NCBI GenBank assembly: GCA_024641095.1
Contig: JAHEDR010000001.1
Coordinates: 570,387-634,386 of the forward strand
Length of the DNA: 64,000 bases
Direction: 5' to 3'
Origin: Rhodoluna sp.
GTDB taxonomy: Bacteria > Actinomycetota > Actinomycetes > Actinomycetales > Microbacteriaceae
In this document: positions 1 to 64,000 of the stretch, piece by piece
How positions within the stretch are numbered: position 1 is the stretch's first letter
How the letters are laid out: the number at the start of each line of letters is the position of its first letter
Notes under the pieces: generated by a model
The model's input: only the letters and a program-made list of their open reading frames with translations
Told to the model about the DNA's origin: nothing
The model's database searches: none
Translations under genes and position numbers: made by a program

Positions 1-1
1 G

Positions 2-289
2 CAAGAAGCCGGTGCCTTTGCCGTGGTGATTGAAATGGCTCCAACTGCAATCTCCAAAAAGATTTCCAAGGAGTTAGCAATTCCAACCATTGGTATTGGT
101 GCCGGGGCAAACACCGATGGACAAATTTTGGTGTGGACCGACTTTGCTGGGCTAAATGGCAGTGCAGTTCCAAAATTCGTAAAGTTGTACGCAAACTTCA
201 AAGACGAACTTCTTGCTGCTGCTAAGGAATTTAGAAGTGAAGTTGCATCTGGCGCCTTCCCTTCAAAAGATCACTCTTTCGAAAACTAG
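2..289 (+). CDS. panB: 3-methyl-2-oxobutanoate hydroxymethyltransferase, C-terminal part (5' end outside window)
   Basis: This is the 3' end of a ketopantoate hydroxymethyltransferase gene, the first committed enzyme of pantothenate and CoA synthesis, which transfers a hydroxymethyl group from methylene-THF to 2-oxoisovalerate. The reading frame is open from base 2, so the start lies upstream. The visible 95 residues carry the family's late signature IPTIGIGAGANTDGQILVW and the preceding GAFAVVIEM strand of the barrel. The stop overlaps the stop of the convergent small gene by four bases. Only the C-terminal third is visible, so the N-terminal metal-binding residues cannot be checked. Confidence 0.93.
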   Translation, partial: QEAGAFAVVIEMAPTAISKKISKELAIPTIGIGAGANTDGQILVWTDFAGLNGSAVPKFVKLYANFKDELLAAAKEFRSEVASGAFPSKDHSFEN

Positions 290-471
290 TCGCGCTCTTT
301 TTCTTCTTCTTCGCGCCAAGCTGCAGCGCGCTTGGCAATCACATCAGGTGCACGTTCCGCCTCTTCGCGAGTGGCAAACGGCCCAAGCCTATGCAGCGCG
401 ATTGACTGCTTACCAACCTCAACCTGACCGGTGTGGGTGTTAAACCAGTATTCAACCTCTTGTTCTTGCAT
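286..471 (-). CDS. small SPOR-like conserved actinobacterial protein
   Basis: This 61-residue protein resembles a short family found in many Microbacteriaceae next to map. It has a compact aromatic start ([15 protein letters not shown]), then [13 protein letters not shown], the typical end of a SPOR-like fold, and a charged Glu/Lys tail. No signal peptide or membrane segment is present, so it should be cytosolic. Its function is unknown; SPOR domains elsewhere bind denuded peptidoglycan, but nothing here shows export. Its ATG is 12 bases from the divergent map start, and its stop overlaps the end of panB. The call rests on recalled similarity and on the conserved context. Confidence 0.75.
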
Positions 472-483
472 AGACTGAACTCT

Positions 484-1353
484 ATGCCACGCGATTCACA
501 AACCGGGTACCTGACCCAAGGTAAATTAAGCCCAACCCGATTTGTTCCTTCGGACATTGCACGCCCCGAATACGTGGGCAAACCAGCACCTGCTAAAAAC
601 ACCAAGGGCGACGTTCGCACCCCTGAAGAAGTTGAACAGATTAGAGCGGCAGGAAAAATTGCAGCTCAGGCAATTGAACTGGTTGGCCAAAATGCAAAGC
701 CGGGAATCACAACCGACGAACTAGACCGAATTGGTCACGAATTTTTAGTTGCCAATGGCGCCTACCCTTCTACCCTGGGTTACCGCGGTTACCCAAAGTC
801 GCTCTGCTCATCGGTGAACGAAGTAATTTGCCACGGTATCCCCGACGACACTGTGCTTCAAGAAGGTGACATCGTCAACATTGACATCACCGCGTTCAAA
901 AATGGCTTCCACGGGGACAGCAATCAAACCTTCATGGTGGGAGAAGTTAGACCTGAAATTAAAGATTTGGTTGAACGCACTCACGAAGCAATGATGCGTG
1001 GAATCAACGCGGCTCTCCCAGGGCGCCAACTCAATATCATTGGTCGAGCAATTGAGGCTTACGCAAAACGCTTCAACTATGGAGTGGTGCGAGACTTCAC
1101 CGGTCACGGAATTGGTGAATCATTTCACTCAGGATTGATCATTCCGCATTACGACTCTGCACCCGCCTACGGCGATGAAATTAAAGCTGGCATGGTTTTC
1201 ACGATTGAACCAATGCTTACTCTTGGCACTCACGAATGGGACATGTGGCCAGACAACTGGACCGTTGTCACAAAAGATAAGAGCATAACAGCGCAGTTCG
1301 AACACACCATTGTCATCACCGAGAATGGTCCTGAAATCTTGACCCTTCCATAG
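484..1353 (+). CDS. map: type I methionine aminopeptidase
   Basis: Removes the N-terminal Met from nascent proteins with small second residues, acting after peptide deformylase. The 289-residue product has the pita-bread metal site in order: His118 (ICHGIP), Asp134 (NIDIT), Asp145 (HGDSN), His208 (TGHGIG), Glu242 (IEPM) and Glu273 (FEHT). The N-terminal extension of about 45 residues before the catalytic fold is usual for actinobacterial MetAP. I chose ATG 484; the longer frame from 433 would run into the divergent small gene. A TAGACT -10-like element at 471-476 leaves only seven bases before the ATG, which suggests a leaderless mRNA (inference). Confidence 0.95.
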
Positions 1354-1367
1354 CAAGATAGGTAGTT

Positions 1368-2123
1368 ATGAGCAAGAAGGCAATCGGCATCGACATTGGT
1401 GGCACCGGTATCAAGGGTGCAGTGGTGAATCTAAAATCGGGTTCACTCATCGGTGAGCGCGTGCGCTACGAGACCCCTGCCGGAGGCAAGCCTCAGGACA
1501 TCGCAGCCGTTGTTGCTCAACTAGTTCAAGAACTTCCAGATGCTAGGCCAGACATGTTGGTTGGCATCTGCTTCCCCGCAATCACCAGAAACGGCATCAC
1601 CATGTCTGCGGCGAACGTTTCAAAAGACTGGATTGGCCTAGACGCCGACGAACTTTTTACCAAGACCCTAGGCCGCCCGGTGCACGTGATTAACGATGCC
1701 GATGCTGCCGGTGTAGCAGAAATTAAATTTGGTGCGGCAAAAGATGTTGATGGTCTGGTGATCATGACCACATTGGGAACCGGAATTGGTTCTGCTTTGT
1801 TTATGAACGGCAAGCTCGTACCAAATGCCGAGCTGGGTCACCTTGAGATTGAGGGCGTTGACTACGAATCAAAGGCTTCTTTCGCTGCCAAGGAGCGTGA
1901 AAACCTAAGTTGGGAACAATGGGCGCAGCGCTTGCAGAAGTACTACTCAACTCTCGAGCGACTATTCACACCAGACCTAATCATCGTTGGTGGCGGAGTA
2001 TCAAAGCAGCATGAGGAATTCTTGCCACTATTGAAACTAAACGCTCCAATCGTGCCAGCTGGAAAACGAAACAACGCAGGAATTCTTGGGGCTGCGGCCC
2101 TGGCCAAAAAAGCCTCTAAATAA
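1368..2123 (+). CDS. ppgK: polyphosphate glucokinase (ROK family)
   Basis: Phosphorylates glucose to glucose-6-phosphate using polyphosphate (and usually ATP) and feeds glycolysis. The 251-residue protein starts with the phosphate-binding IGIDIGGTGIKG at about residues 6-17, has the catalytic Asp110 in HVINDADAAG, the second phosphate loop TTLGTGIGSA near residue 135, and the family element PNAELGHLEIEG. The length is standard for actinobacterial PPGK. It lies 14 bases after map and probably shares its transcript. The stop abuts the 3' end of the oppositely oriented rnpB. Strict polyphosphate versus ATP preference cannot be read from sequence. Confidence 0.93.
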   Translation: MSKKAIGIDIGGTGIKGAVVNLKSGSLIGERVRYETPAGGKPQDIAAVVAQLVQELPDARPDMLVGICFPAITRNGITMSAANVSKDWIGLDADELFTKTLGRPVHVINDADAAGVAEIKFGAAKDVDGLVIMTTLGTGIGSALFMNGKLVPNAELGHLEIEGVDYESKASFAAKERENLSWEQWAQRLQKYYSTLERLFTPDLIIVGGGVSKQHEEFLPLLKLNAPIVPAGKRNNAGILGAAALAKKASK

Positions 2124-2486
2124 GAAGTGGATGGGCCGGCTATTACGCCGGGTTCTGTACCTGTTGCCAAGTGACGATCATCTATCTAGAGATGCTGTTA
2201 CCAGCATCCTCAAGCGGCCTACCCAAGACCAAGAGCGAGCAGCTCTATGCGATCTCTGTCTGACCTTGCTCCGAGCGAGGTTTACCTAGCTGAGGCGCTC
2301 ACACGCCCCACTGGTGGTCTCTTACACCACCGTTTCACCCTTACCGATTACTCGGCGGTTTACTTTCTGTTGCACTTTCTCGCGGGTTACCCCGGGTGGT
2401 TATTAACCACCGCTGTGCTCTTTGGAGCCCGGACGTTCCTCGATGTTGCCATCGCGACCGTCTTGCCGACCCATCCGCCTCTAAGA
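2124..2486 (-). ncRNA. rnpB: RNase P RNA (bacterial type A)
   Basis: Catalytic RNA of RNase P, which matures tRNA 5' ends. On the minus strand the conserved 5' core GAGGAACGTCCGGGCTCC is seen (plus-strand 2425-2442 region), and near the 3' end the partner core ACAGAACCCGGCG. The ends form P1: GGATGGGTCGGC (near 2466-2477) pairs with GCCGGCCCATCC (near 2129-2140). The order RNase HI/phosphatase fusion then rnpB is the usual actinobacterial one. The ends are approximate. This RNA explains the largest stretch without a protein gene in the window. Confidence 0.93.
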
Positions 2487-2533
2487 CTACTTGACCGCTT
2501 AACAACGGGCAATGGTGCGAGGGAAGTCGCTGC

Positions 2534-3691
2534 CTATAGGTGCGAGGTGGAGTTCATGGTCAGCACCTCGGCTGCCTGCTCACCCCAGAATCTCAAAATT
2601 GTGATGGAACACGGTGAAATTTGCGGTGCCCAATAAGCCGATATCCCGGCATCTAAAGCTCTGCGAGTGATTCCCCTGATTGGCATCACGTGACTAACCA
2701 CGGCAACGGTCTTGCCTTGATTGGTTCGTACGATGTCAAAAAGGCCCTTCATGACTCGCCGATCAAACTCGGCCAACGATTCGCCATTTGGTGGGGCTAC
2801 TTCCCACGAACCTTGCCAAGCCGCAAATTCGCTTGGCCACTGTTGTTTGACTTCGTCGTTTGTGTGGCCATCCCAATCGCCAAATGCAATCTCGGCGATG
2901 TCTTCGTTAGTTGCAACCGATAATCCAAGTTCGTTGGCAATTATGTTGGCGGTATCAACTGTTCGTTGAATTGGCGAAGCAACGATTGCCGAAACCGGTG
3001 CCAAGAATGACCATGGCCCCGAATTACCTATTTGCTTTACCGCCTGTGCAGCTAACCGAGCATCTAACCTGCCAAGATCCGAAAGCTTAGGGTCTTCTCC
3101 GCCGCGACCAGAGATTCGCTTTGACTCTGTTAGGTGGGTACGTCCGTGACGAATTAAAACAATCGTGGTTAGCGGTTCGGTCACCCCGCCCGGAGCGCGG
3201 ACCGAGCTTGGCGAGGTTTGATTGAACTCTGCAACCGGAGATCTAAGAATTTCACCTTCAAAAGAAACGGTTGAATCACTTGCTTCGTCCATGGCCTTAT
3301 TTGCCAGAGCATCAGCACGGGAATTTTCCTCACGTGGAATCCACATCCACTTGATCTCATGACCCCTGGCAATCTGTTGCACTTCACCAGCAAGCTGGAT
3401 CATGTCTGGATGCTTAATCTTCCAGGTTCCCATCATCTGCTCGATGACGAGTTTGGAATCCATGCGCACGAGAATTCTTGCTGCTTCATTAATCGAGATT
3501 GCGCCTTCAAGCCCGGCCTTTAGGGCTAGATACTCAGCCACGTTGTTGGTGGCAACACCAATGAACTTTGCGATCTCTAGAAGCACTTCACCGGTGTCGG
3601 CATTGATGACCACTGCACCGCTGCCGGCAGGGCCAGGGTTTCCCCTCGAACCACCGTCTGCCTCAATGATTAGGTTTACTGGTTTACTCAT
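2534..3691 (-). CDS. rnhA: bifunctional RNase HI / histidine phosphatase fusion
   Basis: Two enzymes in one chain, as in Mycobacterium tuberculosis Rv2228c. Residues 1-140 are RNase HI, which cuts RNA in RNA:DNA hybrids, with acidic residues in EADGGSRGNPG (Asp12), AEYLAL (Glu54), RMDSK (Asp78) and SRADAL (Asp127). After a 35-residue linker, residues 176-385 form a CobC-type histidine phosphatase with the phosphohistidine motif LIRHGRT at 179-185 and the second His in VSHVMPIRG. In actinobacteria this half has been linked to alpha-ribazole phosphatase activity; the substrate here is not provable. The ATG overlaps the stop of the upstream zinc-ribbon gene by four bases. Confidence 0.93.
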   Translation of the reverse strand: MSKPVNLIIEADGGSRGNPGPAGSGAVVINADTGEVLLEIAKFIGVATNNVAEYLALKAGLEGAISINEAARILVRMDSKLVIEQMMGTWKIKHPDMIQLAGEVQQIARGHEIKWMWIPREENSRADALANKAMDEASDSTVSFEGEILRSPVAEFNQTSPSSVRAPGGVTEPLTTIVLIRHGRTHLTESKRISGRGGEDPKLSDLGRLDARLAAQAVKQIGNSGPWSFLAPVSAIVASPIQRTVDTANIIANELGLSVATNEDIAEIAFGDWDGHTNDEVKQQWPSEFAAWQGSWEVAPPNGESLAEFDRRVMKGLFDIVRTNQGKTVAVVSHVMPIRGITRRALDAGISAYWAPQISPCSITILRFWGEQAAEVLTMNSTSHL

Positions 3692-4401
3692 CGAACTAAA
3701 ATCGCCTGACAGTCAGGGCAAGTTGCAATCTCGTCTCGTGGCAACGAGTTAATCTCAGCAAGTGCCGTGGCGCCGATAGTCATTCTGCAGGCACCGCACT
3801 CTGTTCCAAGCAATCTGCCAACGGCAACTCCACGAGTAGCTTTCTTTTCATAGAGCTCAACAAGTTCTTGATCAATGCGAGCCGCCTGCTGTAAACGCTG
3901 GGCTGTGCTCAAGTCAAGACCCGAGCGAATTTTCATGATCTCTGCCTCGTTTGCTGCTTCTTTAGTGGCAAGTTCGTCGTCGATGCTCTGTTTATCGCTA
4001 AGCACAGCCTTATAAGCGGCTTCGGAGTTATCCTTACGCTCCAAAACCTCAAGTTCTAGATCTTCGAGTTCGGATTTTCTTTTGGCAAGTGTGTCCAACT
4101 CGGACTGGATACCTTGAGCATCTTTTGACGATGAAGTCTGGTTTAAACGCAGGTTGTCTTTTTGAATTCTCTGCTCAACCAATTGCAAATCTGCCTCGGC
4201 TCGAGTTAGCTCAAGCTCAACTCCATCAAGTGCGTTTCTAGCTTCAATCAATGCCGCAGCAGCATCGCGCTGAGCTTGACGCAATTGACTGAACGCCTCA
4301 CCGCTGGTCAGATTGTTTAGAGAAACCTTGGCGCGAGTGATTTCCAAATCCAAATTCGCCAACGCAAGCAATTCCGCTTGTTGATTATCAGAAGCCTTCA
4401 T
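3688..4401 (-). CDS. zinc-ribbon coiled-coil protein (zf-RING_7 / Rv2229c-like)
   Basis: A 237-residue protein with a long, charged, heptad-like helical region over about residues 10-190, followed by a C4 zinc ribbon with Cys202, Cys205, Cys228 and Cys231 (CGAC and CPDC). The architecture matches the conserved actinobacterial family typified by Rv2229c, also related to Helicobacter HP0958/FlgZ-like proteins that bind nucleic acid. No export signal. Its place between the Nif3-like gene and the RNase HI fusion, with a four-base overlap to the latter, is the conserved order. A role in RNA handling is an inference from context; the biochemical function is unknown. Confidence 0.85.
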   Translation of the reverse strand: MKASDNQQAELLALANLDLEITRAKVSLNNLTSGEAFSQLRQAQRDAAAALIEARNALDGVELELTRAEADLQLVEQRIQKDNLRLNQTSSSKDAQGIQSELDTLAKRKSELEDLELEVLERKDNSEAAYKAVLSDKQSIDDELATKEAANEAEIMKIRSGLDLSTAQRLQQAARIDQELVELYEKKATRGVAVGRLLGTECGACRMTIGATALAEINSLPRDEIATCPDCQAILVR

Positions 4402-4443
4402 TTGATGCTCTCTTTTTAGTTTGTAAGGTCAAAACTACACGCG

Positions 4444-5265
4444 CTACTGAGTAACTACGAATTCCCAAGGGTCGGTACGAATGTGGCTAACCACAAACTG
4501 CACGTTCGAGAATCTTTTGCTCAATTGTTCAGCAGCGACTTCAAGCCAAAGCCATTCACTTGCCCAGTGAGAAACATCTACCAAAGAGAAGGGCTTGTTT
4601 GAGATGCCCGATAGTTCTCTGGCGTCTTGTGTCGGGTGGTGGCGCAAATCAGAAGTGACGTAAACATCGGCACCAGCTTCATAGGCAGCCGTGATGAATG
4701 AATCCCCTGCACCTCCGCAAAGCGCAACTGTTTGAACAAGCTGATCGTAATCGCCCGCAACCCTGATACCGGTTGCAGTTGCCGGAAGAATTTTTGCCAA
4801 TGCTCTTGCAAAGTCACCTAACTTCACAGCCGAGGCAAGATTTCCAACGCGGCCGTGACCTTCTAATTTATTTGCGCCTGCTACTAGCGGGCGAACACCT
4901 TGAAGGCCGAATGATTTTGCAATCACATCGGAGACGCCTGCCTCAACGATGTCTGCATTGGTGTGAGCGGCATAGATGGCAACGTTTGACCTAATTGCAT
5001 TTGTCAGAAGCGCGCCTTTTGAATTTGTTTCAGCAACCGACTGCACCCCCTTTAGCAAGAATGGGTGGTGAGCAAAAACCAAATCAAATGCGCCATCTTG
5101 GGCCTCAGCTAGAACTTCCGCAGTTACATCAACAGAGAGCAACACTCTAGAAACCCGCTGGCTTAGTGAACCCGATACCAATCCAGGTGCATCCCAGTCA
5201 TCTGAACCTTCAAGCGGCCAAAACTCTTCGAAGGCTGCGGTGAGTTGGGAAAGTTCAACTGACAT
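4444..5265 (-). CDS. Nif3-like dinuclear metal centre protein
   Basis: Member of the NIF3/YbgI family, toroidal hexamers with a two-metal site. Annotated as GTP cyclohydrolase I type 2 in some databases, but the true role is unsettled. The 273-residue protein shows the metal ligands in VFAHHPFLLKG (His66, His67), the IYAAHTNAD element, and the late SDLRHHPTQDA and DVSHWASEWLWL motifs that complete the site. Length is the short single-domain form without the central PII-like insert. Its ATG shares one base with the stop of the upstream transporter (TAATG), so the genes are likely translationally coupled in one operon. Confidence 0.9.
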   Translation of the reverse strand: MSVELSQLTAAFEEFWPLEGSDDWDAPGLVSGSLSQRVSRVLLSVDVTAEVLAEAQDGAFDLVFAHHPFLLKGVQSVAETNSKGALLTNAIRSNVAIYAAHTNADIVEAGVSDVIAKSFGLQGVRPLVAGANKLEGHGRVGNLASAVKLGDFARALAKILPATATGIRVAGDYDQLVQTVALCGGAGDSFITAAYEAGADVYVTSDLRHHPTQDARELSGISNKPFSLVDVSHWASEWLWLEVAAEQLSKRFSNVQFVVSHIRTDPWEFVVTQ

Positions 5266-7472
5266 TAGTCGGCCAGGCCAAAAATATCTTTGAGGTCATC
5301 GCGTCTAGCTTCAATGGCCAGGACCTCTGCCTCTTGCTTCTTGATTCGTGGAATACCTGTCAATACAGGAACCAATGAAGCAAATGCAAAAGCAATAATG
5401 ATGCCCAAAGATGTTGCCGACCAGAATTCCTGGTTAACCATTAAGTCGGCCAGGTAACCGGTCCAGCCAAAACCTGGCACCTGACTGTAGGTCAAACCAA
5501 AACCGAGTGCGGTAGCAACTAGCCATCCGCTTAGGTTTACCCAGTTCACCGCCTTATAGAATCCGTATCCGCGACTCAGTGAAATTTCGTGGTACGCGAT
5601 TCTACGAATCAAAATATCCGAAACAAAAATTCCAGACCAAGCAGCTACAGGGACCGCAACCACGAGTGCATAGCCAGCCAGAAGTTCCCAAAGGTTAGTC
5701 AAGAAGTAAACGCCAACGGCTGCAACCGCAAGTGCCTTTAGACCAAGCAATGGTTGCGCAAGTGCCGGCTTCATCTTTACGCCGATTGAATGCAGGCTCA
5801 GGTTTGATGAATAAAATGACATCGCCAACACAACGATGATTGTTAGAGCTGCCGAACCAGCAAGCACGTAACCCAACCATGGTGTTAGTAGTTCAGAGAA
5901 TTGCTGAAGCATTGAAACCGAGTGGAAGCCTGGTGAACTCAATCCGCTTTGCTCAGGCTTAGGAATTGATCCAAGCAACGCAATTCCGTAGCCTGCAACG
6001 AGGGTTGGAATCACCGCAAGGGCTAACGCTCCCCAACCAACAACCGCTGCGCCTCTTGCGCTGATTGATAGCTTGCGAGCAAAGTCCGCGCCAGATGAAG
6101 TCCAAGCCAAACCAAAGATTGAGAAGGTTAGAACGGCAACACCAAATACTGGTGGCCAAGCTGAAGTTGATTGCGCAAGAAGCAAATCGATATCAATCTC
6201 ACTGGCCGAAAGCGCAACCAAAGTAATTACCGCAGCTACACCCACGAGCCCAACTACCCGCTGTGCACGGAACAAAACTCTTCCGCCAAAGATTGCAAGA
6301 GTTACAGCAGCTGAAACAACTGCAACCGCAACACCAATCAGAGTCAAAGTGCTGCTTGAACTAAAGCTGGTTAGCGATTCAACCGCAAAGTACTCGGTAC
6401 CAAAATTAATTAACACGGCAACAATTGCAGCCGACCAAAGCACACGAACAATAGTTAGGAATGCTGCAGGAGCAGCGTTTGCATAAACACCAAATGCAGC
6501 TCGCGAAAGCATAAGTGTTGCAAGACCACTTCGCTTACCTGCTAGCGCACCAACTGCAATCACGATTGCTGAAGCAAGTGCGCCCAAGAAGATTGCAAGC
6601 ACCGCCTGCGAGAACGCGATGCCTTTGCTGTGAACGTACCAAGCCAAACCAAGTGGCAACACAGAACCGCTAAGTCCTAGCCATGCCCAAAATTGCGAGA
6701 AAGCATTGCTGCCGCGGTTTACCTTTGGTGCTGAATCTAGCGAGACCTGCTCGACTGCAGACACCGATGGAAACTCCACGCCAGGATCGGCTTCGATGAT
6801 GGTAAGTGGAACCGAAGCCGGAAGTTCTTCGAGTTCTTGCTCTAGAGCGGTTAGTTCATCTTCTGCACCAACAACGGTGTCGGCGGCAAGTAGACGTTCA
6901 AATTCATTAAGGTCAGAATCGCTCTGCTCTGCCGCAACCTCTGATACCGGCTCAAAGATTGGCTCAGCCACCTCTTCGATTACCTCGATAACCTCGAACA
7001 CTGGCTCTGAGCTAACGGCTACCTCTTCGTAGGCTGGCTCATCTTGGAAGAACGGTGCAATCGCAGGTTCCTGAATAGACGTCTCTTCAACCACTGGCTC
7101 CGCTAGCGCTGGTTCCGCATCTACGCCTTGATTTGCATAAAGTTCGTTCAGACGAGAAACCACATCTTCGATTGGCTCAACAACTGGTGCCGCCATGGTT
7201 GGTTGGCTCAGCGGTGGCAAGCCTTGTGCGGCACGATTTGCGTTTTCCACTGCCAAAAGCGACTCAGGGCTGCCGATTCGCTCCATTTCCAGCACCCAGC
7301 TGGAAAACTCCATCTTTTCGATGTCACGAAGCTGGGCCTGGGTCTCCAAGAGCTCCATGGCGGCTGTAATGCCGGCCTCATCGGCCTGAGCGTTGCCCAA
7401 TGCCTCCTGAATCTCGGCATCGCTCATTGAGCGTCTGGCTGGAGGGGTGAAATTAGTGGAATCCATACCCAA
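5265..7472 (-). CDS. NCS1-type cytosine/purine permease-like transporter with long acidic N-terminus
   Basis: The C-terminal ~480 residues (from about 257) form a 12-helix membrane domain of the NCS1 nucleobase:cation symporter family: FWAWLGLSGSVLPLGLAW in helix 1, then the SRAAFGVYANAAPA stretch typical of cytosine/allantoin permeases. The first ~255 residues are hydrophilic and very acidic, with a helical segment (residues 15-85) and a Pro/Glu/Val-rich low-complexity stretch (95-250); this is absent from ordinary NCS1 proteins of about 450 residues. The first possible start is TTG 7472; ATG 7466 is equally plausible. It heads the operon with the Nif3-like, zinc-ribbon and RNase HI genes. 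The substrate is not determined. Confidence 0.82.
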   Translation of the reverse strand: MGMDSTNFTPPARRSMSDAEIQEALGNAQADEAGITAAMELLETQAQLRDIEKMEFSSWVLEMERIGSPESLLAVENANRAAQGLPPLSQPTMAAPVVEPIEDVVSRLNELYANQGVDAEPALAEPVVEETSIQEPAIAPFFQDEPAYEEVAVSSEPVFEVIEVIEEVAEPIFEPVSEVAAEQSDSDLNEFERLLAADTVVGAEDELTALEQELEELPASVPLTIIEADPGVEFPSVSAVEQVSLDSAPKVNRGSNAFSQFWAWLGLSGSVLPLGLAWYVHSKGIAFSQAVLAIFLGALASAIVIAVGALAGKRSGLATLMLSRAAFGVYANAAPAAFLTIVRVLWSAAIVAVLINFGTEYFAVESLTSFSSSSTLTLIGVAVAVVSAAVTLAIFGGRVLFRAQRVVGLVGVAAVITLVALSASEIDIDLLLAQSTSAWPPVFGVAVLTFSIFGLAWTSSGADFARKLSISARGAAVVGWGALALAVIPTLVAGYGIALLGSIPKPEQSGLSSPGFHSVSMLQQFSELLTPWLGYVLAGSAALTIIVVLAMSFYSSNLSLHSIGVKMKPALAQPLLGLKALAVAAVGVYFLTNLWELLAGYALVVAVPVAAWSGIFVSDILIRRIAYHEISLSRGYGFYKAVNWVNLSGWLVATALGFGLTYSQVPGFGWTGYLADLMVNQEFWSATSLGIIIAFAFASLVPVLTGIPRIKKQEAEVLAIEARRDDLKDIFGLAD

Positions 7473-7531
7473 ATACTAATGCCGAGGCCCTATTGGGCTG
7501 GGCTGAAGGTTCCGTGAGCGCCCTGTTTAAA

Positions 7532-7561
7532 GCAAAATCCCCAGCCATAAGACTGGGGATT
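7532..7561 (-). terminator. intrinsic terminator after tRNA-Val
   Basis: A perfect nine-pair stem (AATCCCCAG at 7536-7544 with CTGGGGATT at 7553-7561) with an eight-base loop is followed on the minus strand by a short T run and an A/T-rich stretch. It sits five bases beyond the 3' end of tRNA-Val and would stop its transcript before the NCS1 gene. Confidence 0.75.
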
Positions 7562-7566
7562 GCTTG

Positions 7567-7639
7567 TGGGCCCTACCGGGATCGAACCGATGACATCCAC
7601 GGTGTAAGCGTGGCGCTCTACCAGCTGAGCTAAAGGCCC
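7567..7639 (-). tRNA. tRNA-Val (anticodon TAC)
   Basis: Full cloverleaf on the minus strand: acceptor GGGCCTT pairs with AGGGCCC including one G-T pair, D arm GCTCAGCTGGTAGAGC, anticodon stem CCACG/CGTGG around loop CTTACAC (anticodon TAC, reads GUA and probably other GUN codons), T arm with GGTTCGATCC. The CCA end is not encoded; the discriminator A is followed by CAA. Confidence 0.96.
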
Positions 7640-7723
7640 CTCTTTCGAGGTTTGCAGCGAACTGCAACTCGAAGAGCCTACCCCATTTTTAGGGAATTTT
7701 GCCAATCGAGGCGATAAATCGGC

Positions 7724-8182
7724 CTATAAAGAAGCCAATGCGCGATCGTATTCGCCCAAGCTACGAGCCTGGCCAGGGGCGGTGATGAACTTGGCTACCA
7801 AAACGCCATCGGTGTTGATTACAAAGGTCGCACGGTTTGCGATTCCGGCCTCTTCAATGAACACGCCATAGTCCTTGGCTACCGCTCCGTGTGGCCAGAA
7901 GTCGGCCAAAACAGAGAACTTGTAGCCCTCGTGCTCGGCAAATTGCTTCTGAACAAACTTAGAATCCACCGAAATAGCCAGCAATTCAACGTTTTCGCTT
8001 TCGAATTTTGCAAAGTTATCGCGAATCTCGCAAAGTTCACCGGTGCAGATGCCCGAGAAAGAAAGTGGGTAGAAGACCAAAACAACAGGCTTCTCGCCCT
8101 TGAAATCGGCCAAGCTAACGGTTTCGCCGAACTGGTTCACCAATTCAAAATTTGGGGCCTGGTCACCGATGATTAGGGTCAA
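7724..8182 (-). CDS. ahpE: AhpE-type peroxiredoxin
   Basis: Thiol peroxidase that reduces hydrogen and organic peroxides in the cytosol. The 152 residues follow the Mycobacterium tuberculosis AhpE pattern: GDQAPNFEL at the start, FYPLSFSGICTGEL with the peroxidatic Cys46, DFWPHGAVAKDYGVF, and AGIANRATFVI. A second cysteine, Cys51, lies five residues after Cys46, the spacing of the resolving Cys in BCP-type peroxiredoxins; classic AhpE is 1-Cys. The start is TTG 8182 behind a good AGGAG ribosome site. The gene is monocistronic and divergent from aceE. Confidence 0.93.
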   Translation of the reverse strand: MTLIIGDQAPNFELVNQFGETVSLADFKGEKPVVLVFYPLSFSGICTGELCEIRDNFAKFESENVELLAISVDSKFVQKQFAEHEGYKFSVLADFWPHGAVAKDYGVFIEEAGIANRATFVINTDGVLVAKFITAPGQARSLGEYDRALASL

Positions 8183-8259
8183 TTGTTTCTCCTTTGTAAA
8201 AAGTATTGGCTCTGGCTATACCAACCAGCAAACCACACTTTCTCATCCCAGGGTCAGCG

Positions 8260-8265
8260 TAAACT
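8260..8265 (+). promoter_or_regulatory. possible -10 element for aceE
   Basis: TAAACT at 8260-8265 fits an actinobacterial sigma-70 -10 box and would give a 5' leader of about 55 bases before the TTG start of aceE. No convincing -35 is visible, so the call is weak. Confidence 0.35.
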
Positions 8266-8327
8266 TTTAGAGGCTTTACCAAAGCTTTTGAGTTTCCTTT
8301 GTCCATCCCCCACGAAAAGGATGTCAG

Positions 8328-11054
8328 TTGTCTATTAACAACAACGATGCATACGCGGTCAACACCCCAGACCTAGACCCACAAGAAACTAGCGAATGGC
8401 TTGAATCGCTAGATGCTGTGGCTCGTGTTCACGGTCGTGGTCGCGCACGCGAAATCATGTTGAACCTGTTGCGTCGTTCACACGAACTTCAGCTGAACGT
8501 TCCTATCGTTCCGACAACCGATTACCTAAACACCATCGCACCAGAGAACGAAGCTGAGTTTCCTGGTGATGAAAAAATCGAACGCACCTACCGTGCGTGG
8601 ATGCGCTGGAACGCAGCGATGTTGGTGCACCGTGCACAGCGCCCTGGGGTTGGCGTTGGTGGTCACATCTCAACTTTTGCTTCATCGGCTTCACTTTATG
8701 AAGTTGGCTTCAACCACTTCTTCAAGGGTCAAGATCACCCATCGGGCGGCGACCAGATTTTCATTCAGGGGCACGCTTCACCTGGTCCATACGCACGTGC
8801 GTTTCTAGAGGGTCGCCTAAGCGCAGACCAGCTTGATGGATTCCGTCAAGAGAAGTCACACCAGGCCGGTTCGCTTTCTTCATACCCACACCCGCGTTTG
8901 ATGCCAGACTTCTGGCAGTTCCCAACCGTATCTATGGGTATTGGGCCAATCAACGCAATTTACCAAGCGCAGTTCAACCGCTACCTAGCTGGCCGTGGAG
9001 TTAAAGACACCTCAGAGCAGCACGTGTGGGCATTCCTTGGTGACGGTGAGATGGATGAAGTTGAGTCACGTGGTGCGCTTCAGCTAGCCGCCAACGACAA
9101 CTTGGACAATCTAACTTTCGTTGTGAACTGTAACCTTCAGCGCCTTGACGGTCCGGTACGCGGTAACGGAAAAATTATTCAGGAGCTTGAGTCTTTCTTC
9201 CGCGGTGCCGGTTGGAATGTAATCAAGGTTGTCTGGGGTCGCGAGTGGGATTCACTTCTAGCCAACGACACCGATGGCGCTCTGGTTGACCTTATGAACA
9301 AGACACCAGATGGCGACTACCAAACTTACAAAACCGAAGACGGCGCGTTCGTTCGCGAAAATTTCTTTGGTCGCGATCCACGCACAGCAAAACTTGTTGA
9401 GCACATGAGCGACGAAGAAATTTGGGGCCTAAAGCGTGGTGGCCACGACTACCGCAAGGTTTACGCCGCGTACAAGGCAGCAATCGAGCACAAGGGTCAG
9501 CCAACCGTAATTTTGGCGAAGACCATCAAGGGCTTCACTCTTGGAAAATCTTTTGAGGGACGTAACGCTACTCACCAAATGAAGAAGTTGACACTGGACA
9601 ACCTAAAGGGTTTCCGTGACGAACTTCGTATTCCAATCAGCGACGCGCAGCTTGAAGAAAACCCTTACCAGCCGCCTTACTTCCACCCAGGTCAAGACGC
9701 TCCTGAGATTCAGTACATGCACGAGCGTCGTCGCGAACTAGGCGGATACCTACCTGAACGTCGCAGCAAGTATGTTGACTTCAAACTTCCAACCGATGAC
9801 GTTTATAAGTCAGCAAAGGGTGGTTCTGGAACTCAAGAAGTTGCAACCACAATGGCTTTCGTTCGTCTATTCAAGGACCTTCTACGTTCTCCAGAATTTG
9901 GCGAACGAGTTGTGCCAATCATTCCGGACGAGGCTCGCACATTTGGTATGGATGCCTTCTTCCCTTCTGCCAAGATTTACAACCCGAACGGTCAGCACTA
10001 CATCTCTGTAGACCGCGAACTTTTGTTGGCATACAAAGAGAGCACCTCAGGTCAGATTCTGCACACTGGTATCAACGAAGCCGGTTCAATTGCAGGTTTT
10101 ACCGCGGCAGCTACCAGCTATGCAACCCAGGGTCAGCCAATGATCCCGTTCTACGTGTTCTACTCAATGTTCGGATTCCAGCGAACCGCTGACTCAATCT
10201 GGGCAGCAGCAGATCAGCTTTCAAGAGGCTTCTTGATTGGTGCAACCGCAGGACGCACCACACTTACCGGTGAAGGCTTGCAGCACGCAGATGGCCACTC
10301 GCCTCTGATCGCTTCAACCAACAACGCAGTGATCAGCTACGACCCTGCATACGGTTATGAAATCGCTCACATCATTAAGAGTGGTATCGATCGCATGTAC
10401 GGTGGTCAGCACCAGGATCCAAACTGCATCTACTACCTAACCGTTTACAACGAACCATACGTACAGCCGGCAGAGCCAGAGGGCGTTGACGTTGAAGGTA
10501 TCGTTCGAGGCATCCACCAGATTTCACGCAACGAATTCCAGGGTCGCAAGGCTCAGATTCTTGCATCGGGTGTTGCTGTTCCATGGGCTCACGAAGCACA
10601 GCAATTGCTGCAGAACGACTGGGGCGTATCAGCCGACATTTGGTCGGTAACTTCTTGGAGCGAATTGCGTCGCGACGGTCTCCTTCGCGATGAAGCTAAG
10701 TTCCTAAACCCTAACCACGAAATTCCAGACGCATACCTAACTGCAAAGTTGAAATCTGCGCAGGGTCCTTTCTTGGGCGTTAGCGACTTCATGCACGCTG
10801 TGCAGGATCAGATTCGCGCTTGGGTTCCAGGTGACTACGCAACTTTGGGCGCCGACGGCTTTGGATTCTCAGACACCCGTGCCGCTGCACGACGCTTCTT
10901 TAAGATCGACGGTCCTTCAATTGTTGTTCGTGTTCTCGAGCAACTTGTTGAACGCGGCGAGATGGACCCTAGCGTTCCACAGCAGGCAATCGACAAGTAC
11001 CGTCTTCACGATGTGAACGCTGGAACTTCTGGATCAGCCGGTGGCGAGAACTAA
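8328..11054 (+). CDS. aceE: pyruvate dehydrogenase E1 component, homodimeric type
   Basis: Thiamine-diphosphate enzyme that decarboxylates pyruvate and acetylates the lipoyl domains of E2, giving acetyl-CoA. The 908-residue length and the early [19 protein letters not shown] block are typical of the single-chain AceE family. The ThDP/Mg motif is GDGEMDE ... NLTFVVNCN at about residues 239-272. The start is TTG 8328, seven bases after AAAAGG; an ATG at 8321 is out of frame and stops after five codons. The stop overlaps the start of the fatty-acid regulator gene by 14 bases, so pyruvate dehydrogenase and FAS-II regulation are tied in one transcript. E2 and E3 genes are not in the window. Confidence 0.97.
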
Positions 11055-12216
11055 ACAAGCCACGCTCGACTGGCTTAAGTCGATCTCTGGTGAATTAGCG
11101 ACTACAACGCTAAAGCGCCTGGATGATTTATTGCCGTGGTACCGAGACATGCCTGCATCACGCAGGTCATCGGTTGGTTTGGTTGCGCAAGCGGGTATCA
11201 CCTCTTTTGTTTCTTGGTATAAAGATCCAAAGTCGCAACCCTGGGTTGCCGCCGACGTTTTTGGAGTTGCACCTCGTGAACTCTTGCGCTCAATCTCACT
11301 TCAAGAAACACTGCAACTAATTCGAGTAGTGGTTCAGGTTGTTGAAGATCGTGTTGTGCAAGAAGACGACTCTCTTCGCGAAGCGGTGCTTCTTTACTCG
11401 CGCGAGATAGCTTTTTCGGCAGCAGATGTTTACGCAAGAGCTGCTGAGGCTCGTGGCCTTTGGGATGCACGACTTGAAGCACTGGTTGTTGATTCCATTC
11501 TTAGCGGCGAGCACGAAGAAGAACTTGCCTCAAGAATTGCTGCGCTTGGTTGGCGTGCCGGCGGCTCGGTTGCTGCGCTGATTGGCGTTGCCTCGGAACC
11601 TGTTGACCAAGATTCACTGCGTCGTATTGCTCGCAAAAATAATGCAGACGTTTTGATTGGTATTCACGGAAACCGATTGATCGTGGTTATCGGCCGAATC
11701 GAAGACCCAAAGGCTAAAGAAGTTGAATCGGCTAGCTTGGAGAAAATCGCCGAGGCGCTTGATGGTTACTTTGGTGCAGGCCCAATGGTGCTTGGCCCGG
11801 AGGTGCAGACCGTTGCAGAGGCAAACCGTTCAGCAAAAGCTGCACTTGCCGGCTTTGCGGTTGTAAAGGCGTGGCAAAAAGCACCGCGCCCAATCTTTGC
11901 CGAGGACCTACTTGCCGAGCGTTCACTTGCCGGCGACATGCTAGCCAAACAAACGCTGATTGATCAGATCTATAGACCTCTGTCTTCTAACTCCCCTGAA
12001 CTTCTAGAAACCTTGTCTACCTATTTGGAATCTGGTCGTTCACTTGAATCAACCGCACGCGAATTATTCGTGCACCCAAACACGGTGCGTTACCGCCTAA
12101 AGAGAATTTCCGAAATTATTGGTTGGGACGCCACCGGTTCACGTGAAGCATTCGTGCTTCAGGTTGCCATGGTTCTTGGTTCTATGAGCGAAATTGAAAT
12201 AAGAAAGCGAAAGTAA
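11041..12216 (+). CDS. fasR: PucR/CdaR-type regulator of fatty-acid synthesis (FasR-like)
   Basis: A 391-residue regulator ending in a PucR-family helix-turn-helix ([20 protein letters not shown], about residues 341-360) after a GGDEF-like middle region. The same position, directly before fabD-fabH-acpP-fabF, is held in Streptomyces by FasR, which is required for full expression of that operon. The GTG start at 11041 lies inside the end of aceE, and fabD starts three bases after its stop, so it is co-transcribed with its likely targets. Whether it activates this operon and what ligand it senses cannot be seen. The name rests on domain content plus position. Confidence 0.82.
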
Positions 12217-12218
12217 AA

Positions 12219-13145
12219 ATGATTGTTGTCGTCTGCCCTGGTCAGGGTTCACAAACTCCTGGCTTTCTTGCGCCTTGGCTTGAACTTCCGGAATTCAAAT
12301 CTTCGATTCAGCTCATGCAGGATGCATCTGGAATTGATTTGATTGCCCACGGAACCGTTAGCGATGCAGACACCATCAGAGACACCGCGGTTGCTCAACC
12401 ACTTATCGTTGCCGCCGGTGTAGCCACAATGCAAACACTGTTGCAAGGTAAGTCGGCGCACGATGCTGGAATTTCAGGAGTATCGGGTCACTCGGTTGGA
12501 GAAATCACCGCGGCAGTTGTTGCCGGAGTGTTCGATGCAGAAACCGGAATCAAATTTGTAAACGAACGCGGACAGGCAATGGCTAAGGCAGCGGCTTTGC
12601 AACCAACCTCAATGGCAGCAATTCTTGGTGGCGACCAAGCAGAAGTTGAAGCAAAGCTTGCCGAACTTGATTTAGAGCCGGCCAACTACAACGGCTCAGG
12701 TCAAATTGTTGCTGCGGGTTCGGTTGAAGCAATCGCCGAACTACAAGCAAACCCACTTGCCGGAACCAGAGTTATTCCACTGCAGGTAGCCGGTGCATTT
12801 CACACCCGATACATGAAGCCAGCCGTGGAGACTCTGCGCGAATATTCAAACCAGGTGCAGATCAACGACCCATCGGTAAACCTTTGGAGCAACAACGGTG
12901 GTCGCTTAATTTCATCGGGTTCAGAATTCGTGGACCTGTTGGTAAACCAGGTTTCGTCACCGGTTCGTTGGGACCTGTGCATGGCTGCCATGGCCGAGGC
13001 CGGGGTGACCGCAATGATTGAGCTATCTCCTGCCGGAACCTTGGTGGGACTTGCCAAGCGCGCTATGCCTGGAGTTGAAACTCTTGCTGTTAAGACTCCA
13101 GAAAATCTGGAGGCAGCTTTGTCACTAATCAACAACCACCGATAG
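12219..13145 (+). CDS. fabD: malonyl-CoA:ACP transacylase
   Basis: Transfers the malonyl group from CoA to acyl-carrier protein, supplying FAS-II extender units. The 308-residue protein has the N-terminal oxyanion motif PGQGSQ (7-12), the nucleophile elbow SGHSVGE with Ser92, and the catalytic His in VAGAFHTRYM. Length is standard. It follows the regulator by three bases and precedes fabH by 41 bases. Confidence 0.96.
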   Translation: MIVVVCPGQGSQTPGFLAPWLELPEFKSSIQLMQDASGIDLIAHGTVSDADTIRDTAVAQPLIVAAGVATMQTLLQGKSAHDAGISGVSGHSVGEITAAVVAGVFDAETGIKFVNERGQAMAKAAALQPTSMAAILGGDQAEVEAKLAELDLEPANYNGSGQIVAAGSVEAIAELQANPLAGTRVIPLQVAGAFHTRYMKPAVETLREYSNQVQINDPSVNLWSNNGGRLISSGSEFVDLLVNQVSSPVRWDLCMAAMAEAGVTAMIELSPAGTLVGLAKRAMPGVETLAVKTPENLEAALSLINNHR

Positions 13146-13186
13146 ATTTTCGACGGTAAATTTAGACGTATCCGCAGGAAGGCAAG

Positions 13187-14191
13187 ATGTCGCAACCAAC
13201 GTTAAACCAGTACGAAACTGTTAAGTACTCGCGCATCTATGCACTGGGCGCTGCACGCGGTGACCTAACAGTCACCAACGACGACATTGCCGGTCCAATT
13301 GATTCAAGTGACGAATGGATTCGCCAGCGCACCGGAATCATCACTCGCAAACGTGCGAGCAAAGATGTGAGCTTGATGGACATGGCCGTGGCTGCTTCCA
13401 ACGAGGCAATCAAAAAGGCCGGAATTGAGCCAAGCCAAATTGGTGCGGTAATTTTCTCAACCATCACTCACCCATTTCAAACTCCTTCGGCAGCAACTCT
13501 GCTAGCCGACAAGATTGGAGCAAACCCTGCCCCGGCTTACGACATTTCTGCAGCATGTGCCGGCTATTGCTACGGAATCGCGCAGGCCGACGCCTTGGTT
13601 CGCTCGGGTGTTGCCAAGTACGTTTTGGTAGTCGGTGGCGAAAAGCTTTCTGACTTTATTGACCCAACCGATCGCACCATTTCGTTCCTGCTTGGTGACG
13701 GCGCGGGTGCAGCAATCGTTGGCCCATCAGACACCCCTGGCATCAGCCCATCGGTGTGGGGTTCAGATGGTTCTCACTGGGACGCCGTTGGCATGAATGC
13801 CTCATTGCTTGAATTCCGCGATGGAGAACACGGCTGGCCAACACTGCGCCAAGAAGGTCTAACCGTATTCAAGTGGGCCGTTTGGGAAATGGTTAAGGTT
13901 GCTCGTCAGGCTCTTGAGGTTGCCGGCGTAAAAGCCGAGGATCTAGCCGCAATCGTGACCCACCAGGCCAACATCCGTATCATCGATGAATTGGCCAAGC
14001 AGCTTGAGGTTCCAGAGAACGTGGTTGTCGCCAGAGACATCATTTACACCGGAAACACTTCAGCGGCATCTATTCCTCTAGCCATGCACGCCCTGCTTGA
14101 GTCTGGAGAGGTCAAATCGGGCGGTTTGGCACTAGAAATAGGCTTTGGCGCAGGCCTAGCCTTCGGCGCCCAAGTAGTAGTCCTACCGTAA
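13187..14191 (+). CDS. fabH: 3-oxoacyl-ACP synthase III (KAS III)
   Basis: Starts each fatty acid by condensing a short acyl-CoA with malonyl-ACP. In actinobacteria the primer is usually a branched acyl-CoA. The 334-residue enzyme has the catalytic Cys124 in ISAACAGYCYG, the His in THQANIRIID and the Asn in GNTSAASIP, the full Cys-His-Asn triad. The ATG follows an AGGAAGG ribosome site. The first ~15 residues extend beyond the usual family start but no better internal start is apparent. Confidence 0.96.
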   Translation: MSQPTLNQYETVKYSRIYALGAARGDLTVTNDDIAGPIDSSDEWIRQRTGIITRKRASKDVSLMDMAVAASNEAIKKAGIEPSQIGAVIFSTITHPFQTPSAATLLADKIGANPAPAYDISAACAGYCYGIAQADALVRSGVAKYVLVVGGEKLSDFIDPTDRTISFLLGDGAGAAIVGPSDTPGISPSVWGSDGSHWDAVGMNASLLEFRDGEHGWPTLRQEGLTVFKWAVWEMVKVARQALEVAGVKAEDLAAIVTHQANIRIIDELAKQLEVPENVVVARDIIYTGNTSAASIPLAMHALLESGEVKSGGLALEIGFGAGLAFGAQVVVLP

Positions 14192-14228
14192 ACTTAACCT
14201 CGGTCAAATAACCCTAAGGAGAAACCCA

Positions 14229-14474
14229 ATGGCACTTTCACAGAGCGAAGTTCTTGCAGGTCTTGCAGAAATCGTAAACGACGAGACTGGTATTGCTGCT
14301 GATGCAGTACAGCTAGACAAGTCATTCACCGACGACCTAGACATCGATTCAATCTCAATGATGACCATCGTTGTAAACGCAGAAGACAAGTTCGGCGTAA
14401 AGATTCCAGATGAAGAAGTAAAGAACCTAGTAACCGTAGGTGACGCTGTTAACTTCATCACCAACGCTCAGTAA
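14229..14474 (+). CDS. acpP: acyl carrier protein
   Basis: Small acidic carrier of FAS-II intermediates. The 81-residue protein has the phosphopantetheine site DDLDIDSISMM with Ser41; the residue after DS is Ile rather than the more common Leu, which is tolerated. A strong AAGGAG ribosome site precedes the ATG, fitting high expression. It lies between fabH and fabF as in Streptomyces. Confidence 0.97.
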   Translation: MALSQSEVLAGLAEIVNDETGIAADAVQLDKSFTDDLDIDSISMMTIVVNAEDKFGVKIPDEEVKNLVTVGDAVNFITNAQ

Positions 14475-14502
14475 TTTCACCTAAAAATTAGAGGCTTCTA
14501 AA

Positions 14503-15744
14503 TTGACTCAGAAAATCGTTGTTACCGGTGTGGGCGCTACTACCCCACTCGGTGGTGACGCACGCTCTACTTGGAAGGCCCTGCTAGCTGGAGAGTCGGG
14601 TATCTCGACTATTGATGCTGAATGGGTAACCAAGTACGAGCTGCCAGTTACCTTCGCCGGCCAGGCAAAGGTTAACGCGGCCGAGGTGCTGACCCCTCAG
14701 GAGATCAAGCGCCTTGACCCTTCTAGTCAATTTGCCCTAATTGCAGCACGTGAGGCTTGGGCAGACGCAGGTTCCCCTGACGTTGTGCCTGAGCGCCTCG
14801 CGGTTGAATACGCAACCGGTATCGGTGGCGTGTGGACCCTTCTAGATGCATACGATGCTCTAAAAGAAAAAGGTCCGCGTCGAGTATTGCCAATGACCAT
14901 TCCAATGCTGATGCCAAACGGTCCAGCAGCCGCTATCGGTATGGATATTGCTGCTCGCGGCGGTGTTCGCACCGCGGTTTCAGCCTGTGCTTCATCTACC
15001 GAGGCGGTTGCTAACGCTATTGCTCGCTTGCGTTCAGGTGAGATTGACGTTGTGGTTGCCGGTGGCTGTGAAGCTGGAATTCACCCGCTTCCACTAGCGG
15101 CCTTTGCTGCAATGCACGCACTATCAAAGCGCAACGACGACCCAGCCGGAGCATCACGACCTTACGACGTAAACCGCGATGGTTTCGTTATGGGTGAAGG
15201 CGCAGGAGCCTTGGTTCTTGAGACTGAGGAACACGCTAAGAAGCGTGGCGCAAAGATTTACGCTGAACTTGTAGGTGGTTCGGTAACCTCTGACGCTCAC
15301 CACATCACCGCACCAGACCCTGAGGGCACCGGTGCCGCACGCGCGGTTACCGCAGCCCTTAAGCAGGCAAATGCCAAGCCTGAAGATGTTGTGCACATCA
15401 ATGCGCACGCAACTTCAACTCCGGTTGGTGACATTGCCGAGTACACCGCTTTGCTTCGTGTCTTTGGTGATCACCTAAGCAACATTGCTGTTTCAGCAAC
15501 TAAATCTTCAACGGGTCACTTGCTTGGTGGAGCCGGCGCGATCGAGGCAATCTTTACAGTGCTTGCACTGCACGAGCGCACCGCACCGCCAACCATCAAC
15601 CTTGAAAACCAAGACCCAGCAATTCCTCTGGATGTAGTTACATCACCTCGTGCTCTACCAGACGGTCCAATCTTGGCAATCAGTACTTCTTTTGGCTTCG
15701 GTGGCCACAACGCCGTAATCGCTTTCCGCAGCTACCAGGGTTAA
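14503..15744 (+). CDS. fabF: 3-oxoacyl-ACP synthase II (KAS II)
   Basis: Elongating condensing enzyme of FAS-II. The 413 residues contain Cys162 in the nucleophile motif VSACASSTEA, the first catalytic His in NAHATSTPVGD and the second in KSSTGHLLGGAGA. The start is TTG 14503 after a weak GAGG-like site; homologues begin at the same point (VVTGVGATTPLGG). fabG, fabZ and enoyl reductase genes are not in this cluster, as in other actinobacteria. The stop abuts the tdk GTG. Confidence 0.96.
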   Translation: MTQKIVVTGVGATTPLGGDARSTWKALLAGESGISTIDAEWVTKYELPVTFAGQAKVNAAEVLTPQEIKRLDPSSQFALIAAREAWADAGSPDVVPERLAVEYATGIGGVWTLLDAYDALKEKGPRRVLPMTIPMLMPNGPAAAIGMDIAARGGVRTAVSACASSTEAVANAIARLRSGEIDVVVAGGCEAGIHPLPLAAFAAMHALSKRNDDPAGASRPYDVNRDGFVMGEGAGALVLETEEHAKKRGAKIYAELVGGSVTSDAHHITAPDPEGTGAARAVTAALKQANAKPEDVVHINAHATSTPVGDIAEYTALLRVFGDHLSNIAVSATKSSTGHLLGGAGAIEAIFTVLALHERTAPPTINLENQDPAIPLDVVTSPRALPDGPILAISTSFGFGGHNAVIAFRSYQG

Positions 15745-16341
15745 GTGAGCAAGCTTTACTTCCGCCACGGAGCAATGAACAGTGGCAAAAGCACTGCGCT
15801 ACTTCAAGCGGCCCACAACTACGAAGAACGCGATCAGCACGTTCTTTTGGCAAAGCCGGCAATAGATATAAAGGGTGAAAAAGCAATAACCAGCCGCCTG
15901 GGAGTTGACCGTGAAGTAGATTTTCTGATCACCCCAGATCTAAACCTGCGCAAGGAATTTGCCGAGCGAGTTGCGGAATTCAAAAAGACCACTGGCAACG
16001 ATATTGCTTGCCTGCTGATTGATGAAGCCCAGTTCCTAAGCCGCGATCAGGTAGATCAGGCTCTAGAGATTGCGGTGCTGGATGGCACTCCAGTCTTGGC
16101 ATATGGAATTCGCACAGACTTTCTAACCAATGGCTTCCCCGGCTCACTAAGACTGCTTGAGATTGCTCACTCCCTAGAAGAACTCAAAACCATTTGCCGC
16201 TGTGGTCGCAAGGCTATGTTCAACGGCCGCAAGGTTGATGGCAAGTTTGTTTTTGATGGCGAACAGGTTGCCATTGACGGGGTTCACGTAACTTACGAAT
16301 CACTTTGCCCTAACTGCTACTTTGCAGAAAAAAATAAATGA
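15745..16341 (+). CDS. tdk: thymidine kinase
   Basis: Phosphorylates thymidine to dTMP for nucleotide salvage. The 198-residue protein has the P-loop HGAMNSGKST (8-17), the Walker-B-like LLIDEAQFLSRDQV, and a zinc-binding lasso region with CRCGRKA and CPNCYF cysteines, as in the cellular TK1-like type II family. The GTG start directly follows the fabF stop and the gene overlaps the downstream MFS gene by four bases, so it probably rides on the fab transcript. Confidence 0.95.
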   Translation: MSKLYFRHGAMNSGKSTALLQAAHNYEERDQHVLLAKPAIDIKGEKAITSRLGVDREVDFLITPDLNLRKEFAERVAEFKKTTGNDIACLLIDEAQFLSRDQVDQALEIAVLDGTPVLAYGIRTDFLTNGFPGSLRLLEIAHSLEELKTICRCGRKAMFNGRKVDGKFVFDGEQVAIDGVHVTYESLCPNCYFAEKNK

Positions 16342-17579
16342 TTAAAACCCTTAGGGATTTAAAGCAAGTTCCGCATTTTTATCAACTCTTTTTTGCGCGC
16401 ACGGTCTCCAACTTTGGCAATGGTATTTCGCCTGTTGCGCTGGCCTTTGGTGTGCTTGGTATCGAGAACGCGGATGCAACAGACCTGAGCTTTGTGATGG
16501 CTTCTAGGGCGCTTCCGGTGCTTTTCCTGCTGGTAGTGGGCGGAACCTTTGCCGATAAATATGGTCGCGCTAGAACCATGGGTTACTCCGACATCCTGCT
16601 TGGCATTTTGATCTTCATTGCAGCCGGCTCCTTTATCTTCAACTCACCTAGCGTGCTGCTATTGGTAATCGTTGGAATCCTCTCGGGAATTCTGAATGGC
16701 CTTTGGTATCCGGCATTTACTGGAATGATGCCAATAGTTGTGCCCAATAAAAAGATTCAAAGCGCGAACGCGGCAACCGGTTTTGGTTCAAACTTGGCAT
16801 TTATGCTTGGTACCGTTTCTGGCGGCGTTGTCGTGGCATCTTTTGGGGTTGGTTGGGCGCTTGCGATTGATGCTCTGACCTTCATGATTGCTGGTGCCAT
16901 GATTTTGCCATTGGCAAAACTTAAACAGGTTGGACAGCTTGAGGCTGGCGAAAAATCTAACTTCTTCCATGACATTAAAGTTGGCTGGCGTGAATTCACT
17001 AGCCGCAGTTGGTTAGTTGCAGTCGTGGTTGCTTTTGCGTTTATAAACATGGCATTTGAAGCTACCTGGGCTGTTTTAGGCGCTGTGCAGACCCAAAAGA
17101 ATTTTGATGGCGCATCAACCTGGGGTTTGATTCTTGGCTTTATGAGCGTTGGGTTCCTGCTAGGCACAGTTATTTCGAATAAGGCTAGACCAAAGCACCC
17201 AATTGTGATGATCATGAACATGATGTTCTTCGTTCCGGTATTTCTTTTCACCTTTGGTTTGCCGCTTCCGCTTCCGCTGGTGCTGATTGCCGCTGTGGGT
17301 GCAGGAATCGCGATTGACACCTTTTATGTGCTGTGGATGACCACGGTTCAGACTCACGTTCCAGAAGAATCACTCTCAAGAGTAAATTCTTACGACGCAT
17401 TTGGTTCTTTCGTACTTGGACCAATAGCCATTGCGGTAGCCGGGCCAATTGCTCTTGGTGTTGGTATTGAAACCGCTTTGATTGCCTGCGCTGCGATTGC
17501 AGCCGTTGCGGTTATTGCGGTTCTCTTGGTGCCGAGCGTAAGAAAGCTCGAAGCAAAAAACCAACGGCCTTCGAATTAA
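16338..17579 (+). CDS. MFS transporter (MFS_3/EntS-like exporter)
   Basis: A 413-residue, roughly 12-helix major facilitator. The loop after helix 2 carries GGTFADKYGRAR, the MFS motif A variant of the drug and siderophore exporter branch. Alternating hydrophobic segments run through the whole protein and there is no extra domain. The start overlaps the tdk stop by four bases (ATGA). The substrate is unknown; the EntS-like branch contains siderophore and macrolide exporters, but nothing nearby supports either. Confidence 0.85.
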   Translation: MIKTLRDLKQVPHFYQLFFARTVSNFGNGISPVALAFGVLGIENADATDLSFVMASRALPVLFLLVVGGTFADKYGRARTMGYSDILLGILIFIAAGSFIFNSPSVLLLVIVGILSGILNGLWYPAFTGMMPIVVPNKKIQSANAATGFGSNLAFMLGTVSGGVVVASFGVGWALAIDALTFMIAGAMILPLAKLKQVGQLEAGEKSNFFHDIKVGWREFTSRSWLVAVVVAFAFINMAFEATWAVLGAVQTQKNFDGASTWGLILGFMSVGFLLGTVISNKARPKHPIVMIMNMMFFVPVFLFTFGLPLPLPLVLIAAVGAGIAIDTFYVLWMTTVQTHVPEESLSRVNSYDAFGSFVLGPIAIAVAGPIALGVGIETALIACAAIAAVAVIAVLLVPSVRKLEAKNQRPSN

Positions 17580-17583
17580 CCTC

Positions 17584-17660
17584 TGGTGGGGAGTACGGGA
17601 CTTGAACCCGTGACCGACGGATTATGAGTCCGCTGCTCTAACCGGCTGAGCTAACTCCCC
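17584..17660 (-). tRNA. tRNA with CAT anticodon (tRNA-Ile2 likely, or elongator Met)
   Basis: Cloverleaf on the minus strand: acceptor GGGGAGT/ACTCCCC, D arm GCTCAGCCGGTTAGAGC, anticodon stem GCGGA/TCCGT with loop CTCATAA (anticodon CAT), variable CGGTC, T arm GGGTTCAAGTCCC, encoded CCA. It is not an initiator because the anticodon stem lacks the GGG/CCC pairs. The overall pattern (TTAGCTCAG, CTCATAATC, TTCAAGTCC) resembles tRNA-Ile2, whose C34 is changed to lysidine by TilS, but elongator Met remains possible. Confidence 0.9.
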
Positions 17661-17674
17661 CAGCTGCATACTGC

Positions 17675-19171
17675 TTAATCTTCGTCGTTTTTGAGTCGCT
17701 CGGTAGCGCTCTTCACAACTTTCTTGGCAGTGTTTGCAGTCTTCTTTGCAGTCTTCTTCACCTTGGTGTTTACCGCCTTGGTGCGTTCAACTACTTCGTC
17801 ACGAATGTCCTCGAGTTTCTCACGAACTTCGTCACGAACTTCTTCTCTCAAATCCGATGCGGCATCACGAAGGGCACGTGCTCGCTCACGAAGCTCTACC
17901 ACTCGGTTGTGAAGCGGCTCCGGCAAAATACCAATCGCCTGAGTGTAGGTCTCGCTGTTGTCGTCTGAGGTGCGGTCTGAATCCTGATCGCCACGGTAGA
18001 GACCTTCAAAAATAGTCAGAGTGCGCTCAATATCGTGAGACTGAATCAGGTGCAATGAGTTTTCTGAAAGACGGTCAAGCTCTGCCTGATCCGCAGTCAA
18101 AACCTTCTTTAGCTTGTCGGCAAATTCCTGAACGTTATCTGGCTGGAAGAGGTAGCCGTTATCACCATCGTGCACAAGGTGAGGTAGCGCCATTGCATCA
18201 GCAGCCACTACCGGTCGACCAGAGGCCATGGCCTCCATGGTGGCAATACTCTGCAGCTCGGCAATAGAAGGCATGGCAAACAAGGTTGCACGTTCGTAAG
18301 CCTTAGGAAGCTCTTCCTCGGTGATGTGCCCCAGGAACTTAACCTGCTTGGCAATGCCCAACTCAAGAGCTAGGTCCTCTAGGTGCTTGCGCTCTGCACC
18401 GTCACCAACAATTTCAACCTGGGTATTAAGTTTCTTTGGCAACATGGCAACCGCTTTTAACAGATTATGAATGTGCTTTTCGTAATCCAAGCGACCAAGG
18501 AACAAGATGCGCGGAGTTTCGTTGGTGGTTGGTGTGGCATTGGCAAATTTCGATGCATCAATACCGCAGCTGATTGCTAGAACATCTTTTACGCCGGCCG
18601 CCGCTTCAAGTAGGTTTGCAGCGCGACGGGTTGGAGTGGTGATGAAGTCAACTTGCTTCAAGACTCGACCGGCATCGGCCCAAGCCATTTTCATTGCGGT
18701 TTTTTCAAAGAACTTTGGAATGATCACCGAGTAACGAATTAGGTTCTCAGGCATGATGTGGTTGGTAGCCAACAGGCGAATCCCCTGCTGCTTTGCACTC
18801 TTAACCAAATAACGGCCCATGATTAGGTGCGATTGAATGTGAACCGCATCTGGCTGAACCTTGCGCAGAATTTCATCGGTCTTGCGCTTTAGGGTAAATG
18901 GCCACACATAACGAAGCGTCTTGTGCTGAGGAATGCGGAAACTCTTAATGCGATGAACGGTCATTGTCTGACCATCGTGAATTTCGGTGAAGGCGCCGTG
19001 AGTGTTGTCGTAGGCCGCAGCCACGATGTGAACGTCATGGCCATGTCTGGCCAAACCAGAGGCTAGGCGCTCAGCAAATCTTGCCGCGCCATTGATATCG
19101 GGTGGAAATGTGTCACAACCAATAACAATGGTCAGTGGCTTAGTGGCCACGGAGCTTGAAGCAGGGGTCAA
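17675..19171 (-). CDS. GT4 glycosyltransferase with Lys/Ala-rich C-terminal tail
   Basis: Two-domain GT-B glycosyltransferase of family 4. The N-terminal half starts with VIGCDTFPPDINGAARF, the C-terminal half has LFLGRLDYEKHIHNLL and the sugar-nucleotide motif EAMASGRPVVAADA. It resembles PimB/MgtA-type mannosyl- or glucosyltransferases of actinobacteria, which build membrane glycolipids. The last ~75 residues are unusual: a charged helical stretch rich in Arg and Glu, then a Lys/Ala/Thr-rich tail like histone H1. The start is TTG 19171 with GAAGG upstream. Donor and acceptor are unknown. Confidence 0.87.
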   Translation of the reverse strand: MTPASSSVATKPLTIVIGCDTFPPDINGAARFAERLASGLARHGHDVHIVAAAYDNTHGAFTEIHDGQTMTVHRIKSFRIPQHKTLRYVWPFTLKRKTDEILRKVQPDAVHIQSHLIMGRYLVKSAKQQGIRLLATNHIMPENLIRYSVIIPKFFEKTAMKMAWADAGRVLKQVDFITTPTRRAANLLEAAAGVKDVLAISCGIDASKFANATPTTNETPRILFLGRLDYEKHIHNLLKAVAMLPKKLNTQVEIVGDGAERKHLEDLALELGIAKQVKFLGHITEEELPKAYERATLFAMPSIAELQSIATMEAMASGRPVVAADAMALPHLVHDGDNGYLFQPDNVQEFADKLKKVLTADQAELDRLSENSLHLIQSHDIERTLTIFEGLYRGDQDSDRTSDDNSETYTQAIGILPEPLHNRVVELRERARALRDAASDLREEVRDEVREKLEDIRDEVVERTKAVNTKVKKTAKKTANTAKKVVKSATERLKNDED

Positions 19172-19238
19172 GGTGATGCCTTCATTTGGGGAAATGGCTG
19201 GAATACTCCAACTCGTAAATTTTACCCCTAGTCGGCCC

Positions 19239-20180
19239 CTACTGGGGTTTGTGCATCAGCTCGGGATGTACCTTCGAGAGAAGATATACCCCGATAACGG
19301 CCAGCACGGCGCTTAGGCCAAAGCCAATGGCCACCGGCCAGCTAGCGGCCGTAGCCTCGCCCAGAATGACGATACCGATGCTCACGGCAACAAGTGGGTC
19401 AATTACGGTTAGGCCCGCGATAACCAGGTCTGGCGGCCCTGAGGCGTAGGCGTTCTGCACGAACCAGCTACCAAGCGCCACGGCGCCGATAAGGGCAATT
19501 AGGCAAAAAACGGTGAGCCACTCAAATTGGCTCTGGTAGATGCGCTGAATGACCACCTTGGCCAAGGTAGCCACAAAACCGTAGAGGACTCCCGCGCCAA
19601 TCACGTAGGTAAGAGCCTTGGCGTGCTTGCCCACTGTGAAGAACAAAACGGTAAAAGCCATCAAAATAACGCCCAAAACGCTGAGCACCTCACGAAGGCG
19701 ATCGTCGTTTAGAACAGTTTCGTTAGCCACGCCAGATGCCATGGCCACGAAGGCGGCGATGCCCAGAGTGCAAAGTGAAATGGCAATGATTGTGCCGCGA
19801 TTTAGCCTGGTCTTGGTGACTCTTGCATTTAGCAATGAGGTGATTACCAAGGCGATTGCGCCAACCGGCTGAACCACGATGAGCGGTGCAAGCGAAAGGG
19901 CCGCCAGCTGAAGACCAATGCCAACCACCATAAACGCGGTACCCGATAACCACTGAGGCTTGATCAAAAGTGAAGCAAGTTGCTTAATAGAAAGCGAGCC
20001 CCTGCCCTTTTCGGCACCATTGGTCTTTTTCTTGTTTGGGCCTGAAGATACAGCGTTGTTTTGAAATTGTGCGCCAAACGCTAGTGCGACAGCTGCTAGA
20101 ACAGCCAAGACGATGGCAATTACGCGTAGGTCAACGCCTGGGCCATAAGCCACTAGTTCAACGCCGCTGCCAATTAACAT
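19239..20180 (-). CDS. DMT-superfamily membrane transporter
   Basis: A 313-residue protein with about nine or ten hydrophobic helices in the EamA/NIPA-like arrangement, beginning around residue 18 (VIAIVLAVLAAVALAFGAQ). A basic cytosolic loop of ~30 residues (SGPNKKKTNGAEKGRG) follows helix 1. The family includes metabolite exporters and eukaryotic NIPA magnesium transporters. No substrate can be assigned. It stands alone between the glycosyltransferase and divergent def. Confidence 0.8.
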   Translation of the reverse strand: MLIGSGVELVAYGPGVDLRVIAIVLAVLAAVALAFGAQFQNNAVSSGPNKKKTNGAEKGRGSLSIKQLASLLIKPQWLSGTAFMVVGIGLQLAALSLAPLIVVQPVGAIALVITSLLNARVTKTRLNRGTIIAISLCTLGIAAFVAMASGVANETVLNDDRLREVLSVLGVILMAFTVLFFTVGKHAKALTYVIGAGVLYGFVATLAKVVIQRIYQSQFEWLTVFCLIALIGAVALGSWFVQNAYASGPPDLVIAGLTVIDPLVAVSIGIVILGEATAASWPVAIGFGLSAVLAVIGVYLLSKVHPELMHKPQ

Positions 20181-20243
20181 GTCAATTCGACTATATCGCC
20201 GAGGTTGCTCGATTCGAGTGAGGCTAGCGGGTAAATTTGCCTA

Positions 20244-20810
20244 ATGACCATCAGACCCATCTGCATCACCGGCGAACTAGTACTTCACGCTCGAGCCAAA
20301 GAGGTTGAAACATTTGATCAGGAGCTTCGCGACCTGGTTGAAGACATGTTCGAAACCATGGACAAGGCACCCGGCGTAGGGCTTGCCGCTCCTCAGATTG
20401 GTGTTGGCCTCAGGATTTTTACCTACGACTACGCAGACGATGAAGGCAACGAGCGTCGTGGCGTCATCATCAATCCGGTTTTGGAAATTGGTCCGATCGT
20501 TGACGAACCAGCTGATGAAGATACCGAGATAGAAGGCTGCCTATCTGTTCCTGGCGAAAGATTCCCGCTGAAGCGAGCCGAGAAGGCAATCATCACCGGG
20601 CTTGATTTAGATCAGAAGCCAGTTCACATCGAGGCCGAAGGCTGGTTTGCTCGAATCTTCCAACATGAATTTGATCACCTGAACGGCACTCTCTATGTGG
20701 ACCGTTTGGCAGAACCATGGAAAGAAATTTCTAGCGACATTATTGCCGATAACGGCTGGGGTAAGCCTGGGCTTTCCTGGTTACCAGGCAAAGATAATTT
20801 GGAAGCCTAA
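20244..20810 (+). CDS. def: peptide deformylase
   Basis: Removes the formyl group from nascent proteins, upstream of methionine aminopeptidase. The 188-residue metalloenzyme carries all three family motifs: GVGLAAPQIG, EGCLSVPGE (metal Cys) and QHEFDHLNG (metal His, His and catalytic Glu). A TAAATT element at 20232-20237 ends six bases before the ATG and there is no ribosome site, so the mRNA is probably leaderless. The stop overlaps the stop of convergent azlD by four bases. Confidence 0.96.
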   Translation: MTIRPICITGELVLHARAKEVETFDQELRDLVEDMFETMDKAPGVGLAAPQIGVGLRIFTYDYADDEGNERRGVIINPVLEIGPIVDEPADEDTEIEGCLSVPGERFPLKRAEKAIITGLDLDQKPVHIEAEGWFARIFQHEFDHLNGTLYVDRLAEPWKEISSDIIADNGWGKPGLSWLPGKDNLEA

Positions 20811-21118
20811 AGCCCAAACCACAATCTAAGCAGTGCAGCAACCAGCGCAGCCGCAGCAACCATAACCACAAACGGCACTCGGAAATAAAGCAAAATCGCA
20901 GCAACACCGATGGCCGGAATTCGTGCGTCGAGTTCAATTTGACCGCCAGCTGTTAAACCCTGCACACCCAATAGCGCTGCAAGCAGGGCTACGGTCAGCA
21001 AACTTGCGATTCTAGAAACGGTTGGATGATTTAAGACCGAGCTTGGCACCAAGAAACCTAAAATCTTCCACGAGTAAACCGCAGCACTAGCAATCAAAAT
21101 TCCTAGCCAAATATCCAT
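20807..21118 (-). CDS. azlD: AzlD-type branched-chain amino-acid transport subunit
   Basis: A 103-residue membrane protein with about four helices, the small partner of AzlC in an exporter of branched-chain amino acids (BrnFE in Corynebacterium exports Ile, Leu, Val and Met). The start ATG 21118 (MDIWLGILI) shares a base with the azlC stop (TAATG), which indicates translational coupling; a longer frame upstream would run inside azlC. Fits the family length of ~105. Confidence 0.87.
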   Translation of the reverse strand: MDIWLGILIASAAVYSWKILGFLVPSSVLNHPTVSRIASLLTVALLAALLGVQGLTAGGQIELDARIPAIGVAAILLYFRVPFVVMVAAAALVAALLRLWFGL

Positions 21119-21810
21119 TAGTTCTTCACCGCCTTTGGTGCCAACCAATTGAAGGCACCAACCACTACTGCTGCTACGCCGGCAAGAAGCACCGGAACAC
21201 CCGCAGGCAAAACCGGAGTGGTGATTGTGGCAATCAACAATGCAGCGGCGCCAACCGCAAGCGCCTGACGTTCAACAAGGCGCGGCCAAAGCAAACCAAG
21301 AAATGCCGCAGCAGCTGCTGCATCAAGACCCCAGGCACGTGGATCACCCAGCGCATCACCAAGCACCGCGCCAAACAGTGTCATGAGATTCCAAAAAACA
21401 AAAACGGCGGTTCCGGTAAGCCAGAATCCCTTGACCTGATCTTTTGAATCAGACTGCGAGGTTGCCACCGCTGTAGATTCGTCAATGGTGAGCAGCGCCG
21501 GAATCAATTTGCCTAGCCCCACCCGGTTCAAAATTGGCGCCATGCGCACGGCGTAAAAACCATTGCGAATTCCTAGTAGCCACGCAGAGACTACGGCCGC
21601 GCCAACACCAACGCCACCAACCGCTCCGGCTGCAAGTACTCCAACGAATGCAAATTGTGAACCACCGCTAAACATCAAAAGACTAAGCACCTGGGTTTGC
21701 CAGATGTCTAGACCGGCTGCAACAGATAGTGCACCAAAAGAGATTCCGTAAACGCCGGTGGCAAGACCCACACCAATTGAAATTGAAGTAACCGAAGACT
21801 GCTTAGCCAT
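21118..21810 (-). CDS. azlC: AzlC-type branched-chain amino-acid transport protein
   Basis: The larger subunit of the AzlCD (BrnFE-like) transporter. About 230 residues, with the family's early GLATGVYGISFGALSVAAG and GGSQFAFVGVLAAGAVGG motifs and around seven helices. I chose ATG 21810 (MAKQSS), which overlaps the last codons of the response-regulator gene (ATGGCTAA); in-frame ATG codons at 21819 and 21828 are alternatives. The overlap places the transporter in one operon with the two-component pair. Confidence 0.87.
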   Translation of the reverse strand: MAKQSSVTSISIGVGLATGVYGISFGALSVAAGLDIWQTQVLSLLMFSGGSQFAFVGVLAAGAVGGVGVGAAVVSAWLLGIRNGFYAVRMAPILNRVGLGKLIPALLTIDESTAVATSQSDSKDQVKGFWLTGTAVFVFWNLMTLFGAVLGDALGDPRAWGLDAAAAAAFLGLLWPRLVERQALAVGAAALLIATITTPVLPAGVPVLLAGVAAVVVGAFNWLAPKAVKN

Positions 21811-22477
21811 TTTTACCATCCGCCGCATTAATCGCTAAAAAGAGTTGAGCTCTGGTTGCCAGGCTACATTTGGCCAAGATAGCCTTCATAGCTTGTCTAA
21901 CTCGGTACTTGGGAATGTCTACACTGGCCGCTATTCGATCATCATCAAGGCCCTGCTTGAAGGCTGCAAGCACATCTGGCTCGCGCTCTTCCAGGGTTCC
22001 CAACTTCACCAAAATATCAGGCACGTCAAAAACCACATCTTTGGCGCGTGACATCAGCGCCTTTAGCGAATCAAAATCAAGGCTGTCTTCTTTTGATGCT
22101 GAAGTGCGAATGGCCTTTAGTAACTCCCCCGAATCGGAATCAAGAGTCACGAGATCGGTTGCACCAGCAGCAATGCTTGAAAGTAGCAGTTCATAACTGA
22201 AGTATGGCCCAGTCAAAATAATCGCCGGCACATCGGAGTCATTGGCCTGGTATAGCGGAATCAATTTTGAAACTAGTTGAATGCCGTCCATGCCGCGCAC
22301 TCGGTGATCAATCACCAAAACATCTAGCAGCGCCTCTGGTGCCCTCTCCAAGGAACCACTTGCGGTCTCTTCTTCAAACACAACCTTGCAATCTGATTGC
22401 GAATCAATCAGCATGCGGCGGCCAAATCTAATGTCGCTGTCGGCATCAATCAGCCCGATGCGCAAAACCTCGGTCAT
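21803..22477 (-). CDS. atypical LuxR/NarL-type response regulator
   Basis: A 224-residue receiver plus helix-turn-helix protein. The receiver has the phospho-acceptor Asp57 (VLVIDHRVRGMDG), an acidic pocket at Asp11/Asp13 and Thr89 (IILTG), but the conserved Lys before the last helix is absent: at the GYLLKD position the sequence reads DLVTLD, with Leu at about 112. The C-terminal region (about 165-220) aligns with a LuxR helix-turn-helix, but the usual TVKxH recognition stretch reads YRVRQA. The ATG lies two bases after the kinase stop, and the 3' end overlaps azlC. It likely controls genes with the kinase upstream, in a non-standard way. Confidence 0.82.
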   Translation of the reverse strand: MTEVLRIGLIDADSDIRFGRRMLIDSQSDCKVVFEEETASGSLERAPEALLDVLVIDHRVRGMDGIQLVSKLIPLYQANDSDVPAIILTGPYFSYELLLSSIAAGATDLVTLDSDSGELLKAIRTSASKEDSLDFDSLKALMSRAKDVVFDVPDILVKLGTLEEREPDVLAAFKQGLDDDRIAASVDIPKYRVRQAMKAILAKCSLATRAQLFLAINAADGKNG

Positions 22478-22479
22478 TG

Positions 22480-23745
22480 CTATTTGATTCCAGCTAGTGC
22501 GCGCAAGTGCGGGAAGATTGCCGATACGGTAAAGCCAACGCCAGGAACCCTGGTTGCTTCAATACTTCCGCCATAAAGGGCTGCACGTTCGCGCATTGCT
22601 GTAAGCCCTGCACCCTGAATGGTTTCCACCAGCGCGCGTACATCATCCTCGGCGGTGTAACCGGACTGCAAATCATCAATCGAAACTTCGGTTCGGCGCT
22701 TTGCCTCAACGCCATTGTCTTTGATTAGCACCTGCATGCCATCGCTCACCCATGAGAAATCGATAGAAACACTTGCGCCAACTACGCAGTGCTTCTTTAC
22801 ATTCTCAAGTGCATCAAAAACAATTCGGTAAATAGCCAGAGCAGCACCCTCTGAAATATCAAATCTTGCACCTTCGTGCGAAAGTGAAACGCTGTAGCCA
22901 AATTCACGATAGGTAATCACCAAGTCCTGTAGCTCGTCAATCCCCGGTGGAGCAGCAGAAACACTGTGGGTCTTGTTCAGCATGTCAAAGAGTCGGCGCA
23001 ACTCGGCATGTGCCGCCCTTGCACTTAGACCAACACGCTCTAGTGACCTTAGGGCCGAATTCACGTCTGCCTTGGCGGCATAGGCGCCACCCTCGGCCTG
23101 TGAAATCACCGCAGTTACTTTTTGAATGATGAGCTCATTGATATCACGAGCAATTTCAAATCTTTCATTCTGCTCGGCAACCTCTAGCGACAACTTGGCC
23201 TGAGTCTCCGCAGAGAGCGCACGGTCAAACTCAGTACCAACAAAAACTTCATAGGTGATGGCCAAGCGCCCAAGCAACCAGAACAAGATGTTTCCTGCCA
23301 CAACAACGCTTGCAAGCAGCACAAAAGCAGATGTCCTAGCTAGTTCATTATTGAGAGCAATGCCGTAGAGAGTTTTGCCAAACGGCAAAGCAAATGAATT
23401 TACCCAGGCAATTGCAACACCAACAGCAATGGTCACGGCCAAGGAAATTGAATACCAAACTCTAGAAACGAATGCCGCCGAGAGGAACACGGCAATCGCG
23501 GCGCTAAGCCCGCCTGAAACCGGTGAGAGCCCAAGCAAGAGCTCGGTAATAGTGCCAGCAACGGTAAACAAAATGCTCAGTGCCGGAATAGTTGGTGCAA
23601 ACAGCACGGCCGCAGCCAAAATAGCTGTGACGATTAAGCCGTTGTAGCCCTGGACCAGAAGGTCAATGCCGCCAAGGAAAAGTGCAGCAAAAGCAGCAAG
23701 AAGGGATGAGGAGAGCCATTTGTGATCTTGGATCCAACGTATCAA
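22480..23745 (-). CDS. NarL-class sensor histidine kinase homologue lacking the phospho-acceptor His
   Basis: A 421-residue membrane sensor: five or six hydrophobic segments over residues 12-160, a coiled linker, a HisKA_3-like helix pair (190-260) and an HATPase domain (295-415). At the place of the standard RELHD motif the sequence reads RDINE, so Asn203 replaces the phospho-accepting His. The ATP site looks intact: N-box DALENVKKH, G1 KDNG, G2 GAGLTAMRER. The start TTG 23745 follows a strong AGGAGG at a spacing of five, leaving little doubt. It is followed at once by its regulator and azlCD, and lies 27 bases downstream of tRNA-Asn. Confidence 0.82.
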   Translation of the reverse strand: MIRWIQDHKWLSSSLLAAFAALFLGGIDLLVQGYNGLIVTAILAAAVLFAPTIPALSILFTVAGTITELLLGLSPVSGGLSAAIAVFLSAAFVSRVWYSISLAVTIAVGVAIAWVNSFALPFGKTLYGIALNNELARTSAFVLLASVVVAGNILFWLLGRLAITYEVFVGTEFDRALSAETQAKLSLEVAEQNERFEIARDINELIIQKVTAVISQAEGGAYAAKADVNSALRSLERVGLSARAAHAELRRLFDMLNKTHSVSAAPPGIDELQDLVITYREFGYSVSLSHEGARFDISEGAALAIYRIVFDALENVKKHCVVGASVSIDFSWVSDGMQVLIKDNGVEAKRRTEVSIDDLQSGYTAEDDVRALVETIQGAGLTAMRERAALYGGSIEATRVPGVGFTVSAIFPHLRALAGIK

Positions 23746-23772
23746 CGTGGCCTCCTGATCTTAGAAAAAGAG

Positions 23773-23848
23773 TGGCTCCCCGGCTTGGACTCGAACCAAG
23801 AACCTATCGGTTAACAGCCGATTGCTCTGCCAATTGAGCTACCGAGGA
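23773..23848 (-). tRNA. tRNA-Asn (anticodon GTT)
   Basis: Cloverleaf on the minus strand: acceptor TCCTCGG/CCGGGGA with one T-G pair, D arm GCTCAATTGGCAGAGC, anticodon stem TCGGC-type with loop CTGTTAA (anticodon GTT), T arm TTGGTTCGAGTCCAA, discriminator G and encoded CCA. Confidence 0.96.
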
Positions 23849-23933
23849 ATGTTGATTTAGCAACTGGACTACATTACCAAACATTTTGCCCCGAGGATGG
23901 TCGTGGAGCAGATTCTGGCGCCTATTTGGCTCT

Positions 23934-24842
23934 TTAGTAGCCGAATTCTGGGTCTACAACACCCACCCAGCCGGTTCCGTGCTGGAATGCCGCAACGTTT
24001 TCGCGAATTCGCTCTGAGAACAGCCGCACCACCTGCTTGCGAGTATCGGCTGAATGTGGGGTGATGATGATGTTTTTTGCGTTCCAGAGCGGGTGCCCGT
24101 CGGGCAGTGGCTCAGGGTCAGTCACGTCAACTGCTGCTCCGGCAATTACCTCGGCATTCAGCGCGTCTATTAAGTCATCAGTTTTGACCATTGGTCCGCG
24201 AGCAATATTTACCAAATAGGCGCTTGGTTTCATCAGCGCAAACTTTGTTGAGTCAAACAGGTACCTTGTTTCATCGGTCAAGGCGGCTGCCAGGATCACA
24301 AGATCGGCCAAAGGAAGCATGGCATCAAGCTGGTCAAAACCCACAGTCTGTGTAGCACCTTCAAGCGAACCTTCGCGTTTGCGGATCACTGTAATTTTTG
24401 CTCGGAATGGCAGAAGAATCTTGATAAGTTCCTCGGTGATTCCGCCGCCACCAAAAATCAGAACTTGGCTATCGTAAAGCGATTCGGCAAATTGCCTGCC
24501 CCATGTTTTCGTCTTCACACGCTCTGGAATGATTCGCATAAGAGAAAGCGAAAGCGCCAGTGCGTGCTCGGCAACCGGCTCACGATACGAACCCTTAGCC
24601 GATGTGAATCTGATAGGACGTTTGATGATTTCTGAGAATGCGTCTACCCCGGCGAATGGCAACTGCACCCATTCAATCTGAGGATTTTTGTCTAAAAGTT
24701 CTTCAAGAGCCTGCGGTTGCGAATAGTCCAACCAGATCAAACCCTTTACCGAAGAATCCAAAGGTACAACTTTGCCACCAACATCTTCTACCGCCTGAAC
24801 GTATTCAGGGAATGTCTTTGGTTCCATTGCAACGGTAATCAA
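23934..24842 (-). CDS. D-isomer-specific 2-hydroxyacid dehydrogenase family protein
   Basis: NAD(P)-dependent oxidoreductase of the D-2-hydroxyacid family, 302 residues. The Rossmann entry is VLIFGGGGITEEL, and the catalytic residues are present: Arg in NIARGPMVKT, Glu in DPEPLPDGHPLW and His in ITPHSAD. The N-terminal substrate domain is short, as in the glyoxylate/hydroxypyruvate reductase A branch. The start is TTG 24842, immediately after the dnaG stop; AGGGAA within the dnaG end can act as ribosome site. Substrate unknown. Confidence 0.85.
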   Translation of the reverse strand: MITVAMEPKTFPEYVQAVEDVGGKVVPLDSSVKGLIWLDYSQPQALEELLDKNPQIEWVQLPFAGVDAFSEIIKRPIRFTSAKGSYREPVAEHALALSLSLMRIIPERVKTKTWGRQFAESLYDSQVLIFGGGGITEELIKILLPFRAKITVIRKREGSLEGATQTVGFDQLDAMLPLADLVILAAALTDETRYLFDSTKFALMKPSAYLVNIARGPMVKTDDLIDALNAEVIAGAAVDVTDPEPLPDGHPLWNAKNIIITPHSADTRKQVVRLFSERIRENVAAFQHGTGWVGVVDPEFGY

Positions 24843-26714
24843 TTAAATTCCCTGCAGCTTTCTGCGCTCGGTTTCCAGGTCAACAAGTTCACGTTGGATT
24901 TTTGCGCTTGCCTCGGCATCGTCGGCGATATCGGTGCGCCTTAGTGCGGCCATTAGGTTTGCCTTCTCGTGAGCCAGAGCATTGATCAGCGCTCTAGAAA
25001 CTACACCCTGGCCGTACTTCACAAGATCGGCCTCGGATTTTGCTGGCAGCGCCTGTGCGGCTATCGAACGCAAAAGAGAATGAAGTTCCGCCGGGGTTGC
25101 TCCGCCAATCACGTTTAGCCAATCCGATGAACCGTGCGAAACCAAGCTACTTCCGATTGCTTCGAGGATTGCGTTGTGCGCTGGTGCGCTAAAGCCATCT
25201 CGCACAATCCGAATAACTTGTTCGTTGGAATACGCGTTTGGCACCTGAACCAACACCTCAAGCACTTGGCGCTCGAACCGTGTGATTGGGTCATTAAGGT
25301 TTGGTGCCGAAAACTCTGATTCAGATTCCTGCGGTACTGGTTCGGCTGCAGCTGCAGAATCCTTTCGCAAGTCCTTAACGGCTTCTGATCTAGATTCCTT
25401 GCCGGCAACATCTACCAGCGCTGCTACTTCGTTTCCATCTAGGCTTACCCAACCCGCCAACTCACGAATATATGCCGGGCGCATTGCTGAGTCCCTAATT
25501 GCAGCAACCACAGGTGCGGCTGCACGGGCTGCGCCCACTCGCCCTTCAATTGTTGATAGGTCAAACTTTGAAATCTTCTGCTTGATAGCAAATTCAAAAA
25601 GCGGCTTCTTATTTGTAAGCATCGCTCGAACTGCTTCGTCACCCTTTTCGCTTCGCAAATCACAAGGATCAAGGCCGTCAGGACCAACCGCTACAAAAGT
25701 CTGTGCCGAGAACTTGTGTGAGTCGGTAAAGGCGCGCATCGCGGCCTTTTGCCCCGCGGCATCTGGATCGAAGGTAAAGATCACTTCGGCCGGGGTGTCT
25801 TTCTCAGCAGAGAGCATTCGGTTAATGATGCGAATGTGATCGTCGCCAAAGGCAGTTCCACAGGTGGCCACTGCAGTGGTGATACCTGCAAGGTGGCACG
25901 CCATGACATCTGTGTAGCCCTCCACCACAACAACTTGCTGCTGCTTAGAAATATCTTTCTTGGCCAAATCAATTCCGTAGAGCACCGATGACTTGTGGTA
26001 AACCAAGGTGTCACTGGTGTTTAAATACTTAGGCCCCTGGTCATCGTCGAATAACTTGCGAGCTCCGAAACCAATTACCTGGCCGGTGGTATCGCGAATC
26101 GGCCAGATTAGGCGGCCGCGGAATTTATCGTAAGCGCCGCGATCGCTTTTGGTAGCAAGCCCAGCAGTAACAAGTTCGTCAACGGTAAAGCCAAGTGACT
26201 TCAAATGATCGGTGAGGTTATTCCAACCCTTCGGAGCAAAACCAACGCCAAAATGCTCGGCTGCGGCTTTATCGAAACCTCTGCCTTTAAGAAAATCTCT
26301 GCCCGGAATTGCATCATCGGTCATTAATTGAGACTGATAAAAACTGGCCGCCGCATTATTAGCTTCAAGAATTCTTGAACGTTGCCCCTGATCAACGCTG
26401 GCGCCACCTTCGTCATAGGTGAGCTCGAACCCGATTCGTGCGGCAAGCTTCTCCACGGCTTCGGTAAAGCTGAGGTGATCCATCTGTTGCACAAATTTGT
26501 AGACATCGCCGCCCTCGCCACAACCAAAGCAGTGATAAAAACCCTGCATTGGGCGAACGTTAAAGGACGGCGATTTTTCATCGTGAAATGGGCACAGGCC
26601 CTTAAGTGAACCAACGCTGGCGTTTTTAAGTGAGACGTACTCGCCTACTACATCGGCGATATTGACCCGAGACTTAACCTCTTCAATGTCTCTCGCCCTG
26701 ATTTTCCCCGCCAT
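24843..26714 (-). CDS. dnaG: DNA primase
   Basis: Makes RNA primers at the replication fork with DnaB. The 623-residue protein has the N-terminal zinc-binding domain (Cys41, His44, Cys62, Cys65 in LCPFHDEKSPS and HCFGCGEGGD), then the RNA polymerase/TOPRIM core (GFGARKL, VVVEGYTDVMA, TFDPDAAGQ), and a helical C-terminal DnaB-interaction region. Adjacent to dgt upstream as in most actinobacteria. Confidence 0.97.
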   Translation of the reverse strand: MAGKIRARDIEEVKSRVNIADVVGEYVSLKNASVGSLKGLCPFHDEKSPSFNVRPMQGFYHCFGCGEGGDVYKFVQQMDHLSFTEAVEKLAARIGFELTYDEGGASVDQGQRSRILEANNAAASFYQSQLMTDDAIPGRDFLKGRGFDKAAAEHFGVGFAPKGWNNLTDHLKSLGFTVDELVTAGLATKSDRGAYDKFRGRLIWPIRDTTGQVIGFGARKLFDDDQGPKYLNTSDTLVYHKSSVLYGIDLAKKDISKQQQVVVVEGYTDVMACHLAGITTAVATCGTAFGDDHIRIINRMLSAEKDTPAEVIFTFDPDAAGQKAAMRAFTDSHKFSAQTFVAVGPDGLDPCDLRSEKGDEAVRAMLTNKKPLFEFAIKQKISKFDLSTIEGRVGAARAAAPVVAAIRDSAMRPAYIRELAGWVSLDGNEVAALVDVAGKESRSEAVKDLRKDSAAAAEPVPQESESEFSAPNLNDPITRFERQVLEVLVQVPNAYSNEQVIRIVRDGFSAPAHNAILEAIGSSLVSHGSSDWLNVIGGATPAELHSLLRSIAAQALPAKSEADLVKYGQGVVSRALINALAHEKANLMAALRRTDIADDAEASAKIQRELVDLETERRKLQGI

Positions 26715-26745
26715 GACTCTTATCCTAGGCTTTCGCTACTGCGCA

Positions 26746-28020
26746 CTAGAAACTAGGCCCTTTTACAACCAGGCGGTTATGTAGAGTAATGGCGCTCTGG
26801 TCGGTCAGGGAGGCCACCTGATCTACAACCACACGACGCTTTTCAACATCTGACTTGGCTTGCGACCAAGCAGCTGTGCAGTAGACATCCAGGTTGGCAC
26901 CATTAGAGGCAAGAATTGCATCGGCTAGCTCGCTCAGCAACCCGCGCTGCCATTCGTAAATTGGCCTTCTAGATTCGTGCGACATCAGGAACGCAGACAC
27001 GATGCCCTTAAGCACGGCTATCTCTGCTTTGACATTTGCTGGAATCTGCAATCTTGAACCAAATCTAACTAGCGATGCTGCCGGAGAGGTATCCACAACA
27101 GCCTCGATGGTTTCCGAGACGAATCGACCGATCAGATCACTGGCTAGGTTCTTCAGGCGGCCCAACATTGCCGGAGTTCGTTCAAATTCTGTTGGCCAGT
27201 TTGGAAGGGCTCGAAGATCGGCAAGGGCCTTGGCTAACTCTTGCTTTGAGTAAACCCCAACATTCCATTCGCTGATTTTTTCTAGCAGATCAGACTCTGC
27301 GGCTGAATCGGCAAGTTCGTCGAGCTTGATGTAACCAGAAACAATTGCATCTTCAAAGTCGTGCACCGAGTAAGCAACGTCATCTGAGAAATCCATCACC
27401 TGAGCTTCTACGCTCTTGATTCTGTCTGGCGCACCTTGGCGCATCCAGTTGTAGATTTCTAAGTCGTCTTCGTAAACACCAAACTTGATTGAGTGTTCCT
27501 TCATCTCACCTGCATCGGCAAGCGACCATGGGTACTTACAGGTGGCATCCAAACTTGCACGAGTAAGGTTTAAGCCAATGCTCGTGCCGCTTTCAAGAAA
27601 AACCTTTGGTTCAATACGGGTTAGCAACCTTAGGGTTTGAGCATTTCCTTCGAAACCGCCAATCTCAGCTGCCCAGTCGTTCAGACCTTTTTCACCGTTG
27701 TGCCCGAATGGTGGGTGCCCTAGGTCATGAGCCAAGCAGGCCATGTCTACGATGTCTGCATTAAGACCAAGGTCAATGGCCATTTCTCGGCCAATTTGAG
27801 CAACCTCTAGCGAGTGAGTTAAACGTGTACGTGCAAAATCTCCACCACTCGGCGAAAGCACCTGAGTCTTGGCGCCAAGACGACGAAGTGCAGAGGAGTG
27901 CAAAACCCTTGCGCGGTCTCTTGCGAATTCGCCGCGGTGGCCATTACCGCTGCGGCTTTCTTCTAAGAATCTTTCGCGATCAAAATCTGTGTAACCAAGT
28001 TCCGATGAATTTCTGTCCAT
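26746..28020 (-). CDS. dgt: dGTP triphosphohydrolase-like HD-domain protein
   Basis: Splits dNTPs to nucleoside and triphosphate and so adjusts nucleotide pools. The 424-residue protein has the HD metal site in TRLTHSLEVAQIG and MACLAHDLGHPPFGHNG, followed by the DDVAYSVHDFEDA element. The start ATG shares a base with the stop of dusB (TAATG). It precedes dnaG by 31 bases, the conserved actinobacterial pairing. Substrate range beyond dGTP is not predictable. Confidence 0.93.
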   Translation of the reverse strand: MDRNSSELGYTDFDRERFLEESRSGNGHRGEFARDRARVLHSSALRRLGAKTQVLSPSGGDFARTRLTHSLEVAQIGREMAIDLGLNADIVDMACLAHDLGHPPFGHNGEKGLNDWAAEIGGFEGNAQTLRLLTRIEPKVFLESGTSIGLNLTRASLDATCKYPWSLADAGEMKEHSIKFGVYEDDLEIYNWMRQGAPDRIKSVEAQVMDFSDDVAYSVHDFEDAIVSGYIKLDELADSAAESDLLEKISEWNVGVYSKQELAKALADLRALPNWPTEFERTPAMLGRLKNLASDLIGRFVSETIEAVVDTSPAASLVRFGSRLQIPANVKAEIAVLKGIVSAFLMSHESRRPIYEWQRGLLSELADAILASNGANLDVYCTAAWSQAKSDVEKRRVVVDQVASLTDQSAITLHNRLVVKGPSF

Positions 28021-29198
28021 TAGCCGCCAGACACTCCTAGCTCAGCATCTTGCAGAACTCGGCGCTGATCGCCAACAAGCTCACGCGATTGCAGCCAGTT
28101 TTCTGGCAGTGCACAAATCTTGGCGCCACCTAGTCGGCCTCTTGGGCCTTCCGCTTCTTCACCAGGGTAAGGCTCGCTTCGATCAAGAGTGGAAAGAATC
28201 TCATCCATGTGCGCCAATGATTCCACTTGAGAAAGTGCCGCACGGAATTCTCCACCAACCGGGTACCCCTTAAAGTACCAAGCAACGTGCTTTCGAATAT
28301 CGCGACAGGCGTGCGCTTCGCTTTCAAAAAATTCAACCAGCAACTCAGCGTGACGCTTGAAGGCGTCGGCTACTTCGCCAAGGTTTGGCTGAATTGGATT
28401 AATTGCGGCGTCTGAATTTGGATTCACTAGGTATTCATCGAAGGCAGCTTGCAAATCGCCAAACAACCAAGGTCTACCTAGGCAACCACGGCCCACCACA
28501 ACACCATCAACACCGGTCTCGCGCATCATGCGAATGGCATCGCCGGCAGACCAAATGTCACCGTTACCAAGCACCTGCACATCTGGCAGTGCCTCGCGAA
28601 GGCTTGCAATTGCACGCCAGTCCGCTTTGCCCGAGTAGTACTCGGCAGCAGTTCTGCCGTGCAGGGCTACAGCGGTAACACCCGCATCACGCGCGGCTTT
28701 ACCGGCATCAATGTAGGTCAGGTGGTCTGAGTCAATTCCTTTGCGCATCTTGATGGTCAAGGGAATTTCGCCCGCAGCTTTAACCGCCGCATTAACAATT
28801 GATGAGAAAAGATCTTGCTTCCAAGGAAGAGCGGCGCCGCCACCTTTTCTGGTTACCTTTGGTACTGGGCAGCCAAAGTTCAAGTCAATGTGATCGGCAC
28901 GATTTTCTGCAACCAACATGGTTACTGCCTCGGCAATGGTCTTTGGATCCACGCCATAAAGCTGAACAGATCTGACTTCTTCTGAAGGGTGATGCCCAAC
29001 TAAACGAAGTGATTCCTCGGTGCGTTCAACTAGAGCCCTTGAGGTGACCATCTCAGAAACATAGAGGCCACCGCCAAACTCGCGACACAACCTACGGAAC
29101 GCAGTGTTGGTAATGCCAGCCATAGGTGCAAGCACAACCGGCGTTGCGATGGCGATTTTGCCATACTGCAACGCTGGTTTAGTGCCTGCCGTAGTCAT
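28020..29198 (-). CDS. dusB: tRNA-dihydrouridine synthase, DusB type
   Basis: FMN enzyme that reduces uridines in the tRNA D loop. The 392-residue protein shows VLAPMAGITNTAFRRLC at the start, the NFGCPVPKVTRKGGG motif that includes the catalytic Cys, MRKGID and HGRTAAEYYSG, and GNGDIWSAGDA late. Lies 15 bases after glyS and overlaps dgt by one base. The C-terminal ~40 residues are a divergent extension. Confidence 0.95.
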   Translation of the reverse strand: MTTAGTKPALQYGKIAIATPVVLAPMAGITNTAFRRLCREFGGGLYVSEMVTSRALVERTEESLRLVGHHPSEEVRSVQLYGVDPKTIAEAVTMLVAENRADHIDLNFGCPVPKVTRKGGGAALPWKQDLFSSIVNAAVKAAGEIPLTIKMRKGIDSDHLTYIDAGKAARDAGVTAVALHGRTAAEYYSGKADWRAIASLREALPDVQVLGNGDIWSAGDAIRMMRETGVDGVVVGRGCLGRPWLFGDLQAAFDEYLVNPNSDAAINPIQPNLGEVADAFKRHAELLVEFFESEAHACRDIRKHVAWYFKGYPVGGEFRAALSQVESLAHMDEILSTLDRSEPYPGEEAEGPRGRLGGAKICALPENWLQSRELVGDQRRVLQDAELGVSGG

Positions 29199-29213
29199 TG
29201 TGTGATACGGGTT

Positions 29214-30593
29214 CTAAGAAACCAGTTTTGCGCCAAGGTACTCGCGCAACTTGCTTAATGAAACACGCTCTTGCTGCATGGTGTCGCGCTCGCGCACAGT
29301 TACCGCTTGATCTTCAAGGGTGTCAAAGTCAACGGTCACACAGAAAGGTGTGCCAATCTCATCCTGACGACGGTAACGACGACCAATTGCACCGGAGTCA
29401 TCGAAATCAATGTTCCAGTAGCCACGAAGTTCCTGCGCAAGGTTTCTTGCAACCGGTGAAAGGTCTTCGTTTCTTGAAAGTGGAAGTACGGCAGCCTTGA
29501 TTGGTGCAAGACGGTAGTCCAAACGCAAAACGGTGCGAACGTCAACGCCACCCTTTGTGTTTGGCGCCTCGTCCTCGGCGTACGCGTCAACCAGGAATGC
29601 CATTAGCGATCGGGTCAAACCAGCGGCAGGCTCAATAACGTAAGGAGTCCAACGCTCATTCTTGTTTTGATCAAAGTAACTTAGGTCGGCGCCTGATTCG
29701 CGTGAATGAGTGCTCAAGTCAAAGTCGGTACGGTTGGCAATACCCTCAAGCTCACCAAACTCGCTACCCGGGAAACCAAACTTGTACTCAATGTCAACGG
29801 TGCGCTTTGAGTAGTGCGAAAGTTTTTCCTTTGGGTGCTCAAAGATGCGCAGGTTATCTGGGTTGATTCCCAAATCTGTGTACCAGTTCATTCTTTGTTC
29901 AATCCAGTAGTCGTGCCACTCTTCGTCGGTGCCAGGCTCTACAAAGAATTCCATTTCCATCTGTTCAAACTCGCGAGTACGGAAGATGAAGTTTCCTGGA
30001 GTGATCTCGTTGCGGAATGACTTACCAATCTGGCCAATACCAAACGGAGGCTTCATACGTGAAGCGCCAAGCACGTTGGCAAAGTTCACAAAGATGCCCT
30101 GCGCAGTTTCTGGACGTAGGTAGTGCAAACCCTCTTCGGCTGCTACTGGACCAAGGAACGTCTGAAGCAACCCGTTGAAAGCCTTTGGCTCGGTCCAGGT
30201 GCTCTTGCTGCCACAGTTTGGGCAGGCAATGTCGTTCATAGATTCCGGAGCGCGGCCCTTCTTCTCTTCGAAGGCCTCTTCGAGGTGGTCCTGACGGAAG
30301 CGCTTGTGACAAGCGGTGCATTCAATCAGTGGGTCAGAAAATTCACGAACGTGTCCTGATGCTTCCCAAACCTTACGAGGAAGAATTACCGACGAGTCAA
30401 GGCCCACGATGTCTTCGCGACTCTGCACCATTGTGCGCCACCACTGGCGCTTGATGTTTTCTTTAAGTTCAACTCCAAGGGGTCCGTAGTCCCATGCTGA
30501 ACGGCTTCCACCGTAGATTTCGCCGGCCTGGAAAACGAATCCACGGCGCTTAGCTAGAGAAATTACTGAATCTAGACGATTTGGGGTAGCCAC
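29214..30593 (-). CDS. glyS: glycyl-tRNA synthetase (dimeric class II)
   Basis: Charges tRNA-Gly. The 459-residue single-chain alpha2 type has class II motif 1-3 elements ([37 protein letters not shown], and LTRSLMAFL near the end) and a zinc insert with CTACHKR and CPNCGS. The C-terminal anticodon-binding domain ([21 protein letters not shown]) is complete. A 50-base gap with no recognisable T-box separates it from uppS. Confidence 0.97.
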
Positions 30594-30644
30594 TTAAACT
30601 CCTTGCCCAAGCTGGATGCCTGGTACTTGTTCGAAGTTCCCAGT

Positions 30645-31445
30645 CTACTTTGAAGAGGTGCGTTTTGGCTTGTCTACTGCCCCACCAAAGCGCCTGGATC
30701 TGCCTTGAAAGTGCGAAATGGCCTGCCAAAGCGAGGTTCTGTCAAAATCTGGCCACAGGGTGTCCATAAATACGAACTCGGCATAGGCGGATTGCCACAG
30801 CAAGAAGTTTGAGGTGCGCTGCTCGCCGGAGCTGCGCAGGAACAAATCCACATCTGGCAGGTAGTGGGTGTTCAAATATTTCTGCATGGTTTTTTCGGTG
30901 ATTGAACCCGGCTTCAACTTGCCAAGTTTCACATCAGCGGCCATGGCATTCACCGCATCAACGATCTCAATTCGCGAACCGTAATTCACGCACATGGTCA
31001 GAGTGAGCGTCTTATTCTTTGCGGTTGCCTTCTCGGCTGCCTTCAATTCATCAATCACCGATAACCAAAGCTTTGGTCTGCGGCCAGCCCAGCGAATTTT
31101 TACACCCCAGGCGTTTAGCTGGTCGCGACGATTGCGAAGTACCTCCCGATTGAAGCCCATCAAGAATTTAACTTCCTCGGGTGAACGCTTCCAGTTCTCG
31201 GTAGAGAAGGCATAGACAGTCAGGTACTTAACTCCCGCCTCAATTGCACCGGCAACAACATCTAGCAGTGCAGCTTCGCCGGCCTTGTGGCCTTCAATGC
31301 GAGTTAGTCCGCGAGAGTTGGCCCACCTACCATTGCCGTCCATCACGATTGCAATGTGCTCAGGCACAGAACCAGCAGCGAACCTTGGCATCTTTACGCC
31401 AGGCTTCTTTACTGCCTGAAACCCACCGGCTTGCAACTTGCTCAT
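30645..31445 (-). CDS. uppS: isoprenyl (undecaprenyl or decaprenyl) diphosphate synthase, cis type
   Basis: Cis-prenyltransferase making the lipid carrier for cell-wall synthesis. The 266-residue protein has the catalytic Asp36 in [12 protein letters not shown], the [16 protein letters not shown] helix and the C-terminal [20 protein letters not shown]. Product chain length (C50 or C55) cannot be set from sequence. The ATG overlaps the recO stop by four bases. Confidence 0.95.
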
Positions 31446-32167
31446 TCGCGCTCCACGTGTTGAAGAGATTTCAGTCCGCGTTCAATATGCCACTGACTGT
31501 ACGCTGCAACGATACCCGATGCCGAAGCGCGAATGTTTTCTGGAGCAACATCGGCAATGCTCCACTCGCCTGCAAGCAAGGCGCCTAACAATTCGCCGGT
31601 GAGTGGATCAATCACGGCAGCACCGGCAGGCCGGCAATCGCGACAAACCACGCCACCAAGTTGCATCACAAAGGCCTGATGTGGCCCAACTGCTCCGCAG
31701 CGACTGCAGTCACCAAGGTTTGGGGCCCAACCGGCAATTGCCAACGCCCTTAGTAAATACGAATCAAGCACCAGCGATGCATCGTGCTCCTGGTTTGCCA
31801 ACGAACGCAGCGCGCCAACCAAAAGCAAATACTGCTGCGGTGATGAATCCTCGCCGGTTAATTTCTCGGCGGTTTCAACCATTGCAGTGGCGGTTGTGTA
31901 GGTTCGATAATCTTCAATGATCTCGCGACCGTAGCTACTGATGGTTTCAACCTGATTAACCACATCTAAGTTTCGTCCCTCATAAAACTGAATTTCCGCA
32001 ACCATGAAAGGTTCAAGGCGAGCACCAAATTTGGATGCAGTGCGCCTAACGCCCTTAGCAACTGCGCGCACCTGCCCGTTGTATCGCGTTAGCAAAGTCA
32101 CAATACGATCTGCCTCACCCAATTTATGGGTGCGCAGAACTACTGCTTCATCTTTGTAAAGGGGCAC
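31442..32167 (-). CDS. recO: DNA repair protein RecO
   Basis: Mediator of RecA loading in the RecFOR pathway. The 241-residue protein has an N-terminal OB fold ([20 protein letters not shown]), a helical middle and a zinc site of two CxxC pairs (CSRCG and CRDC). The start is GTG 32167 with no strong ribosome site, 35 bases after leuA. The recO-uppS pair is conserved in actinobacteria. Confidence 0.94.
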
Positions 32168-32202
32168 TAAATAAGTATCGGTCGCCCGATGCCATTTATT
32201 AG

Positions 32203-33939
<1,737 letters not shown>

Positions 33940-33982
33940 TTAAGTGTCTTTCGTGTGGTGGGTGGTCAGCCAGCAGAAGGCT

Positions 33983-34018
33983 CCGCGACGAGGAGGGCCT
34001 AATTAGGCCTCGCCGCGG
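33983..34018 (-). promoter_or_regulatory. leuA leader hairpin (putative attenuator element)
   Basis: An 11-pair stem (arms at 33983-33993 and 34008-34018, one G-T pair) encloses the perfect palindrome GGCCTAATTAGGCC at 33996-34009. The 3' codons and stop of the leader peptide lie inside it. No U run follows, so it is not a simple intrinsic terminator; a ribosome on the leader would melt or block it. Confidence 0.7.
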
Positions 34019-34044
34019 CCACTAAGTAGTAGACCGAAGAACAC
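34003..34044 (-). CDS. leucine-rich leuA leader peptide
   Basis: A 13-codon frame (GTG start, TAA stop) encodes MFFGLLLSGRGEA with three consecutive Leu codons, CTA CTA CTT, 64 bases upstream of the leuA ATG end of the leader. A TAGTCT -10-like element ends six bases before the GTG, so the RNA may start at the peptide's own start codon. Ribosome stalling at the Leu codons under leucine shortage would change folding of the adjoining hairpin. This matches ribosome-mediated leuA attenuation known in actinobacteria; peptide and control here are inferred. Confidence 0.72.
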   Translation of the reverse strand: MFFGLLLSGRGEA

Positions 34045-34101
34045 GTTTTTAGACTAAGCCCTAAAGCGCCCAAAAGCCAAGTCCCCAGACAATGTATTGG
34101 A

Positions 34102-35022
34102 CTAGAAGCCCAGCTTGCCCAGTTGCTTTGGGTCTCTTTGCCACTCCGAGGCAACCTTTACCCTGAGCCCCAAGAAGACCTTGTGGCCAATTAATTTCTC
34201 GATTTCAAGTCGGGCACGCTTACCAACATCAATCAAGCGCGCTCCCCTGTGGCCAATGATGATTCCCTTTTGGCTGTCACGTTCCACAAAAATATTTGCG
34301 TGGATATCGGTCAAGTCACGACCCTTGCGCTTTGTTATCTCGTCGATAGTTACGGCAATTGAGTGCGGCAGTTCGTCTCGCACTCCCTCGAGGGTGGCCT
34401 CGCGAATCAATTCGCAAATACGAGCCTCTAGCGATTCATCGGTTACTGCATCAGCCGGGTAAAGAGCCGGAGAAAGTGGCATTAGGTCAATTAGAACCTT
34501 GGTCAGAACTTCAAGTTGATCCTCGGTCACAGCCGATACCGGCACGATGGCTTTCCAATCGCGCAATTCAGAAACGGCAATCAGTTGTTCGGCAAGAGAC
34601 TCTGGCGAAACTAGCTCACACTTAGTAACAACGGCCACCAGCTTTGCGCGGCGAAATTCATTTAGCTGCTCATTAATGAATTGATCGCCGGGACCAATCT
34701 TTTCATTTGCCGGAATACAAAAGCCAATTACGTCAACATCACCAAGGGTCTGCTCAACCAAGTCATTTAGGCGTTGACCCAATAGGGTGCGCGGACGGTG
34801 CAGGCCCGGGGTGTCAACCAAAATTAGTTGCCCGTAGTCCCTGTGAACGATTCCCCTAATAGCCCTGCGGGTGGTCTGGGGTTTTGCACTGGTGATGGCA
34901 ATCTTCTCGCCAACCAGCGCATTTGTCAGAGTGGACTTTCCCACATTTGGCCTGCCAACAAACGAAGCAAAACCAGAACGGTGATCCGATTCAATTGGTT
35001 TTGATGAATATGGTTCTGACAT
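34102..35022 (-). CDS. era: GTPase Era
   Basis: Ribosome-assembly GTPase acting on 16S rRNA 3' end. The 306-residue protein has G1 GRPNVGKST, switch region QTTRRAIRGIVHRDYG, G3 DTPGLHRP, G4 VTKCE and the C-terminal KH domain with IIGHRGARLIDVGKRAR. Its ATG overlaps the stop of the CNNM-like gene by one base, in the conserved phoH-ybeY-CNNM-era order. Confidence 0.97.
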   Translation of the reverse strand: MSEPYSSKPIESDHRSGFASFVGRPNVGKSTLTNALVGEKIAITSAKPQTTRRAIRGIVHRDYGQLILVDTPGLHRPRTLLGQRLNDLVEQTLGDVDVIGFCIPANEKIGPGDQFINEQLNEFRRAKLVAVVTKCELVSPESLAEQLIAVSELRDWKAIVPVSAVTEDQLEVLTKVLIDLMPLSPALYPADAVTDESLEARICELIREATLEGVRDELPHSIAVTIDEITKRKGRDLTDIHANIFVERDSQKGIIIGHRGARLIDVGKRARLEIEKLIGHKVFLGLRVKVASEWQRDPKQLGKLGF

Positions 35023-36152
35023 TATTTCTCCGGCTCCAGTTGCTCAAAGGCAGACTGGGCGTCAGCCAAACTTTCGTCTTTCTTAACGATTACGGTGATC
35101 AGGCGTTTTCTGCGACCTTCAATGCGATCGGCTGAAATTAGTAGCCCCGAAACCACAACTTCATCGCCCTTACTAGGTAGTCTGCCCAGCTGCTTAGTGA
35201 AGAGGCCGCCAACACTATCTACGTCTTCGTCTTCAAGTTCAAGTTCAAGTTGTTCGCCCAATTCGGCAAGCGAGAATCTGGCATTCACTCGGAATCTGCC
35301 ATCGCCCAAGTCATCTACATCAGGAACTTCGCGATCATATTCATCGTTGATCTCACCAACGATCTCTTCAATCACGTCTTCCATGGTGGCCAACCCTGCA
35401 ACGCCACCATATTCATCAACGATTACCGCAATGTGGGTTGAGCTTAGTTGCATGTCTCTTAGAAGATCATCAACCGGTTTTGATTCAGGAACGTAAATAA
35501 CCGGTCTGGCAATTTCGCTGGCTAAAGTGGCATCCATCTTGGCCGGTGATTCGTGCAAAACACGGGCAACATCTTTTAGATACAAGATTCCGTTGATGTC
35601 ATCAATGTTCTTACCTACCACCGGAAGTCGCGAGTAACCACGACTTAGAAAGACACTCATTGACTTTGTTAGTGAGGCATCTGAGCTAACGGTAGCCATG
35701 TCAATTCTTGGCACCATGATTTCGCGAACAATAGTTTCGCCAAACTCTTCTACCGAGTCCAGCAACTCCTGTTCGAACTCTTCAGGCTCGTCAAGCTTTG
35801 GCAGTGAGATTGGAGTAAAAAGCAAGTGAATGGAATCAACCGGGCCTTTGCTCAGCTTTAGAAGCTTCTGACCAAAGGAATGGTGGCCCAGTTTTTTAGC
35901 GGCAAACTGACTTCCAAAAAGTAGAGCCACCATCATTGCCGAAGAGATAAGTGCCGAAAAGTACCAAGGGATCTCTACCGGTGAGAGCGCCTGGCCGGCA
36001 ACCACTCCAAAAACACCGGTTAGGGCCAAGCGAACAAAGGAAAGTGATTCTGCCTTAGCCGATTCGTCTACCTCTAGGGCCGCCTTCACAACTGCGGTAA
36101 GGGTAGTCAAGAGTGCCAACACGGCAGCAATCCAGAGGGCTAGACCTATCAA
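35022..36152 (-). CDS. CNNM/CorC-like CBS-domain membrane protein (hemolysin C family)
   Basis: A 376-residue protein with an N-terminal membrane part of about three helices (residues 1-90) that is shorter than a standard DUF21 domain, a CBS pair (about 130-265; VREIMVPRIDMATV, YSRLPVVGKNIDDINGILY) and a CorC_HlyC domain at the C-terminus. Homologues act in Mg2+/Co2+ transport or its control. The start is TTG 36152 directly after the ybeY stop. The reduced membrane domain is typical of the actinobacterial version and makes autonomous transport uncertain. Confidence 0.88.
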   Translation of the reverse strand: MIGLALWIAAVLALLTTLTAVVKAALEVDESAKAESLSFVRLALTGVFGVVAGQALSPVEIPWYFSALISSAMMVALLFGSQFAAKKLGHHSFGQKLLKLSKGPVDSIHLLFTPISLPKLDEPEEFEQELLDSVEEFGETIVREIMVPRIDMATVSSDASLTKSMSVFLSRGYSRLPVVGKNIDDINGILYLKDVARVLHESPAKMDATLASEIARPVIYVPESKPVDDLLRDMQLSSTHIAVIVDEYGGVAGLATMEDVIEEIVGEINDEYDREVPDVDDLGDGRFRVNARFSLAELGEQLELELEDEDVDSVGGLFTKQLGRLPSKGDEVVVSGLLISADRIEGRRKRLITVIVKKDESLADAQSAFEQLEPEK

Positions 36153-36614
36153 CTAGTTGCCTGCTTCATGTTTATAGAAGTTATCCAGGATTGCCTTTTG
36201 CAGACCAAACATTTCTTTTTCATCATCGGGTTCAGCATGATCGAAACCAAGTAGGTGCAAAATTCCATGAGTGGTGAGCAGAAGAATCTCATTGATTGCT
36301 TCGTGACCGGCAACCTCAGCCTGCTTTGCAGCAACCTGCGGACAGATGACGATGTCACCTAGTAGTCCGGCTGGAGTAATTTCCGATTCACTACCCGGAC
36401 GCAATTCATCCATTGGAAAACTCAGTACATCGGTTGGGCCAGGCTCATCCATCCACTGAATGTGCAGCACTTCCATTGCTGGCTCATCAACAAACTGAAT
36501 TGCGAGTTCGGTCTTTGAGTGCAGATGCATCTCCTGAAAAGCAAACTGAGCCAAACGCAAAACGCGAGCTTCGTCTACCGAAAGTTCAGACTCGTTATTA
36601 ATTTCAATAGTCAC
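36153..36614 (-). CDS. ybeY: endoribonuclease YbeY (rRNA maturation factor)
   Basis: Metal-dependent RNase needed for 16S rRNA 3' maturation and ribosome quality control. The 153-residue protein has the zinc site HGILHLLGFDHAEPDDE (three His) and the VLSFPMDE strand. It starts within the last bases of phoH (shared base) and ends next to the CNNM-like gene. Confidence 0.95.
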   Translation of the reverse strand: MTIEINNESELSVDEARVLRLAQFAFQEMHLHSKTELAIQFVDEPAMEVLHIQWMDEPGPTDVLSFPMDELRPGSESEITPAGLLGDIVICPQVAAKQAEVAGHEAINEILLLTTHGILHLLGFDHAEPDDEKEMFGLQKAILDNFYKHEAGN

Positions 36615-37624
36615 TAGCGAGCCTTCTTTGCCGCAGGCTTGGCTGCAGTCTTTTTGTCTTCGTACTTGCTATAAGCATCAACAATCTTTGCTACCAGCGA
36701 GTGACGAACAACGTCTTCTGAGGTGAGCGTGGCAAAGTGCATGCCTTCAACCTTGCTAAGCACCTCTACCGCAGTGCGCAAACCCGATGAACCGGTTGGC
36801 AAGTCAATCTGAGTGATGTCACCGGTGACCACCATTTTTGAATTGAAGCCCAAGCGGGTCAAAAACATCTTCATCTGTTCTGGGGTGGTGTTTTGAGCCT
36901 CATCAAGAATGATGAATGAATCGTTCAAGGTGCGGCCTCGCATGTAGGCAAGTGGTGCAACTTCAATGGTTCCTGCCGCCATCAACTTTGGAATTGATTC
37001 CGGTTCGAGCATTTCGTGCAATGCATCAAATAGCGGACGCAGATATGGGTCAATCTTGTCGTTGAGTGTGCCAGGTAGAAAACCTAAACGCTCTCCTGCC
37101 TCTACCGCTGGGCGAGTCAGAATAATGCGACTAATTTCTTTGCGCTGCAATGCCTGCACGGCCTTGGCCATTGCCAAGTAGGTCTTACCTGTTCCGGCCG
37201 GGCCGATACCAAACACAATCGTTGCTTCGTCAATTGCGTCAACGTACTTCTTTTGACCAAGTGTCTTTGGGCGAATGCTCTTGCCACGGGAACTCAAAAT
37301 GCTTTGGCTAAGCACATCTGCCGGACGCAATTCAGACTCAAGCATTTTTGCAGAGCGCGTGAAATCTTGTGGTGCAAGGTCTTGACCATTTGCAATAAGG
37401 GCAACCATTTGCTCAATTAGCTTCTTAGCTTCAACAACCTGCTGATCTGGGCCTTTTAAAACGACTTCGTTTCCGCGAGCATGTACTTCAACATCCGGGT
37501 ATGTCTGTTCCAGAGTTTTTAAAAGCCTGTCCTCGGTACCAAATAGCGAAACCATAGGAACTCCTACAATCTGCATCTTTTGAGTCACAGATTTGGCGCG
37601 TGAACCTTTTACTGAATTAGGCAA
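36614..37624 (-). CDS. phoH: PhoH-family ATPase
   Basis: PhoH-like P-loop protein with an N-terminal KH-like region and a helicase-like ATPase, thought to act in RNA metabolism with YbeY. Walker A FGIGPAGTGKTYLAM lies near residue 140 and Walker B FIILDEAQNTT near 240. The TTG at 37624, preceded by AAGGA and overlapping the HIT stop by eight bases, gives 336 residues; homologues begin about 20 residues before the VPMVSLFG strand, which supports this start over the internal ATG at 37555, though that also has an AGGAG. Confidence 0.93.
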   Translation of the reverse strand: MPNSVKGSRAKSVTQKMQIVGVPMVSLFGTEDRLLKTLEQTYPDVEVHARGNEVVLKGPDQQVVEAKKLIEQMVALIANGQDLAPQDFTRSAKMLESELRPADVLSQSILSSRGKSIRPKTLGQKKYVDAIDEATIVFGIGPAGTGKTYLAMAKAVQALQRKEISRIILTRPAVEAGERLGFLPGTLNDKIDPYLRPLFDALHEMLEPESIPKLMAAGTIEVAPLAYMRGRTLNDSFIILDEAQNTTPEQMKMFLTRLGFNSKMVVTGDITQIDLPTGSSGLRTAVEVLSKVEGMHFATLTSEDVVRHSLVAKIVDAYSKYEDKKTAAKPAAKKAR

Positions 37625-37958
37625 TCTGGTCCTTAGGTGTGCGGCTGGTTATATGGCCGTGCGCGTGAAAAACGGTCTGGCCGGCTTCTTCGCCGGTGTT
37701 GAAACTTAATCTGAACGAACCGGTTGATTTATCTAAAGCAATCTGAGTGCCCAGCTGCATGAGGTCAACCAATTGTTCCGGTGAGTTCTGGGTTAATTCG
37801 GCGATGTTCGCATGATGGTTCTTAGGTATAACCAAAATGTGAATTGGCTGGCGAGGTGAAATGTCCCAAAAGGCTAGCGACAAGTCAGTCTCGGCAACCA
37901 GGTTTGCCTGGATGTCCTTGCTAGCGATTCTGCAAAATATGCAGTCAGGGTTGTTCAA
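37617..37958 (-). CDS. HIT-domain nucleotide hydrolase
   Basis: A 113-residue histidine-triad protein, a Hint-like purine nucleoside phosphoramidase. It has CIFCRI at the start (zinc-type Cys pair) and the catalytic HAHGHI near the C-terminus. I place the start at TTG 37958 because GGAGGAA lies five bases upstream; the 12-residue longer frame would overlap rsmE. Its neighbours rsmE and phoH are conserved in order. Confidence 0.92.
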   Translation of the reverse strand: MNNPDCIFCRIASKDIQANLVAETDLSLAFWDISPRQPIHILVIPKNHHANIAELTQNSPEQLVDLMQLGTQIALDKSTGSFRLSFNTGEEAGQTVFHAHGHITSRTPKDQIA

Positions 37959-37978
37959 TGTTTCCTCCAAAAAGCAGT

Positions 37979-38725
37979 CTACTTCTTGCCCCACTGCCCA
38001 GACAGGGCAAGGATTGCGGAAATGGCGGCCACTCCGGCTGTTGAAGTTCTAAGTATTGAAGCGCCAAGGTGAACCCGATGCGCGCCAGCGCTCTCAAGAG
38101 CCTCTAATTCGGCATCGCTGATGCCGCCTTCTGGCCCAACTACAAGAGCTACTGTTCCAAATTCCGGCAATTTACTTTCGCCAAGGCCGAGTTTTGCGGT
38201 GGGATCTAGAACCAACACCAAATTAAAGTCGGTAACCAACTGAGCTACTTGCACTCCCTTTATTGGAGAGGTAACTACTGGGTGCCAGACTCGAAGCGAT
38301 TGCTTTGCCGCTTCGGTAACGATGCTCTGCCAGCGCTCAACACCCTTAGCCTCCTTGAGGCCAATCCATCTACTTACCGAACGGTCAGATTCCCAAGGAA
38401 TAACTCCCGATACGCCAAGCTCGGTTGATGCCTGAACTGCCAATTCATCGCGATCGCCCTTGGCCAAAGCCTGCACCAGAGTGATTTGCAAACTTGGCGC
38501 AGCATCATGCGCTACCGATTTGGTCAATACCTTTAGCGCGTTGCCGTTTATTGATTCAACCTGCCCCTTCAGGCGCAAACCAACCGCGTTAGTTAATTGG
38601 ATATCTTCGCCAACCCGCATTCTGCGAACCGATACCGCGTGCTTTGCCTCCGGGCCAGTCAATTCAATAATCGAACCCTCAGAAACCGAGGAGTCGAACT
38701 CTCTAACGAACATTGGCTCAACCAT
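37979..38725 (-). CDS. rsmE: 16S rRNA (uracil1498-N3)-methyltransferase
   Basis: Methylates U1498 of 16S rRNA using AdoMet. The 248-residue SPOUT enzyme has the PUA-like N-terminal barrel and the knot motif LVVGPEGGISDAELEAL plus VHLGASILRTSTAGVAAI. It starts two bases after the dnaJ stop in the hrcA cluster. Confidence 0.95.
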   Translation of the reverse strand: MVEPMFVREFDSSVSEGSIIELTGPEAKHAVSVRRMRVGEDIQLTNAVGLRLKGQVESINGNALKVLTKSVAHDAAPSLQITLVQALAKGDRDELAVQASTELGVSGVIPWESDRSVSRWIGLKEAKGVERWQSIVTEAAKQSLRVWHPVVTSPIKGVQVAQLVTDFNLVLVLDPTAKLGLGESKLPEFGTVALVVGPEGGISDAELEALESAGAHRVHLGASILRTSTAGVAAISAILALSGQWGKK

Positions 38726-38727
38726 GT

Positions 38728-39813
38728 TTAGCCTTTTCGCTTGCCGGTGAATCGACCGTGGCTTTGCTTCACCAATTTAATGCTCTCGTCCTTGCGCATA
38801 CCTGCAAGGGACCGGAAGAGTTCTTTTTGCTTGGAGTCAAGCTTGGTAGGAGTGAGCACCTGAAGTTTAATTTTCAAGTCTCCGCGACCGCTCGTGCGCA
38901 AATGTTGCACACCCTTGCCCTTTACGTTTATAACTTCTCCGGTTTGAGAACCTGGTTCAATTTCAATTTCAATTTCACCGTCAAAGGTTTCAATTTTGGT
39001 TAGCGCACCAAGCACTGCTTCGTGAAGTGGAACCTCAAGCACGCAGGTGAGATCATCACCTTGTCTACCAAACACGTCGTGCTCGCGCACTGCCATGTCA
39101 ACGTATAGGTCACCGCTTTGACCGCCAGCAAAACCAACTTCACCTTGACCCGACAACTGCAAACGCAATCCGTCTTCAACACCCGCAGGAATGTTCAGAT
39201 CAATCGTGCGGCGTGCGCGAACGCGACCCTGACCACGGCAATCAATGCAAGGCTCAGGAATAACCTGACCAAAACCTCTACAGGTGCCACACGGCTGTGA
39301 AGTGACTACGTTCCCAAGTAGAGAGCGAACCTGTCGCTGAATCTGGCCCGCACCGCCACAAATATCACACGTGGCCATGCCCGTGCCCGGGCGGCAGCAA
39401 GAACCCTGACAGGTTTCACACAGCACGGCAGTGTCTACCTCAACGCTCTTGGCAGTTCCAAAAATTACTTCATCCAAAGTTAGGTCAATTCGAATAAGTG
39501 CGTCTTGCCCGCGTTCGGCTCTGGATCTAGGCCCGCGACTGGCACCGCCACCAAAGAATGTGTCAAAGATGTCGCCAAAGCCTCCAAAGCCGGCGCCACC
39601 GAATGGATCGTTGCCGCCCATGTCGTATTGACGGCGAGAATTCGCATCGCTTAGGACCTCGTATGCGTGGGTTACAGCTTTAAATCGCTCCTGTGCCTCC
39701 GGCGCAGGGTTCACATCAGGGTGTAGCTCACGAGCAAGTTTGCGATACGCCTTCTTGATCTGATCTTCACTCGCGTCGCGCGCAACGCCTAAAGCTTCAT
39801 AGTGATCGCTCAA
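38728..39813 (-). CDS. dnaJ: chaperone DnaJ
   Basis: Hsp40 co-chaperone of DnaK. The 361-residue protein has the J domain with HPD at 31-33, a short Gly/Phe region (about 68-95), and four zinc repeats near 130-210. The first repeat is altered: [12 protein letters not shown] instead of CxxCxGSGAxPG, so it carries two extra Cys. The start is TTG 39813 after AGAGGAAC. It follows hrcA and so falls under CIRCE control. Confidence 0.95.
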
Positions 39814-39834
39814 AAGTTCCTCTTGCTCACTTAC

Positions 39835-40854
39835 CTAGTTGCCCAGGGTCTTAGTTAGGTAACGTGCCACAGCGCGCACCGCCGAAATGTTTGATGAATA
39901 ATCCATTCGAGTTGGGCCAATAACTCCAAGCTTGGCGATTTCGCTTCCTTGGTTTTCGTAACCGCTCACCACAACCGATGCATTGGTTAGACCCTCGAGG
40001 GTATTCTCGCGACCAATTCTTAGACTCACACCGTGTTGTTCTGCTTGCATCTCGCTGATTAGCTTCAGTAAGACAACCTGTTCCTCGATTGCTTCAAGAA
40101 CGGGTGAAATGCTTCCCGGAAAATCTTCTTTGCGTTTAGCCAAATTTGAAGTACCGGCCAAAATAATTTTCTCTTGTCGATTAGCGTCAACCTGATCAAG
40201 CAGATTTTGAATGATTAGGTTTGCCAATTTGGCTAGGTCTGGCTTCATCGCTGCAGCAATGCCCTTTACCTTGCCTGCAACATCGGTAAGCGCCGCACCA
40301 ATTAGCGCTGCATTCAACTTTGCACGAAGCTCAGAAATGAAAGCTTCATCTACAGCGGTACCAAGTTCTATAACGTGCTGCTGAATTCTGCCGTTATCGG
40401 TAATCAGAACCATCAGGACTCTCGTGTCGGCAGCAGGAATCAATTCAATGTGGCGAACCGAGGCCTTGCCCAGAGTTGGATACTGGACCATTGCAACCTG
40501 ATTAGTTAGTTGGGAAAGCAGTCTTACAGTTCTGCCCAAAGTTTCATCTAGGTCGGCGCTGCCAACCATAAAGTTCTCGATCGCTAAACGCTCCGAAGCA
40601 TTTAGCGGCTTTACCTCGCTTAGGCGATCAACGAAAAGTCGATACCCCTTATCGGTTGGTACTCGGCCCGCAGAAGTGTGCGGCGCGTGAATTAAGTCTT
40701 CTTCTTCAAGCAGGGCCATATCGTTGCGAATAGTGGCAGCCGATACCCCAAACGAGTGACGCTCAACCAGTGACTTTGAGCCAACCGGTTCTTTGCTGGC
40801 GATGTAGTCCTGCACGATGGCGCGCAAAACTTCAAGGCTTCTGTCTGGAATCAT
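39835..40854 (-). CDS. hrcA: heat-inducible transcription repressor HrcA
   Basis: Represses heat-shock operons by binding CIRCE, helped by GroEL in known cases. The 339-residue protein has the N-terminal winged helix (VLRAIVQDYIASKEPVGSK ... FGVSAATIRNDMALLEEEDLI) and the GAF-like dimer domain. A CIRCE element lies 26 bases before its ATG, so it is autoregulated, and dnaJ and probably rsmE to era are controlled with it. Confidence 0.96.
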   Translation of the reverse strand: MIPDRSLEVLRAIVQDYIASKEPVGSKSLVERHSFGVSAATIRNDMALLEEEDLIHAPHTSAGRVPTDKGYRLFVDRLSEVKPLNASERLAIENFMVGSADLDETLGRTVRLLSQLTNQVAMVQYPTLGKASVRHIELIPAADTRVLMVLITDNGRIQQHVIELGTAVDEAFISELRAKLNAALIGAALTDVAGKVKGIAAAMKPDLAKLANLIIQNLLDQVDANRQEKIILAGTSNLAKRKEDFPGSISPVLEAIEEQVVLLKLISEMQAEQHGVSLRIGRENTLEGLTNASVVVSGYENQGSEIAKLGVIGPTRMDYSSNISAVRAVARYLTKTLGN

Positions 40855-40880
40855 GCAACACCCCCTCGTGACTTATCGGT

Positions 40881-40912
40881 TTAGCACTCCAACACTCTGA
40901 GTGCCAATATTA
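40881..40912 (-). promoter_or_regulatory. CIRCE operator and -10 element of hrcA-dnaJ
   Basis: TTAGCACTC (40881-40889), nine bases, then GAGTGCCAA (40899-40907) is the CIRCE inverted repeat with a single mismatch between arms. On the minus strand TAATAT (40912-40907) abuts it as the likely -10, so bound HrcA would cover the transcription start. The divergent DUF4870 gene begins 55 bases away on the other side. Confidence 0.93.
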
Positions 40913-40962
40913 CCCGTACTTAGTGGCAATAGGTAGGCTGAACAGGCTAGATAGGAGCACCG

Positions 40963-41319
40963 ATGACCGATTCAAACCCATACGCAACACCTCAAGAGCC
41001 GCTTTCGCCGGAGCTTGAAAGACTGTGGGCAATTGTAGTTCACGCATTTGGAATCGTGTTTGAGTTCTTTGCTCCCCTGCTGGGTTATCTACTACTCAAA
41101 GATCGTGGACCGTTCATCCGTCACCACGTAACCGAATCTCTAAACTTTGGCATCACGATGGTTCTGTTTTACGTGGTCCTTGCAATCACAATTATTGGCT
41201 GGGCGTTCTTTTGGCTGCCACCAATTGTTTGGGTGGTTTTCCGAATCATTGCCGCCTACAAGGCAAGCATCGGCGAGTTTTACCGCTACCCGGTTTCAAT
41301 TAGGTTCATCAAGAACTAA
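40963..41319 (+). CDS. DUF4870-family small membrane protein
   Basis: A 118-residue protein with three hydrophobic segments. After a Pro-rich start (NPYATPQEPLSPELERLW) it shows the DUF4870/TIC20-like pattern: a first helix with APLLGYLLLKDRGPFIRHHVTESLNF, then two long helices and YRYPVSIRFIK at the end. Function unknown. It is divergent from hrcA and ends base-to-base with convergent hemW. ATG 40963 follows AGGAG. Confidence 0.87.
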   Translation: MTDSNPYATPQEPLSPELERLWAIVVHAFGIVFEFFAPLLGYLLLKDRGPFIRHHVTESLNFGITMVLFYVVLAITIIGWAFFWLPPIVWVVFRIIAAYKASIGEFYRYPVSIRFIKN

Positions 41320-42570
41320 TTAATCTGCCAGCAGCTTTCGCACGATTGAATCTGCAAGCAATCTACCTTGCAGCGTAAGTTTCAAAACTCCACCAATAGC
41401 CTCGCGCGCCTCGACTAGGCCGCCGGCGATGAATCCGGCAATTAGCTCTGCTGCGTTTGGATTTACTTCTTTGGCTAAGGAAATACTCAACCCGGAGTTG
41501 ATTCGAATCTCCAGGAGCACACGCTCTGCAAGACGAGTGCGATTTCCTAAGGTTTCTTTTCCGGCAGCCGGTGAATGACCTTGAGTGATTTTGCCCGAGT
41601 AGGCACTTGGATGCTTAACGTTCCACCAACGCACTCCACCCACATGACTGTGCGCTCCTGGACCATAGCCCCACCAGTCTTGAGAAGCCCAATAAGAAAT
41701 ATTGTGAGCCGACGCATTCGCACTGGTTGAGCCGTCAATAATTTTTGCCCAGTTACTAACCTCGTACCAACCGTAGCCAGCCGCTGTAAGCAAAGCATCG
41801 GCAAGTTCATATTTATCGGCTTGCAAATCTTCGTCTGGCTCGGTAAGTTCCCCAGATTTAATTTGCCTTGCCAGCTTCGTGCCATCTTCAACAATTAGCG
41901 CGTAGGCGGAGATATGATCTGGCTGCATGGCAATTGCCGATTCCACGCTTTCACGCCACTGATCCAGAGTCTCGCCCGGTGCGCCGTAAATTAAATCAAC
42001 CGAGGTGGCCATGCCCGCATTTTTTGCCTGCACCACGACCTTGGCAACATTTGCTGGGTTATGGGTTCGCTCTAGAGTTTTTAGCACCTGCGGCACAGCA
42101 GATTGCATACCGAATGAAATTCTTGTGAAGCCTCCGGCCCGAAGTTCTTGAAGGTATGCATCGTCAACCGTGTCTGGGTTTGCCTCGGTGGTAATTTCAG
42201 CACCCGGGACAAACCCAAAGTCACTGCCAAGCTTTGCCAACATAAAATTCAAATCCGCCGCCGGCAATTGAGTTGGAGTTCCGCCGCCAAAGAACACTGT
42301 GCTTAATTTGCGCGCCGGCAAATTTGATTTTTCCAACACGGTCTTACTAAACGCAATTTCCGAAGTTACGAGCTTTGCGTAATCGCTTTGCTTAGCGCCA
42401 TCCAACTCGCTTGCCGTATAGGTGTTGAAGTCACAGTAGCCACAGCGAACCTTGCAAAAAGGAACGTGAACATAAGCGTGGAAGGTTCTAGCTTGTGCGC
42501 CTTCGTGAGCTTGAAACGGGAGCAGCCCATCTAAAGGGGCAGGTTCGCCAATTGGCAATGGGCCAGCCAT
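41320..42570 (-). CDS. hemW: HemW-like radical SAM protein
   Basis: Radical SAM protein related to HemN; experimentally studied HemW proteins bind or transfer heme rather than oxidise coproporphyrinogen. The 416-residue protein has the 4Fe-4S motif CKVRCGYCDF (CxxxCxxC), FFGGGTPTQL and TTEANPDT. Length and lack of the extra HemN N-terminal Cys favour HemW. Its ATG shares one base with the lepA stop (TAATG), the usual bacterial lepA-hemW pair. Confidence 0.93.
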   Translation of the reverse strand: MAGPLPIGEPAPLDGLLPFQAHEGAQARTFHAYVHVPFCKVRCGYCDFNTYTASELDGAKQSDYAKLVTSEIAFSKTVLEKSNLPARKLSTVFFGGGTPTQLPAADLNFMLAKLGSDFGFVPGAEITTEANPDTVDDAYLQELRAGGFTRISFGMQSAVPQVLKTLERTHNPANVAKVVVQAKNAGMATSVDLIYGAPGETLDQWRESVESAIAMQPDHISAYALIVEDGTKLARQIKSGELTEPDEDLQADKYELADALLTAAGYGWYEVSNWAKIIDGSTSANASAHNISYWASQDWWGYGPGAHSHVGGVRWWNVKHPSAYSGKITQGHSPAAGKETLGNRTRLAERVLLEIRINSGLSISLAKEVNPNAAELIAGFIAGGLVEAREAIGGVLKLTLQGRLLADSIVRKLLAD

Positions 42571-44429
42571 TACTTGCCCTTCTTTTCGCCCTTTTTCTCG
42601 CTGTCAGAAGACAGTGCGGCAATAAAGGCTTCCTGTGGAACCTCAACGCGGCCCACCATCTTCATGCGCTTCTTACCTTCTTTTTGCTTCTCCAGAAGTT
42701 TGCGCTTACGCGAAATGTCTCCACCGTAACACTTGGCCAAAACATCCTTACGAATTGCTCGAATGGATTCACGAGCAATGATGCGTGCACCGATAGCCGC
42801 CTGAATAGGGACCTCAAATTGCTGGCGCGGAATTAGTTCGCGAAGCTTTCCGGTGATCATGACTCCGTAGGCGTAGGCCTTGTCCTTGTGAACGATGGCA
42901 CTAAAAGCGTCTACCTGCTCACCCTGCAACAATAGGTCAACCTTTACTAAGTCACCCTTTTCAAGGCCGGTCTCTTCGTAATCCAAAGATGCGTAGCCAG
43001 CCGTCTTACTCTTTAGCTGATCAAAGAAGTCAAAAACAATTTCCGCAAGCGGAAGTGAGTATCGCAACTGCACTCGATCTTCACCCAGGTACTGCATGTC
43101 AATCATTGTGCCGCGACGCTGCTGGCAAAGTTCCATCACAGTTCCGGTGTAGTCCTTAGGCAGCAAAATGGTTGCCTTAACCATTGGCTCAAGAACTTGC
43201 TTAATTTTTCCACCCGGGAACTCGCTTGGGTTAGTGACAGTAATTTCTTTGCCGTCGTCCATGGTTACTTCGTAAACCACAGACGGAGCAGTAGCAATCA
43301 AGTCAAGATTAAATTCACGTTCAAGGCGCTCGGTAATGATTTCAAGGTGAAGCAAACCAAGGAACCCGCATCGGAAACCAAAACCAAGTGCTACAGAAGT
43401 TTCTGGTTCATAAACCAACGCGGCATCTGAGAGCTTTAACTTATCTAGCGCTTCGCGAAGCACTGGGTAGTCGCTGCCGTCAATCGGATAAATACCCGAG
43501 TACACCATTGGTAGCGGTTCTTTATATCCCTTGAGTGCATCGGTTGCCGGTTTTGCTTGGTTGGTAATGGTGTCACCAACTTTTGACTGGCGAACATCTT
43601 TTACACCGGTGATCAAATATCCAACTTCACCAACACCAAGACCCTTGGTTGGTTCTGGCTCTGGAGAAGAAACTCCAATTTCAAGTAGTTCGTGCACTGC
43701 ACGGGTAGACATCATTTGAATCTTCTCGCGTGGATTCAAACTTCCGTCGATCATTCGTACGTAGGTGATCACACCTCGGTAGCTGTCGTAAACAGAGTCA
43801 AAGATCATCGCGCGTGCCGGCGCGTTTGGGTCACCAACCGGGTGAGGAATCGTCTTTACGATTTTGTCTAGCAACTGGTCAACACCAACGCCGGTCTTGC
43901 CCGAAACTCTTAGGCAGTCCTCCGGGTTGCCACCAATTAGGTTGGCAAGTTCCTCTGCATACTTTTCTGGCTGTGCGGCTGGAAGGTCAATCTTGTTTAG
44001 CACCGGAATGATCTGCAGATCGTTTTCCATGGCGAGGTAGAGGTTGGCCAGAGTCTGGGCCTCAATGCCCTGAGCCGCGTCAACCAAAAGTACGGCACCC
44101 TCACACGCGGCCAAAGAACGAGATACCTCATATGTGAAGTCCACGTGGCCCGGGGTGTCAATCATGTTCAAGGCGTAGGTCTGACCATCGGTTTCCCAAG
44201 GCATGCGAACTGCCTGAGACTTAATAGTGATGCCTCGCTCGCGCTCGATATCCATGCGGTCAAGGTACTGAGCACGCATTGATCGGTCGTCAACCACTCC
44301 GGTGAGCTGCAGCATGCGGTCGGCCAAGGTAGATTTTCCGTGGTCAATGTGGGCAATGATGCAGAAATTGCGGATTAGCGCCGGGTCGGTCTTCGCCGGT
44401 TCAAGTCGGCGGGTGGCGCGTGGAGACAA
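42570..44429 (-). CDS. lepA: elongation factor 4 (LepA)
   Basis: Ribosomal back-translocase GTPase that also helps initiation and ribosome assembly. The 619 residues show G1 [36 protein letters not shown], and the family C-terminal domain with [13 protein letters not shown] near the end. The start TTG 44429 has AAGAGG six bases upstream; homologues begin ~10 residues before [12 protein letters not shown]. Confidence 0.97.
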
Positions 44430-44522
44430 GGTATACCTCTTGGTAGTTATGAAAAGCCCGATATGCGGACCCCTAATTGTCGCACAGACGCCGCTTATCT
44501 AGGGCGTAGTAGGCCCGATTGG

Positions 44523-44552
44523 TTGCCTTATGGGCTTTGGGGCTGGTAGCAT
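44523..44552 (+). promoter_or_regulatory. putative rpsT promoter
   Basis: TTGCCT at 44523-44528 and TAGCAT at 44547-44552 with an 18-base spacer form a plausible housekeeping promoter, giving an ~85-base leader. The leader holds a GC-rich hairpin (CCCCGCGCGGGG at 44611-44622 flanked by TTG/GCAA) close to the start codon, which might serve S20 feedback. Confidence 0.45.
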
Positions 44553-44644
44553 TAGTACTCGATACGGATGAGTGTCTCCATCCAAATCCCAACAAAAACT
44601 CTTTTAGTTGCCCCGCGCGGGGTAGCAAATCAAGAAAGTGAAAC

Positions 44645-44905
44645 ATGGCAAACATCAAGTCACAGATCAAGCGCATTGGCACCAACCTAAAGGCTGCTGA
44701 GCGCAACAAGGCTGTAAAGAGCGAGCTAAAGACCGCGATTCGCGCAGCTCGTGAAGCAGCAGCTGCCGGAGACAAGGCTGCAGCATCAAACGCACTAGCA
44801 CTAGCTTCTAAGAAGCTAGACAAGGCTGTTTCAAAGGGAGTAATCCACAAGAACCAGGCCGCTAACCGCAAGTCAGCTTTGGCTAAGAAGGTTTCAGCAC
44901 TGTAA
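44645..44905 (+). CDS. rpsT: 30S ribosomal protein S20
   Basis: Small-subunit primary binding protein. The 86-residue, Lys/Ala-rich helical sequence starts [14 protein letters not shown] and ends in [18 protein letters not shown], typical for actinobacterial S20. Single gene with its own likely promoter and a strong terminator; the divergent neighbour lepA is usual. Confidence 0.98.
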
Positions 44906-44920
44906 AAATCAGAGCTTTAG

Positions 44921-44954
44921 AAAATCCCCAACCATTAGGTTGGGGATTTTTTAT
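44921..44954 (+). terminator. intrinsic terminator after rpsT
   Basis: Arms 44921-44933 and 44938-44950 pair perfectly (core AATCCCCAACC with GGTTGGGGATT) around loop ATTA and run into Ts. Being flanked by A and T runs it could work in both directions; the stop of the convergent MFS gene lies in its tail. Confidence 0.9.
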
Positions 44955-46150
44955 TTGGCTGGAATTACTCCGGGCCTGCCGGCATAAACGCCAACCGCAG
45001 TTTGAACTAGCGTCAAGAAACAAATGATTGCAAAACTAAGAGCCCAGCTGCCAGAAAGGTTGGCTACGAAACCAACCATGAAAGTGCCCGCTGCTGCCAG
45101 CAGGTACCCCCAACCCTGCGACATGGCAGACAGCTGAGTGGTTTGTGCCTGAGTCGAAGCCCTGGTGCTAATTAGTGAAAGTGAAATCGGGAAGGTTGCC
45201 GACATTCCTAAACCAATCAGGATGCAGGCCGGAATCAAATAGGCGGTGTTTTGAGTCTGCAGAACGAAAGTGAAAAGCAGGTTGCCCAGCAAGGTTGAAA
45301 AACTCGTGCCGGCTGCCCACCAAGCCAAAGATTTGAAACGACCCAGCAGTGAAGAAATGATCAATCCGCTTGGAATACCAATTGCACTGGCAAAACCCAA
45401 AAAGTTTCCGGCAGCTTCAGGAGTTTCGCCAATTGAAACCAGCGCCGATGGCATCCAACCAAGCAGAGCGTAAAAACCCAAAGATTGAATTCCAAAAAAC
45501 CCAACGATTGCCCAAGAAATTGGTGAGCGAAGCACGGCAGCTTTTTCTTCGGCCGCAGCGTGTGCGGCTTGAGGAACGTGAGCATCTTGTTGACTCACCT
45601 GAGGCAACCAAAGCAAAATTGCCAGCACGGTAGGAATAATCCAAATGGCAAGTGCCGGGCTCCAGCCACCTAGGAACGAACTCGATGGAACCGCCACCGA
45701 CGCCGCGAGACTCGCCGAAATAGAAAGCAGAGTTGTGTAGGCACCGGTAACCAGTGCAACTTTGCCCGGAAATTGAATGCGCACCACGGTTGGCAACAGC
45801 ACGTTAGCGATTGCAATTGAAAGCCCCGCGCCAATGGTTCCAAGCAAAAGGCCGGGGTAACCAAAGAACATTCGAAGCACCGATGCCGCAGCCAAGAAAC
45901 TCAAGACATAGAACATGGCGTGATTTACGCCAACCTTGCTAACCAACCAAGGACTAGCAAAAGCACCGAGCCCAAAACAAAGCACCGGTGCTGCAGCCAA
46001 TAGGCCAATCAACTCGGCCGATACCGACAATCCGGCTTGGATCTCTTGAAGTAGCGGACCCATTGACGCCACTGGCGGGCGAAGCACTATTGCAATAAAA
46101 ACGATTGCAAGAAAGCCAGTGATACCCAGTTTGTTTTTCACTTGATTCAT
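44951..46150 (-). CDS. MFS transporter, CynX/NimT type
   Basis: A 399-residue, 12-helix transporter. The first helix and loop (AIVLRPPVASMGPLLQEIQAGL) match the CynX/NimT (cyanate and 2-nitroimidazole) branch of the major facilitators. Real substrates of this branch are mostly unknown. The ATG overlaps the holA stop by four bases. Confidence 0.85.
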   Translation of the reverse strand: MNQVKNKLGITGFLAIVFIAIVLRPPVASMGPLLQEIQAGLSVSAELIGLLAAAPVLCFGLGAFASPWLVSKVGVNHAMFYVLSFLAAASVLRMFFGYPGLLLGTIGAGLSIAIANVLLPTVVRIQFPGKVALVTGAYTTLLSISASLAASVAVPSSSFLGGWSPALAIWIIPTVLAILLWLPQVSQQDAHVPQAAHAAAEEKAAVLRSPISWAIVGFFGIQSLGFYALLGWMPSALVSIGETPEAAGNFLGFASAIGIPSGLIISSLLGRFKSLAWWAAGTSFSTLLGNLLFTFVLQTQNTAYLIPACILIGLGMSATFPISLSLISTRASTQAQTTQLSAMSQGWGYLLAAAGTFMVGFVANLSGSWALSFAIICFLTLVQTAVGVYAGRPGVIPAK

Positions 46151-47139
46151 TTAGATTGCACTATTCCCTTATGTGCAATTAGGTTCACCAGTTTCTCTAA
46201 AGAATAAATTGGATCGCGTTCGGCACCCTTTGCCGCCGCATCTGCGGTGGCCATTGCTTGAATTGCTGCCGCCAGACCGTCATCGGTCCAGCCGGTTAAA
46301 TCTTTTCTGGCCCTGTCTAATTGCCAAGGTGCCATTCCCAAACTTGCCGGCGATGCAGACCTGTTTCCAAAGATCGTTGCCATCTGCCTGATCTTCATTG
46401 AGATTGCGGCTACTAGCGGAACTGGGTCGGCGCCCGTTGCCAAGGCATGACGAAGCAAGGCCATTGCCTCACCTGCCCTGCCGGCTAGTGCTGCATCGGC
46501 GACTTTGAAGGCGTTGGTCTCAACACGGCCGCCGTAATAACGATCAACGATTTCCTCGGTGATTGATTCGGCGCTGTCCAACAGGAGCTGGTTGCAGGCT
46601 GCCGCCAACTCTGCGGTGTCGTCGGCAAATGCATCTAGAAGCGCGCGCACTGCACCCGGAGTGACTTTTCGTTCTGCATGGGCGAATTCCCCCTGCACAA
46701 ACGCTTGCCTATCGGAGTCTTTCTTAATATCGGCGCAAGCGACCTCGGCCGCATTTTCCGATTCACGAATTGCATCAACAAGTTTTTTTCCACGAACGCT
46801 TGAACCGTTGTGCCTAAGAATTACCGTGGTGTCGTCTGTTGGGTTGGCAATGTACTCAAGGCCATCGGTGATTAAATCGTCACTGCATTTTTCTATGCCA
46901 CGAATAATCACAAGTCGTGGTTCGGCAAAAAGAGAAGGGCTGGTGATGTTTAGCAACGTTCCGGCTGTGTAATCGGCTGCCTCAAGCTCGTGCACCTCTA
47001 GTGATGTATCTTGAGCCCTTAGCTTTTCGCGAACACTTCTAATTGCGCGACCGGCAAAATACTCTTCAGGCCCTGAAACAAACAGTACGGGTGCGGGTAG
47101 CGCCTTTCTCCAGTCCATTTGCTTAGCCTTGCTCACCAT
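46147..47139 (-). CDS. holA: DNA polymerase III subunit delta
   Basis: Clamp-loader delta subunit that opens the beta ring. The 330-residue protein has the AAA+-like fold lacking a functional P-loop: early FVSGPEEYFAGRAIRSV, middle RLVIIRGIEKC, late EKLVNLIA. Placement directly after comEA-comEC is the common bacterial order and supports the call. Confidence 0.9.
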   Translation of the reverse strand: MVSKAKQMDWRKALPAPVLFVSGPEEYFAGRAIRSVREKLRAQDTSLEVHELEAADYTAGTLLNITSPSLFAEPRLVIIRGIEKCSDDLITDGLEYIANPTDDTTVILRHNGSSVRGKKLVDAIRESENAAEVACADIKKDSDRQAFVQGEFAHAERKVTPGAVRALLDAFADDTAELAAACNQLLLDSAESITEEIVDRYYGGRVETNAFKVADAALAGRAGEAMALLRHALATGADPVPLVAAISMKIRQMATIFGNRSASPASLGMAPWQLDRARKDLTGWTDDGLAAAIQAMATADAAAKGAERDPIYSLEKLVNLIAHKGIVQSK

Positions 47140-47145
47140 GCAAGC

Positions 47146-49359
47146 CTAACCGTGCGGAGAGTTGGTAATGGCTAGGCCAGATCCGCTGGATGCAACGGCG
47201 ATCGTCCCCTGCAGGTCAGTTCTGGCAATCTCGGCACCCAAACCTTTCAATAGCCCCATGGTTCGCTGAGTTGGGTGCCCGTAACTGTTGCCCACCCCCA
47301 CGGAAATAAGGGCCAAGTCTGGTTCAAGCGCCTCAATAAGTTCCGGGTACTGATCTGCGGACCCGTGGTGGGAAACCTTCAACACCAAGGGCAATGATTT
47401 CAAAATTGGATCTTGCCACCACGCCTCACCCGATGACATTCGCATTTGACCCCGCTCTCCAAGATCCGCCATGGTAAGTAGATTGCAATCCCCCAAATTC
47501 CAGAGCATCACAACACTGGCGTCATTTGAATCTTCGGCCCCTTGAGCATTGCGATTCGGTGAGAGCACCTTCCAGCTATGGTTGCCCAGACTCCCCTGCA
47601 TGTCTTTTTCTGCGGGAATGATTTTGGCTCCGATTGCTTGAAGGTAAAGATTTGTACCGGTGGCTCCCCATCGTTCATCTTTAAATGGACTAATCAAAAC
47701 GTTTCCAACCTTGCGACCCTCAACAGCACCTTTGAGCCCACCAACGTGATCCATGTCAAAGTGAGTGAGCACCAACAAGTCAATTTGTTTAACGCCGAGC
47801 TTGCTAAGGCACTGATCTATTGGCCTTACATCGCGACCAACATCAACCAGGACAATTAGGTTTTCCGAACTGATCACAAGCGCGTCACCCTGGCCAACAT
47901 AACAGGCTACGACTTGCCAGTCTTTCATGGGCCAAGTTGCTTGTTTAATTAGCACCCAAGTAAACGAACCGGCACTGGCGGCAAATATAACAACCAATAG
48001 TCCAATGCCAAGGTTTCTTAAATTTGTTGGCTCGGCTCTTAACCAAAGTAACGCCGCCAGAAGCAAAGCCACTGCGCTCAAGAAACCAAATATTCCGGGT
48101 GGCCAACTCAGGTTGGAATTATCAAGATTGGCAAAGTAGTGTGCCAAATTTTCTATTTCAGCTGTGCCAAACGATGCCGTGTAGGTAAGCAAGCCTGCCA
48201 ACCAAGGCAAAGACACAGCAACCGCGACCGCAATGATTGCTAGAACGGTCACTGGGGCAACCAAGGGTTCGGCAAGAATATTTGCCGGTAGCGCATAGGT
48301 TGCTAGACCTCCTTGAAGTTGCAACAAAATAGGTAAGCAAAAAACCTGAGCCGATATCGCAACTGCGATTGAAAGAGCCAACCATCTAGGCATGTGCCTG
48401 GATAACTTGCTGGCAATTGGCTCGGTGATAATAAGTAGCCCAGCAGTGGCTGCTACCGATAGCGCAAAGCCAAAATCAGTTGCTAACCAAGGGTCTGCAA
48501 CCAAAAGAATGATTACCGAAAGCGCCAGTGCATTCATGGGTGCGGTTTTTCTACCAAGTGAGATGGCCACCAGCACAGCACCGGCCATAACCGCCGCTCT
48601 CAAAACACTTGGCTGAGCGCCAACCAGCGCAACATAGGCAAACAAAGTGAAAAGCCCAATCCACATTCGCAGCCATCTGCCACCACCTAGCCGCTTGATC
48701 AGGAAATAGACCAAAGCCAAAACGATTGCGCAATTTGCACCAGAGACTGCAGTCAGATGGGTTAGCGAAACGACTTTCATATCTTGCTTTAGACCATCAC
48801 TAAGCGAACCGGTTTCGCCGATTGCCAAACCAGCCACCAACGCCCCGGCATCTTTGGTTACTGCTTTGATGTTTGCTAAAAAAGCTGAGCGCACCTGTTG
48901 CACAAGTGCCTTACCGTTATTGGCTTCTTTTAAAGTCACGAGTTCGTCTTTACACCTGGCGGCAAAACCAGCGCGCTGATTGGATTTGGTGGGCCTAAAC
49001 TCCAAACGACAACTCGCAATTTGATTTGCTTTGAGTTTGGAAAGAGCATGACCACCGCGCAACTCGCCACGGGCCGCGAGCCCAAGGATTTGCCCCTGAA
49101 GTTCGGCCGAATCTAACCGGACACTTACCCGATAACTGTTTAAACTTCCGAACCTTCTTGGTTCATCTAAAACGGTGAACTCTGAATTGGCGGAAGCAAA
49201 TTCAGATACAGCATTATCAAGTGCAAGTGGCCTAGATGCCGCGTATTGAATTCCAAACGAACTCCAGCCGGCAATTAATGCAGCCGCTATCAGCAGCCAA
49301 TACCTTTTCAATTGAAGCCCAGCAACCAAAACGTGGTGAGCAAACTTAACCAGAGACAA
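47146..49359 (-). CDS. comEC: ComEC/Rec2-type DNA-uptake channel
   Basis: Inner-membrane channel for single-stranded DNA during transformation. The 737 residues comprise an N-terminal membrane and soluble region, a competence domain (GLAIGETGSLSDGLKQDM ... LTAVSGANCAIVLAL) with many helices, and a C-terminal beta-lactamase-like domain from about 490 with LTHFDMDHVGG. The start TTG 49359 is uncertain. It follows comEA by 19 bases. Pilus genes are not in the window, so competence is only suggested. Confidence 0.93.
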   Translation of the reverse strand: MSLVKFAHHVLVAGLQLKRYWLLIAAALIAGWSSFGIQYAASRPLALDNAVSEFASANSEFTVLDEPRRFGSLNSYRVSVRLDSAELQGQILGLAARGELRGGHALSKLKANQIASCRLEFRPTKSNQRAGFAARCKDELVTLKEANNGKALVQQVRSAFLANIKAVTKDAGALVAGLAIGETGSLSDGLKQDMKVVSLTHLTAVSGANCAIVLALVYFLIKRLGGGRWLRMWIGLFTLFAYVALVGAQPSVLRAAVMAGAVLVAISLGRKTAPMNALALSVIILLVADPWLATDFGFALSVAATAGLLIITEPIASKLSRHMPRWLALSIAVAISAQVFCLPILLQLQGGLATYALPANILAEPLVAPVTVLAIIAVAVAVSLPWLAGLLTYTASFGTAEIENLAHYFANLDNSNLSWPPGIFGFLSAVALLLAALLWLRAEPTNLRNLGIGLLVVIFAASAGSFTWVLIKQATWPMKDWQVVACYVGQGDALVISSENLIVLVDVGRDVRPIDQCLSKLGVKQIDLLVLTHFDMDHVGGLKGAVEGRKVGNVLISPFKDERWGATGTNLYLQAIGAKIIPAEKDMQGSLGNHSWKVLSPNRNAQGAEDSNDASVVMLWNLGDCNLLTMADLGERGQMRMSSGEAWWQDPILKSLPLVLKVSHHGSADQYPELIEALEPDLALISVGVGNSYGHPTQRTMGLLKGLGAEIARTDLQGTIAVASSGSGLAITNSPHG

Positions 49360-49378
49360 ATTGCAGCCAACCAGGTAC

Positions 49379-49984
49379 TCAAAGTACTACCTGATCTTTC
49401 AGGCCGGCAAATAGCTTGTCACCGATGCCGCTGATGCTCAGCAAGTCTTCTTTCTTTTTGAAGCCACCGTTTGCTGTTCGCCAGTCGATTATTCTTGCGG
49501 CCAATGCTGGCCCCACACCTGGTAGATCTTCCAACTCGGCAGCACTTGCCCGGTTCAAACTTATTTGAGCCGCACCGCCGGCAGCCGACCCCACCACCAT
49601 TGGCGCCGCACCAAATTTATAGACCACAACTTGTTCGCCATCGGTTAGCTCTCTGGCCAAATTCACGCTGGCTTGATCGGCGGTTTTAGTTAGTCCACCG
49701 GCCGCAAATATGGCGTCCATTAACCTTGCGCCGGATTCCAATTGGTAAATGCCTGGCGCGGTTACCTCGCCAACAATGTGAACGTAGATGGTTGCCGCAC
49801 TCACCACGACTTGGTCTGGAGCAATACTCGGTTGGTTAGCAACCGGCACTTCCCTGGCGCTGGTCATTCCGTTGACAAGAAAAACGACAGTGGCAACCAC
49901 TGCCCCAATGACCAGCAAAAGCTTTTTATTGATTGGTTGTTTGCCGCCTATCGCTTCGGCGAGTTTTAGTCTTAGCCAATCCAT
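49379..49984 (-). CDS. comEA: ComEA-type DNA-binding receptor
   Basis: A 201-residue membrane-anchored DNA receptor: a single helix at about 23-40, a linker, an SLBB domain (VHIVGEVTAPGIYQL ... NLARELTDGEQVVV) and a C-terminal double helix-hairpin-helix (SLNRASAAELEDLPGVGPA, ISGIGDKLFAGL) that binds double-stranded DNA. It leads comEC and holA. Confidence 0.94.
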   Translation of the reverse strand: MDWLRLKLAEAIGGKQPINKKLLLVIGAVVATVVFLVNGMTSAREVPVANQPSIAPDQVVVSAATIYVHIVGEVTAPGIYQLESGARLMDAIFAAGGLTKTADQASVNLARELTDGEQVVVYKFGAAPMVVGSAAGGAAQISLNRASAAELEDLPGVGPALAARIIDWRTANGGFKKKEDLLSISGIGDKLFAGLKDQVVL

Positions 49985-49989
49985 GAGGC

Positions 49990-50021
49990 AAAACTAAAAC
50001 GCCCTCTCAATTGAGAAGGCG
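49990..50021 (-). terminator. intrinsic terminator after leuS
   Basis: On the minus strand CGCCTTCTC-AATT-GAGAGGGCG forms a nine-pair stem (50000-50021, one T-G pair) followed by TTTTAGTTTT (49990-49999). It separates leuS from the comEA operon. Confidence 0.85.
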
Positions 50022-50066
50022 CCTTAGGTAAATCTGTGGAAAACCGCGACTTACTTAGTGGCCCAA

Positions 50067-52547
50067 TTATTTAGTGGCGATGTTTACAAGCTTCGGAGCA
50101 CGCACAATCACATTTGCAACGGTCTTGTCGCCAATAGCTCGCTTCACGGCATCAGAGCCAAGTGCTTGCTCGCGCAGTGCATCTTCGGTAATGTCTACCG
50201 AAACCTCAAACTTGTCGCGAAGCTTGCCATCAACCTGAACCACGGCAATTACCGAGCTCTCAACTAACAGAGATTCATCTGCATCAGGCAACTGCGCCAA
50301 GGCAACGCCTGGCTCAAAACCCAACTTCTGCCACATGTCTTCTGCGGTGTACGGCGCAAACAACGAAAGCGCCTTGGCAACTGTCTCGGCAGCTTCGCGA
50401 ACGGCAGGGTCACTCGCACCAGCATCGCCGTCGATGGCCTTACGCAGCGCATTTACCAATTCCATGATCTTTGCCACACCAACGTTGAATTTGAAACCTT
50501 CAATTAGCGGACCAAAGTCACGAAGGAACGTGTGGGTTGCCTTGCGCAGTTCTTTATTGCCAGCTGCAAAATCAACACCGATATCACTTGCGACATCGTT
50601 TGCTGTTCTCCAGGCACGAGCCAAGAATTTTGCTGAACCCGCTGGTGACACATCGGCCCAGTCGATGTCTTCTTCTGGCGGACCAGCAAATGACATGGTT
50701 AGACGAACGGCGTCGACACCGTGAGTATCAAGCTGCTCACTCAAAGCCACAATGTTTCCGCGTGACTTTGACATTGCGCTGCCATTCATCAAAACCATTC
50801 CCTGGTTAAGCAAGCGAGTGAATGGCTCTTCGAAATCTATGTAATCCAAGTCATGTAGCACCTTGGTTACAAATCGTGCATAAAGAAGGTGCAAGATCGC
50901 GTGAGTAACGCCGCCTACATACTGGTCAACCGGTGCCCAGTCTTTTGCCGCCTGCTTCGGGAATGCCTCGGTGGTTGACTCCGGTGACAAGAATCGCAAG
51001 AAGTACCAAGAGGAGTCCACAAAGGTATCCATGGTGTCGGTGTCGCGCTTGGCCGGCATGCTGCACTTAGGGCAGGCAACGTTGACCCATTCCTCGGCGC
51101 CACCAAGCGGTGAAGTCCCCTTTGGCTTAAGGTCAAGACCCGCAGCCGATGGCAATTCAACCGGAAGCTGATCTTGCGGAACCGGAACCTCGCCACACAT
51201 TTCACAGTGCACGATTGGAATTGGAGTTCCCCAGTAGCGCTGACGCGAAATCAACCAGTCGCGCAAGCGGAAGTTTTTGGTCTTCTTACCCTTTGAATCT
51301 TTTTCAAGAAGAGCAATTACTTTTTCAATTGCCTCTTTCTTATTCAAACCATCCAGCGGCCCGGAGTTAACCATTGTGCCTTCGCCCACGGTTGCAGAAC
51401 CCGATACGTTTGGATCTTCTTCTCCGGTTTCAACCACTACGCGAATTGGAAGACCAAGAGCCTTAGCAAAATCAAAGTCGCGCTGGTCGTGTGCCGGAAC
51501 GGCCATGATTGCACCGTGACCGTAATCAGCAAGCACGTAGTCAGAAACCAAAATTGGAATTCGCTCGCCATTTACCGGGTTGATCGCAAAGCGACCAAGG
51601 TTTACTCCGGTCTTAGGGCGGTCGGTTGCCAAACGCTCAATGTCATTTGACTGCTTAACCATTTCTAGGTATTCGGCAAACTTCTGCTGTGTTGCGGTAT
51701 CGGTGTTTGCAGCAAGCTCGGCAGCAAGTGCGCTGTCGGCAGCAACCACCATAAATGTTGCACCAAACAAAGTGTCAGGTCGAGTTGTGAAAACTGTCAC
51801 CGGCTCATCGCGGCCTTCAATTTCAAATTCAACATCGGCGCCGTATGAACGACCAATCCAGTTGCGCTGCATTGAAAGCACCTTGGCCGGCCAATTACCT
51901 TCAAGAGTGTCTAAGTCATCAAGTAGGCGGTCGGCGTAATCGGTGACCTTGAAGTACCACTGAGTAAGTGCCTTCTTGGTAACTACGCTGTCGCAACGCT
52001 CACAAAGACCCTGAACAACCTGCTCGTTAGCTAGAACGGTCTGACAGCTTGGGCACCAGTTCACGTTTGAGTTTTTGCGGTAGGCCAAACCTTTGTTGTA
52101 GAACTCCAAGAACAACCACTGGTTCCAGCGGTAGTAAATAGAGTCCGAGGTAATTAGTACGCGGTCCCAGTCAAAAGAACATGCGTAGCGGCGCATCGAA
52201 GCGCGTTGCTGAGCAATGTTGTCGTAGGTCCAACCCTTTGGATCAAGGCCACGCTTAATCGCAGCATTCTCGGCTGGCAAACCAAAAGAGTCCCAACCAA
52301 TTGGGTGCATTACGTTGAAACCTTTTTGAACCCAGTAGCGAGAGATAACATCGCCAAGCGCGTAAGCCTCGGCGTGACCCATGTGCAAGTCACCCGATGG
52401 GTAAGGGAACATGTCTAGAACATACTTTTTAGGTCTTGCATCGCCCGGCTTACCTGACGCAAAAGGGCGCAGCTCATCCCAGATTGGGAGCCATTTGTCC
52501 TGAATAGCGAGTACGTCGTACTCGTTTTCGTTTGTTGCGTCAGTCAT
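50067..52547 (-). CDS. leuS: leucyl-tRNA synthetase
   Basis: Charges tRNA-Leu. The 826-residue class I enzyme has the HIGH box as DLHMGHAEA near residue 45, a CP1 editing domain ([16 protein letters not shown]) and the KMSKS loop as AMSKSRGN, where the first Lys is Ala. Zinc-type Cys clusters (CPSCQTV ... CERCDS) are present. I use ATG 52547, 17 bases after pabB; a longer frame to 52574 would enter pabB. No T-box is visible upstream. Confidence 0.97.
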
Positions 52548-52564
52548 TCTTATAAGGTTACCAA

Positions 52565-53827
52565 CTAGGCCCAAGGGTCAGGTGCGTTTAGCGCTCTAAG
52601 CAGGGCCTGGGCCTTGAGTTTGGTCTCTTCGAGTTCGGCTAATGGGTCTGAATCGCTGGTAATTCCGCCACCAACACCGATGCTGGCCTGGTTGCCTTCG
52701 AAAACCACGGTGCGAATTGTCATGCCGAATTCGGCGGCACCATTGAATCCAAAATATCCAAGCACGCCCGAGTAGACGCCGCGCTCCCCCGCTTCGAGGT
52801 CCTTAATGATTTGCATGGCTTTAATTTTTGGAGCGCCGGTCATTGAGCCACCAGGGAACGCTGCCTCAAGCGCAGTGAAAGCGTCTTGGTCATCTGCAAG
52901 CTCGGCTTGGATTGTGCTGACCAGTTGATGCACGGTTGCGTAGGTTTCAACCTCAAAAAGTTTTGGAACCTGAACCGAATTTGCCTTGGCAACTTTGCCC
53001 AGGTCGTTTCGCATTAGGTCAACGATCATTAAGTTTTCGGCGCGCTCTTTTTCATTCTCACGAAGCTCTTGCGCATTTGCTAAATCACTCACTTCATCTG
53101 CTCCGCGTGGACGCGTGCCCTTGATTGGTTTGGTTCTAATTGTGCCGCTCGCGCTCACCTGCAGGAACTGCTCGGGTGAACTACAAACCACAGTTACCCC
53201 GTTGATCTTCATGAACGCGGTATAAGGTGCAGGGTTTGACTCACGCAGGTTCAAGAAAACCGAAAGCGGATCAAGGTTGTGTTGCAGCTTGATCTGGTTG
53301 GTTAAACAAATTTGGTAAACATCGCCCGCGGCAATGTGCTGTTGAGCCTTGGTAATCATCTCTAGATAAGCATCTGCATCGTGACGCAGGCTAACCTTTG
53401 TGATTTCCTCAGGTTTTGAACTTTGCAATCGGTATGAGGCAAGCTCCCCGCCAATCAAGCCAAGTCTCAAAAAAGCTGCATTGCACCATTGTTCAAAATC
53501 GTTGGAATCTTCAAATAATCCAACGAAGTGGACTTTTCGAGCCTGGTGATCGAACACCATGGCGCGGTCTACCTGAAGGAATCTTGGCGTGCCTTCATAC
53601 TCAAAAAACCCAACCAACCCTGGGCGCCAATCAAAAGGTAATTCTTTATCTTCGTGCTCACCAAGAGTTAGATCCTGCGTGGGTATGCCAGCGCCAACCA
53701 CACTGAAGGCGGCAGTTGGGTGATGCTCACGATCTAGCCAAAATGCGTTGGCTTCATTCGAAAAAAATTGCAGATAGGCGTCAGCCGGCTTTACCCAACC
53801 CCGCAGTTGCAAACTGAACAGGCGCAT
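52565..53827 (-). CDS. pabB: aminodeoxychorismate synthase component I
   Basis: Turns chorismate and ammonia to 4-amino-4-deoxychorismate for folate. The 420-residue chorismate-binding enzyme has [11 protein letters not shown]; the Lys in PIKGT marks PabB, where anthranilate synthase has Ala. Late motifs [16 protein letters not shown] and [12 protein letters not shown] complete the active site. No glutaminase (PabA) gene is near. It is divergent from pabC and leads leuS. Confidence 0.92.
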
Positions 53828-53933
53828 GAAGAAACCTTCCAGTTTGATGTAGAGGTTTTGCCAACCTAAGAAATTACCGATTTCCTTGGCCAGTGATTCT
53901 TAATCTAGATTAGAGGAAAGATAGGGGGTGACG

Positions 53934-54728
53934 ATGTCCGACCAGGAACAGCTTTATACGCTGCAAGGCAACGTAATCGTCGGAATCACCCCCGATGAAG
54001 TGCTTAATGGTCAACTTATGGTTGCCGATAGCTGGCTAGTTTCAGATGGCCGCGCAAGAAACTTGCAAGAGCACTATTCGAGATTCCAAAACTGGGTGCA
54101 CCAGATTGAACCCGGTTTAAAACTCACAGCACTATTTGACGCCGCCACAAAACTTACCCCGGCCGAGGGTTCATGGTTTCCGCGAATTGAGTTTCTAGTG
54201 AATCCAGAAACTGCTCAGACCCAGCTGATTCTTAGAATGCGTGAAGCGCCAGAACTTGAAACCAGAATATCGCTTTGGAGCTACAGCGAACCGGATCCGC
54301 GAATTTCACCAACCATTAAGGGCCCGGATTTAAGCCTTGGCATGCAAATGCGCCGAGCTGCCCAGATGCACGGTGCTGACGAGGCCGTATTACTCTCACC
54401 TGATGGTTACATTATTGAGGGTGCACTTAGCGCCTTGGTTTGGTTTAGAGATGATGTGCTTTGTGCACCAGGTTCGGATTTGGATTGGATTCCAAGCATC
54501 ACCCGCCAAGAGGTTTTTGCTATCGCCGAGTCAATGGGTTTGCAAACCCGCACCGAGAAAGTAAAGCCGGCCGACCTGGTAGACCTTGAAATCTGGGCGC
54601 TAAGTTCACTTCACGGAATTCGTGCCGTTGATGAATGGGTTGACCTTGGCGGCCCAGTTGGTGCGCCTAGGCACTTAGACGCTTTCAATAAGCGTCTGAG
54701 AATGCAGTCAACCAGCATTAGCCCCTAA
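53934..54728 (+). CDS. pabC: aminodeoxychorismate lyase-like class IV aminotransferase
   Basis: PLP fold-type IV protein, 264 residues, with a probable cofactor Lys in PTIKGPDLSL and the late DGYIIEGALSALVWF and LPSIT-like (WIPSITRQEV) motifs. Divergent pairing with pabB supports 4-amino-4-deoxychorismate lyase (p-aminobenzoate formation); a branched-chain or D-amino-acid aminotransferase cannot be excluded. The ATG 53934 is five bases after AGGGGG, better than the GTG at 53928. Confidence 0.85.
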   Translation: MSDQEQLYTLQGNVIVGITPDEVLNGQLMVADSWLVSDGRARNLQEHYSRFQNWVHQIEPGLKLTALFDAATKLTPAEGSWFPRIEFLVNPETAQTQLILRMREAPELETRISLWSYSEPDPRISPTIKGPDLSLGMQMRRAAQMHGADEAVLLSPDGYIIEGALSALVWFRDDVLCAPGSDLDWIPSITRQEVFAIAESMGLQTRTEKVKPADLVDLEIWALSSLHGIRAVDEWVDLGGPVGAPRHLDAFNKRLRMQSTSISP

Positions 54729-54743
54729 AATCTGCGCTTAAAT

Positions 54744-56381
54744 CTATAAAGAAATTTGCTGATTGGCCAGGGAAGACAAATTGGAATCATGAGTGATCAA
54801 CACGATTGCTCGGTTGGACTCCTCTTTTGCCGCTGTGAGTAATTCACTTACCAATTGAAATCCATAGATTTGGTCAACATTCGCAGTTGGTTCATCCAGA
54901 ATGATTACTGAAAAATCGGCCAGCAGTGCTCGCGCGAGGGCCAAGCGCTGAGCCTCACCACCAGAAATTAAAACTCCTCGATCCCCCAATTCAGTAGTCA
55001 ACCCCTGGCGTAGTGAAAAGATTTCGTGCAAACCAACTTTTTGCAATACTTTCCAAATTTCTGCATCTGTAGCATCTTGTTTTGCAAGCAAAAGGTTGTC
55101 TCTTACATTGCCCAAGAACACATTTGGATTTTGTTCGACAAGCCCTATGGTTCTATGTATTGAATCTTCCGAATATTCGTCAACGAGTTTTCCGTTAATC
55201 AAATAACTACCTGATTGCAAACTTAAAAACCTAACCAGGGCAAGTGCAAGTGTGCTTTTACCCGAACCGCTTGGTCCGGTAATCGCGAGGGTCTCCCCAG
55301 CGCTGAGTTTGAAAGAAACCCTATCTAGGACCGCTCCCCCCGTAGGGTATGCGATAGAAATATCGTTCAACTCAAGACTTGTAAAACCGCTCAACGTTTT
55401 AGTCCCAAACCCTGGTTTGAGAACATCAGGAATGTTTCGGGTTTCTATTTCCGATATACGCATGGCACTTGCCTTATATATTCGCCAAGAATTCATTACA
55501 GGCTGCAGGGTCAGGAAGACGTCAAACAGCGCAAGAGGAACCAAAACGAAAACGGCCAGCATTACACCTGGTTGCGAACCTTGAGACACGGACTGCGCAC
55601 CAAAATACGAGGTTCCAATGGTAGCCAGTGTGGCCGTGATTGAGAACAGGGCCTGCCCCACGCCGGCTGAAAGCGCCTTTTGCTTGGCATGTACCAGAGA
55701 AACTTCATCGATCTTTTTTAATTCCCGAAGCGCGGAATCTATCCATCCATAGGCAACCAAAATGTCTAAATGTTCCATGTAATCAAGTGACTTACTGGCA
55801 TGTTTTGCCAATGTGTCTGCTTGTTTGCGTTCTGCTTGTTTGGAAACTGCACTGGAAATTGGTAAGGCAATAAACGCAGCGGTAAGCACTGTGAGCAGAA
55901 ATATTATTGCTGCACTGGGAAGCAAGACAGCCACTCCCAGGACAGTCAGCAATGCCACCACACCAGCTTGAACAAGCGGTGCAATAACTCTCAAAGGTAG
56001 GTTCTGCAGAGAATCGGTGTCAGCACCAATTTTTGTCAGAATATCGCCTCTAGATTCAAAACCTAGGCCTGCCGGCGCGAATGGAATTAGTTTCCGAAAA
56101 ATTCGCGGTCTCGTGGTCGAAAGCATTCGAAATGCTGCATCGTGGAGAAAAATGCGTTCGGCATACCTGAAAGCTGACCGTCCTAAGGCAAAACCTCTAA
56201 CGCCCACAACCGCGATCATGAGGTACATGACTGGTGGATGCTCTGCGGCTCTAGAAATCAACCAAGCAGAAGTCGCCAACAACGCAACCGCCGATAATCC
56301 TTGGAGCACGCTCACGAGTAGCCCTACCCCAAATGTCTTGGATTTAGGTAAACCTAGTTTTATCAAATTAAACATCTGCAA
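54744..56381 (-). CDS. cydC: CydC subunit of the thiol/heme exporter for bd oxidase assembly
   Basis: Half-transporter of the CydDC ABC exporter, which exports cysteine/glutathione and is linked to heme handling, and is needed for cytochrome bd. The 545-residue protein has six N-terminal helices (first at about 18-45) and an ATPase with Walker A GPSGSGKST, signature ISGGEAQRLALARAL and Walker B VIILDEPTA. The start (TTG 56381 or ATG 56375) overlaps the end of cydD. Confidence 0.93.
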   Translation of the reverse strand: MQMFNLIKLGLPKSKTFGVGLLVSVLQGLSAVALLATSAWLISRAAEHPPVMYLMIAVVGVRGFALGRSAFRYAERIFLHDAAFRMLSTTRPRIFRKLIPFAPAGLGFESRGDILTKIGADTDSLQNLPLRVIAPLVQAGVVALLTVLGVAVLLPSAAIIFLLTVLTAAFIALPISSAVSKQAERKQADTLAKHASKSLDYMEHLDILVAYGWIDSALRELKKIDEVSLVHAKQKALSAGVGQALFSITATLATIGTSYFGAQSVSQGSQPGVMLAVFVLVPLALFDVFLTLQPVMNSWRIYKASAMRISEIETRNIPDVLKPGFGTKTLSGFTSLELNDISIAYPTGGAVLDRVSFKLSAGETLAITGPSGSGKSTLALALVRFLSLQSGSYLINGKLVDEYSEDSIHRTIGLVEQNPNVFLGNVRDNLLLAKQDATDAEIWKVLQKVGLHEIFSLRQGLTTELGDRGVLISGGEAQRLALARALLADFSVIILDEPTANVDQIYGFQLVSELLTAAKEESNRAIVLITHDSNLSSLANQQISL

Positions 56382-57852
56382 CCTCGATTACCCGTTCCGC
56401 TGCCCGGATAAGTTGCTCTTGATGCGAAATTACCGCAACTGCGGTTCCGTTTGCAGCAAAAGATTTAAGTGATGTAACTACGACAGAAGCTCGCACAGAA
56501 TCTATAGCTGAGATTGGCTCATCAAGCAAAAGATAAGGTGTTCCCAAAGTAAGTGCTCTGTAGAAGGCACGTGCCAAGCTAATTCTTTGTGCCTGCCCGC
56601 CTGAAACTTGAGAAGCATCCACACCTACTTGATCTTGCAGTTGCAGGTCATCTAGCGCCGCCATCTGCATTGCCAGTACCAGCGCTTTGTTTTCAACAGC
56701 AGGCTCATTAAAACTTGAATCGAATCCAAGAATATTTTGAAGAACAGTTCCCGATAATAAGGATGCCTGTTGAGGCATCCAACTGACAAGATGAAGCTTC
56801 TGACTTTGAACTGGTGAGTCAAGCCCCAGAAGGTTTCGAAAAATGGTGGATTTACCTATGCCAGAAGGTCCAGTAATTACAGTTAATTTCCCGGCCTCGA
56901 AATCACAATCCAGGCCTTCATAATCTGGATTATTGGATGCTCCTGCACGTGAAACCTCAGAGGCGAGATCAAGTATGTCTAGTACTTTTTTAGAAGCAGT
57001 TACCCCTTCTGCTGCCGCATGAAACTGGGCGCCAACTTGTCTAACGGGCAGGTAAACCTCTGGCGCCAAAATCAAAACAAAAAGGCCTACCAGTAATGAG
57101 ATTTCATCATTCACAAGGCGTAGCCCAATCGAAACGGCAATCAAAGCAACTGAGAGACTGCTCAAGAGTTCCAAGGCAAATCCAGATAGGAAAGTAATTC
57201 TCAATACCTTCATAGTGCGAACCCGGTATTGCTCGCTCGCTGACGTTATCGTCTTTACTTGCACCTCTGCCCTGCCGAATATTCTCAGAGTTGTCAAGCC
57301 GCGCAATACCTCAAGGAAATGCTGTGTGAGTCGAGTCAGTGAATCCAATTGTTTTTCTTGAGCATTATTGGTTGCCCAACCAATCAAAATCATAAATACC
57401 GGAATCAGAGGCAAAGTGGCAACCAATGCCACACCACTTGCGGCATCCTGTAGCCAAATCAGAATCACTAGTAGTGGCGTAACCAATACTGCGTACACAA
57501 GTTGTGGTAAAAATTTCGCAAAATACGAATCTAGAGAGTCGAGTCCAGTGGTTGCCAACAGATTTAGTTCGGCAGCGCTTTGATTGTTTAACCAACCTGA
57601 ACGTAAGGTCTTTATTGCCAGATAAAACTTGCTTCGTAATTCAATTTTTACTGAAGTTGCCGCTCTTGAACTTAACAACTCTTGAGCCCAAATAACCGCA
57701 GCCTTAACCAACCCTGCGATTGATATCGTCATCAGTTGGAAATATACATCTCCAATTGAGTTTCCAAGAATGAAAATTTTTGTGACTAAAGCAGAAAGCT
57801 GCCACGCAAATACAACCGTTGCCGACGTTCCAAGAGTCGCAAGAGCGACCAC
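56368..57852 (-). CDS. cydD: CydD subunit of the thiol/heme exporter for bd oxidase assembly
   Basis: Partner of CydC. The ATPase domain has GPSGIGKST, VSGGQAQRISLARAF and LLLDEPISA. The given start, GTG 57852, is the first ordinary start codon but would fall inside the first membrane helix. In-frame upstream codons encode IIKPLDTRLLREARAARWF, which matches the usual CydD N-terminus (MKPxDxRLL). The true start is therefore probably ATC 57915 or ATT 57918, a few bases after the cydB stop (57930), with TAGGGG before it. That makes ~514-516 residues. Confidence 0.9.
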   Translation of the reverse strand: MVALATLGTSATVVFAWQLSALVTKIFILGNSIGDVYFQLMTISIAGLVKAAVIWAQELLSSRAATSVKIELRSKFYLAIKTLRSGWLNNQSAAELNLLATTGLDSLDSYFAKFLPQLVYAVLVTPLLVILIWLQDAASGVALVATLPLIPVFMILIGWATNNAQEKQLDSLTRLTQHFLEVLRGLTTLRIFGRAEVQVKTITSASEQYRVRTMKVLRITFLSGFALELLSSLSVALIAVSIGLRLVNDEISLLVGLFVLILAPEVYLPVRQVGAQFHAAAEGVTASKKVLDILDLASEVSRAGASNNPDYEGLDCDFEAGKLTVITGPSGIGKSTIFRNLLGLDSPVQSQKLHLVSWMPQQASLLSGTVLQNILGFDSSFNEPAVENKALVLAMQMAALDDLQLQDQVGVDASQVSGGQAQRISLARAFYRALTLGTPYLLLDEPISAIDSVRASVVVTSLKSFAANGTAVAVISHQEQLIRAAERVIEVADV

Positions 57853-57929
57853 ACCGGCGATGAACCAGCGGGCCGCTCTTGCTTCTCGAAGTAACCGAGT
57901 GTCTAACGGTTTGATAATTCCCCTATGGC

Positions 57930-58949
57930 CTAGTGCGCGCCAGCAGGAATTGATTTACGGCTGATGCGCTTGCGGAATACCCAGTAAGTCCAACCTTGGT
58001 ATAGCAACACCAATGGAATCATAAATACAGCTACCCAGGTCATAACAGTAAGCGTGTATTCACTTGACGAGGCATTTTCAATGGTTAGGCTGTACGCCGC
58101 TTCTGTAGTAGATGGGAACACATTAGGGAACAATGCAGCAAACAAACTACCTACCGAAGTAATAATGGTGACAACTATTAGTGAGAAAGCAATACCTTCA
58201 CGCTTGAAGTGGTTTGCAAACAATCCTGCGATAAGTGTTACTGCAGCGATTGCAGACAATATGAACCCCAGAACACTGAAGTGTGCAATTAAAGTCCAAA
58301 TCAAGAAAGTTGCAGCAAGCAATGTGGTAACCATGCCCACCTTGGTGCCTAGCTTGGTCGCGCGTTCCTTGATGTCGCCGTCAGTCTTCAAGGCTATAAA
58401 CATCAAGCCGTGAGTCCAGAACAGCGTCAGAGTAACTAAACCACCCAGCAAACCGTATGGGTTTAGCAGAGTAAATAACGTCCCAGTGTAAATGTGAGCT
58501 GCATTTAGCGGAACACCTTGAACGATATTGGCAAAAGCTACACCCCAAAGTAAAGCCGGTAGAGCAGAACCAATCACAATCATCCAGTCAAAAGTTGCTT
58601 TCCAGCGATCTTCATTTGCACCAATAGTGTGACCCTTGCCCCGATATTCAAAAGCAACGCCCCTCACGATTAGAGCTGCCAAAATCAGCAAAAGCGGTAG
58701 ATAGAAGCCGCTAAAAAGTGACGCATACCACTCTGGGAAAGCTGCGAAAAGGCTCGCACCGGCCACCAACACCCAGGTTTCGTTTAAGTCCCACACTGGG
58801 CCGATTGTATTGATCAACACTCGTCGGTCTGTGTCATCTTTACCCAAGAAAGGCAGAGACATTCCGACACCAAAATCGAATCCGTCCAGAACGAAGTATC
58901 CGATAAATAGGAATCCAACAATTAGGAACCAAATTTCATTGAGTTGCAT
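57930..58949 (-). CDS. cydB: cytochrome bd oxidase subunit II
   Basis: Second subunit of the quinol oxidase. The 339 residues start LNEIWFLIVGFLFIGYFVLDGFD, the standard family opening with the conserved GFDFG, and contain the INTIGPVWDLNETWV block and eight helices. Lies 20 bases after cydA. Confidence 0.95.
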   Translation of the reverse strand: MQLNEIWFLIVGFLFIGYFVLDGFDFGVGMSLPFLGKDDTDRRVLINTIGPVWDLNETWVLVAGASLFAAFPEWYASLFSGFYLPLLLILAALIVRGVAFEYRGKGHTIGANEDRWKATFDWMIVIGSALPALLWGVAFANIVQGVPLNAAHIYTGTLFTLLNPYGLLGGLVTLTLFWTHGLMFIALKTDGDIKERATKLGTKVGMVTTLLAATFLIWTLIAHFSVLGFILSAIAAVTLIAGLFANHFKREGIAFSLIVVTIITSVGSLFAALFPNVFPSTTEAAYSLTIENASSSEYTLTVMTWVAVFMIPLVLLYQGWTYWVFRKRISRKSIPAGAH

Positions 58950-58969
58950 GAGTTTTCTCCTTTCCTTTC

Positions 58970-60397
58970 TTAGTAAGCAACAGCTAGTTTGTCTGAGTCT
59001 TCAGACTTGGACTTTTCAGATACTGATTCGTCGATTCCTTGTTGCGCCGCAGCTAACAACAGTTTCATTTCAACAACCGCGAGAATTCCATAAATCGCCG
59101 TGAACACGATCAATGAGATCAAAACGTCAACGCCGTTAATTCCCGGAGAAATTCCGTCAGCTGTTTTCATCAACTTGAATACCAACCAAGGTTGGCGGCC
59201 CATTTCTGTAAACATCCAACCAAGGGAAATTCCTAAGACTGGAATTGGGGCAGACCAAATTGCCACATTCCATGCCCACTTAGGCAGGGTTAGGTTGCCT
59301 TTTCGAGTCATCCATAAACCAACTGCGGCAATCAACATTGACAACATTCCAAGTCCGATCATCCAACGGAACGCCCAGTAGGTAATCCAAATAGTTGGCA
59401 TGTAGTCACCAGGCCCGTAGGCGGCAAGATACTGCGACTGCAAATCATTTAGACCTTCGACCTGGCCATCCAAGGTGTGAGTTGAAAGAAACGAAAGTAA
59501 GTTAGGGATTCGGACGGAAAATAATTCGCTCTTACCGTCTGGGGTTCCCCAGGTGAAAATTGAAAATGATGCTGGAGCTGATGTGTTGTAAAGAGCTTCA
59601 GCGGCGGCCATCTTCATCGGTTGAGTCTGAACCATTGCAAGACCAAGGCCATCACCTGACAGCACAGTGCCAATTCCGCCTACTATTACCGTCCACAACC
59701 CAAAACGAAGCGAAGTCTTCATTGCTGCTGAAGCCTGCGCGCGCTTTAGGTGGTAGGCAGAGATTGAAACCATTACGGCACCGGCAAACATAAATGATGC
59801 GGTGACTGTGTGTGGAAACTGGTTCAATGCAACGATGTTTGTCAATACAGCACCAATGTCTACAAGTTCTGCACGGTTCTTAGCTTCATTGATTTCAAAA
59901 CCAACCGGGTTTTGCATGAATGAATTTGCAGCCAAAATGAAGTAGGCAGATAGAACAACACCTAAAGCAGTCATCCAAATTGTGGCCAGATGCAGCTTCT
60001 TTGAGAGTCGATCCCAACCGAAAATCCAGAGGCCAATAAATGTAGCTTCGAAGAAGAAAGCGAGCAAGCCTTCCATAGCTAGCGGCGCGCCAAATATGTC
60101 ACCTACGAATCGCGAGTAGTCCGACCAGTTCATACCGAACTGGAATTCCTGGACGATACCGGTTACGACACCCATGGCGAAATTAATCAGGAAAATTTTT
60201 CCGAATAACTTTGTTAATTTAAGAAATTTCTCGTCGTTTGTGCGCACCCATGCCGTCTGGAGAATGGCAACCAAGAACACCATTCCAATGGTCAGCGGAA
60301 CAAATAAGAAGTGATAGACGGTGGTGAGGCCAAACTGCCAACGAGATAAATCAAGTGGGCTAAGTTCGGCGAGCACTGCAGGAATTGCCGAGTGCAT
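58970..60397 (-). CDS. cydA: cytochrome bd oxidase subunit I
   Basis: Catalytic heme subunit that reduces oxygen with quinol, working well at low oxygen. The 475-residue length indicates a short Q-loop, as in many Gram-positive and CIO types. Heme-ligand regions are visible: RWQFGLTTVYHFLFVPL with the b595 His, QFPHTVTASFMF with the b558 His, and GWMFTEMGRQPW near residue 400. First gene of cydABDC. The 119-base gap upstream is A/T-rich, but I cannot define a promoter. Confidence 0.96.
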   Translation of the reverse strand: MHSAIPAVLAELSPLDLSRWQFGLTTVYHFLFVPLTIGMVFLVAILQTAWVRTNDEKFLKLTKLFGKIFLINFAMGVVTGIVQEFQFGMNWSDYSRFVGDIFGAPLAMEGLLAFFFEATFIGLWIFGWDRLSKKLHLATIWMTALGVVLSAYFILAANSFMQNPVGFEINEAKNRAELVDIGAVLTNIVALNQFPHTVTASFMFAGAVMVSISAYHLKRAQASAAMKTSLRFGLWTVIVGGIGTVLSGDGLGLAMVQTQPMKMAAAEALYNTSAPASFSIFTWGTPDGKSELFSVRIPNLLSFLSTHTLDGQVEGLNDLQSQYLAAYGPGDYMPTIWITYWAFRWMIGLGMLSMLIAAVGLWMTRKGNLTLPKWAWNVAIWSAPIPVLGISLGWMFTEMGRQPWLVFKLMKTADGISPGINGVDVLISLIVFTAIYGILAVVEMKLLLAAAQQGIDESVSEKSKSEDSDKLAVAY

Positions 60398-60516
60398 TTG
60401 GTACTCGCTTTCTGGAATATTTTTTTATTTTCCACTTCCGTTCTACTCTCTTTATAACGATTGCGCAACGGCGCCTCGCCGTGTCTTGGTTGATAAATGG
60501 ATGCGAAGATTGAACC

Positions 60517-61188
60517 GTGAATGAAATTCTCGACTGGCTTCTCAACACCGTTCAAAGCGTTGACCCGGCGCTGCGCAATCTTCTTGCCGGATTGGCCATC
60601 ATGCTCGAGACGTCACTATTTATTGGCTTGGTAATTCCCGGCGATACCGTTGTGCTGGTTGCATCAACCGGAGTTCAAGACCTTGGCGACTTCTTCTGGT
60701 TGCTTGGCTGTGTGCTTTTGGGCTCGCTGATGGGCGAATCATTTGGGTTTTGGATTGGCCGCCTCTTTGGCGAGCGCATCAGAGCTAGCAAACTTGGTCA
60801 AAGAATTGGTGAAAAGAATTGGCGCATGGCCGATGCCTTCATTGAGTCCCGTGGCGGTCTTGCCGTAGCCATCTCCAGGTTTCTACCAGTTTTGCACTCT
60901 CTGGTGCCGGTAGTATCGGGTGCCACAAAGATGCGCTACCGGGTTTTCATTCGTTGGACACTAGCCGCTTGTGCGATTTGGGCTTCTGCTTATGTTGGCG
61001 TTGGTTACCTGGCCCATACCAGCTACGACCAGATTGGCTCTAGCCTCAAGTACGGTGGCTTTGCTTTTGTTGCCATAATTTTGATTTTCATGTTTGTGGT
61101 GCACTTTGCCAAGCAGCGTCTTGAGAAGACAGCTGTGAAGATGGTTGAAGAAGACCAGGCTCAAAAGTTCAAAGACTTAGAGGGCTAA
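60517..61188 (+). CDS. DedA-family membrane protein
   Basis: A 223-residue DedA/SNARE-associated (VTT) protein with the early LIPGDTVVLVAS-like segment (VIPGDTVVLVAST) and the re-entrant loop motif RFLPVLHSLVPVVSGATKMRYRVF. Bacterial DedA proteins are linked to recycling of undecaprenyl phosphate and phospholipids and to membrane potential; the exact role here is open. GTG start at 60517. Three bases separate it from the SRAP gene. Confidence 0.9.
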   Translation: MNEILDWLLNTVQSVDPALRNLLAGLAIMLETSLFIGLVIPGDTVVLVASTGVQDLGDFFWLLGCVLLGSLMGESFGFWIGRLFGERIRASKLGQRIGEKNWRMADAFIESRGGLAVAISRFLPVLHSLVPVVSGATKMRYRVFIRWTLAACAIWASAYVGVGYLAHTSYDQIGSSLKYGGFAFVAIILIFMFVVHFAKQRLEKTAVKMVEEDQAQKFKDLEG

Positions 61189-61190
61189 AG

Positions 61191-61925
61191 ATGTGCGGTC
61201 GTTTTGTAGTGGCTCGCGCCATAGGTGAGATTCAGACAATCTTTGAGGCCGATGACATCATCGGTGACCTACCCGGCATTAGTTATAACGTTGCCCCTAC
61301 CCAGCAAATAGCAATCTTGGTGGATCGTGCCTTTGAGAAGGCACCCGATGGCTCACCGCTTGGCGAGCTAAGCCGCGAGATTCACTCGGCGCGTTGGGGT
61401 TTGGTGCCTAGGTGGGCAAAGAGCCCTACCGAGCACGCTCCCCTAATCAACGGGCGCATCGAGAGCATTCTGGAAAAGCCTTCGTTCAAAGATTCCGTGG
61501 TTAGACGCCGTTGCGTGATTCCGGCTTCTGGCTATTACGAATGGCACGTTGCCGCAGATGGCTCAAAGCAGCCGTTCTACATTTCGGCGGGCACTGATGG
61601 CATGTTTGCGCTTGCTGGCCTTTACGAATGGTGGGCAGACCCGGCCAAGGATGCCAAGGACCCTTCTCGCTGGCTTCTGTCGGCAACCACACTAACCAAG
61701 CACACCGCTCCGGAATTGGCACACATTCACGATCGCAACCCCGTGCTGCTATCTCCTGACACCTTTGAAGCCTGGCTAGACCCGCACATCGAGGGTGATG
61801 AGGAGCTCTTGGCGGCGGTTGGCAACGATTCAGACTTGGTTGCCGGCGAGGCAGAGTTCCACAAGGTTGGCGCCGAGGTTGGCAAGGTTAGCAATAACTC
61901 CGCGAGCCTGATTCTGCCGCTCTAA
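61191..61925 (+). CDS. SRAP (YedK/HMCES) abasic-site shielding protein
   Basis: Crosslinks to abasic sites in single-stranded DNA via its N-terminal Cys2, exposed after removal of Met. The 244-residue protein begins MCGRFV, has NVAPTQQ with the catalytic Asn, INGRIE, ASGYYEWH with the Glu, and HDRNPVLLS with the His, the full catalytic set. It immediately precedes the LexA-controlled cassette, and relatives are often called SOS-associated, but its own promoter lies with dedA. Confidence 0.94.
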   Translation: MCGRFVVARAIGEIQTIFEADDIIGDLPGISYNVAPTQQIAILVDRAFEKAPDGSPLGELSREIHSARWGLVPRWAKSPTEHAPLINGRIESILEKPSFKDSVVRRRCVIPASGYYEWHVAADGSKQPFYISAGTDGMFALAGLYEWWADPAKDAKDPSRWLLSATTLTKHTAPELAHIHDRNPVLLSPDTFEAWLDPHIEGDEELLAAVGNDSDLVAGEAEFHKVGAEVGKVSNNSASLILPL

Positions 61926-61964
61926 TAGCTTTTTTACCCCGATATCCCACTCAAATTTGCTTTG

Positions 61965-62009
61965 TTGGCATTACCCCATACACTCTTAACATTCGAACAA
62001 GTGTTCGAA
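61965..62009 (+). promoter_or_regulatory. SOS promoter with LexA box
   Basis: TTCGAACAAGTGTTCGAA (61992-62009) is an almost perfect palindrome with eight-base arms and the actinobacterial/Gram-positive LexA core GAAC-N4-GTTC. TTGGCA (61965-61970) and TAACAT (61987-61992) with a 16-base spacer make a promoter whose -10 touches the box, so LexA binding would block initiation. It faces the DUF6504 gene. Confidence 0.88.
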
Positions 62010-62077
62010 TTTGTGTATTACTGGCTTTAGGGCGTTTTAGTGCGCGTTATGGCAAGTTCTGGCAAGAGGGGGTCGCA

Positions 62078-62341
62078 ATGGGCGGCAATATTCAGGTTTC
62101 GCTGAGTCAAAACGGCGAGCCGGTGGAATTCAAGTGGCAGGGCGCCAGCTATCGGGTGGTTGAAAAACCGGTCCGCTGGTTTAGTCGCAGGCAATGGTGG
62201 GTTGAGGCCTCCAGAGTTCAGCGCGGCATCGGCAAAGAGGTGCTCGAGGTTGAAATGTGGCGCCTGCACACCAACGCGGGTTTTGTTGAGTTGATGCACC
62301 CCACCCCTAACGAGTGGCGCCTAGTGCGCACCTACCACTAA
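62078..62341 (+). CDS. DUF6504-family protein, LexA-controlled
   Basis: An 87-residue basic and aromatic protein without signal or membrane segments, with VEFKWQGASYRVVEKP and WWVEASR, and a closing HTNAGFVELMHP. It fits DUF6504, a family found beside ImuB and DnaE2-like genes in actinobacteria. AGAGGGGG gives a good ribosome site for ATG 62078. The position between a LexA box and a polymerase gene suggests a role in damage-tolerant synthesis; the biochemical function is unknown. Confidence 0.85.
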   Translation: MGGNIQVSLSQNGEPVEFKWQGASYRVVEKPVRWFSRRQWWVEASRVQRGIGKEVLEVEMWRLHTNAGFVELMHPTPNEWRLVRTYH

Positions 62342-62361
62342 CGAAGTCTCGGCCGCTAAAA

Positions 62362-64000
62362 ATGTCTAACTTCACTCACTTGCACGTTGCCTCTGCCTTC
62401 TCTGGTCACTACGGGGTGACCCGTCCGGAACAGATGGCCGAAGCAGCGGTCGCCTCCGGCTTTAGCGCCTTGGCCATCACCGATCGCGATGGTCTTTACG
62501 GAGCGGTAAAACATATCGGTGCCTGCCTGCAGTTGGGTTTGGCACCAATTATTGGAGTTGATTTAAATATCTTCGACGACAACGGCTCTAGCTTGGGTCG
62601 CTGCGTTATTTTGGCACACGGAAATAATGAGGGTGCCGGTTGGGCAACACTGTGCAAAATAGTTTCCGTTGCTCACGAAAGACGTGCCTCTGCTAGAAAC
62701 GCAAAACAGGGTCAGCGCGATAAAGGCATTGGCATTGGGCGTCGCACACTTGCCGAATTGCTGGCCAACGGAAATTGCACACTGCTGCTTGGACCAGACA
62801 GTGATGTTGGCCGAGAGGTGGTTGCCGGAAATCGCGTAAAGGCAGACGAACTAATTGAAAACTGGCACGGGTTATTTAAATATCCGGGCAGTTTTGGCAT
62901 TGAGATTGTTAGTCACCTAACTCAACCCGGCACCGCTTTTTCTAGTCTGCAAGCAAGACGCATGGTTGAACTTGCCGATGCCCACAAGATTCCCGCGGTG
63001 CTCACCAATGCGGTGCGTTACCTGGAACCCGATGACGCCCTCACCGCAGATGTCTTAGACGCCGCACGTCACCTTGAAGCACTTGGTTTATTCGAAGAAC
63101 AACCCAACGCACAAGCCTGGATGAAACCGGCGCAGAAAATGTTGGCGTTGGCAATTGAAATAACCGAGGACCGCGCTCGAGCACTAGAACTTTTTGATGT
63201 CACCGCAAAACTTGCCGAACATTGCCGACTTGATCCACCCAAGGACTGCGGCTGGGGTAAGCCAAAGACTCCAGAGCAGTCGGCGCTTGGAATTACCGGC
63301 AACCCGTTTGAGGTGCTTTGGCGAAAGGCACACTCGGCAATTGAGCACTACTACCCCAACGCAAACGATAAGTTGCTGCAGCAGGTTCAGCACCGGCTTG
63401 GCCAAGAACTAATCACCATTAACAAGCTTGGCTTCGCAACATATTTTTTAACCGTTGCCGATGTTGCTCAAATGATTCGCGATATGAAAATTCGCAGTCA
63501 GGCTCGTGGCTCCGGTGCGGGGTCTCTGGTTAATTATTTGCTGGGCATCAGCGGAGTAGACCCAATCGAGCACGACCTTTTGTTTGAACGCTTTCTAAGC
63601 ACCGAGCGCTCGAGCCTGCCCGATATAGACATAGATGTTGAATCGGCCAGGCGCCACGATATCTATCACGCAATTTTCAAACGCTACGGCAGCCAACGAG
63701 TGACTCTGTTGTCCATGCAAAGCAAGTACCAGGGCCGTGGCGCAATGCGAGACTCCGGGTTGGCACTTGGCCTAGCCGATGACGAAATAGATGAGATTGC
63801 CAAAAACATGTGGCGCTTTAGTGCACGAAATTTTCGCGGTGCACTGGCAACCAAACCGGAACTAGCCAATTTTGCCAGCGTGGTTGAAGAAGACCGGCGC
63901 ATGAACCTGCTGGTAGATATCACCGAGCGTCTAGACCGCTTACCCAGGCACATATCAATGCATCCATGCGGTGTGATTCTTGGCGATGCCAGCTTGCTAA
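62362..64000 (+). CDS. DnaE-type error-prone DNA polymerase III alpha (DnaE2-like), partial
   Basis: At least 546 residues with no stop before the window end. It opens FTHLHVASAFSGHYGVTRPEQ, a PHP domain that has lost metal ligands (HVAS for HxHS, TDRD for TDHD). The polymerase core follows: QARGSGAGSLVNYLLGISGV and LPDIDIDVE with the catalytic Asp pair near residue 422, then KYQGRGAMRDSG. It matches the second DnaE of Streptomyces-type actinobacteria, which sits beside a Y-family polymerase gene. It begins 20 bases after the DUF6504 stop, so it is part of the SOS unit. Confidence 0.92.
   Translation, partial: MSNFTHLHVASAFSGHYGVTRPEQMAEAAVASGFSALAITDRDGLYGAVKHIGACLQLGLAPIIGVDLNIFDDNGSSLGRCVILAHGNNEGAGWATLCKIVSVAHERRASARNAKQGQRDKGIGIGRRTLAELLANGNCTLLLGPDSDVGREVVAGNRVKADELIENWHGLFKYPGSFGIEIVSHLTQPGTAFSSLQARRMVELADAHKIPAVLTNAVRYLEPDDALTADVLDAARHLEALGLFEEQPNAQAWMKPAQKMLALAIEITEDRARALELFDVTAKLAEHCRLDPPKDCGWGKPKTPEQSALGITGNPFEVLWRKAHSAIEHYYPNANDKLLQQVQHRLGQELITINKLGFATYFLTVADVAQMIRDMKIRSQARGSGAGSLVNYLLGISGVDPIEHDLLFERFLSTERSSLPDIDIDVESARRHDIYHAIFKRYGSQRVTLLSMQSKYQGRGAMRDSGLALGLADDEIDEIAKNMWRFSARNFRGALATKPELANFASVVEEDRRMNLLVDITERLDRLPRHISMHPCGVILGDASLL

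Follow-up and report, generated by a model that had tools for sequence, protein, structure and literature searches.

The window, the whole stretch of 64,000 nucleotides of Rhodoluna sp. (Microbacteriaceae) DNA analysed here, carries on its minus strand two adjacent genes with the outline of a two-component system. The open reading frames claimed for them in a preliminary description of the locus, 22480-23745 (-) and 21803-22477 (-), are present as claimed, and the end of the sensor gene is separated from the regulator gene by 2 nt. The sensor gene begins with TTG, ahead of which an AGGAGG Shine-Dalgarno sequence is recognised by eye, and its start lies 27 nt beyond a tRNA-Asn gene at 23773-23848. 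On the other side azlC overlaps the regulator gene and appears to share an operon with it. A scan for promoters and terminators returned signals no more frequent than in shuffled sequences. The closest named locus is that of Rhodoluna sp. Ww405, with 87% identity across the cytoplasmic part of the sensor.

20807..21148, minus strand: azlD (PF05437, 32.7 bits), overlapping azlC
21118..21828, minus strand: azlC (PF03591, 90.5 bits), with a 26-nt overlap with the regulator gene
21803..22477, minus strand: predicted pseudo-receiver regulator, 224 aa (Pfam match and model)
21809..21982, minus strand: divergent four-helix HTH (aa 166-223), from the model; GerE match below cut-off
22097..22465, minus strand: receiver domain (aa 5-127), D57 kept, A12 and L112 replacing the acid and the Lys (DevR alignment)
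22480..23745, minus strand: predicted pseudo-histidine kinase (sensor), 421 aa, TTG start (open reading frame)
22534..22614, minus strand: G2 region, G378-G404 (conserved glycines)
22615..22710, minus strand: ATP lid with a family-specific insert (Y363, D368, L372), from the alignment; D368 in 56/56
22711..22719, minus strand: G1 box, D343-N344-G345 (56/56 in the genus)
22801..22815, minus strand: N box, D311-N315 (conserved residues)
22975..23232, minus strand: DHp helical hairpin (aa 172-257), from the HisKA_3 match and model; best PDB match DesK
23122..23136, minus strand: E204-xxx-Q208, counterpart of DesK D189/Q193 (profile alignment to DesK)
23137..23139, minus strand: Asn203, at the phospho-acceptor position (profile alignment and translation)
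23245..23715, minus strand: membrane region, six predicted helices (aa 11-167), from the AlphaFold2 model and hydropathy

Residues and folds of the sensor and the regulator

The sensor has the domains of the HisKA_3 (HPK7) class, with Pfam matches to HisKA_3 (24.9 bits against a cut-off of 24, aa 194-257) and HATPase_c (29.4 bits, cut-off 26.4) and with N, G1 and G2 boxes; the acceptor histidine of the class is missing. When the profile of the family is aligned to DesK, N203 falls on the acceptor His, E204 on the Asp next to it and Q208 on the Gln, which are H188, D189 and Q193 of DesK (numbering and roles from an excerpt of PMC5231405). Translation of 23122-23139 (-) gives NELIIQ, that is N203-E204...Q208. 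Alignment and translation thus confirm the Asn203 that had been reported at the phospho-acceptor site. E204 and Q208 also supply the acid-xxx-Gln motif that is the sequence criterion for a HisKA_3 phosphatase. In the sample described in an excerpt of PMC12632262, the His is absent from 56 of 16,025 HisKA_3 domains. The AlphaFold2 model of the sensor (mean pLDDT 83.7, pTM 0.54) comprises six membrane helices, a two-helix hairpin and a GHKL domain, and its best matches are DesK structures, including the H188V and H188E mutants with nucleotide; according to the PDB entry titles, the His-less DesK H188V was crystallised with ADP and AMP-PCP. Judged by alignment and model, the sensor fits the definition of a pseudo-histidine kinase, a protein with the histidine kinase fold that would lack at least one histidine kinase function.

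The regulator matches Response_reg (37.0 bits, cut-off 30.2), and its match to DevR (E 2.5e-24, profile positions 8-214) spans the full-length NarL architecture. Its GerE match reaches 12.9 bits, below the cut-off of 23.5, so that the regulator has the architecture of the NarL/LuxR type and not a recognisable GerE HTH; the earlier remark that its recognition helix is unlike the LuxR type holds for this reason. Alignment with DevR pairs D57 with the acceptor Asp, and the positions of the second acid and the Lys are occupied by A12 and L112. Codon 22142-22144 encodes this leucine, in agreement with the Leu previously described in place of the receiver Lys. The replacement of the second Mg-binding acid by A12 goes beyond that description. 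By these residues the regulator is a pseudo-receiver, a Response_reg domain without key phosphotransfer residues. Its AlphaFold2 model (mean pLDDT 91.1) shows the receiver fold in full and an output domain of four helices, and resembles LiaR, VraR, ChrA, NarL and DesR. TM-scores by query length, among the matches listed, are modest (0.37-0.60 for the regulator and 0.23-0.28 for the sensor) because domains are arranged differently and the membrane part is missing from the structures listed. Both folds are predicted to be intact. The same genome has ten receiver matches, and Lys is present at the aligned position in all nine besides the regulator of the window; three other HTH regulators have the Lys, and two of the other kinases, L009 and L010, have a similar helix in which, by eye, a His is retained.

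Conservation and selection within Rhodoluna

Sixty-seven Rhodoluna genomes were searched, 22 of them good (completeness of 90% or more, contamination of 5% or less). The regulator was first found in 56 genomes, including 21 of the 22 good ones; when the remaining 11 were searched with profiles, G356 proved to have a complete pair and G372 a kinase truncated where its contig stops, which brings the regulator to 57/67 genomes and leaves it at 21/22 good ones. Nine of the 67 genomes, among them G020 with a completeness of 94%, yielded no kinase in the profile search. We read 57 loci, from 56 genomes and the window, taking one of two matches in genome G340. The kinase is present in 56 of these loci and its acceptor site is readable in 54, two kinases being truncated at residue 203 and the stretch read of locus L206 containing no kinase. 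Wherever both genes are present (56/56 loci), they lie on one strand with frames that overlap or are at most 15 nt apart.

The acceptor His occurs in none of the 54 sensors (Asn 25, Ser 16, Thr 12, Ala 1), and the regulators have neither the Lys (0/57) nor the second Mg-binding acid (0/57). The preliminary description had allowed that its reading would fall if orthologues carried His and the window a unique mutation; within the genus this does not hold, and a unique mutation or an assembly error is ruled out by the loss of the His throughout the genus loci read. The orthologue alignment proposed there gave a divided answer, with no His and no Lys in Rhodoluna but His in relatives outside the genus. 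Asp57 of the regulator, reported as kept, is present in the window but retained in only 42/57 genus regulators (Glu 9, Gly 3, Asn 2, Ala 1), and Thr89 stands in 36/57.

Could another residue take the phosphate? His246, which had been named as a potential acceptor, lies in the second hairpin helix of the sensor model and is retained in 33/54 genus sensors, while Ser or Thr occupies position 203 in 28/54. However, neither is conserved: other alignment groups have Leu, Ile or Val at position 246, and a regulator without the second acid and the Lys is a poor fit to such a route. With so partial a retention, His246 is an unlikely acceptor, and transfer through either of these residues is hardly credible.

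In contrast to the lost or drifting positions of phosphate chemistry, the ATP site is kept. N315, D343, N344, G345, G378, G402 and G404 are each found in 56/56 sensors, and position 311 is acidic (Asp or Glu) in 55/55. Of the 159 columns of the catalytic domain 15 are invariant, and these include six of the seven named ATP-site columns, all but G380; this enrichment (hypergeometric p 1.6e-6, or 2.5e-7 without G380) refers to columns named after the alignment had been seen and ignores relatedness. An ATPase domain with N, G1 and G2 boxes, as first described, is therefore upheld by six positions at 56/56 in the genus and by the presence of G380 in the window. G380 of the G2 box is kept in 34/56 sensors and lost in 22/56, and His is replaced by Asn at position 319 in 4/38, so that ATP binding may differ among lineages.

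The residue next to the acceptor position (+1) is acidic in 53/54 sensors and position 208 (+5) is Gln in 43 of 54. As the acid-xxx-Gln motif is retained, a phosphatase or docking role toward another regulator is possible; the E204/Q208 face would provide either a surface for docking or the chemistry to dephosphorylate another regulator. The sensor might then act on another two-component protein, either as a dedicated phosphatase or as the partner of a kinase that has a His, in the manner of DivL or the ChrS pseudokinase, with the pseudo-receiver as adaptor or competitor. HisKA_3 phosphatase activity is independent of the His, the Gln positioning water (excerpts of PMC5231405 and PMC12632262); ChrS-HrrS heterodimers, described in an excerpt of PMC9491836, provide a precedent for kinase pairing; and the two His kinases L009 and L010, identified by eye, and the three HTH regulators with Lys are candidate partners. 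However, the co-operonic regulator cannot be the substrate, position +5 is Glu in ten sensors and Asp in one, no conserved target was come across in an unsystematic look, and PMC12632262, in the portion cited, argues against a general phosphatase role of His-less HisKA_3 proteins. We regard action on another two-component protein as rather unlikely.

The output domain is less constant. The HTH is lost in two of the 57 genus regulators (133 aa) and is unrecognisable by eye in L082 and L139, therefore the output is not one fixed DNA-binding act. Is the pair simply a remnant, still decaying, of a two-component system that has been lost? Besides the two losses of the HTH and the nine genomes without a sensor, the divergence of both proteins is in keeping with decay: over 32 taxa the mean distance is 0.85 for the catalytic part and 1.67 for the receiver, against 0.41-0.62 for four neighbours. 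Eleven pairs of loci were tried for dN/dS, ten of which were near-saturated at synonymous sites, and only L076/L077 was usable. In this pair the sensor has a dN/dS of 0.033 and the regulator one of 0.082; values for the neighbours run from 0.024 (dnaG) to 0.135, with def at 0.364 on a dS of only 0.06. These ratios demonstrate purifying selection on both the sensor and the regulator in the one measurable pair. Values so far below 1, an intact regulator in 57/67 small genomes and main ATP-site residues that stay invariant at a mean identity of ~42% render a relic highly improbable. Rate covariation was not discriminating as a test of coupling between kinase and regulator, since the partial r of 0.36 for kinase and receiver is comparable to that for kinase and dnaG (0.49) or def (0.35).

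Gene neighbourhood and family history

In 35/57 genus loci azlC comes next on the same strand, and in two the contig ends. In 20/57 azlCD is gone, def abuts the regulator and the pair is retained; the pair is therefore not kept solely to control azlCD, and a regulator dedicated to azlCD is ruled out. In other genera the order dnaG-dehydrogenase-sensor-azlC was found in 8/10 stretches read, with def next in seven, and the gene parse of the other two (L169 and L170) contained no family sensor. Outside Rhodoluna the sensor lies directly before azlC, within 900 nt and without a receiver gene, in 19/36 Gln rows and 11/25 His rows, and in 8/8 parsable small-genome loci. A sensor that works with the AzlCD transporter and has the regulator as a late companion would account for this arrangement, but not for the 20 loci in which the pair stays where azlCD is gone, and we hold it to be quite improbable.

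A sensor match at E 1e-20 is present in 173/299 Microbacteriaceae genomes, a count that includes ordinary kinases. The lid insert ahead of the G2 box is common to the closer relatives of the sensor. The aligned rows numbered 158, of which 141 were distinct and 115 remained at 90% identity. The acceptor letters of the 141 distinct rows are His 56, Gln 36, Asn 22, Ser 10, Gly 8, Thr 6, Asp 2 and Ala 1; 31 of the His rows are canonical outgroup kinases, and 25 distinct family rows outside the genus carry His. In Pontimonas the His is present at the same gene order. Because relatives outside the genus have the His, its loss is lineage-specific.

For a quick maximum-likelihood tree, 149 rows were reduced to 121 by dropping identical or nearly identical ones, and the acceptor and 311 columns were excluded. 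The family forms one clade (support 100), with Rhodoluna as one clade inside it (100). The minimum number of changes between His and not-His on this tree, whose inner branches are partly weak, is seven. With the His-bearing outgroup, these changes are read as losses, in Rhodoluna, a Cryobacterium-Leifsonia clade, genus g82, L119, L134, L143 and L146; given the weak support of several inner branches and the length of the L143 and L146 branches, seven is an estimate. The loss of the His was followed by two different fates: the Cryobacterium-Leifsonia clade has also lost the N-box acid (0/43), whereas Rhodoluna has kept it. A correlation between N-box acid and His can draw on only three independent pairs on supported branches, too few to give such a test any power.

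Where did the regulator come from? Of 79 loci outside Rhodoluna, related species being counted apart, nine have a receiver gene after the sensor; eight of these sensors have His and that of L119 has Gly. The best receiver matches of the Rhodoluna regulator are canonical Micrococcales pair regulators (five rows, 98-74 bits), and the best stand-alone receiver match, at 7712-8119 of L119, scores 66 bits, the label being assigned per locus so that the upstream canonical regulators of those loci also fall under it. This ranking suggests that the regulator is closest to canonical Micrococcales pair regulators. The membrane region matches canonical kinases with an hhalign probability of 92.8%, which is weak given membrane composition. 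These two similarities make it probable that the pair arose from a canonical HisKA_3-NarL pair that was complete.

A candidate contact switch and its precedents

How might such a pair signal? With the acceptor His and the receiver Lys absent from every genus protein read and the ATP site invariant, His-Asp transfer between sensor and regulator is, from sequence, very unlikely, and we put at roughly 55% the probability that the sensor and regulator form a pseudo-kinase/pseudo-receiver pair that exchanges no phosphate and acts as an ATP-gated protein-contact switch. A contact switch is preferred because the positions of phosphate chemistry are lost or drifting and the ATP site is not. The six-helix membrane part would take in the signal, which, together with ATP presumed to be bound, would determine which conformation the helical hairpin adopts. 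In turn the hairpin would dock and release the regulator, and the output would pass through the HTH by putative DNA binding or, where the HTH is lost, through the receiver. The preliminary description had proposed a system working without classical phosphotransfer. Its core stands on the absent His and Lys and the retained ATP site; it had not recognised that the loss is lineage-specific and had overlooked the phosphatase or docking role. A bolder form of the proposal, which we advance tentatively and with less than even confidence, is that the whole pair has been converted, genus-wide, into a phosphotransfer-free switch in which GHKL ATP binding or turnover would carry the signal by contact only, and that the passage from relay to contact may be a repeatable route, the His having been lost some seven times in the wider family.

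Pseudo-histidine kinases, such as DivL and the ChrS pseudokinase, and pseudo-receivers are already known, separately. Among solved relatives, DesK of Bacillus subtilis comes closest to the sensor in both profile and fold, and it shares the hairpin, the catalytic domain and the acid-xxx-Gln positions; the regulator has DesR, the partner of DesK, as one of its fold matches; however, the HisKA_3-NarL pair DesK-DesR has an acceptor His and a working receiver, both of which are lost in the Rhodoluna pair. In DivL of Caulobacter the acceptor His is replaced, the kinase motifs are kept and the protein acts through regulator contact (excerpt of PMC4211667). Unlike the Rhodoluna sensor, with Asn, Ser, Thr or Ala at the acceptor site (Tyr in 0/54), HisKA_3, membrane helices and a pseudo-receiver partner, DivL has Tyr, PAS domains and a phosphorylatable partner. 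The ChrS pseudokinase of Corynebacterium glutamicum is likewise an actinobacterial pseudokinase that still shapes signalling, but it arose from a laboratory frameshift in the catalytic domain and acts via a paralogous kinase (excerpt of PMC9491836); ChrA matches the Rhodoluna regulator by profile and fold. Pseudo-receivers, or atypical response regulators, have the receiver fold without phosphotransfer residues, as does the Rhodoluna regulator, and those named in the consulted part of PMC12632262 include JadR1, BldM and CmrT. According to the same excerpt, characterised examples are greatly enriched for orphans or stand beside an apparently normal kinase (CmrRST), whereas the partner kinase in Rhodoluna is degenerate too. 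HEF_HK/Response_reg_2 pairs, in the account excerpted from PMC8011034, likewise consist of a kinase-like gene linked to a receiver-like one, neither of a classical family, but belong to other domain families and to restriction-modification loci, and both domains are absent from the Pfam matches of the Rhodoluna pair. Our literature search, in which subscription journals were thinly covered, found no recognised conserved operon with both partners degenerate. What is new here is the conserved co-operonic combination of a degenerate sensor with a degenerate receiver, each half being of a known kind.

What are the implications for signalling by degenerate two-component proteins? The switching of pseudo-receivers is called a mystery in the cited part of a 2025 review (PMC12632262). 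In Rhodoluna the partner of the pseudo-receiver is fixed, encoded in the same operon and still equipped with its ATP site, the genus offers natural variation at the catalytic positions, and another genus has His-bearing relatives in the same gene arrangement; signalling without phosphate is therefore directly testable in this family.

Surroundings of the pair in Rhodoluna

At 23745-23848 of the window, 27 nt lie between the tRNA-Asn gene and the start of the sensor gene, and in at least three of the loci compared (L068, L070 and L071) the sensor reading frame stays open back towards the tRNA. Beside the pair, azlCD occupies 20807-21828 of the window; it is cleanly absent from 20 of the 57 Rhodoluna loci, where the sensor–regulator pair is retained and the neighbour gene def adjoins the regulator gene. 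Some Rhodoluna regulators consist of the receiver only, at about 130 aa (L196, L198 and L078), and the contigs of the latter two, equal in length, are probably one and the same.

Other signalling genes of the same genome

An orphan-looking NarL-type regulator is encoded in the window's genome at 1396-2121 of stretch L154; its acid pair is changed to Asp-Arg, and the Asp and Lys are retained. At 568-2717 of L009, from the same genome, lies a second HisKA_3-like kinase, in which the His is retained as judged by eye; the gene after it encodes a membrane protein of 325 aa, possibly kinase-like as well.

His-less relatives outside Rhodoluna

Kinase-like relatives of the sensor are found in Cryobacterium, Leifsonia, Compostimonas and Glaciibacter (L091-L135), with Gln or Gly in place of the acceptor His. 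The N-box acid is likewise gone from this group (0/43), and in Leifsonia and some of the others a canonical kinase–regulator pair lies directly upstream of the kinase-like gene. Gln also occupies the acceptor site in g82 (L164-L167), a second small-genome genus, which the tree of the sensor family places apart from Rhodoluna.
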